This document shows positions 1-34,190 of a stretch of DNA of 34,190 nucleotides, one piece after another (position 1 is the first letter of the stretch; each line of letters begins with the position of its first letter). This stretch comes from Chloroflexota bacterium (lineage in GTDB: Bacteria > Chloroflexota > Anaerolineae > UBA1429). The position numbers and the translations under genes were made by a program. Under the pieces are notes generated by a model. The model searched no databases. It was given only the letters and a program-made list of their open reading frames with translations, and was not told the DNA's origin. Where the stretch lies: positions 1 through 34,190 of the forward strand of contig JAAYDS010000304.1 in assembly GCA_012729155.1 (NCBI GenBank). The letters run 5' to 3'.

Positions 1-534
1 GAACTGCAGGGCGGTGGTGCACTGATCGATATTGGTGTACACGCTCTCGACCATTGCCTGTGGCAAATGGGCAACCCCAAGCCAGTGTCGGTCTCGGGCG
101 TCACCTGGGCCAACTTTGGCAAGCGCCGCGACCTGGCCACCGTCCGCGGCCTGTGGGACGTGGATAGCTTTAGCGTCGATGACATGGGCGTCGCAATGGT
201 GCGCTTTGAGAACGGCGCCTGCCTGGTGCTCAAGGCCTCGTGGGACGGGCACATCTCAGAGACCTTTATGGAGGCCCGCATCATGGGCACGCATGGGGGC
301 GCCTATCTGCGTCCGCTGGCCATCTACAAAGACATGCATGGCACCATGGTGGATATCACCCCCAAGCAGTTGCCCACGGTCGATAGCCATCACGTCGAAA
401 TCGAGCACTTTGTCGCCGTCATCAAGGGCGAGGCCGAAGAGATCGTCAAGCCCGAGCAGGCGCTGGACGTGCAGGCCATCCTCGACGCCATCTACGAGTC
501 GGGCGTGACCGGCCGTGAGGTACTGCTGGGCTAG
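1..534 (+). CDS. Gfo/Idh/MocA family oxidoreductase, C-terminal part (5' end outside window)
   Basis: The reading frame is open from base 1 and ends with TAG at 534, so only the last 177 residues are present. The first residues read GGGALIDIGVHALDHCLW, the conserved strand and helix of the substrate-binding domain of NAD(P)-dependent Gfo/Idh/MocA enzymes; the His of GVHALD is the usual catalytic His. The N-terminal Rossmann domain and its EKP motif lie upstream of the window. Such enzymes oxidise or reduce sugars, inositols or their derivatives in the cytosol; the substrate cannot be read here. It is followed after 17 bases by a second member of the family, so the two are probably co-transcribed paralogues. 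The family assignment is firm; specificity is unknown. Confidence 0.9.
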   Translation, partial: ELQGGGALIDIGVHALDHCLWQMGNPKPVSVSGVTWANFGKRRDLATVRGLWDVDSFSVDDMGVAMVRFENGACLVLKASWDGHISETFMEARIMGTHGGAYLRPLAIYKDMHGTMVDITPKQLPTVDSHHVEIEHFVAVIKGEAEEIVKPEQALDVQAILDAIYESGVTGREVLLG

Positions 535-551
535 CAGAGGAGTAGGGCACC

Positions 552-1592
552 ATGACCGTGCGTGCTGCTGTTGTGGGGCTGGGCATGGGGCGTAACCATG
601 CCCGTGCCTATCATACTTCGCCGCGGGCCGACCTGGTGGCTATCTGCGACCTCAACCCGGCTCTGCTGGCCGAGTATCAGGCGCAGTATCCGCAGGCCAA
701 GGCCTATACGGACTATCAAGAGATGTTTGCCAAGGCCAGGCTCGATGCGATCAGCATCGCCTTGCCCAACTTTTTGCACGCGCCCGTGGCCAAGGCAGCC
801 CTCGAGGCGGGCATCAACGTACTGTGTGAAAAGCCAATGGCCCTCAACGCAACCGATGCCCAAAGCATGCTCGCCACCGCCCGGGCCAGCGGCAAGAAGC
901 TGATGATCCACTTTAACTATCGCTACAGCGCCCAGTCGCAGTTTCTCAAACGCTATGTCGACGAGGGCCATCTGGGCCAGGTCTACTATGCGCGCACACG
1001 CTGGCTACGGTCGCGAGGCATCCCCAAGCTGGGCGGCTGGTTCGGCATCAAACGTCTCTCGGGTGGTGGGCCACTGATCGACCTGGGGGTGCACCGCCTT
1101 GACCTGGCGATGTGGCTGATGGGCTACCCCAAAGCCGTGTCGGTGAGCGCTTCGTCGTCCAACCTGCTGGGGGCACGCATCGCCCGCGAGCAGGGCGTTG
1201 AGTTCGACTGCGAAGACCTGGTGACCGCCCTGGTGCGGCTAGACAATGGCGCCAGCCTGAACCTGGAGGTGAGCTGGGCCGGCGGCACCGACCGCCGCGA
1301 GGACATGATGACGGGCATCTATGGCACCGGCGGCGCCGTGATCCAGCGCAATGTGGGCCACGGCTATGATTTCGAATGCCTGGCCCTGGACGATGCCGCC
1401 GGGCAGTTGGTGCGCGTCGAGCCCCAGATCCTCCCGGCGCAGGTGCCCAGCGCCGTCGACGACTTTGTGGACTGTGTGGCCGATGACCGCGAGCCCACCG
1501 CCAGCGCCGAGCATGGCCTGGAGATGATGCGCATCATCGACGCCATCTATCGCTCTGCCCAAGAGCAGCGCGAAGTGCGCCTCGACGTGTAG
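552..1592 (+). CDS. Gfo/Idh/MocA family NAD(P)-dependent oxidoreductase
   Basis: A complete 346-residue protein of normal family length. The N-terminal Rossmann fold has the dinucleotide motif GLGMGRNHA (about residues 9-17), followed by CDLNP at the end of the second strand and the EKP motif at 93-95 (CEKPMALNA). The C-terminal domain carries GGGPLIDLGVHRLDLAMW with the likely catalytic His. An AGAGGAG ribosome site at 535-541 supports the ATG at 552. It follows another member of the family by 17 bases and precedes a papain-like gene and an Ldh_2 dehydrogenase, which suggests a catabolic cluster for a sugar, polyol or uronate. The substrate cannot be told from sequence. Confidence 0.93.
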   Translation: MTVRAAVVGLGMGRNHARAYHTSPRADLVAICDLNPALLAEYQAQYPQAKAYTDYQEMFAKARLDAISIALPNFLHAPVAKAALEAGINVLCEKPMALNATDAQSMLATARASGKKLMIHFNYRYSAQSQFLKRYVDEGHLGQVYYARTRWLRSRGIPKLGGWFGIKRLSGGGPLIDLGVHRLDLAMWLMGYPKAVSVSASSSNLLGARIAREQGVEFDCEDLVTALVRLDNGASLNLEVSWAGGTDRREDMMTGIYGTGGAVIQRNVGHGYDFECLALDDAAGQLVRVEPQILPAQVPSAVDDFVDCVADDREPTASAEHGLEMMRIIDAIYRSAQEQREVRLDV

Positions 1593-1645
1593 ACCGTGCC
1601 GGGGCAGGATGGCTGGCCAACCTGCCCCGCATCAAAGGCATGGGC

Positions 1646-2284
1646 ATGGCCATCTACCGAACCGGATTCACCATCGAGCATGGCTTTCGCTTCGACAACT
1701 GGTTTTCCTTTGACGTCCGCCTGACCCCGGCGCTGCGCCTCGGGCGCGTCGAACCGGGGCTATGCGGCGGCATGGCCTATGCCGCGCTAGACTATTATCA
1801 TGCCGGCGTGCCCGTACCACGCATGCGTCAAGCCCCCCCATCGGGCTCGGCTCTCCTCCGCTATCTGATCGAGCGCCAGCTCGCCAGCAACCGGCCAGCG
1901 GTGCTGTATCGCGTTCTGCGGTGGACGCTTGGCGGTGTAGCGTCACTCGAGCAACGGATGCTAGCACAAGAGCTGCCTGCGTTGCGGCGGCGTCTGCAGC
2001 GCAACGAGCCCACCGTGTTGGTGCTGGTCCGTGCCCCAGACCTGTGGCATGTCACCGCCAACCACCAGGTGGTCGCTTACGGCTATCGTGAGGATGAGGC
2101 CGAGGGCATCATGCACATCGACGTGTATGACCCCAACTGGCCAGGAGAGGCCGTCAGCCTGAGCCTAGAGCTGGCCGAGCCCGATTGGGGCCTTGAAGCC
2201 TGGCATTCGCGCGAGGGCACATTCAAGGGGCTTTTCGTGCAGCCCTACGAGCCCCGACGGCGCGGCCTACCCATCATTCTCTGA
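1646..2284 (+). CDS. papain/C39-like cysteine-protease-fold protein, function unknown
   Basis: About 212 residues, ending in TGA at 2284. I do not recognise a named gene. It has the layout of a papain or C39-type fold: a likely nucleophile Cys40 in GLCGGMAYAALDY, then a helical middle section, then His140 in NHQVVAYGY, then YDPNWP with Asp162 or Asn164 as third residue. There is no signal peptide or membrane segment, so it is probably cytosolic. Two in-frame ATGs exist (1640, 1646); AAAGG at 1634-1638 sits seven bases before 1646, so I chose that one. It lies 50 bases after an oxidoreductase and 16 bases before an Ldh_2 dehydrogenase in the same direction. Protease, transglutaminase or amidase activity are all possible; none is shown. 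Confidence 0.75.
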   Translation: MAIYRTGFTIEHGFRFDNWFSFDVRLTPALRLGRVEPGLCGGMAYAALDYYHAGVPVPRMRQAPPSGSALLRYLIERQLASNRPAVLYRVLRWTLGGVASLEQRMLAQELPALRRRLQRNEPTVLVLVRAPDLWHVTANHQVVAYGYREDEAEGIMHIDVYDPNWPGEAVSLSLELAEPDWGLEAWHSREGTFKGLFVQPYEPRRRGLPIIL

Positions 2285-2300
2285 CAACAGGAGGAGTTAC

Positions 2301-3359
2301 ATGACCGCCTATCAACGCATCGATGAGCAAGAGCTGTTGCGCTTTACGCGCCAGGTGTTCGAGGCGATAGCTGTGCCTATGGCCCACGCGCAGACGATGG
2401 CTGAGAACCTGGTGGCTGGCGAGGTGCATGGCCTGGGCAGTCATGGACCATCGCGGTTACTGCGTCCATATGTCGAGCGCTTTCGTCAGGGTGGCACCAA
2501 GCGCAATCCTGATCTACAGGTGCTTTCGCGCTCGCGTGGCTGCGCCGTGGTCGACGGCGATGATGGCCCCGGGGCAGTGGTTGGCAAGTTTGCCATGGAA
2601 CTGGCCATCGAGCTGGCGCGTGAGCATGGCTCGGGCTGGGTGGCTGTGCGGAACAGCACCCACTTTGGGCCGGCCTTTGTGTTCGGGCGCATGGCCCTGG
2701 CCCACGATATGATCGGGTTCAGCTCAACCAACTCGGTGCCGATGGTGGCGCCGTGGGGCGGCCGTGAGAAGGCGCTGGGCACCAACCCCATCTGTGTCTC
2801 GGTGCCTGGGTTGGCCACCAGCGGCATCACCCTCGACATGGCCACCACTGTGGTGGCGCGCGGCAAGGTGCAGCTTGCCGCTCTCGAAGACAAACAGATC
2901 CCCCTGGGATGGGCGCTGGACAAGGATGGCAACCCCACCACCGACCCCAACAAGGGCGAACAGATGGTGCCCGTGGGCAACTACAAGGGGTATGGACTGG
3001 CGCTACTGGTGGATGTCTTTTGCGCGTTGCTTTCGGGTGCAGCTGTGAGCAGCGGCATCGGCCATCTATTCTCAGTGGCCGACCAGCCACAACACATGGG
3101 GCACTTTTTCGGGGCGATGGACATTGCCGCCTTTGGGCCGGTGGCCCCCTTCAAAGCGCGCGTCGACGAGCTGGTAGCCGCCATGAAGGCCAACCCCCTG
3201 CGCGATGGCTTTGAGCGTATTCTGGTGCCGGGTGAGCCCGAATGGCTCAAGGCCGCCGAATACCGCCGCGAGGGCATTCCCATGGCCGAGGATGTGATCG
3301 CCGAGATGAACCAGATCGGCGCAGAACTGGGCGTGGAGACGTTGCAGATTCGCTCATAG
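2301..3359 (+). CDS. Malate/L-lactate dehydrogenase family (Ldh_2) oxidoreductase
   Basis: A 352-residue NAD(P)-dependent dehydrogenase of the Ldh_2 family, which includes malate, L-lactate, ureidoglycolate, sulfolactate and 2,3-diketogulonate dehydrogenases. Visible family marks are GLGSHGPSRLLRPYVERF near residues 43-60, GPGAVVGKFAM, VRNSTHFGPA, then GREKALGTNPICVSVP and, near the C-terminus, GNYKGYGLALLVD. Length is normal. The frame is open further upstream, but AGGAGG at 2289-2294, six bases before ATG 2301, fixes the start. Being last in an operon with two Gfo/Idh/MocA enzymes, it probably acts on a 2-keto or 2-hydroxy acid from sugar or sugar-acid breakdown. That role is inference; the family is certain. 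Confidence 0.93.
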   Translation: MTAYQRIDEQELLRFTRQVFEAIAVPMAHAQTMAENLVAGEVHGLGSHGPSRLLRPYVERFRQGGTKRNPDLQVLSRSRGCAVVDGDDGPGAVVGKFAMELAIELAREHGSGWVAVRNSTHFGPAFVFGRMALAHDMIGFSSTNSVPMVAPWGGREKALGTNPICVSVPGLATSGITLDMATTVVARGKVQLAALEDKQIPLGWALDKDGNPTTDPNKGEQMVPVGNYKGYGLALLVDVFCALLSGAAVSSGIGHLFSVADQPQHMGHFFGAMDIAAFGPVAPFKARVDELVAAMKANPLRDGFERILVPGEPEWLKAAEYRREGIPMAEDVIAEMNQIGAELGVETLQIRS

Positions 3360-3371
3360 TATCGACAACGC

Positions 3372-3403
3372 AACAAAGGGGCGCCCGCGGGCGCCCCTTT
3401 GTT
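3372..3403. terminator. Bidirectional intrinsic terminator between convergent genes
   Basis: A perfect 32-base palindrome, AACAAAGGGGCGCCCG and its reverse complement, lies between the Ldh_2 gene (plus) and ileS (minus). It offers a G/C-rich hairpin with a short T tract on either strand, so it can end both transcripts. Confidence 0.85.
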
Positions 3404-3418
3404 ATTTCCACCACGCTG

Positions 3419-6400
3419 TCACCTGCGGACAGCCACCTCAACTGGCTCACCGTTCAGTTTGAACGCCTGACGCTGATCCCACTCGCCGCCATCATCAGAT
3501 AGCAACAGGGTCACGCAGAGCGTCTCTTGCAGGATATAGTCTCGCAACGCCTGAACAGCCTCGGCAGCCGCATCATCCAGGCCAAAGAGGCCCACGGTGA
3601 TGCGCTGGTCCAGCTCATAGTCAGCGTCTTTGCGCAGCGTCTGCACGTAGCGCACCAGATCGCGCACCTGCCCCTCCGCCTCGAGCTCAGGCGTGATGAC
3701 CGCATCGATAGCCACGGTGACGCCCTTGTCAGAGGCCACGGCCAGGCCTTCAGCCGGGTCGGCATGCACTATGATCTCCTCGGGTGCGATCGATACCACC
3801 TCGCCGCCCACGGTGAGCTCGACCGGCAGGCCAGCGTTAATGCGCCGCACTGCAGCAGCCGCATCGGTTTCGGCCAGGGCAGCGCGTACCTGCGGAAACG
3901 CCTTGCCCAGTTTGGGGCCCAGCTGGCGGCCGTCGGCCACCAGGCGGTATTGAACCAGTTGGCCCTCTTCGTCTACAAAGGCGAGCGATTTGACGTTGAG
4001 CTCGTCGGCCACAATCTCGATGAGCTCGGGCGACAGGCCGCCGCGCGTGCTCTCGGCAAAAACCAAGGCGCGGGAGAGCGGCTGGCGCACCTTGATGTTG
4101 ACGCTGCCGCGTGCGCCTAGGCCCAAGCTGGCGATTTCACGGGCCAGCGACATCTGCTGCAGGAGCTCCTGGTCGACTGCGCACTCTTCAATCTCAGGCC
4201 AGTAGGTGTGATGCACGCTCTCAAAGGCCGCGGGCTGCACGCTGCGCACCAGGTTCTGATACATCGCCTCGGTGATAAAGGGCACGATGGGCGCCAGGAT
4301 GCGGATCAACCGCACAAAGGCATAGTACAGTGTGGCATAGGCCATCTGTTTATCGAGATCGGCCTCGCTCTTCCAGTAGCGCCTGCGGCTGCGGCGGATA
4401 TACCAGTTTGTCAGATCGTCCACAAAGGCCTCAACGGCCAGTGTTGCGCCCAGCGAATCCGAGTTCTCAAGCCGATCGGTGCAGATAACCACCACTTCGT
4501 TGATGCGTGCGATGATCCAGCGGTCAAGCGGGCTATCGCTCGCTGGCGCCTGCCCCTCGGGCCGTTTGGGGTCGAACCCCTCTGTCGATGGCTGCCACCC
4601 ATCCAGCAAGGCATAGGTAGTCAGAAACTTGTAGACGTTCCACAGCGGCAAGATAAAGCGCCGCCGCACATCATCAGCGCGATTGTAGCCAAACATCAGA
4701 TTGTTCTCGGGCTTGTGCGCACAAAAGAGCCAGCGCATCACGTCCACGCCCATGCGGTCTGCGGCCTCATCGAACGGGATCATATTGCCCGAGCTCTTGT
4801 GCATGGGCGAACCATCTTCGGCCAGGAGCGTGGCGTACGAAAAGTTCTGCAAGAACGGCGGCGTGCCCTCAAGCACGGTGGCCATGGCCAGCAGGCTATA
4901 GAACCAGTTGCGGAACTGGCCAGGGAACGATTCGCTGATCCAATGAGCTGGATACCACTCTCGCCAATAGTCCTTATTGGTACGATATTGCAGCGTCGAA
5001 AAGCTAACGATGCCCGCATCGAGCCAGGGGTTGCCCACATCGCTGACGCGACTCATCTCGGCGCCACACTTGTCACAGGCGATCTTGACAGCATCGACGT
5101 AGGGCCGGTGCGGCGTGTGTCCCTCAAAGGTCTCCCAGCCTGCGACGGCACGCTGGCGCAGCTCTTCCTCATCGCCCACCACGTGAAAGTGGCCGCACGC
5201 GGCGCACTCCCAAATGGGAAGGGCCAGGCCCCAGTAGCGTTTCTTGCTGATCATCCAGTCGTGCATGTTGCGCAGCCAGTCCAGCTCGCGCTCCAGGCCA
5301 AATGAGGGGATCCAGCGGATCTGCCGGGTGACGTCCATCATCTTGTAGCGCAACTCATCCATGCTGATGAACCACTCGTCAACCAGACGGAACACCAGCG
5401 GTGTCTTGCAGCGCCAGCAGATGGGATAGCGATGGGTATAGCCACGCACATGGTAAAGCAAGCCGCGATCGTCCAGGTCATGAAAGATCTCGTGCGCCAC
5501 CTCGTGGACCTGCTTGCCGGTGAGCCAGCCAAACCCCTCAACAAAGTAACCCTCGTCATCAAGCGGGGCCAGCATAGGCAGCTTGTGCTCGCGGCCGAGC
5601 TGATAGTCTTCAGCGCCGCAGCCCGGGGCGATGTGCACGATGCCCGTGCCCTCCTCCTCGCCCACAGCATCCCAAAGGATCACCTGATGCGCCTGCACCG
5701 CAGTGAGCTCGACGCCGGCCGTTGCCCCGGGCACCGGCGTCAACCCACCAGGCCGTTGTGCTGCCGGCAGATCGTCAAAGGGACCATCGTAGGTCCAACC
5801 CACCAGGTCGGTGCCCTTGAGTTCGGCCAGCACCTCAACTGGCCCTTCGAGCATAGACAGGGTGCCCTTGGACAGGTAGAGAATCTGTTCGCCGTTGCGC
5901 ACTTTGACGTAGGTGAGCTCGGGCCCCACAGCGGCGGCCACGTTGCTGGTGAGTGTCCAGGGGGTAGTGGTCCATACCAACAGGGCCTCGCCTGGGCGCT
6001 CGCGCAGCGGAAAGCGCAGCGTTACTGCGTCGTGCGTCAGCTCGGCATAACCGTCGGTGACGATCTCGTGCTGGCTGATGGCCGTCGAGCAACGCGGGCA
6101 CCAGGGCATAACGTCGGCGCCACGATAGATCCAGCCCTGCTCCCAGCACTTTTTGAGCATGGTCCAGATCATATAGTTGTTCTCGGTGGAAAAGGTAAAG
6201 TAGCTCCCCCCCAGCTCGGGCAGGCCCAGCCGCCCCACAATGCGTTCGACCGCGTCGGTGACAGGCCCTTGAGGCCCATTGACCGTCACGATCTGCTGCG
6301 GGTCTTCATCGAGTTTGTCAGCCAGCTCACGCAGGGTATCGGGGTCATTCCAGTCCATCCAGAAGCCGAGGCGGATGGACTGCTCAGTCTGCAATGCCGC

Positions 6401-6784
6401 CATGCGCAGCACACGTTGCTTGCAGCGGTTCACAAAGGCAGCCAGTCCAAAAGCCTCGATATCCTTGCGCGACTCAAAGCCCAGTTCTTTTTCTACCTCG
6501 ACCTCGACCCACAGGCCCTGACAGTCAAAGCCGTTCTGATAGCGTAGCTCGCGGCCACGCATGGTCCAGAAGCGGCTATACACATCTTTGTAGGTACGCC
6601 CCCAGCCGTGGTGCACGCCCATCGGGTTGTTAGCCGTAATAGGCCCGTCGATGAACGACCAGTGCGGCTCACCGCGATGCAGCTCGCGCAGCTGTTCAAA
6701 GGTCTTGCTTTCGCGCCACAGGCCCAGCATCTTGTGCTCGAGCTCGACCAGATCGACCGTAGCTGGGACAGACTGAAATGGCAT
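3419..6784 (-). CDS. ileS: Isoleucyl-tRNA synthetase with altered GXHH signature motif
   Basis: A class I synthetase of 1121 residues that charges tRNA-Ile. The start is CAT 6782-6784 (minus ATG, MPFQSVPATV), preceded by GGGGAGG at 6793-6799 read on the minus strand; a longer frame to 6874 would run into the T-box and is rejected. The usual HIGH signature reads GVHH at residues 56-59 (PMGVHHGWGRTYKD), and the KMSKS loop reads PMHKS at 660-664 before GN. Cysteine pairs appear in CWRCKTP, CAACGHF and CDKCGAEM. WTTTPWTLTSN marks the editing domain. Length and C-terminal extension fit the eukaryote-like IleRS2 class. Expression is controlled by a T-box leader upstream. The assignment is firm; IleRS2 membership is likely from the motifs. 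Confidence 0.95.
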   Translation of the reverse strand: MPFQSVPATVDLVELEHKMLGLWRESKTFEQLRELHRGEPHWSFIDGPITANNPMGVHHGWGRTYKDVYSRFWTMRGRELRYQNGFDCQGLWVEVEVEKELGFESRKDIEAFGLAAFVNRCKQRVLRMAALQTEQSIRLGFWMDWNDPDTLRELADKLDEDPQQIVTVNGPQGPVTDAVERIVGRLGLPELGGSYFTFSTENNYMIWTMLKKCWEQGWIYRGADVMPWCPRCSTAISQHEIVTDGYAELTHDAVTLRFPLRERPGEALLVWTTTPWTLTSNVAAAVGPELTYVKVRNGEQILYLSKGTLSMLEGPVEVLAELKGTDLVGWTYDGPFDDLPAAQRPGGLTPVPGATAGVELTAVQAHQVILWDAVGEEEGTGIVHIAPGCGAEDYQLGREHKLPMLAPLDDEGYFVEGFGWLTGKQVHEVAHEIFHDLDDRGLLYHVRGYTHRYPICWRCKTPLVFRLVDEWFISMDELRYKMMDVTRQIRWIPSFGLERELDWLRNMHDWMISKKRYWGLALPIWECAACGHFHVVGDEEELRQRAVAGWETFEGHTPHRPYVDAVKIACDKCGAEMSRVSDVGNPWLDAGIVSFSTLQYRTNKDYWREWYPAHWISESFPGQFRNWFYSLLAMATVLEGTPPFLQNFSYATLLAEDGSPMHKSSGNMIPFDEAADRMGVDVMRWLFCAHKPENNLMFGYNRADDVRRRFILPLWNVYKFLTTYALLDGWQPSTEGFDPKRPEGQAPASDSPLDRWIIARINEVVVICTDRLENSDSLGATLAVEAFVDDLTNWYIRRSRRRYWKSEADLDKQMAYATLYYAFVRLIRILAPIVPFITEAMYQNLVRSVQPAAFESVHHTYWPEIEECAVDQELLQQMSLAREIASLGLGARGSVNIKVRQPLSRALVFAESTRGGLSPELIEIVADELNVKSLAFVDEEGQLVQYRLVADGRQLGPKLGKAFPQVRAALAETDAAAAVRRINAGLPVELTVGGEVVSIAPEEIIVHADPAEGLAVASDKGVTVAIDAVITPELEAEGQVRDLVRYVQTLRKDADYELDQRITVGLFGLDDAAAEAVQALRDYILQETLCVTLLLSDDGGEWDQRQAFKLNGEPVEVAVRR

Positions 6785-6814
6785 TGATCCAACCCCTCCA
6801 GGTATTGATGCAAC

Positions 6815-6848
6815 AAAAAGGCCCTCGCCCCATACAGGGACGAGAGCC
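6815..6848 (-). terminator. T-box intrinsic terminator of ileS leader
   Basis: Read on the minus strand, 6848-6837 (GGCTCTCGTCCC) pairs along all 12 positions, with some G-U pairs, with 6831-6820 (GGGGCGAGGGCC) around a 5-base loop; five T follow at 6819-6815. It lies between the T-box sequence and the ileS start, where a T-box terminator belongs. Confidence 0.88.
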
Positions 6849-7090
6849 TGGTAATCAGACTCGCGCGGTACCACCCCGCTTGGCCATAAAGGCCCGCTCT
6901 ACGCCGACCGGCTACCTGAGCCGAGCAGCTCGCCACGATAACGTGCAGCGAACCCGGACAGCTCTACTCACAAACGCTTTCGGCTGTCAGCTCGAGAGTG
7001 ATCTTGGGCCCCGTCGTGCGTGCCTGCTTTGCAGCTGCCGCAGACTCTCTGGACGCCGTAAGGAGCCTACTCGTCTCTGTCAACGCTTAT
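6815..7090 (-). promoter_or_regulatory. T-box riboswitch leader (tRNA-Ile specific) of ileS
   Basis: The roughly 275-base leader has the parts of a T-box in order on the minus strand. An AGAGAG purine motif typical of the Stem I kink-turn lies near 7048. A specifier-loop candidate reads AAGATCACTC with the codon AUC (Ile) at 7002-7000, followed by the usual purine. GAGCTGACAGCCGAAAGC closes Stem I. The invariant T-box GGGGTGGTACCGCG sits at 6877-6864, and the terminator at 6848-6815. By known mechanism, uncharged tRNA-Ile would pair with the specifier and, through its CCA end, with the T-box bulge, allowing read-through into ileS. The T-box sequence and terminator are directly visible; the Stem I fold is inferred. 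Confidence 0.93.
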
Positions 7091-7096
7091 AGGGTT

Positions 7097-7125
7097 ATTA
7101 TACCACGCCGCCCAACCTGGCGCAA
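7097..7125 (-). promoter_or_regulatory. Sigma-70-type promoter of the ileS T-box transcript
   Basis: On the minus strand a perfect TATAAT (7102-7097) lies 17 bases after TTGCGC (7125-7120). Transcription would start near 7090, just before the T-box Stem I. The -35 box overlaps the stop codon region of the transporter gene upstream. Confidence 0.75.
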
Positions 7126-7126
7126 T

Positions 7127-8506
7127 CTAGCCGCCCAATACACCCAGGCCGCCCAGCAGCACCACCAGGATGAGCACTGGCGAGATGAGCTTTGCCACGC
7201 CGTAAAAGAACCGCACCATGCCCTGGTTATCGAGCGAGCCCTTGTTCGTGAGCCCCTCTTTGACCTGCGGCCAGCCCCAGCGCCAGCCGAGAAAGATACA
7301 CAAGAACAGGCCGCCCACCGGCAGCAGGATGTTGGACGAAGCAAAGTCAAAGGCATCGAACAGGTTAAGCCCGCCGATCTTGACACCAGACAACCAGCTC
7401 TCGGCCAGCGCCGGAAATGCTCCTGCCACGGCCAACGCCACAGCAGTGACGATGGCTGCCCTTTTGCGCGACCAGCCCGTGTGATCCTCGAGAAAGGCCA
7501 CCGGCACTTCAAAGAGCGACAGGGCCGCGCCTGTGGCGGCACATGCCGCCAACACAAAGAACAGCCCCATAAAGATCGACTGCACCACTGGCCCACCGGG
7601 CAGCGAGCTGAACACCGTCGGCATGGTGATGAACATCAGCGAGGGGCCAGCCGCCTTTTCGACGCCGAACGCAAACACCGCCGGAAAGATCGCTACGCCA
7701 GCCAGCAGAGACACGAACAGGTCGCCCAGCATAACGCGCACGGCGCTCTTGGGGATATCTTGCTCCTCGGGATAGTAGGAGCCGTAGGTGATCATGGTGC
7801 CCATGCCCACCGACAGCTTGAAGAACGCCAGGCCCATAGCGGCCAACACCACGCCAAAAGACAGCTTGGAAAGGTCCGGCTTGAAGAGAAACTCGAGGCC
7901 AGCCGAAGCACCAGGCAGCGTCAGACTGCGGATGGCGATGATCAACAGAATGACAAAGAGGATGGGTAGCAGTCGCTTGACCATCGCCTCGATGCCGCGG
8001 CTTACGCCGGCGATGATGATGGCCATCAACCCCGCCAACACCACCCATTGCAGACCAAGCGCGAGCCATGGGTTGCTGATGACAGAGCCAAAGGCCGCTC
8101 CCGTCACAGACGGGTCAGTCGTCACGATCTGCCCGCTGAAGGCCTTGACGATGTAGATCAGCACCCAGCCGATCACCTCGGTGTAGAACGCGATGATCAG
8201 AAAGGCGGCGATCACCCCTGCCGTGCCGATCAGCCACCAGGGCTCTTTGGGTGCCAGCTTACGCAGTGAGCCGATCGCGTCGGAGCGCGCTGTGCGGCCG
8301 ATGACGTGCTCAGAGATCATCACAGGCAGGCCGATGAGAAAAGTGGCGATGACATAGACGATGATAAAGGCCGCACCACCGCTCTCGCCGGTCATGTAGG
8401 GGAACTTCCAGATGTTGCCGAGGCCGACGGCCGACCCTAGAGTTGCGGCGACCGCGCCCAACGTGCCTGTGAACCGTCCACGGACTCGGGGACCTGCACT
8501 GGTCAT
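7127..8506 (-). CDS. Sodium-dependent transporter, NSS/SNF family
   Basis: A 459-residue multi-span inner-membrane protein with the NSS/SNF signature near its N-terminus: GSAVGLGNIWKFPY at about residues 24-37, the unwound first helix that binds Na+ and substrate, then GESGGAAF. The remainder is a series of hydrophobic segments matching 11-12 helices; the length fits bacterial members such as MhsT-type carriers. The start is minus ATG at 8506, with GGAGGA nine bases before it; the in-frame extension upstream has no such site. A good promoter lies at 8599-8627. Bacterial family members carry amino acids (Leu, Trp, Tyr and others). Divergence from the branched-chain operon hints at a related substrate, which is inference. 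Confidence 0.93.
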   Translation of the reverse strand: MTSAGPRVRGRFTGTLGAVAATLGSAVGLGNIWKFPYMTGESGGAAFIIVYVIATFLIGLPVMISEHVIGRTARSDAIGSLRKLAPKEPWWLIGTAGVIAAFLIIAFYTEVIGWVLIYIVKAFSGQIVTTDPSVTGAAFGSVISNPWLALGLQWVVLAGLMAIIIAGVSRGIEAMVKRLLPILFVILLIIAIRSLTLPGASAGLEFLFKPDLSKLSFGVVLAAMGLAFFKLSVGMGTMITYGSYYPEEQDIPKSAVRVMLGDLFVSLLAGVAIFPAVFAFGVEKAAGPSLMFITMPTVFSSLPGGPVVQSIFMGLFFVLAACAATGAALSLFEVPVAFLEDHTGWSRKRAAIVTAVALAVAGAFPALAESWLSGVKIGGLNLFDAFDFASSNILLPVGGLFLCIFLGWRWGWPQVKEGLTNKGSLDNQGMVRFFYGVAKLISPVLILVVLLGGLGVLGG

Positions 8507-8598
8507 GTCGACATCTCCTCCTGAAACGTGGTTAGTGTCACCGCAACGGCGCGTGAGGTGCCCCATGGAGGCCGGAGCGTCAACACCCTCAGGTCGCG

Positions 8599-8627
8599 AG
8601 CATAGGACACGCTTCAATCTGCGTCAA
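8599..8627 (-). promoter_or_regulatory. Promoter of the NSS transporter gene
   Basis: On the minus strand TTGACG (8627-8622) and TATGCT (8604-8599) are separated by exactly 17 bases. Transcription would begin near 8592, about 85 bases before the transporter start. The box lies back to back with the ilv operon promoter. Confidence 0.75.
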
Positions 8628-8691
8628 ATGAATGTAGTAACAAAAGATTCCGCTCTACATGGCGATGCACCGCACCAGGCACAGTATCTGT

Positions 8692-8720
8692 TTGACACCA
8701 CGCCCCAGGTATGCTATGCT
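8692..8720 (+). promoter_or_regulatory. Promoter of the branched-chain amino acid operon
   Basis: A consensus TTGACA (8692-8697) is followed after 17 bases by TATGCT (8715-8720). The predicted start near 8727 lies just before the ribosome site of the leader peptide, so the leader RNA up to the terminator would be about 180 bases long. It is the strongest-looking promoter in the window. Confidence 0.83.
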
Positions 8721-8746
8721 GGCTGAAATCCGTAGGGGATCACATC

Positions 8747-8848
8747 TTGAACTCCTTACCGCTCATCGGCCTTCTGCTCGTACTATTTGGGCTCCTCATT
8801 ATTGAGGGGCAAATGCCGGTTGGGAGGGGTTCGCGCCAGCGCGCTTAG
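8747..8848 (+). CDS. Putative Leu/Ile/Val-rich leader peptide of the ilv operon (33 aa)
   Basis: A short frame starting with TTG at 8747, with AGGGG at 8734-8738 eight bases before it, and ending with TAG at 8848 (a second in-phase TAG follows). Residues 4-19 read LPLIGLLLVLFGLLII: 12 of 16 are Leu, Ile or Val, including the A/T-ending codons TTA, GTA and CTA that are presumably uncommon in this high-GC genome. The tail is basic (VGRGSRQRA). It starts about 20 bases after the predicted transcription start and ends 25 bases before the terminator stem, the position expected of an attenuation leader peptide for ilvDBNC and the leu genes. The alternative is a small one-helix membrane protein with a cytosolic basic tail. 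Both readings are inference; the frame, ribosome site and codon content are seen. Confidence 0.7.
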   Translation: MNSLPLIGLLLVLFGLLIIEGQMPVGRGSRQRA

Positions 8849-8905
8849 TTAGCCAAAAGCAAGAACCAAAAAAGAGCCTCACCCAACCAGGTGAGGCTCT
8901 TTTTT
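8749..8905 (+). promoter_or_regulatory. Transcription attenuator: competing RNA pairings upstream of ilvD
   Basis: Three exclusive pairings can be drawn. Region 1, 8749-8757 (GAACUCCUU), pairs over 9 positions with 8824-8832. Region 2, 8818-8832 (GGUUGGGAGGGGUUC), pairs at 14 of 15 positions with region 3, 8874-8888 (GAGCCUCACCCAACC), with one A-A mismatch. Region 3 also forms the 5' arm of the terminator with 8890-8905. A ribosome stalled in the early Leu/Ile codons would mask region 1, free region 2 and so block the terminator; one that reaches the stop at 8848 would cover part of region 2 and let the terminator form. An 8-bp hairpin at 8791-8810 may act as pause signal. The pairings are checked by eye; the mechanism is inferred from known ilv/leu attenuators. 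Confidence 0.72.
8868..8905 (+). terminator. Intrinsic terminator (attenuator) of the ilv leader
   Basis: AAAAAAGAGCCTCACC (8868-8883) pairs perfectly with GGTGAGGCTCTTTTTT (8890-8905) around a 6-base loop, giving a 16-bp stem ending in six T. There is no gene before it on this strand except the leader frame, so it can only act on the ilv operon transcript. Confidence 0.92.
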
Positions 8906-8990
8906 GACGGCCGAGGCAATGAGCGCAGTCAGGCAGTGTCGCGCCCGCAATGATGGGGGCGAGTGCGGTCGGTTGGCCGCCTACGCAAAG

Positions 8991-9036
8991 ACGCCACACC
9001 CATGCCATAAAGGCATGTGGCCGTGGCGTTGTGTTT
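8991..9036 (+). other. Second leader hairpin just upstream of ilvD
   Basis: ACGCCAC (8991-8997) pairs with GTGGCGT (9023-9029), and an inner CATGCC (9001-9006) with GGCATG (9012-9017); the downstream bases TGTGTTTT are T-rich. It may be a weak second terminator or an mRNA-stability element. Around it, 8906-9082 shows no convincing gene: only the ilvD ribosome site GGAGAGGAG at 9067-9075. Confidence 0.5.
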
Positions 9037-9082
9037 TCAGGCCGGGATGACTTGAGCCAAGCGCATGGAGAGGAGCAGGGTT

Positions 9083-10765
9083 GTGAGAAGCGACGTCATC
9101 AAAAAGGGTCTCGAACGCGCCCCACATCGTTCGCTGCTGTGGTCGCTGGGCCGCACCAATGAAGAGATGGACCGGCCCTTTGTCGGCATCATCAGCTCGT
9201 ACAATGATATCGTCCCTGGCCACATGAACCTCAGCCAGCTCAATGCCGCTGTGCGCGAAGGTGTTTTCATGGCAGGGGGCACGCCCTTTGAGGCCAACAC
9301 CATCGCCGTATGCGACGGCATCGCGATGGGACACCAGGGCATGAAGTACTCACTTGCCTCGCGCGAGTTGATCGCCGACTCGGTTGAAACCGTGGTGCAG
9401 GCCCACGCTTTTGATGCCATCGTGCTGGTCTCGGCGTGCGACAAGATCACACCGGGCATGGTGATGGCCATGGCCAGACTGGACATCCCCGCTATCATCG
9501 TTACCGGCGGGCCTATGCTTGCGGGCCGTCGCGGTGGTGAGACGCTGGACCTCAACAGCGCCTTCATGGCGGTGGGGGCAGCGACCAAGGGGCAGATCAG
9601 CGCCCGCGAGGTCGAGATCATCGAAAAGGCCTGCTGCCCCGGCTGCGGCTCGTGCGCCGGCATGTTCACAGCCAACACCATGGCCTGCCTGTGCGAAGCG
9701 CTGGGCATTGCTCTGCCGGGCAACGGCACCACGCCGGCGGTCAGCTCGCGGCGCATCGCCCTGGCGCGCCAGACGGGCATGGCGGTGATGACGCTGCTGG
9801 AACGCAACATCCGCCCCAGCGACATTCTCACCGCCGATGCCTTTCACAACGCCTTCTCCACCGACATGGCCATGGGCGGTTCGACCAACTCGGTGCTGCA
9901 CCTGCTAGCCATCGCCCACGAGGCAGGCGTGGCCATCGACCTGCCCGACCTGAATCATTTCTCGGCCAACACGCCACACCTCTGCAAACTCTCGCCGGCG
10001 AGCGAGCAGCACATTGAAGACCTGCACTACTCGGGTGGCATCGGCGCTATTATGCACGAGCTCGACGACCTGGGCTTGCTCAAGCGCAACTGCATCACTG
10101 TGACGGGGCAGACCGTCGGTGAAAACCTCACGCCCGAGAGCCGCTGGGCGCCAGACTATGCCACCGTCAGCCGCAACGTCGTCCGCTCAGGCGACCAGCC
10201 TTACTCTGCCACTGGCGGCCTGAGCATACTTTTCGGAAATCTGGCGCCAGAGGGCGCCGTGGTCAAAAGCGCCGCTGTGGCCCCGAGCATGATGCAGCAC
10301 ACCGGGCCGGCGCGTGTGTTCGACTCGGAAGAGGCGGCCACCAGGGCGATCATCGATATGTCGTTTGACGAAGGCGATGTGATCGTCATCCGCTACGAGG
10401 GGCCCAAGGGTGGCCCTGGCATGCGCGAGATGCTAACTCCGACTTCGCTACTGTCAGGGATGGGGCTCGACGGCAAAGTGGCCCTGATTACCGATGGGCG
10501 CTTCTCGGGCGCGTCGCGCGGAGCGGCCATTGGCCACCTGTCTCCCGAGGCGGCCGCTCGCGGGCCCATCGCTGCTTTGCGAGATGGCGACCTGATCTCG
10601 ATCGATATCCCTAACCGCAGTCTGCGTGTAGCGCTCTCTGATAAAGAGATCGCCGCTCGCATCGCGACCTTACCGCCCTTTGAGCCCACGGTGGCGCGAG
10701 GCTATCTGCGGCGCTATGCCCGCCTGGTGACCTCGGCCAGCACGGGCGCTGTGTTTGAGGAATAG
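9083..10765 (+). CDS. ilvD: Dihydroxy-acid dehydratase
   Basis: A 560-residue iron-sulphur enzyme that dehydrates 2,3-dihydroxy-isovalerate and -methylvalerate, the third common step of valine and isoleucine synthesis. Family motifs are [37 protein letters not shown] and [17 protein letters not shown], with the cysteines expected for the cluster, then GRFSGASRG near the C-terminus. GTG at 9083 is chosen over the upstream ATG 9065 because AGGAG at 9071-9075 is seven bases before it and the resulting [14 protein letters not shown] is the usual N-terminus. It is the first structural gene after the attenuator. The assignment is firm; IlvD/Edd relatives acting on sugar acids are unlikely given the operon. 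Confidence 0.96.
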
Positions 10766-10802
10766 GCATGACACACCGGCATACAAGCAAGGAGTCCCTG
10801 TT

Positions 10803-12491
10803 ATGCGGCTGAACGGCGCACAGATCTTGTGGGAATGCCTCGTCCGCGAGGGCGTTGATACCGTCTTTGGCATCACCGGTGGGGCGGTATTGCCTATCTA
10901 TCACGAGCTGCCCAACTATCCCATCCGCCACATCACCATGCGCCATGAGCAGGCCTGCGCCCACGCAGCCGATGGCTATGCGCGTGCTACTGGCAAGGTG
11001 GGTGTGTGCCTGGCAACCTCGGGCCCTGGTGCCACCAACCTGGTGACGGGCATTGCCACTGCGATGATGGACTCGTCGCCCATGGTGGCCATCACCGGAC
11101 AGGTGGCCACCAACGCCCTGGGCACCGATGCCTTCCAAGAGGTGGATATCACCGGCATCACCATGCCCATCACCAAGCACAACTATCTGATCACCGACGT
11201 GGCCGATCTGGCCTTGGCCGTGCGCGAGGCGTTCCACATCGCCAGTACAGGCCATCCGGGCCCTGTGCTGATCGACATCGCCAAAGACGCGCAGACAGCC
11301 GAGATCGAGTTCGAGTATCCGGACTACGTCAGCCTGCCAGGCTACAAGCCGCATACTCGAGGCAACCCTCGGCAGATCAAGCAGGCGGCTGATATGATCA
11401 ACACCGCCCAACGCCCGCTGATCATTGCTGGGCGTGGTGTGCTGGTTGCGGGGGCTCAGCAAGAACTGTGCGAGCTGGCCACCAAGGCACACATCCCCGT
11501 ATCGACGACCCTGCTGGGGAAGAGCGCCATCCCCGAGACCCATCCGCTCTGCCTGGGCATGGGTGGCATGCATGGCGAGGCATTTGCCAACTATGCGCTG
11601 CAGCAGTGTGACTTGATCTTTGCGGTGGGTATGCGCTTTGACGATCGTTACACCTCAGCAGCGGGCACATTTGCGCCCAATGCCAAGATCGTCCACGTGG
11701 ACATCGATCCCGCCGAGATCGCCAAGCGTATCCGCGTCGACCTGCCCATCGTGGGCGATGCCAAGAACGTGCTGCGGCAACTGCTGCCCCTCGTTGAGGA
11801 ACGTGACCTCGCAGACTGGCTGGGGCAAATCGATAGCTGGCGTGCCGAGACCCGTGACCGTGACGCGCTGTGGCAAGAAACAGACGAGGTACTGCCCCAA
11901 TACGTGGTGTTCAACATCTGGGAAGCCACCCGGGGCGAAGCTTTGATGGTGTCGGATGTGGGGCAGAACCAGATGTGGGAGGCACAGTACTACCGCCATG
12001 TGCGGCCCGGCGGCCTGATCTCATCAGGAGGGCTGGGCACCATGGGGTTTGCGTTGCCCGCAGCGATCGGCGCTGCCGCGGGCCGACCCGATTGCCAGGT
12101 GTGGGTGGTGGTCGGAGACGGCGGGTTCCAGATGACGCTGCAAGAGCTGGCCACCGTGATGCAGGAGAGGCTGCCCATCAAGATTGCCATCCTCAACAAC
12201 GGCTTTCTGGGGATGGTGCGGCAATGGCAAGAGATGTTCTTTCAAAAGAACTACTCTGGGTCACCTCTACTGGGGCCCGACTTTGCCAAGCTGGCCGAGG
12301 CCTATGGCATCGCTGCAGCCACCATCGAGTCCAAAGAGGGCGTGGCCGCTGCCGTCAAGGCAGCATATGACTCGGATGGCCCCATGGTGATCGACTTTCG
12401 TATCGAGCGCGAACACAATGTCTTTCCGATTGTGCCAGTGGGCCACCCCATCGATCAGATGATCCGCCGGCCCAAGCAAACCCAGCCGTAG
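10803..12491 (+). CDS. ilvB: Acetolactate synthase, large (catalytic) subunit
   Basis: A 562-residue thiamin-diphosphate enzyme joining two pyruvates, or pyruvate and 2-oxobutyrate. The N-terminal domain holds the catalytic Glu49 (RHEQACAHAADGYARATG); the middle domain is the FAD/DHS-like fold; the C-terminal domain has the TPP/Mg motif from GDG at 438-440 to LNNGFLGMVRQWQ. ATG 10803 is supported by AAGGAG at 10789-10794; the frame is open further upstream but overlaps ilvD. It lies 37 bases after ilvD and 14 bases before its regulatory subunit gene ilvN. Length and motifs are those of anabolic AHAS. Confidence 0.96.
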   Translation: MRLNGAQILWECLVREGVDTVFGITGGAVLPIYHELPNYPIRHITMRHEQACAHAADGYARATGKVGVCLATSGPGATNLVTGIATAMMDSSPMVAITGQVATNALGTDAFQEVDITGITMPITKHNYLITDVADLALAVREAFHIASTGHPGPVLIDIAKDAQTAEIEFEYPDYVSLPGYKPHTRGNPRQIKQAADMINTAQRPLIIAGRGVLVAGAQQELCELATKAHIPVSTTLLGKSAIPETHPLCLGMGGMHGEAFANYALQQCDLIFAVGMRFDDRYTSAAGTFAPNAKIVHVDIDPAEIAKRIRVDLPIVGDAKNVLRQLLPLVEERDLADWLGQIDSWRAETRDRDALWQETDEVLPQYVVFNIWEATRGEALMVSDVGQNQMWEAQYYRHVRPGGLISSGGLGTMGFALPAAIGAAAGRPDCQVWVVVGDGGFQMTLQELATVMQERLPIKIAILNNGFLGMVRQWQEMFFQKNYSGSPLLGPDFAKLAEAYGIAAATIESKEGVAAAVKAAYDSDGPMVIDFRIEREHNVFPIVPVGHPIDQMIRRPKQTQP

Positions 12492-12505
12492 AGAGGAGCA
12501 CTACC

Positions 12506-13042
12506 ATGAGCTTGCCCCCACCAGATAGTACCTTCTCACGGCGCACACTGGTTGTCTTGATGGAAGACAAACCGGGCGTGCTGAGCCATGTGTCGAACCT
12601 GTTCCGCCGCCGCAACTATAACATCGAGAGCCTGACGGTGGGGCACAGCGAGACGCAGGACATCTCTCGCATGACCGTGGTGGTGCACGCCAACGACGCC
12701 ATGCTCGAGCAGGTGGCCAAGCAGTTGTACAAGCTGATCAACGTCACCAAGGTGAGCGAGGTCAACACCGATGACGCGGTGATGCGTGAGCTGGCATTGA
12801 TCAAAGTGCACGCACCCTCGGCTCAGCGCGCTGAGATCAAGCAGGTGGTCGATATCTTTCGCGCCCAGATCATCGATGTGGCGCTCGACTCGATGGTTAT
12901 CGAGATCACTGGCGACGAGAGCAAAGTCGAGTCGCTGATCTCGATTCTCAAGCCCTTTGGCATCAAAGAGCTGACACGCACCGGCCGCGTGGCCATGATA
13001 CGAGGCTCACTGACCGCCAACGGCACACGCTTTGGGTCCTAG
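12506..13042 (+). CDS. ilvN: Acetolactate synthase, small (regulatory) subunit
   Basis: A 178-residue protein with an N-terminal ACT domain (about residues 11-85: RTLVVLMEDKPGVLSHVSNLF, then RRNYNIESLTVG) and the C-terminal domain typical of IlvH/IlvN long forms (KVHAPSAQRAEIKQVVDIFRA onward). It binds valine for feedback control and activates IlvB. ATG 12506 follows an AGAGGAG site at the end of ilvB, and the two genes are only 14 bases apart, as usual for an obligate pair. The gap to ilvC holds a small CGGCTC/GAGCCG hairpin at 13049-13063. Confidence 0.95.
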   Translation: MSLPPPDSTFSRRTLVVLMEDKPGVLSHVSNLFRRRNYNIESLTVGHSETQDISRMTVVVHANDAMLEQVAKQLYKLINVTKVSEVNTDDAVMRELALIKVHAPSAQRAEIKQVVDIFRAQIIDVALDSMVIEITGDESKVESLISILKPFGIKELTRTGRVAMIRGSLTANGTRFGS

Positions 13043-13093
13043 CCAGACCGGCTCATCGAGCCGCTGGACAAGCAGTACGAGGAGGCTCCCTTC

Positions 13094-14089
<996 letters not shown>

Positions 14090-14103
14090 ATGATCGCCGC
14101 AAC

Positions 14104-14133
14104 GCGTCGGCGGCGGTTCATCGCCGCCGACGC
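14104..14133 (+). other. Perfect intercistronic hairpin between ilvC and cimA
   Basis: GCGTCGGCGGCG (14104-14115) pairs with all 12 bases of CGCCGCCGACGC (14122-14133) around a 6-base loop. No T tract follows, so it is unlikely to end transcription; a role in mRNA processing, stability or relative dosage of upstream and downstream genes is more likely. Confidence 0.7.
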
Positions 14134-14157
14134 CTCTCAAGGAGTGAACCTGACCGT

Positions 14158-15768
14158 ATGGTAGAACGCGTCTCGGTCCTCGACACAACACTTCGAGACG
14201 GCGCACAGCGCGAGGGCATCTCGTTTTCTGTCAAAGACAAGCTGCGCATCGCCGCCAAACTCGACGAACTAGGCATCGCGTATATCGAGGGCGGCTGGCC
14301 CGGCTCGAATCCCAAGGACGCCGAGTTCTTTGCGCGAGCAGCACAGATGCACTGGCAGCATGCGCGCATCGCTGCCTTTGGGTCGACGCGCCGCGCTGAC
14401 AGCACGGTCGAGCAAGATCACAATGTTCAGGCGCTGATCGCGTGCGGCGCACCCGTTGCCGTGCTGGTGGGCAAATCTTCACCCATGCACGTGACAGAGG
14501 TGCTGCGCACAACGCTCGATGAGAACCTGGCGATGATCCACGAGACCGTCGCCCACCTCAAGTCGCGCGGCCTCGAGGTGCTCTTTGATGCTGAGCACTT
14601 TTTCGACGGCTATCGTCTCGACGCCGACTATGCCCTGGCGACGTTGCGCGCTGCGGCCGAGGCTGGCGCCGACAGGCTGGTGCTGTGCGACACGAACGGT
14701 GGCTGTCTGCCCTCTGAGGTTACGCGCATGGTCGCCGCGGTAACTGCGGCCTTCTCTAACCGCAGCATCGGCATCCATGCCCACGACGACACGGGTGTGG
14801 CCGTGGCCAACACACTGGCCGCGGTCGAGGCGGGCGCCGATCATGTCCATGGCACCATGAATGGCTACGGCGAGCGCTGCGGCAACGCCAACCTCAACAC
14901 GGTCATCCCAAACCTAGAGCTCAAAATGGGCATTAGGGCGCTGGCCAACGGCGACCTCTCGCTGCTGACACAGGCCTCGTCGTACGTTACCGAAATCGCC
15001 AACCTGTTGCCAGACCCACATGCTCCCTATGTGGGGCAGAGTGCCTTTGCCCACAAGGCTGGCCTGCACGTCAGCGCCATGCTCAAGAACGGCGAGGCGT
15101 ATCAGCATGTGCGCCCCGAGCTTGTGGGCAATGAAACGCGAGTACTGGTTTCTGAGCTGGCCGGACGCGGCAATATCGCCCACAAGCTCGCCGAGTTGGA
15201 TCTGGGGGTCGAGCTGAGCGCCGAGCGCGTGGGAGCGCTGGCCACGCAGGTCAAAGAGCGTGAGAGCAACGGCTATCAGTACGAAGGCGCCGAGGGCTCT
15301 TTTGAGCTGCTGATACGGCGCAGCCAGCCCGATTACCTGGCGCCCTTTGAGGTGCTCGACTTTTTGGTGCTGGTCGAAAAGCGTTCGGGGCGCGACATCC
15401 TCTCAGAGGCCACGGTCAAGGCCAGCGTCGATGGCATGACCATGCACACCGCCGCCGAGGGCGATGGCCCTGTAAACGCCCTCGACCGCGCCATGCGCAA
15501 GGCCTTGTTGCCCTTTTACCCTGAGCTGGGGCCAGTGCAATTGACCGACTATAAAGTACGCATCATCGACCCCAAGTCGGCCACGGCCGCCAAAACGCGA
15601 GTTCTGATCGACGCCAGCGATGGAGAACAATCTTGGACCACCATGGGGTGCTCGGTGAACATCATTGAGGCCAGCTTTGAGGCGCTGATCGACAGTCTAG
15701 AGCTACCGCTACTGCGGCGGGCCTCTGCCAGAGGGATTGCTGAGCCGGCCACGACCGCGGCCCAGTAA
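14158..15768 (+). CDS. cimA: (R)-citramalate synthase
   Basis: A 536-residue member of the LeuA/HMGL-like family that condenses pyruvate with acetyl-CoA to citramalate, opening the threonine-independent route to 2-oxobutyrate and isoleucine. The TIM-barrel motif [17 protein letters not shown] lies at residues 8-24, and [10 protein letters not shown], typical of the CimA branch, at 43-52. The metal-binding [12 protein letters not shown] and [12 protein letters not shown] follow; the C-terminal third is the LeuA-type regulatory domain. Only an AAGGAG 13 bases before ATG 14158 is seen, a long spacing. Being next to a separate, canonical leuA strengthens the CimA call. A homocitrate-type role is less likely. 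Confidence 0.9.
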
Positions 15769-15835
15769 TCCAGAGGCTCGCCAGGTGCAGCAGGTCGTCT
15801 GCCGACAACACGATCAGATGCCAAGGAGCACGGAT

Positions 15836-17422
15836 ATGGAAACCGATCGCATCATCATCTTTGACACCACCCTGCGCGACGGCGAGCAATCTCCCGGCGC
15901 CACGCTGAATACCAGCGAAAAGATCGAGATCGCGCGTCAACTGGCTCGCCTGGGCGTCGATGTCATCGAGGCTGGCTTCCCCGCTTCATCTCCGGGAGAT
16001 CTGGACGCCGTGCGCCGGGTGGCGCGCAGCGTACAGGGACCGGTCATCTGTGGCCTGGCCCGCTGCGTGCGCAGCGATATCGACGCCGCCTGGGAAGCCG
16101 TACAAGATGCCGAGCGCAAGCGCATCCACGTGTTCATCGCCACCAGTGATATTCACATGCAGCACAAGTTGCGCATGAGCCGTGAGCAGGTGCTCAACGC
16201 CACCCGAACCATGGTGGCCCACGCGCGCTCACTCTGCGAGGATGTCGAGTTCTCACCCGAGGATGGCGGCCGCTCTGACCCCGAGTTCCTCTATCAGGTG
16301 CTCGGCGAGGCCATCGCCGCCGGCGCCACCACGCTCAACATCCCTGATACGGTAGGCTATGTGACGCCCGACGAGTTCTACGAGCTCATCAAGGGCATCA
16401 AGGAGCACACTCCAGGCATCGAGAAAGCCATCATCTCTGTGCACTGCCACAATGACCTGGGCATGGCCGTCGCCAACAGTCTGGCGGGTGTGCGCGCCGG
16501 CGCACGGCAGGTCGAATGCACCATCAACGGCCTGGGCGAGCGTGCGGGCAACGCCGCGCTAGAAGAGTTGGCTATGGCGCTGCACACACGCCAAAGCTAC
16601 TATGGCCTGACCACCGGCCTCGCTCTGCAAGAGCTCTACCCCAGCAGCCGTATGGTCTCGAACTTTACCGGCCTCACGGTGCAGGCCAACAAGGCCATCG
16701 TAGGCGCCAACGCCTTTGCCCACGAAGCGGGCATCCACCAAGACGGCATCCTCAAGAACCGCCTCACCTATGAGATCATGGACGCGCAGATGGTGGGGGT
16801 GCCCGAGAGCCGCCTGGTTCTCGGCAAGCATTCGGGCCGCCACGCCTTTGCTGACAGACTGTTAGAGTTGGGGTATCATCTGGAGCACGATCAGCTCGAC
16901 AGAACGTTCACGCGCTTCAAAGACCTCGCCGACAAGAAAAAGGTCGTCACTGACCGCGACCTCGAGGCGCTGGTCTCGGATGAGGTGTTCCAGCCGGTGG
17001 AAGTGTATCGTTTGGAGCAGATTCAGGTCTCATGTGGCGACCACGCCATCGCCACAGCCACAGTGCGTCTACGTGCACCAGACGGCTCGCTGATCACCGA
17101 TGCCGCCCACGGCACCGGCCCGGTGGATGCTGTTTACAAGGCCATCAACCGTCTGATCGGTGTGCCCAACGAGCTGACCGAGTTCTCGATCAACGCCGTG
17201 ACCGAGGGCATCGATGCAGTGGGCGAGGTGACGATTCGCATCGAAGCCGGTGGCAATGGCGATGAGACGCTGCCGCTCAACCCGCAGACGGGCAAGCGCA
17301 CCTATGTATTCTCTGGCCACGGCGCCAGCACCGATATCATCGTGGCGAGCGCACGCGCCTACATGAGCGCTCTCAACAAACTGCTGGCTACCCGCAGCAC
17401 CACCGCCCAGGCCCAAGCATGA
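15836..17422 (+). CDS. leuA: 2-isopropylmalate synthase
   Basis: A 528-residue enzyme condensing acetyl-CoA with 2-oxoisovalerate, the first committed leucine step. [16 protein letters not shown] lies at residues 9-24, [11 protein letters not shown] follows, then [30 protein letters not shown] and [13 protein letters not shown] of the catalytic domain. A linker leads to the C-terminal allosteric domain that binds leucine (about residues 395-515). ATG 15836 has AAGGAG at 15823-15828 and gives the standard [16 protein letters not shown] start; the longer open frame overlaps only intergenic DNA and is discounted. Its stop overlaps a possible ATG of leuC. Confidence 0.95.
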
Positions 17423-17442
17423 CAAGGAGTATGAGCAAGCCG

Positions 17443-18705
17443 ATGCAACCCATGACCATGGCCCAAAAGATCCTGGCTGCCCACGCCGATCGGCCCGCCG
17501 TGCAGGTGGGTGAGTTGATCGATGTGCGCGCCGACATGGTGCTGGCCAACGACATCACCGCGCCCCTGGCCATCATCGAGTTCGCCAAGCTCGGTGTCGA
17601 TCGCGTCTTTGACCAGGACCGCATCGCGCTGGTGCCCGACCACTTTGCCCCCAACAAAGACATCAAGTCGGCCGAGCAGTGCAAAATGATGCGCGAGTTC
17701 GCCAAAAAGTACGGTATCCACAACTACTTTGAGGTGGGGCGCATGGGCATCGAACATGCGCTGCTGCCCGAGCAGGGCCTGGTGCTGCCCGGTGACGTTG
17801 TGGTCGGCGCTGACTCGCACACCTGCACCTATGGTGCAGTGGGCGCCTTTGCCACCGGCATGGGCTCTACCGATATCGCGGTGGCCATGGCCACCGGCCG
17901 TGCCTGGATGCGCGTGCCCGCCACCACTCGCTTTGTCTACAGCGGCACGCTACAACCCTGGGTAGGCGGCAAGGATCTGATCCTGCATACCATCGGCCTG
18001 ATCGGCGTCGAAGGCGCACGCTACCAGGCCATGGAGTTTGCCGGCCCGGCCATCGATGCCCTGAGCATCGACGGCCGCCTGACCATGGCCAACATGGCCA
18101 TCGAGGCGGGCGCCAAGGCCGGCCTGTTCCATGTGGATGCCACCACCGAGGCCTATGTCAAGCCTCGCGCGCAGCGCGCCTACCAGGCCTATGCCTCAGA
18201 CCCTCACGCGACTTACGATCGTGTGATCGAGATCGACGCCAGCAAGATCGAGCCGCAGATTTCGTTCCCGCATCTGCCCAGCAACGCCAGAGGCCTGAGC
18301 CAGGTGGGCGATGTCAGCATCGACCAGGCGGTGATCGGCTCGTGCACCAACGGCCGCTGGAGCGACCTGGTGCAGACGGCCGAGGTGTTGCGGGGCCGCC
18401 AGGTGCACCCTGATGTGCGCTGCATCATCATTCCTGGCACGCAGGCGATCTATCTGCGCGCCGTGCAAGAGGGTCTGGCACAGGTGTTTGTAGAGGCCGG
18501 CGCGGTGTTCAGCACACCCACCTGTGGCCCGTGCCTGGGCGGCTACATGGGCGTGCTGGCAGCCGGCGAGCGCTGCATCTCGACCACCAACCGCAACTTT
18601 CTGGGGCGCATGGGTCACGTAGAGAGCGAGGTCTATCTGGCCGGCCCCGCCATCGCGGCGGCCAGCGCCGTGCTGGGCCGCATCGGTGGGCCTGAAGAGC
18701 TGTAG
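17443..18705 (+). CDS. leuC: 3-isopropylmalate dehydratase, large subunit
   Basis: An aconitase-superfamily subunit of about 420 residues, the shorter HacA/LeuC2 type, which with LeuD isomerises isopropylmalate and, in the citramalate route, citramalate. Cluster-binding cysteines are at 301 (GSCTNGRW), 361 and 364 ([11 protein letters not shown]). [21 protein letters not shown] is also present. Start choice is uncertain: in-frame ATGs lie at 17419 (overlapping the leuA stop), 17431 and 17443; AAGGAG at 17424-17429 is too close to 17431 and 13 bases from 17443, which gives [12 protein letters not shown], close to the usual N-terminus. Unusually, thrC separates it from leuD. Confidence 0.94.
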
Positions 18706-18725
18706 CAGCCGAAAGGGCGAACGCC

Positions 18726-20063
18726 ATGGGCGAGCTATCCTGCTGGTTTGAGTGCGTACGCGGTTGCCCGGGCCGCCACTCGATCTATGACGTCATCTAC
18801 CAGTGCCCCACCTGCGGTGGCCTGCTCGAGGTGGTGCATGATGTGGCCACCCTGGCAGAGACGCCAGCTGACGCGTGGAAGCGGCTGTTCGACGCGCGCA
18901 TCCACAGCAACGACTGGCCCTTTGGCAGTGGCGTTTGGGGCAAGAAGGAATGGGTGTGCCCACAGATCGATGATGAGAACGTGGTCTCGATGTTCGAGGG
19001 CCACAGTAACCTTTTCTGGGCTCAGCGCCTGGGTCAGCAGCTCGGCGTCGAAGATCTCTGGGTCAAGATGTGCGGCATCAGCCACACTGGCTCGTTCAAA
19101 GACCTGGGCATGACCGTGCTGGTGAGTGTGGTCAAACAGATGATGTCGCAGGGTTCGCCGGTCAGAGCAGTGGCCTGCGCTTCGACGGGCGACACGTCGG
19201 CGGCCCTGGCCGCCTACGGCGCCGCTGCGGGCATCCCCACTATCGTGTTCTTGCCACGCAACCGCGTCTCGACGGCGCAGCTCATCCAGCCTATCGCTAA
19301 TGGCGCCCTGGTGCTGGCGCTCGATACCGATTTCGATGGCTGCATGGCTATCGTCAAAGAGATCACCCAAGACAACAGCGTCTATCTGGCCAACTCGATG
19401 AACTCGCTGCGCATCGAGGGGCAAAAGACCGTCGGCATCGAGATCGTGCAGCAGTTCGACTGGCAGGTGCCCGACTGGATCATCATCCCGGTGGGCAACC
19501 TGGGTAACGTCAGCGCCCTTGGCAAGGGCCTCATGTTGATGCGCGAGCTCGGCCTCATCGATCGCCTGCCACGGCTGGTGGCCGCACAGGCGGCGCGAGC
19601 CAACCCCTTTTACCTCAGCGCGCAAGGTGGCTTCCAAGAGTTGGTGCCGGTGGTGGCTCAAAAGACGCTGGCCAGCGCCATACAGATCGGCAACCCGGTG
19701 AGCTATGAGCGCGCCGTCAAGGTGATGCAGGCATTCAACGGCATTGTTGAGCAGGCCACCGAAGATGAGATCGCCAACGCCGCCGCGCGCGCCGATCTCA
19801 CCGGCATGTATGCCTGTCCACACACCGGCGTAGCCCTCTCTGCCCTGTTCAAGCTGGTCGAACGCGGCGAGATCGCCCGCCACCACCGGGTGATCGTCAT
19901 CTCGACGGCCCACGGTCTCAAGTTCACCCAGTTCAAGGTCGACTATCACAAGAACCAGATCGACGAGGTGGAGGCGCGCCATCCCAATCCCCCCGTCGAG
20001 CTACCGCCCGACATCAACCTGGTGCGCGGAATCATCGCGCGTCATCTCGACTCTGTTGCATAA
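18726..20063 (+). CDS. thrC: Threonine synthase
   Basis: A 445-residue PLP enzyme converting O-phosphohomoserine to threonine. The N-terminus has a zinc-ribbon-like set of cysteines (C10, C14, C27, C30 in YQCPTCGG); the PLP lysine is K125 in [25 protein letters not shown] and [15 protein letters not shown] bind the cofactor phosphate and substrate. The gene lies between leuC and leuD with 20 and 11 base gaps and is clearly part of the operon. Threonine synthase is the best call; related fold-type II enzymes such as cysteate synthase cannot be fully excluded from sequence alone. Confidence 0.88.
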
Positions 20064-20074
20064 AGGAGCTTGCC

Positions 20075-20584
20075 GTGGCAATCAGCGGACGCGTCTGGAA
20101 GTATGGTGACAACATCGACACCGATGCCATCGTGCCTGCCAGGCACCTGAATATCTCTGATCCCGACCAGTTGGCCGCCCACTGTATGGAAGACTGGGAT
20201 GCGTCATTCGTCAGTGGCGTCAGGCCCGGCGATATCATTGTGGCGGGCAGCAACTTTGGGTGCGGCTCTTCGCGCGAGCACGCACCGGTGGCCATCAAAG
20301 CCAGTGGCATCTCGTGCGTCATCGCCGCCACCTTTGCGCGCATCTTTTTCCGCAATGCCATCAACATCGGCCTGCCCATCCTCGAGTGCCCCGAGGCCGC
20401 CGCGGCCATCGAAGCTGGCGAGACGGTAGAAGTCGACCTGGCCGCTGGCACCATCCGGCGCGTGGCTACGGGCGATGTCTACCAGTCCACCGCCTACCCA
20501 CCCTTCATGCTCGATCTGATCAACGCCGGCGGGCTCGTCGAGTACACCCGTCGACGCCTCCACGCTGGACAAAGCGATGAATAG
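20075..20584 (+). CDS. leuD: 3-isopropylmalate dehydratase, small subunit
   Basis: A 169-residue partner of LeuC with the short LeuD2 form: [15 protein letters not shown] near residues 12-26 and the substrate-specificity loop segment [14 protein letters not shown], then [21 protein letters not shown] 20075 is supported by AAAGGAG at 20062-20068. The stop at 20584 overlaps the pheA start by eight bases, which implies coupled translation. With LeuC it serves both leucine and citramalate-derived isoleucine synthesis, as is usual for organisms with CimA. Confidence 0.95.
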
Positions 20585-21419
20585 CGGGTTGCGCATCGCC
20601 TTTCAGGGTGAGGCAGGCGCCTACAGCGAAGAGGCGGCCCTGGCACTCTATCCTGGTGCGCAGCCCTGCCCCTGCGAGTCGTTTGATGCGGTCTTTGCAG
20701 GCGTTGAGTCAGGCCTGTACGACCAGGGCGTGGTGCCCGTCGAGAACTCGCTGGCCGGCAGCATACACCGCAACTATGACCTGCTGCTGCAGCACAAGCT
20801 CTACATCATCGCCGAGCACACTCTGCGCATCAGCCATTGTTTGATCGCTCACCCAGGCGTTTCGCTGAGCGAGATCACCCAGGTGTATTCGCATCCACAG
20901 GGGCTGGCGCAGTGCGAGCAGTCTCTCGCCAGGCTGGGCGAGGTGCAGCGCATCGCCGCCCATGACACGGCCGGCAGCGTGCGGCTGGTTCGTGATGAGG
21001 GCTGGCGACATGCAGCGGCCATCGCTAGCAAGCACGCCGCCCAAATCTATGGCATGCAGGTGCTCATCGAGCAGTTCGAAGACGACAAGAGCAACTATAC
21101 CCGCTTTATCGCCATCGCACGTGAGCCGGTGCAGCCTACTGGCGAGGCCAAGACGGCCATCGCCTTTGCGGGCATCAACCAACCAGGGCTGCTCTTTCGC
21201 TGTTTGAGCGCCTTTGCCTTGCGCGACATCGACTTGTGCAAGATCGAATCGCGCCCCATGCGCGGCGTGCCCTGGGAATACATCTTTTTCGTCGAATTCG
21301 CGGGCAGTATCAGTGAAGAGCGCTGTCGCCGTGCCCTCGGCCATCTAGAAGAGATGGCCACCTTTGTGCGCGTGCTCGGGTCTTTTCCGCGCGCCAGGCC
21401 CACCGAGAACGGACAGTAG
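20577..21419 (+). CDS. pheA: Prephenate dehydratase
   Basis: A 280-residue single-function enzyme converting prephenate to phenylpyruvate for phenylalanine. The catalytic part shows [14 protein letters not shown] at the N-terminus, [19 protein letters not shown] and the active-site TRF at 175-177. The C-terminal ACT domain (about 190-270) carries [18 protein letters not shown], the phenylalanine-binding region. There is no chorismate mutase domain. ATG 20577 lies inside the 3' end of leuD. Its place in a branched-chain operon is unusual; the downstream aminotransferase IlvE could use its product. Confidence 0.95.
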
Positions 21420-21432
21420 AGGAACCGATACA

Positions 21433-22500
21433 ATGGATTACCAGATCGCCCTGCTCGGCGGAGACGGCATCGGCCCAGAGGTGATAGCCCAGGCCGCCCG
21501 AGTGCTCGAGCGCGTGGGAACCGCCTTTGGCCATTCTTTTGTGTTCAAGCCGGCATTGATCGGTGGCTGTGCTATCGATGCCACCGGCAGCGCCCTGCCC
21601 GATGAGACGTTAGCCGCCTGCCGCTCGGCCGATGCCGTGCTGCTGGGCGCGGTAGGTGGCCCCAAGTGGGACAACCCCACCGCCACAGTGCGCCCCGAGC
21701 AGGGGTTGCTGGGCATTCGCAAAGGGCTCGGGCTCTATGCCAACCTGCGCCCCGTCAAGATGAACGAGATGCTGATTGGAGCCTCGACCATCAAGCCCGA
21801 GGTACTGCGCGGCACTGATTTGGTGGTGGTGCGCGAGCTCACAGGCGGCATCTATTTCGGCGAGCGTGGCCGCCGCGACGACGGCAACACCGCCTACGAC
21901 ACCATGATCTACAGCCGTGCCGAGATCGAGCGGGTGTTGCACACCGCGTTCAGGCTGGCGCGGCAACGCCGCGGCAAGGTCACCTCGGTCGACAAGGCCA
22001 ACGTGCTCGAGAGCTCGCGCCTGTGGCGTGAAACGGCCACGATTGTGGCCAAGGCCTACCCCGATGTCGCCTTTGAACACCTGCTGGTAGATGCCTGCGC
22101 CATGCACCTGATTCGCCGGCCAGCCACGTTCGACGTGATCGTGACTGAGAACATGTTCGGAGATATCCTCACCGATGAGGCCTCGATGCTCGCCGGCTCG
22201 ATGGGCATGCTCCCCTCGGCCTCTCTCGCAGAGGGCACCCTGGGCCTCTACGAGCCAATCCACGGTTCGGCGCCAGACATCGCCGGGCAAGGCATCGCCA
22301 ACCCGGTAGGCGCCATCCTCAGCGCGGCACTGCTGCTGCGCCTCTCTTTGGGGCTCGAGCAAGAGGCCCTGGCCGTTGAGCGGGCTGTCGACCAGGTACT
22401 GGCCGAAGGCTACCGCACCCGCGACATTGCCGAAAACGCCTCGGAAGTGATCACGACCACAGTGATGGGCGACCTGATCTGCGAGCGCGTGACAGCCTAA
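21433..22500 (+). CDS. leuB: 3-isopropylmalate dehydrogenase
   Basis: A 355-residue NAD-dependent beta-decarboxylating dehydrogenase, third step of leucine synthesis; with CimA present it, or this enzyme on methylmalate, also yields 2-oxobutyrate. GGDGIGPEV lies near the N-terminus, [14 protein letters not shown] near 130, [14 protein letters not shown] and the metal site [20 protein letters not shown] follow, then [19 protein letters not shown] for NAD. ATG 21433 gives the standard N-terminus with AGAGGA a few bases before it; the longer open frame overlaps pheA. Confidence 0.96.
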
Positions 22501-22520
22501 ATCAGGAAGGAGTCTCTGTC

Positions 22521-23444
22521 ATGCCGATGCCACAGTCCGAGTTCATCTGGTTCGATGGCGAGTTCGTGCCCTGGGGTGACGCCAAGGTGCACGTACTGGC
22601 GCACGCGATGCACTATGGTTCCAGCGTTTTCGAGGGCATACGCTGCTATGAGACGCCCAGGGGCCCGGCAGTCTTTCGCCTGGGCAAACACGTGCGACGC
22701 CTGTTCGACGGCTGCAGGGTCTACCGCATGGAGATTCCCTACAGCCAGGAGACCATCGCCCAGGCCATCAAAGACACGGTCTCGAAGAATGGGCTGCGCT
22801 CATGCTACATCCGCCCGCTGGTGTGGCGTGGCTATGGCCAGCTCGGCGTCGAGCCGCGCACCTGCCCTGTGCAGGTGATGGTGGCCGCGTGGGACTGGGG
22901 CACCTACCTGGGCGACGATGCGTTGGAGCAAGGCGTGGATATCGGTGTCTCTTCATGGCGACGGGCGGCCCCTGACACCTTCCCCTCGATGGTCAAGGGT
23001 GGCGGGCACTATATGAACTCGCAGCTCATCCGCATGGAGGCGGCCGACAACGGCTATTCTGAGGCGATTGCCCTCGACGTGTATGGCTATGTGAGCGAGG
23101 GCAGCGGCGAGAACATCTTTCTGGTGCGCGACAATGTGCTCTCAACACCGCAGGTGGGCACGTCGCTGCTCGGTGGCATCACTCGCGACAGTGTGATCAC
23201 CATCGCCCGCGACCTGGGCTATACCGTGCAAGAGCGACCCATCGCGCGCGAAGAGCTATACATGGCTGAGGAGCTGTTCTTTGCGGGCACGGCCGTCGAG
23301 ATCTCGCCCGTGCGCTCGGTCGACCACATGGTGGTGGGCCAGGGTAAACGCGGCCCAGTGACGGCAGCGCTCCAAAAGGCGTTCTTTGAGCGCGTACGTG
23401 GCGAGGCGCCCGATCCTTACGGCTGGCTAGACTACGTCAGATAG
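22521..23444 (+). CDS. ilvE: Branched-chain amino acid aminotransferase
   Basis: A 307-residue class IV PLP aminotransferase performing the last step of Val, Leu and Ile synthesis. [18 protein letters not shown] lies near residues 38-55, the PLP lysine is K159 ([14 protein letters not shown]), and [10 protein letters not shown] and [11 protein letters not shown] complete the fold signature. AAGGAG before ATG 22521 is strong. It is the last gene of the operon and is followed by a terminator. D-amino acid aminotransferase and ADC lyase share the fold but lack this context. Confidence 0.95.
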
Positions 23445-23456
23445 CAGAAAAGCAGC

Positions 23457-23492
23457 CCGAGAGGGCCAGCCCATCTGGGCTGGCCCTCTCGG
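23457..23492. terminator. Terminator ending the branched-chain operon (two-way)
   Basis: CCGAGAGGGCCAGCCC (23457-23472) pairs perfectly with its reverse complement at 23477-23492 around a 4-base loop. The T tract on the plus side is poor (CTTGTC). It lies between convergent genes ilvE and the sugar kinase, so it probably serves both. Confidence 0.8.
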
Positions 23493-23496
23493 CTTG

Positions 23497-24486
23497 TCAG
23501 CCTTCCTCTTCTAACGCCGCCAGAGCACACATCACCTGCTCAGCCACAGCGGCTGGTTCGGGCGGAGATGCAAGATGTAGCAGGTCTGCAGCCAGTAGCA
23601 CCGCGCCTACCACTGGGCGCGCCTCCCAATGCACCAAGCTCACGCTGGACGCATGGGCCTGTACGGCGCAGAGCAGCGCCTCGTTGAGCACCGGGCTGCG
23701 GCTCGAAAAGACGCCGCCGGCCGTCACCAGGTCGAACGGCTCACCGAGCATACCCAGCCTCTTGGCTACGGCCACCACGTTGGCGCCAATGGTGCGTCCA
23801 GCTCTGGCAATCACGTCTCGAGCCACAGCATCGCCCTGGTGGGCAACCTCAAAGACCAACGGCGCCAGATGCCCTCCGAGCTTGAGGCGCCAACGCATGA
23901 CCCCTTCCATCAAGGCGTCGACTGTGCCACAGTCGAGAGCCTCAACCAGGGCCTGCGCCAGCGCCGTCTCGGGACCAAGGCACTTGTATCGCGCGGCCAC
24001 TCGATAGAACGCCTCACGTACAATCTCGCCGGCGCCACCCCAGTCGGTAAAGGGATACCCCGCCCCAAAGCTGCGTGCCGTCTGGCCGCTGCGGTTGCAG
24101 CCAGCCACACCCGTGCCCGAGCCAGCGATAGCGGCGATTCCGACACCATCGCGTGTACCGGCTCGCAGCGGCAAAAAGGCGTCGTTCACCAGGTTCACCG
24201 GGCCGCTGAGCCCTAGCGAGGCGATCAGTGGCATGAGCCGCCCCTCATCACTGGGCCAGTCAAAACCCGCCAGGCCATAGGCGCTGGCCACTACATGCCC
24301 GGGGCTCAGCCCGGCCTGCGCAAGCGCCTCTCTCACCGCCTGATGGAGCGCCTCGCGAGCGCCTTCGAGGCCCACCACCTCCCAATTGCTACAGCCAGAG
24401 CGGCCTACGCCAACGACGGCGCCCTTTTCGTCGGCAAGCACGGCGTGCGTCTTGCTGGCGCCGCCATCCATGCCAAGAACGATCAT
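23497..24486 (-). CDS. BadF/BadG/BcrA/BcrD-type ATPase, probable N-acetylglucosamine-like sugar kinase
   Basis: A 329-residue ASKHA-fold protein. GMDGGASKTHAVLAD at residues 5-19 is the first phosphate loop; GLAGFDWPSDE, NDAFLPLRAG and IAGSGTGVAGCN follow, with FGAGYPFTDWGGAG typical of the GlcNAc-kinase-like branch of BadF proteins. There are no cysteines for a cluster, so an activase role is unlikely. Its start overlaps the stop of the GH4 gene by four bases (ATGA), so the two are translationally coupled. The kinase may make the 6-phospho-sugar that the GH4 enzyme cleaves, or phosphorylate the released sugar. Sugar specificity is unknown. Confidence 0.85.
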   Translation of the reverse strand: MIVLGMDGGASKTHAVLADEKGAVVGVGRSGCSNWEVVGLEGAREALHQAVREALAQAGLSPGHVVASAYGLAGFDWPSDEGRLMPLIASLGLSGPVNLVNDAFLPLRAGTRDGVGIAAIAGSGTGVAGCNRSGQTARSFGAGYPFTDWGGAGEIVREAFYRVAARYKCLGPETALAQALVEALDCGTVDALMEGVMRWRLKLGGHLAPLVFEVAHQGDAVARDVIARAGRTIGANVVAVAKRLGMLGEPFDLVTAGGVFSSRSPVLNEALLCAVQAHASSVSLVHWEARPVVGAVLLAADLLHLASPPEPAAVAEQVMCALAALEEEG

Positions 24487-25772
24487 TGTGCCCCCTCGCC
24501 AAAGAACAAGGGCAGATGCACCTGGTTGGTCCTGAGCATGTCGTTGAGCACCTCGAGCACAAAGGCGGCATCGGGGCCCAGCGGGTGTGCCAGCAGAGCC
24601 TGCAGTGCCAGGCTGCGGTCGCCGGTGAGGGCGGCTTCGGCCGTCAGCAGCTCGTACGACTTGACGGCACGCATCAGACCATCGGCAAAGGTGGGCAGAG
24701 GCACAGCCGGCAGCGGCTCTGGGCCACGGGCGCCAACTCGACAGGGCAGCTCGAGCACCCAGTCGGCGGGCACACCAGGCACAGCCTCGCCATGGCGCGT
24801 ATTGATGATGTGCACCTGGTTGAGGTCGGTGGCGATAGCCTCGATGAGCTGCACCGCAACGGTAGAGTAATAGGCACCGCCGCGCTCCATCAGCTCATCG
24901 GGCAACGCTGTAAGCTCGGGCTCGCTGTAGCGCTTGAGAAGATCTCCCTCGATGGCCATCACCCGCTCGGCACGCGAGGGGCCACCCTTGCGTTGGTCGG
25001 TCAGCACCCGGTCGGTGTTATAATAGTACTGTAGGTAGCTGGTGCAGATCACGCCCAGCTCGCGCAACACCGCCGCCGGCACCACCGCATGGTCTGACTC
25101 GGCCTCATGCTCGATGGTATGCGCCAACACCTCGAGCCATACATCGCGCCCTTGTGCACGTGCTCCTCGGATCCACCCAAGATGATTGAGCCCGAGATAG
25201 TCCAGTTCGATGCTAAAGGGATCGTCGACGTCATACATGCGCGCCACGCGCATCTGGTAGCCGATGGGCCCATTACAGAGGCCGATGGACGGCGTCTCGG
25301 GCACATAGCGCTGCAGCGCCTCGGTGACCAACCCCGAGGGGTTGGCAAAGTTGATCAGCCAGGCTCCTGGGCAGCGCTGCTGCATCTCACGGGCAATACC
25401 CACGATCACCGGCACCGTGCGCAACGCGTTAGCCATGCCGCCAATACCGGTGGTTTCTTGACCCACCAGGTTCCAGCGACGCCCGAGATGCTCGTCTTCG
25501 CGGCGGGCCGCCATGCCACCGACGCGCAGTTGCGTTGTGACAAAGTCAGCGCCGTCGAGCGCTCGAGCGCGGTCGGTGGTGAGGTGCAAGGCAAAGGGGC
25601 TACCCGCAGCCTTGACCATGCGACGCGCAAACGCCCCCACCGTCTCGAGCCTCTCTGGGGCGATATCCACCAGCCATAGCTCTCGCAGGCCAAGCCGCTC
25701 ATGTCGTGCGATGAATCCCTGCACGAGCTCTGGGGTATAGGTCGATCCTCCGCCGATGGTTGCGATCTTCAC
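24483..25772 (-). CDS. Glycoside hydrolase family 4, 6-phospho-beta-glucosidase-like
   Basis: A 429-residue NAD- and Mn-dependent glycosidase of family GH4, which acts by redox elimination. The NAD loop GGGSTYTPELVQGF is at residues 7-20; LINFANPSGLVTEAL and the metal-binding Cys of GLCNGPIGYQ and His of LGLNHLGW are present, as in 6-phospho-beta-glucosidases. The start is GTG at 25772 (minus), with GGAGGG just upstream. A promoter lies at 25802-25830. GH4 members usually act on sugars phosphorylated by a PTS; none is visible here, and the coupled kinase may replace it. Activity on unphosphorylated substrates is also possible. Confidence 0.9.
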   Translation of the reverse strand: MKIATIGGGSTYTPELVQGFIARHERLGLRELWLVDIAPERLETVGAFARRMVKAAGSPFALHLTTDRARALDGADFVTTQLRVGGMAARREDEHLGRRWNLVGQETTGIGGMANALRTVPVIVGIAREMQQRCPGAWLINFANPSGLVTEALQRYVPETPSIGLCNGPIGYQMRVARMYDVDDPFSIELDYLGLNHLGWIRGARAQGRDVWLEVLAHTIEHEAESDHAVVPAAVLRELGVICTSYLQYYYNTDRVLTDQRKGGPSRAERVMAIEGDLLKRYSEPELTALPDELMERGGAYYSTVAVQLIEAIATDLNQVHIINTRHGEAVPGVPADWVLELPCRVGARGPEPLPAVPLPTFADGLMRAVKSYELLTAEAALTGDRSLALQALLAHPLGPDAAFVLEVLNDMLRTNQVHLPLFFGEGAQ

Positions 25773-25801
25773 GTCTCGCCCTCCTGGCCTCTAGTGCCCC
25801 T

Positions 25802-25830
25802 ATTCTATGGCGGAATGAGAGTCTGCTCAA
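25802..25830 (-). promoter_or_regulatory. Promoter of the GH4-kinase operon
   Basis: On the minus strand TTGAGC (25830-25825) and TAGAAT (25807-25802) are 17 bases apart. Transcription would start near 25795, about 22 bases before the GTG start. Confidence 0.7.
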
Positions 25831-25851
25831 GAAAAAGGCGCGCCTGGCGGC

Positions 25852-25869
25852 GGGGGCTTTTGTGCCCCC
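25852..25869. other. Short G/C hairpin in the divergent GH4/nadC intergenic region
   Basis: GGGGGC (25852-25857) and GCCCCC (25864-25869) form a 6-bp inverted repeat with a 6-base loop, overlapping the presumed nadC -35 box. It could be an operator or chance; no known operator sequence is recognised. Confidence 0.3.
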
Positions 25870-25887
25870 TTGCGTCGGGTGTAGAAT
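25860..25887 (+). promoter_or_regulatory. Probable promoter of the nadCAB operon
   Basis: TAGAAT (25882-25887), the same -10 box seen at other genes here, follows TTGTGC (25860-25865) after 16 bases. The -35 match is weak, which may mean activator dependence or moderate strength. Confidence 0.5.
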
Positions 25888-25916
25888 GGCTATCAGCAGT
25901 ATCTGGAGGAGCAGCC

Positions 25917-26774
25917 TTGTCCACCAGCTCAGAGATCAGCACGATTGTTGCCAACGCCCTCCGCGAGGACATCGGCGGCGGCGACGTGACCAGTACACCG
26001 ATCATCCCTGCCGATACGCAGCTCGAAGGGGTGTTTCTCGTCAAGGCAACGGGGATCGTCGCCGGGCTCGATGTGGTCGCCGAGGTGTTCCGACAGGTCG
26101 ATAACACCATCTGCTTTAACCCCCGCGCGGCCGATGGCGATGCCGTGCAGCCCGGGGACATTGTCGCCACGGTATCGGGCTGTGGGCCTGGTATTCTGAT
26201 CGCTGAGCGCACGGCGCTGAACCTGCTGCAGCGCATGTCAGGCATCGCCACCATGGCCCACCGCTACCAGGCGGCGGTGGCGGGCACGCGCGCACGCATC
26301 CTCGACACCCGCAAGACCGCCCCTGGCCTGCGCGCACTAGACAAGCTGGCGGTGCGGCTGGGCGGCGCCTATAACCACCGCGTCGGCCTGTACGACATGG
26401 TGTTGATCAAAGATAATCACATCGAGGCAGCGGGGAGCATCTCGGCTGCGGTTGCACGGGTACGCTCTGCGGGCATCAACCTGCCCATCGAAGTCGAGGT
26501 GACCAATCTGGAGCAGTTGGCCGAGGCGCTCTCGCTTCAGATCGACCGCGTCATGCTCGACAACATGAGCCTCGATCAGATGCGCGCCGCGGTTGCGTTG
26601 ACTGCGGGCCAGGTCGAGCTCGAGGCATCGGGAGGCATCACCTTTGAGACCGTCGCACAGGTGGCGGCCACCGGTGTCGACTTTATTTCGGTTGGTGCGC
26701 TGACGCACTCGGTGCAAGCACTCGACGTCAGCCTCGACATTATTCTGAGGCGGCCCGGCAAGGAGGCATGTTAG
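25917..26774 (+). CDS. nadC: Quinolinate phosphoribosyltransferase (nicotinate-nucleotide pyrophosphorylase)
   Basis: A 285-residue cytosolic enzyme converting quinolinate and PRPP to nicotinate mononucleotide. Family marks: ALREDIGGGDVTS near residues 12-24, ERTALNLLQRMSGIAT, DTRKTAPGLRALDKLAVRLGG with the PRPP-binding basic residues, LIKDNHI, then EVEVTN and ASGGI. The start is TTG 25917 after GGAGGAG at 25905-25911; the longer open frame enters the intergenic promoter region and the opposite gene and is rejected. Length is normal. nadA follows directly. Confidence 0.94.
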   Translation: MSTSSEISTIVANALREDIGGGDVTSTPIIPADTQLEGVFLVKATGIVAGLDVVAEVFRQVDNTICFNPRAADGDAVQPGDIVATVSGCGPGILIAERTALNLLQRMSGIATMAHRYQAAVAGTRARILDTRKTAPGLRALDKLAVRLGGAYNHRVGLYDMVLIKDNHIEAAGSISAAVARVRSAGINLPIEVEVTNLEQLAEALSLQIDRVMLDNMSLDQMRAAVALTAGQVELEASGGITFETVAQVAATGVDFISVGALTHSVQALDVSLDIILRRPGKEAC

Positions 26775-26776
26775 CG

Positions 26777-27841
26777 ATGCCTGTAACAACGCTCGCACGC
26801 TACCGGGATTGGCCCGAAGAGCGCATGGTGGCGCGCATCCTTGAGATCAAGGCCCAGCTTGGTGACGAGCTAACCATCCTCGGCCACCACTATCAGCGGG
26901 ATGAGTCGATCCAGTTCGCTGACTATCGCGGCGACTCTCTCGGCCTATCAGAGCAGGCCGCACAGACTGATGCACGCCACATCCTCTTCTGCGGCGTCTA
27001 CTTTATGGCCGAGACGGCCGCCGTGCTGGCCAAGTCAGGCCAGGTCGTGGTGCAGCCGGTGCCCGAGGCGCTCTGCCCCATGGCCCGCATGGCCACCGGC
27101 GCCGAGGCGCAGGGCGCTTATGAGTTGCTGAGCGGAGTATGGGGCGACAGCATTGTGCCCATCACCTACCAGAACTCGACGGCCGACGTCAAGGCCTTTG
27201 TGGGGCGTCATGGCGGTGCAGTCTGCACCTCGTCCAACGCGCGGCAGCTCTTTGAGTGGGCCTTTCGTCAGGGCGAGCACATCCTTTTCTTGCCCGACGA
27301 ACACTTGGGCACCAACACCGCCCTCGATATGGGCATTCCGCGCGAACAGCTGGGCGTGTGGAACCCCATCAAGCCCGTCAGGCCCGAATACCTGGCCAAC
27401 GCGCGCGTGGTGGTGTGGCAGGGCTTTTGTAGCGTCCACACACGCTTCACCGTCGAAGATGTGCGTGCCGCTCGCGAGCGTTACCCAGGCTGCATCGTGG
27501 TGGTACACCCTGAGTGCCGCCGCGAGGTGGTGGTCGAGGCTGACCAGTATGGCTCTACCACCGGCATCATCCGCGTGGTAGAACAAGCCCCTGCCGGCGC
27601 CACCATCGTGGTGGGCACCGAATACCATCTCGTCCAACGCCTCAATGCCGAGTTCCCCGACAAGATGGTCGTGCCGTTGGCGGTCAGCGTCTGCAACACC
27701 ATGGCTATGACCCGCCTGCCCCATGTCTTGCTCGCACTCGAGAGTATTGTGGCAGGTGAGCCCATCAATGTCGTCTCGGTGGACGCCGAAACGGCCCACT
27801 GGGCGCGCATGGCGCTCAAGAGGATGCTGGAGGCATCCTGA
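26777..27841 (+). CDS. nadA: Quinolinate synthase
   Basis: A 354-residue [4Fe-4S] enzyme that condenses iminoaspartate with dihydroxyacetone phosphate. ILGHHYQRDESIQFADYRGDS lies near residues 35-55; the three cluster cysteines are visible in EALCPMARMA, WQGFCSVHTRF and SVCNTMAM. HPECRREVV and GTEYHLV are also typical. Two ATGs are possible; AAGGAGG at 26760-26766 is one base from ATG 26768 but ten from 26777, so the latter is preferred. It follows the nadC stop at once and precedes nadB by one base. Confidence 0.94.
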   Translation: MPVTTLARYRDWPEERMVARILEIKAQLGDELTILGHHYQRDESIQFADYRGDSLGLSEQAAQTDARHILFCGVYFMAETAAVLAKSGQVVVQPVPEALCPMARMATGAEAQGAYELLSGVWGDSIVPITYQNSTADVKAFVGRHGGAVCTSSNARQLFEWAFRQGEHILFLPDEHLGTNTALDMGIPREQLGVWNPIKPVRPEYLANARVVVWQGFCSVHTRFTVEDVRAARERYPGCIVVVHPECRREVVVEADQYGSTTGIIRVVEQAPAGATIVVGTEYHLVQRLNAEFPDKMVVPLAVSVCNTMAMTRLPHVLLALESIVAGEPINVVSVDAETAHWARMALKRMLEAS

Positions 27842-27842
27842 T

Positions 27843-29426
27843 ATGACTGACAACCGTCTGATGGAATGCGACGTGTTGATCATTGGCAGCGGCATCGCGG
27901 GGGCTACGGCTGCGCTGCAACTGGCAGAAGATGAACATCTGCACATCGTGCTGTTGACCAAAGAGCAGACGCCACTCGAATCCAACACCTTTTATGCCCA
28001 GGGCGGCATCATCTACAAGGGCACCGAGGATTCACCGACGCAACTGGCACAGGACCTGATCAACGCAGGCGACGGCATGAACAACCGCCAGGCTGTCGAA
28101 ATACTCTCCACAGAAGGGCCGCGCCTGGTGCGAGAGCTGTTGATCGATCGCTATCAGGTGCCCTTTACTTTGACGCCTGAGAACGAGCTGGAGCGCACCC
28201 GCGAGGCGGCCCACACCACCAGCCGTATTCTGCATGTCAACGACGCCACCGGCCGCGCCATCCAAGAGTCTCTGGTGCGCGAGCTGCACGCTCACAAGAA
28301 CATCCAGTTGCTCACCGAGCACACAGCGGTCGACCTGCTGACGCCTTCGCACCACTCGACAGACCGCCTGGCCATCTATGAGCCTCTGTCGTGCGTGGGC
28401 GCCTATGTACTCGATCACGACTCGGGCACGGTCATCCGGGTGCTGGCGCGGACAACACTGCTGGCCTCAGGGGGGTTAGGCCAGGTGTATCTACACACCA
28501 CCAACCCCGAGGGCGCCAGCGGCGATGGCCTGGCGATGAGCTATCGCGCCGGGGCGCGCATCGTCAACGCCGAGTATGTGCAGTTCCATCCAACCGTGTT
28601 CTACCATCGTGGCCAGAGCAAGTTTCTGATCAGCGAGGCCATGCGTGGTGAGGGTGGACGACTGCTCAACATTCACGGGCAGCCCTTTATGCATCGTTAC
28701 GCCCCCGAGTGGGGAGACCTGGCGCCGCGCGATGTGGTGGCGCGCAGCATTCACCAGGAGATGCTGCATACCAACGCCCCACACGTCTACCTGGACATCG
28801 CATCAGTGATGCCTGCCAGTGAAATCAAGGAGCGGTTCCCTAATATCTGCCAGAGCTGCGCCGAGTTCGATGTGGACCCCACGGTGGAGCCTATCCCCGT
28901 GGTGCCTGCCGAACACTACTTTTGTGGTGGCGTGTGGGTCGATGAATGGGGTCGCACCAATCTGCAGCGGCTCTATGCCGCAGGAGAGGTCTCGTGTACG
29001 GGCGTGCATGGCGCCAATCGCCTGGGCAGCGCCTCGCTGCTCGAGGGCTTGGTGTGGGGCTATCGCGCCTCGCAAGAGATCAAGCGCTCGCTCGAGCACG
29101 TTGCGAGCCCCTCGGCAAAAACCATCCCCGCATGGGCATCAGCCGACGACGATTTGGATGCCGACCCGGCCCTGGTGCGTCACGATATGGCCACCATCCA
29201 GCACACCATGTGGTACTATGTGGGACTGATCCGCAGTCGGCAACGGCTGGAGCGTGCCCTGCGAGACATCGGCAATCTGCGGCAAGACGTGGAGACGTTC
29301 TATCGCAAGACCAAACTCAACCCCGCGATCATCCGTCTGCGCAATGCCGTACTGGCAGCCCTTGTGGTGGCCCAGGCCGCCTGGGAGAATCGCGAGAGCC
29401 ATGGCTGCCACTATCGCATCGACTAG
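27843..29426 (+). CDS. nadB: L-aspartate oxidase
   Basis: A 527-residue FAD enzyme oxidising aspartate to iminoaspartate, the first step of de novo NAD synthesis. IIGSGIAGATAAL near residues 14-26 binds FAD; SNTFYAQGGI, EAAHTTSRILH, NAEYVQFHPT and LYAAGEVSCTGVHGANRLGS, ending with LLEGLVWG, are the succinate-dehydrogenase-family motifs as found in NadB. ATG 27843 follows the nadA stop by one base; GGAGG at 27829-27833 serves it. Its TAG shares bases with the stop of the opposite-strand gene. Length is normal. Confidence 0.95.
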   Translation: MTDNRLMECDVLIIGSGIAGATAALQLAEDEHLHIVLLTKEQTPLESNTFYAQGGIIYKGTEDSPTQLAQDLINAGDGMNNRQAVEILSTEGPRLVRELLIDRYQVPFTLTPENELERTREAAHTTSRILHVNDATGRAIQESLVRELHAHKNIQLLTEHTAVDLLTPSHHSTDRLAIYEPLSCVGAYVLDHDSGTVIRVLARTTLLASGGLGQVYLHTTNPEGASGDGLAMSYRAGARIVNAEYVQFHPTVFYHRGQSKFLISEAMRGEGGRLLNIHGQPFMHRYAPEWGDLAPRDVVARSIHQEMLHTNAPHVYLDIASVMPASEIKERFPNICQSCAEFDVDPTVEPIPVVPAEHYFCGGVWVDEWGRTNLQRLYAAGEVSCTGVHGANRLGSASLLEGLVWGYRASQEIKRSLEHVASPSAKTIPAWASADDDLDADPALVRHDMATIQHTMWYYVGLIRSRQRLERALRDIGNLRQDVETFYRKTKLNPAIIRLRNAVLAALVVAQAAWENRESHGCHYRID

Positions 29427-30373
29427 CGGCTGACCGCTTCGGCGATCGCTTCGCGTAGGGCCTGCGGCTGATCGAGCACGACCAGATGGCCGGCATCTTT
29501 GATGGTGAGGACGTCGGCATGCAATTGCTCGGCAACGGCCTCAGCGTCCTCGCGAGTTACCTGACGATCGAGCGCACCGTGCACAACCAGGCAGGGCACG
29601 TCGAGCGTGGAGAGCCCCACAGGGCCGCTTGCAGCGGGGTCGATTCGATAAAAGGCGCGCAGGGCCGCCACAGTGCCCTGAATATGGGTAGCCTCTCGCG
29701 CCGATCGAGCATAGTCGCTCAGCTCTGCCGACGGTGCTGCGACCTGATTCCTCAACACCCAACGCCACAGGGGCCCACCACCGCGCGTCAGCCAGATGAA
29801 GGCATCGCCAACAAAGGGCAGGCGCGCCGCGATGCGCTCATAGCAAGTGAGCTCGCCATTGAGTTGCGGGCCCACCAACACCAACGACCTCACAAACTGC
29901 GGCTCTTGGACCGCCAGTTGCAGAGCCACTGCGCTGCCCCATCCCTGCGCCACCACGGTGGCACCCTGTGCTCCCAGTTGTTCGAGCACCCCCGCCACAA
30001 AGTCGACCTGCGTCAGCACAGTCGCGTCGGTAGCAGCCTCGCGCGCCGACAGCCCCAGTGGCGGCAGATCAGGGGCGATCACCCGGTAGCCCGCGCGTCC
30101 CAGCGCCGGCCCGATGGGTGTCCATAGCTGCGCTCCGCCCAGGTCAAAACCATGAACCAGCACCAGCGGCTTGCCTGTCTCAGAGCCCCAAGTGCGAACA
30201 TGCATCGGCCGTTCGCCCACCCATATCCAGGTCGCCTCTTGGCTCCCCAGGGGGGTGTTCTGCCATGGGTCGACCATGGCGCGGCCATAGGCCAACAAGA
30301 TGACCGCGACGCACAGCGTACACAGAACGGCCAGTAACACCAGATTGCCCAGGAAACGAACCAGTTTGACCAT
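29423..30373 (-). CDS. Membrane-anchored alpha/beta-hydrolase-fold protein lacking the usual nucleophile
   Basis: A 316-residue protein with an N-terminal hydrophobic segment (about 8-29) that should anchor it in the membrane, followed by an alpha/beta-hydrolase domain. HGFDLGG (74-80) is the oxyanion-hole loop; D269 (HGALDRQV) and H296 (DAGHLVVL) are the acid and base of the triad. The nucleophile elbow reads VVAQGWGSAVA, with Gly144 (codon GGA at 29942-29944) where Ser or Asp normally stands; haloalkane dehalogenase-like proteins have HDWGS there. So it may be non-catalytic, or act in another way. AGAGGAG precedes minus ATG 30373. It converges on nadB and follows the nitrilase gene by 10 bases. 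Confidence 0.85.
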   Translation of the reverse strand: MVKLVRFLGNLVLLAVLCTLCVAVILLAYGRAMVDPWQNTPLGSQEATWIWVGERPMHVRTWGSETGKPLVLVHGFDLGGAQLWTPIGPALGRAGYRVIAPDLPPLGLSAREAATDATVLTQVDFVAGVLEQLGAQGATVVAQGWGSAVALQLAVQEPQFVRSLVLVGPQLNGELTCYERIAARLPFVGDAFIWLTRGGGPLWRWVLRNQVAAPSAELSDYARSAREATHIQGTVAALRAFYRIDPAASGPVGLSTLDVPCLVVHGALDRQVTREDAEAVAEQLHADVLTIKDAGHLVVLDQPQALREAIAEAVSR

Positions 30374-30383
30374 CAAGGCTCCT

Positions 30384-31169
30384 CTAGCGACTATGCTCCC
30401 GGAAGCGCGAGAGCCAGTCAGAGCGGATCTCACTATTGCCGATACAGGCGATATCGAGATCGGCACTGATGAGTTCCTCTGCATCTTGGCGGGCCTCGGC
30501 CAGCAGGAGCCCGAGAGGATCGATGATCTGCGACACAACGATCTGTTCGGGGCCCGCAGTGTTGGCAGCAGCGATAAAGCAGCCGTTCTCAGCGGCCCGC
30601 GAGCGCAAGTGAGCCGCCAGGACTGGCACCTTCCAGGTGCCACTGCCTGCCCCATAAAAGCCCTGGAGAATGAGTTGTGCGCCCTGCTCTAGCAGCGCGC
30701 GGTATCCCTCGGGAAAGCGCGCATCGTAGCAGATCTGCAAACCGCATCGCACGCCCTCAAAACAGAACACGGGCGTAGCATCGCCAGCCCGATAGTAGGC
30801 GGTGTCGGCGCGAGTCAGATGGACCTTATCGTACTGCGCCAACAGCTCGCCGGAGCGCCCAAAGGCGACGGCTCGATTGCACCAGGCGTCTCCATCCCAC
30901 GCTTCAGTACCCACAACTACGCCCATTTGGTGTTCTCTTGCGGCAGCAGCCACGGTGGCGAGCGCCTGCATAACCAGAGAGCTGTCGCTGGCAGGGCGGC
31001 TGCGTCCCAGTTCCGGGCTGTAGCCGGTGAGAGCCGCCTCGGGAAAGACGCAGAGGTCCACGCCGTGCCCAGCACATGTGTGCATGGCCTGCAACACCAT
31101 CGCTGTATTGAGGTCCACATCATCGCTGATGGCAATCTGCGCCGCCGCGACTCGGAGCCTGACCGACAT
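30384..31169 (-). CDS. Carbon-nitrogen hydrolase (nitrilase superfamily amidohydrolase)
   Basis: A 261-residue cytosolic member of the nitrilase superfamily with the full catalytic set: Glu44 (FPEAALTGY), Lys115 (YDKVHL) and Cys147 (QICYDARFPE). Such enzymes hydrolyse amides, carbamoyl amino acids or deaminated glutathione-like products; the substrate is not evident. Minus ATG 31169 is preferred since AAGGAGG lies four bases upstream. A promoter is seen at 31198-31226, divergent from the NAD(P)H-hydrate repair gene. It is followed by the anchored alpha/beta-hydrolase, 10 bases away, so the two share a transcript. Confidence 0.92.
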   Translation of the reverse strand: MSVRLRVAAAQIAISDDVDLNTAMVLQAMHTCAGHGVDLCVFPEAALTGYSPELGRSRPASDSSLVMQALATVAAAAREHQMGVVVGTEAWDGDAWCNRAVAFGRSGELLAQYDKVHLTRADTAYYRAGDATPVFCFEGVRCGLQICYDARFPEGYRALLEQGAQLILQGFYGAGSGTWKVPVLAAHLRSRAAENGCFIAAANTAGPEQIVVSQIIDPLGLLLAEARQDAEELISADLDIACIGNSEIRSDWLSRFREHSR

Positions 31170-31197
31170 GGTGCCTCCTTGGCAGTGATGTATCTGC

Positions 31198-31226
31198 ATT
31201 CTAGCAGTTGGGCTGTCCTCCGGCAA
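31198..31226 (-). promoter_or_regulatory. Promoter of the nitrilase gene
   Basis: On the minus strand TTGCCG (31226-31221) and TAGAAT (31203-31198) lie 17 bases apart; transcription would start about 20 bases before the ATG. Confidence 0.7.
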
Positions 31227-31235
31227 CGCTCCATG

Positions 31236-31263
31236 TTGACCGCCCCTGCACCGTCCCTAGAAT
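31236..31263 (+). promoter_or_regulatory. Promoter of the NAD(P)H-hydrate repair gene
   Basis: TTGACC (31236-31241) is followed after 16 bases by TAGAAT (31258-31263). It is placed back to back with the nitrilase promoter, ten bases away. Confidence 0.7.
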
Positions 31264-31290
31264 ATCCACAGGTTGCTGATGGAGGTGCCT

Positions 31291-32952
31291 GTGACCAGAT
31301 TGCTGACTGCTGAACAGATGCGCGCGCTCGAACGCACCGCCAACGCCGCTGGGCTGGCCTACGCAGAGATGATGGAGCGAGCCGGCCTTGCCGTGGCCAC
31401 AGCAGTGCAAGAGCTTTGCCCCGAGGGACACTGCAGCGTGCTGGTGTTGGTCGGGCCTGGCAACAACGGCGGTGACGGGCTGGTGGCTGCGTGCTACCTT
31501 GAGGAGTGGAACATCGCCGTCAAGGTCTACATCTGGCGGCGCGACACTGAGCCTGACCCAATCCTCGAACGCGTGCAGGCACTCGGTATTCCCACGGTTT
31601 GGCAGGAGCAGGATAAGCAGCTTGAGCGCTTGCACGCGCTGGCCGCCTCGTGCGATGTGGTGGTCGATGCCCTGCTGGGCACGGGGGCCAGTGGCCCGCT
31701 GCGTGGCAACCTGCCTGCGCTGCTGGGCGTGGTGCGCGGCGAGATCGCCGCCCGTAAATCGCGTCCATCGATGCAGTCGCTCTTGCCCTCTCCCGAGTCT
31801 CGACCATATCGGCGCCCCAAAGTCATCGCTGTCGACCTGCCTTCGGGGCTCAATGCCGATTCGGGCGAGATCTCTCCTGAGGCGTTGCGCGCAGACGTCA
31901 CAGTGACGTTCGCCCATGCCAAGCAAGGGTTGCTGAGCCCACCGGGCGCCGAGTACGCAGGACAGGTAGTGGTGGCCGACATCGGTATCGCCGCCGATCT
32001 GGCGCCGAGTGGTGCGCCCAACCTCATTACCGCTGCCACTGTAGCTGCGTTGCTGCCACCACGCCCATCTACGGGGCACAAAGGCTCGTTTGGCAGCGTG
32101 ATGGTGCTGGGCGGCTCGAGCAACTATGTGGGAGCGCCTTGCCTCGCCGCCCGGGCGGCCTACCGAGCTGGAGCGGGGCTCGTGACACTGGCCACCCCAG
32201 CGGCGATCCATTCCACAGTCGCTGGCCTGTTGCCCGAAGCCACTCATCTGCTCTTACCCCATAGCCTGGGGGCACTGGTCAGCGATGCGCTCGATGTGAT
32301 CGGTCCTGAGTTCACTCGCTATCAGGCGCTTCTAGTGGGCCCAGGCTTGGGCCGCGATCCGCACACCAGAGAGTTGCTGACCACCTTGCTTGCAGGCCAG
32401 CGCAGCCCCGCCCATCGCGAGATTGGCTTTGTGCCCCGCCTTGAGCTTGTGCTGCGCTACAAGCTGCCCCCTCTGATTATCGATGCCGATGGGCTCAACC
32501 TGCTGGCCGAGCTCCCCGATAGCCTCAAGGGCCTGCCCGCCGGCACCATCCTCACACCGCATCCTGGCGAGATGGCACGTCTGCTGGGTACGAGCGTGTC
32601 AGCGGTGAATGCCGATCGACTGTCTTGCGCTCGAGAGGCGGCCCAAGCCTGGAGCTGCACGGTGATTCTCAAAGGAGCCTATACGGTGGTGGCCGATGCC
32701 AACGGCGACGTCTGGGTCAACCCGATGGCAAACGCGGCACTGGCAACAGCAGGCAGCGGTGATGTGCTGGCGGGTGCCATCGCCGGGCTGCGAGCCCAGG
32801 GCTGCGACAGCCTGCAGGCTGCACTGGCAGGGGTCTATCTGCACGGCTTGACGGGCATGCTTTGGTCTCTGCGCCAAGGCGATGCCGGCTTACTGGCCTG
32901 CGAGCTGTGCGATCTGCTGCCCAGGGCGCGCCAACGCCTCGAGAACGGCTAG
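31291..32952 (+). CDS. nnr: Bifunctional NAD(P)H-hydrate epimerase / ADP- or ATP-dependent NAD(P)H-hydrate dehydratase
   Basis: A 553-residue fusion repairing hydrated NAD(P)H. The N-terminal epimerase (NnrE/YjeF_N) shows VGPGNNGGDGLVAA, DALLGTGASGPLRGN and AVDLPSGLNADSG; the C-terminal ribokinase-like dehydratase (NnrD) starts near residue 245 with GHKGSFGSVMVLGGS and has LTPHPGEMARLLG and NAALATAGSGDVLAG. GTG 31291 is chosen because GGAGG at 31281-31285 lies five bases before it. An unusual basic stretch of about 25 residues (after GVVRGEIAARK) interrupts the epimerase before its DLPSG motif. It lies near nadCAB, which fits an NAD-related neighbourhood. Confidence 0.93.
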   Translation: MTRLLTAEQMRALERTANAAGLAYAEMMERAGLAVATAVQELCPEGHCSVLVLVGPGNNGGDGLVAACYLEEWNIAVKVYIWRRDTEPDPILERVQALGIPTVWQEQDKQLERLHALAASCDVVVDALLGTGASGPLRGNLPALLGVVRGEIAARKSRPSMQSLLPSPESRPYRRPKVIAVDLPSGLNADSGEISPEALRADVTVTFAHAKQGLLSPPGAEYAGQVVVADIGIAADLAPSGAPNLITAATVAALLPPRPSTGHKGSFGSVMVLGGSSNYVGAPCLAARAAYRAGAGLVTLATPAAIHSTVAGLLPEATHLLLPHSLGALVSDALDVIGPEFTRYQALLVGPGLGRDPHTRELLTTLLAGQRSPAHREIGFVPRLELVLRYKLPPLIIDADGLNLLAELPDSLKGLPAGTILTPHPGEMARLLGTSVSAVNADRLSCAREAAQAWSCTVILKGAYTVVADANGDVWVNPMANAALATAGSGDVLAGAIAGLRAQGCDSLQAALAGVYLHGLTGMLWSLRQGDAGLLACELCDLLPRARQRLENG

Positions 32953-32955
32953 AAC

Positions 32956-32989
32956 AAAGGGGGCTGCCCAGAACAAGGCAGCCCCCTTT
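32956..32989. terminator. Two-way terminator after the NAD(P)H-hydrate repair gene
   Basis: AAAGGGGGCTGCC (32956-32968) pairs perfectly with GGCAGCCCCCTTT (32977-32989) around an 8-base loop, between convergent genes. Both strands end the stem in T residues. Confidence 0.85.
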
Positions 32990-33010
32990 ATGTCTTGATA
33001 CCCTGAACTA

Positions 33011-33367
33011 CTAGGCGTCAATCTCACCCAGATCGATCGTCTCTTCATGCTCGCCGCTGCCCAGGTGAGTCAGCAACTCGTCTTTTTTGCGCGCCGCTGC
33101 ACGCCGGCCCTCATCCACCGCTTGCTGAAAGCGCTCGCGTTGCTCTTCTAGAACGGCGCGGCCCTTGGAAGTCACATCCTCGGCGAACCTGGCCGGATCA
33201 CTCTTGATGTCTTGCGCCAGGTGTTGCAGCTCAATACCCTTTTCCTTGATCTGCTCGCGCACTTCCTGGCCTCGCTCGGGCGCAAAGAGCAGCGCCACAG
33301 CCGCGCCGACAAAAGCGCCGAAAAAGAACCCCGCCAGAAAGTCTCCCGAACCACCTCGATCGCTCAT
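33011..33367 (-). CDS. YtxH domain-containing protein
   Basis: A 118-residue small protein with one N-terminal hydrophobic segment (about 10-27, FLAGFFFGAFVGAAVALLF) followed by APERGQEVREQI, the signature of the YtxH/Gas-vesicle-like family, and a long charged, probably coiled-coil helix with an acidic tail. An AAGGAGG site lies before minus ATG 33367. Family members are membrane-bound and often stress-induced; the exact role is unknown. It is last in a run with two small membrane proteins. Confidence 0.85.
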   Translation of the reverse strand: MSDRGGSGDFLAGFFFGAFVGAAVALLFAPERGQEVREQIKEKGIELQHLAQDIKSDPARFAEDVTSKGRAVLEEQRERFQQAVDEGRRAAARKKDELLTHLGSGEHEETIDLGEIDA

Positions 33368-33394
33368 TGTCTGCCTCCTTGAGGTTGGCCAGTA

Positions 33395-33721
33395 TCACAA
33401 ACCTTTAGGCCCGTCGCCATCGCTTGGCCGCTGTTTGCTCCTAAAGAACAGAAACGTCTCCAGAGCCTGATGAGCCCCTGCCATCCAGCTTTGCACGCGA
33501 ACCAGCGGCGACACAATCGTATCGGTCACCAACTCGACCGTACCCTGTACGCGCTTGGCTGTGCCGCCTGCCGAGTCGAGCATGGGCTGCACCTCTTCGC
33601 GTAGCATACGGACGAGGGCGCGCAGTTGCAGCAGCATCACCGCCAGCAAGACGCCAATGACCAGCGACTCGACGGCCAGCAGCACAATGGCAATGTCGCG
33701 GACCACGGCTAGCGCTCCCAC
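33395..33721 (-). CDS. Small single-span membrane protein, DUF948-like
   Basis: A 108-residue protein with one long hydrophobic segment (about 7-34, VVRDIAIVLLAVESLVIGVL and onward) and an amphipathic tail LREEVQPMLDSAGGTAKRVQG. This layout resembles DUF948-type proteins, which often neighbour YtxH genes as here. GTG at 33721 (minus) with GGAGG five bases before it is the best start; an ATG further up at 33784 would reach into the preceding gene and lacks a ribosome site. Function unknown. Confidence 0.7.
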   Translation of the reverse strand: MGALAVVRDIAIVLLAVESLVIGVLLAVMLLQLRALVRMLREEVQPMLDSAGGTAKRVQGTVELVTDTIVSPLVRVQSWMAGAHQALETFLFFRSKQRPSDGDGPKGL

Positions 33722-33755
33722 TTTCGCCTCCCGAGATGCCTGCCTACGCACCAAA

Positions 33756-33784
33756 AGTTTAGCACAGGCGTAATAGACGTGCAA
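33756..33784 (-). promoter_or_regulatory. Probable promoter for the DUF948-like and YtxH genes
   Basis: On the minus strand TTGCAC (33784-33779) and TAAACT (33761-33756) lie 17 bases apart, inside the 3' end of the preceding gene. It would give these two genes their own transcript. Confidence 0.5.
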
Positions 33785-34016
33785 TCAACAGGCCGAGCCA
33801 ACTCCCCAACGAGCCGAACAAGAGTTGCACCTCGCCAAAGCGCAGCAGGTGGGCGTCTGCGGCGTTGCCCACCAGTTGGCCTAGGCCGAACCCGGCTAGC
33901 GCGACTGCCCAGACCAGCAGCACCTCAATGGCGCGCCGCCCGCGCAGCAGATGATAAAGGCCAGCCCAAAGGGTGGCCACGGTCGCGCCCAATAGAAACG
34001 CGGGGGCTGCCAGCAT
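33759..34016 (-). CDS. Small hydrophobic membrane protein, unknown function
   Basis: An 85-residue protein with two or three hydrophobic segments (about 1-22, 31-50 and 62-83), glycine-rich in the middle (VALAGFGLGQLVG). I do not recognise a family. It starts with minus ATG at 34016, 22 bases after the mnmA stop, and only a weak GCGAGG site precedes it. Co-transcription with mnmA is likely. Confidence 0.65.
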   Translation of the reverse strand: MLAAPAFLLGATVATLWAGLYHLLRGRRAIEVLLVWAVALAGFGLGQLVGNAADAHLLRFGEVQLLFGSLGSWLGLLIARLLRLC

Positions 34017-34038
34017 ATGCGCCTCGCTCTATCTTGCG

Positions 34039-34190
34039 TTAGTCATCGAGCGCGCACCGTATGGTGCCACCACCGATGACCTGTGTCCCATTGTACATCA
34101 CAACGGCCTGCCCTGGCGCAATATCGCGTAACGGCCTCTCGAACTCGATGCGTGCCACGCGCTCGCCCTGATCGACAAGTCTACACGCAA
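34039..34190 (-). CDS. mnmA: tRNA-specific 2-thiouridylase, C-terminal end (5' part outside window)
   Basis: Only the last 49 codons are present, ending with TAA at 34041-34039 (minus). The fragment reads VARIEFERPLRDIAPGQAVV, then MYNGTQVIGGGTI, matching the C-terminal beta-barrel of MnmA (PGQ..V.Y....V.GGG.I). MnmA thiolates U34 of tRNA-Lys, -Glu and -Gln. Catalytic cysteines lie outside the window, so activity cannot be judged. Confidence 0.85.
   Translation of the reverse strand, partial: ACRLVDQGERVARIEFERPLRDIAPGQAVVMYNGTQVIGGGTIRCALDD

Follow-up and report, generated by a model that had tools for sequence, protein, structure and literature searches.

How is the long ilv–leu operon of this member of the Chloroflexota controlled, and does the short stretch of DNA in front of its first gene, ilvD, act as a leader-peptide attenuator? 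We analysed the whole 34,190-nucleotide stretch shown above (referred to here as the window) together with the corresponding regions of related genomes. The layout of the leader, its conservation and the match between its codons and the genes behind it make it very probable that the region is a ribosome-mediated transcription attenuator for branched-chain amino acid synthesis, as the first-pass annotation had proposed.

The leader and its surroundings

The features on which the argument rests are as follows, with the strand and the kind of evidence in parentheses.

6833–7092 (−): T-box before ileS (Rfam match, RF00230, 96.5 bits)
8692–8720 (+): putative promoter of the sigma-70 type, TTGACA at 8692–8697, 17 nt, TATGCT at 8715–8720, with TG 5' of the −10 element (sequence)
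8732–8739 (+): putative ribosome site GTAGGGGA, 7 nt from the start codon (sequence)
8747–8848 (+): leader frame MNSLPLIGLLLVLFGLLIIEGQMPVGRGSRQRA and stop, 33 codons including the stop, TTG start (kind of peptide shared by relatives)
8749–8772 (+): region 1, of which 8749–8757 pairs with region 2 and more pairs reach to about 8772 (folding; own-genome test)
8790–8810 (+): conserved hairpin within the leader frame, GGCTCCTC-ATTAT-TGAGGGGC (GCTCCTC–GAGGAGC) (covariation; fixed spacing)
8818–8832 (+): region 2, GGTTGGGAGGGGTTC, encoding VGRG(S) inside the leader frame (folding; covariation)
8868–8905 (+): intrinsic terminator (3:4), 16 bp, 6-nt loop, T6 (folding; covariation)
8874–8888 (+): region 3, terminator 5' arm plus loop (folding; covariation)
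8985–9037 (+): second conserved hairpin between the attenuator and ilvD, with a GCAAnG..GCC motif and a T-run (relatives)
9065–23444 (+): operon ilvD-ilvB-ilvN-ilvC-cimA-leuA-leuC-thrC-like-leuD-pheA-like-leuB-ilvE, co-directional

The 12 genes of the operon are separated by gaps of at most 68 bp, and both their identities and their common direction agree with the earlier reading of an ilv–leu operon 3' of the leader; a strong inverted repeat (23457–23492) lies just 3' of ilvE. Inside the operon there are also a threonine-synthase-like gene (18726–20063) and a prephenate-dehydratase-like gene (20577–21419), and through the latter phenylalanine synthesis may fall under branched-chain control. 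The neighbouring gene that had been taken to use a T-box is ileS, which is preceded by the RF00230 match. Rfam matched no T-box or other riboswitch before ilvD, placing the ilvD leader outside the T-box family. The window thus appears to have a tRNA synthetase gene (ileS) under a T-box and biosynthesis under a leader peptide, while in some relatives the attenuator is found at leuS instead; the upstream sequence shown for the leuS gene of this genome contains no attenuator, and the covariance model gave no match there.

The promoter, the ribosome site and the 33-codon frame described previously are all present in the sequence, and residues 4–19 of the frame include 12 Leu, Ile or Val residues. 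Such a run (12 of 16 residues) is reached by only two of the 1046 nested short ORFs (20–60 amino acids, both strands) in the window, and by inspection these two are probably two nested starts of the leader frame itself. The locus has, as a predicted frame with its signals, a putatively translated stretch of codons for the regulated amino acids with a ribosome site after a promoter. The TTG start codon counts against the attenuator reading. Of 105 related leaders, 80 have a promoter with three or fewer mismatches 5' of their frame; among 105 shuffled ones the number is 5.

An intrinsic terminator, AAAAAAGAGCCTCACC-CAACCA-GGTGAGGCTCTTTTTT (−29.1 kcal/mol), stands before the first structural gene. 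The 16-bp terminator with six T of the first-pass annotation is present, but the six T belong to the stem, where they form six A–U pairs, which leaves a G+C core of 10 bp. The pairing of regions 2 and 3 covers 14 of 15 positions, exactly as had been counted, with one A–A mismatch and two G–U pairs (−25.4 kcal/mol). Dinucleotide shuffles of the leader gave −16.3 ± 2.6 kcal/mol, with 6 of 1000 as good, and none of 1000 other stretches of the window matched this energy. The pairing between regions 1 and 2 (−24.3 kcal/mol) reaches beyond the nine positions originally given. All three pairings (1:2, 2:3 and 3:4) were found in the window and they exclude each other, and the leader as a whole folds with an energy 4.9 standard deviations below that of its own shuffles.

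Spread and covariation in the Chloroflexota

IlvD was searched for in 60 relatives and the DNA upstream of it was examined. A leader of the same layout precedes ilvD in 14 of the 15 genomes listed for the family of the window, its own genome included, and the exception (G002) has a weaker match only. An example of the leader peptide in this family is IILVLVELLVIEEPLPVGRGSR; other families of the class share the plan, and leaders of this layout occur widely before ilvD or ilvB in the class Anaerolineae. Both the frame and the pairings, on whose conservation in relatives the first-pass annotation had staked its reading, are therefore kept. A covariance model, R1, built from 22 leaders found matches in 232 of the 396 class genomes and in 67 of 301 genomes sampled from the phylum as a whole, at a cut-off of E ≤ 0.01 per genome, at which about 3–4 matches are expected by chance; 164 of the 396 class genomes were without an attenuator match. 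An exact pattern gave 23 matches in the named genome collection, 16 of them in Chloroflexota with R1 scores of 76–139 bits. The other seven, from other phyla or unnamed bacteria, scored at most 17.6 bits with R1 and were taken as chance. As the leaders are related these counts are not independent; a non-redundant set gave the same result. Judged from these sequences, the leaders form one family of predicted attenuators in much of the Anaerolineae and some other Chloroflexota, with a small regulon.

Tandem or closely spaced attenuator matches were seen at L079:340–938, L101:358–1390, L147:2020–2445 and L193. The L193 matches were rejected as false positives, the peptide being a Flp-pilin-like protein.

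An alignment of 75 distinct hits was fitted to the in-frame hairpin and terminator helices and so leans towards those two; in it 95.8% of the cells of these helices hold standard pairs, 17 of 18 pairs show changes on both sides, and the covariation score is 0.506 versus 0.177 for shuffled alignments (0 of 500). The values are 94.7% of cells paired and 11 of 11 pairs changed on both sides for the terminator, and 97.8% and 6 of 7 for the in-frame hairpin. On four of five measures none of 500 shuffles equalled the 2:3 helix, which lies outside model R1, and the helix also surpassed all slid versions of itself. Independently of this alignment, we compared own with permuted partners in 48 dissimilar leaders: region 3 pairs with its own region 2 at −21.4 kcal/mol and with partners from other genomes at −16.6 kcal/mol (0 of 5000), and the corresponding values for 1:2 are −18.1 and −16.6 kcal/mol (0 of 5000 permutations). 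The 1:2 pairing is the weakest of the covarying pairings (z about −4). Examples can be followed by eye, such as GTGTTTGGGAGG with CCTCCCAAAC in G027 and GGTTAGG with CCTAACC in G279. The exclusive 2:3 and 1:2 pairings are thus conserved by covariation, and the covariation among relatives proposed earlier as a check on 1:2, 2:3 and 3:4 came out positive across the hairpin and terminator alignment and the own-genome tests.

The hairpin at 8790–8810 was overlooked in the first-pass annotation. It ends 11 nt 5' of the TT/GGG step in region 2, and this distance recurs in 63 of 65 hits, a set that includes six leaders whose frame ends at the hairpin (for G008 the spacing is 11 by alignment and 10 by eye). 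Its loop is a multiple of three in 50 of the 58 leaders that read through. Coding cannot hold the 11-nt distance where the frame ends at the hairpin, so a constraint on the RNA is likely. Pause hairpins of attenuators lie about 11 nt from a pyrimidine–G step, and by analogy the in-frame hairpin may be a candidate pause signal for RNA polymerase. Hairpin-stabilised pausing of RNA polymerase in general is treated elsewhere (PMC6336406).

The second hairpin (8985–9037), also missed at first, carries a GCAAnG..GCC motif that recurs in 17 of 22 ilvD leaders of relatives; a strict form of this motif gave zero matches in the genome. It may be a second terminator or may serve to stabilise the RNA. A riboswitch was also considered, but an aptamer is unlikely because the space from the terminator to the hairpin is only ∼20–30 nt in several relatives.

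Control codons and the genes behind the leaders

The gene 3' of the 131 distinct hits is ilvB in 50 cases, ilvD in 45, leuS in nine, leuA, cimA and ilvE in two each, and leuC and ilvC in one each; 19 were not assigned, some of them being false positives or contig ends. The identity of leuS was confirmed by Pfam domains (four cases), that of leuA by NCBIfam and that of cimA by comparison with both paralogues in the window. Citramalate synthase leads to isoleucine synthesis, while isopropylmalate synthase and leucyl-tRNA synthetase are concerned with leucine. The same division is seen in the control residues: with leader frames picked by a rule that favours Leu, Ile and Val, the median of (I+V)/(L+I+V) is 0.57 in ilvB and ilvD leaders versus 0 in leuS and leuA leaders (Mann–Whitney p = 1.2e-7). 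Ile and Val are nearly absent from the leuS and leuA leaders, which carry Leu, the ilv leaders are mixed, and the two cimA leaders, with 64% and 91% Ile, exceed every ilv leader. The Leu/Ile/Val codons that were expected to be conserved in relatives are thus conserved in a particular way, with control residues specific for the product of the pathway behind them (Ile before cimA, Leu before leuA and leuS, a mixture before ilvB and ilvD). Codon usage in the leaders also differs from that of the following gene, ATT making up 70% versus 23% of the Ile codons and CTT 33% versus 5% of the Leu codons; part of this preference for rare codons may serve the folding of the RNA.

Some leaders stand before genes of other kinds. 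Family f32 has a Leu/Ile/Val leader attenuator before the gene for a tiny protein (about 67–71 amino acids) with the conserved end HPEWHDPEWRYYHGAWGG, found in nine of the ten genomes of the family (L081:2203–2403 on the minus strand, L082, L085, L086, L153 and L199–L207); the protein had no match in NCBIfam. In G199 it lies between two tandem attenuators, the second of which is before ilvB (L079). Outside amino acid synthesis, the same type of attenuator (L075, L076 and L077) is found 21–30 nt before a gene for a ferritin-like protein in G020 and before a gene for a protein of 137–138 amino acids in G026 and G061.

Mechanism, alternatives and known systems

The attenuation logic of ilv and leu operons, to which the first-pass annotation had appealed, gains support from the conserved layout, the covariation and the match of codons to genes. 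The parts, their mutual exclusion, their conservation and covariation and the codon match can be read from the sequence, and from them we infer how transcription, stalling and read-through would proceed at this leader. RNA polymerase would start near 8727 and a ribosome would begin on the 33-codon leader. A shortage of charged Leu-, Ile- or Val-tRNA would stall the ribosome in codons 4–19, and the stalled ribosome would keep region 1 from region 2, so that the emerging region 3 would pair with region 2 as an antiterminator and RNA polymerase would enter the 12-gene operon. When amino acids are plentiful the ribosome would pass through the in-frame region 2, blocking 2:3 and leaving the 3:4 terminator to form; were there no translation, 1:2 would hold region 2 and transcription would terminate too. 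A polymerase pause at the hairpin at 8790–8810, 11 nt before the U–G step, may let the ribosome catch up.

Masking simulations on the window RNA behave in a similar way. With the A site at codons 4–9 most of 1:2 is lost and 2:3 can form, and with the A site at codons 26–30 2:3 is lost and 3:4 follows. With no ribosome, 1:2 is already in place by the time region 3 emerges, and the completed RNA contains 1:2 and 3:4. Two results fit the scheme less neatly: stalls at codons 11–19 leave region 1 free to pair, and when the transcript is truncated a ribosome on the stop codon of the window leaves 11.9 of the 14 2:3 pairs. The stop codon typically lies 18–29 nt past the start of the 20-nt region-2 window, and in our leader it is farther from region 2 than in most relatives. 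Because region 2 is inside the frame and a ribosome parked at the stop codon of the window covers only its end, termination would need a moving ribosome or 1:2. A further point against the scheme is that at equilibrium the full-length RNA forms 3:4 whatever the state of the ribosome; the choice must then be kinetic, as it is in known attenuators.

The short frame could instead encode a real hydrophobic micro-protein, a membrane helix, with the hairpin behind it a mere intergenic terminator. The peptide LIGLLLVLFGLLII does resemble a membrane helix, a hydrophobic composition yields Leu, Ile and Val with no role in control, and some other hits in the class are plainly such genes, as the Flp-pilin-like false positive at L193 illustrates. 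The need for a membrane helix would not, however, produce control residues that track the downstream gene, as they do in leuS and leuA leaders that are nearly without Ile and Val and in cimA leaders that are mostly Ile. The hairpin, 2:3 and 1:2 also covary, the leader codons are rare ones, and G001 and G008 keep region 2 although their frame ends directly behind the hairpin. Against this evidence we consider a micro-protein very improbable.

A leader acting on translation or RNA stability, by exposing the ilvD site or protecting the message, would need no termination. The second conserved hairpin just 5' of ilvD fits such a role, as does the Streptomyces coelicolor ilvB leader, in which codon changes were without effect (PMC1262725). 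A canonical terminator with its T-run is nevertheless kept and covaries in nearly all hits, and in the window it lies ∼160 nt from the ilvD start, so that this reading is left with a slim chance. It is also conceivable that a trans-acting element, either a regulatory protein or a tRNA-binding T-box, controls the operon and that the leader is a relic, given the adjoining T-box before ileS and the 164 of 396 class genomes in which no attenuator was matched. Rfam, however, places no T-box or riboswitch before ilvD, and a relic would not show purifying selection on its pairings and codons throughout the class, which makes this explanation exceedingly improbable.

The closest textbook counterparts are the enterobacterial ilvGMEDA, ivbL-ilvBN and leuABCD attenuators (PF08046; RF00512), which share with these leaders a peptide rich in the regulated amino acids, mutually exclusive 1:2, 2:3 and 3:4 pairings and a terminator before the first biosynthetic gene; the Chloroflexota leader differs in having an additional hairpin within the frame, at a constant distance of 11 nt from region 2. 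The Pfam family IlvGEDA_leader (PF08046) did not match the window peptide, the best score among seven leaders being 10 bits (cut-off 25). No Rfam leader family matched at its gathering threshold; the window gave Thr_leader (31.9 bits versus 55), and other leaders gave Phe_leader (33.1 versus 55) and Leu_leader (34 versus 50, on the antisense strand). In Actinobacteria candidate leader peptides with runs of Ile, Val and Leu occur before ilvB, and candidate leuS attenuators of the classical kind in Streptomyces (PMC1262725). In that study the mode of regulation of ilvB was unclear and codon changes were ineffective in S. coelicolor, whereas in the Chloroflexota leaders 2:3 and 1:2 are conserved and the codons follow the gene. 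The S. aureus ilvD attenuator, which is leucine-rich and has genetic support (PMC5794164), and the Listeria ilv leader (PMC5864092) likewise have an Ile/Leu leader peptide before ilvD of an ilv–leu operon. The antiterminator proposed in S. aureus would pair with the U-tail without disrupting the terminator stem, whereas region 2 of the window pairs with the terminator 5' arm and loop.

A 2010 account gave Proteobacteria and Actinobacteria as the only phyla with known leader-peptide systems, and Firmicutes were then added (PMC2965389). The known range given in the first-pass annotation, Proteobacteria and Actinobacteria, is correct for those two phyla and has to be widened to Firmicutes (S. aureus, PMC5794164; Listeria, PMC5864092). 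In the open literature searched we found no report of a leader peptide or of attenuation in the phylum (Chloroflexi or Chloroflexota); Lopatovskaya et al. 2010 (Mol Biol 44:128; cited in PMC4833913) could hold such a prediction, and priority therefore cannot be claimed. The mechanism is textbook, while the family, its regulon and its spread appear to be new. A more far-reaching joint reading, which we put forward tentatively and rate at somewhat under an even chance, is of a Chloroflexota-specific attenuator family in which one RNA scaffold with a pause-programming hairpin is reused, by swaps of the control codons, for a regulon of ilvB, ilvD, cimA, leuA, leuS, ilvE and the 67–71 amino-acid protein of one family.

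Leader-peptide attenuation requires close coupling of transcription and translation. The leaders described here would extend it to another deep bacterial phylum, whose members are mostly uncultured, and they would amount to a natural experiment, a single RNA scaffold with control codons that differ according to the gene behind. The set could be used for predicting regulons from sequence, for tests of coupling in the Chloroflexota and as a new RNA family with its covariance model.
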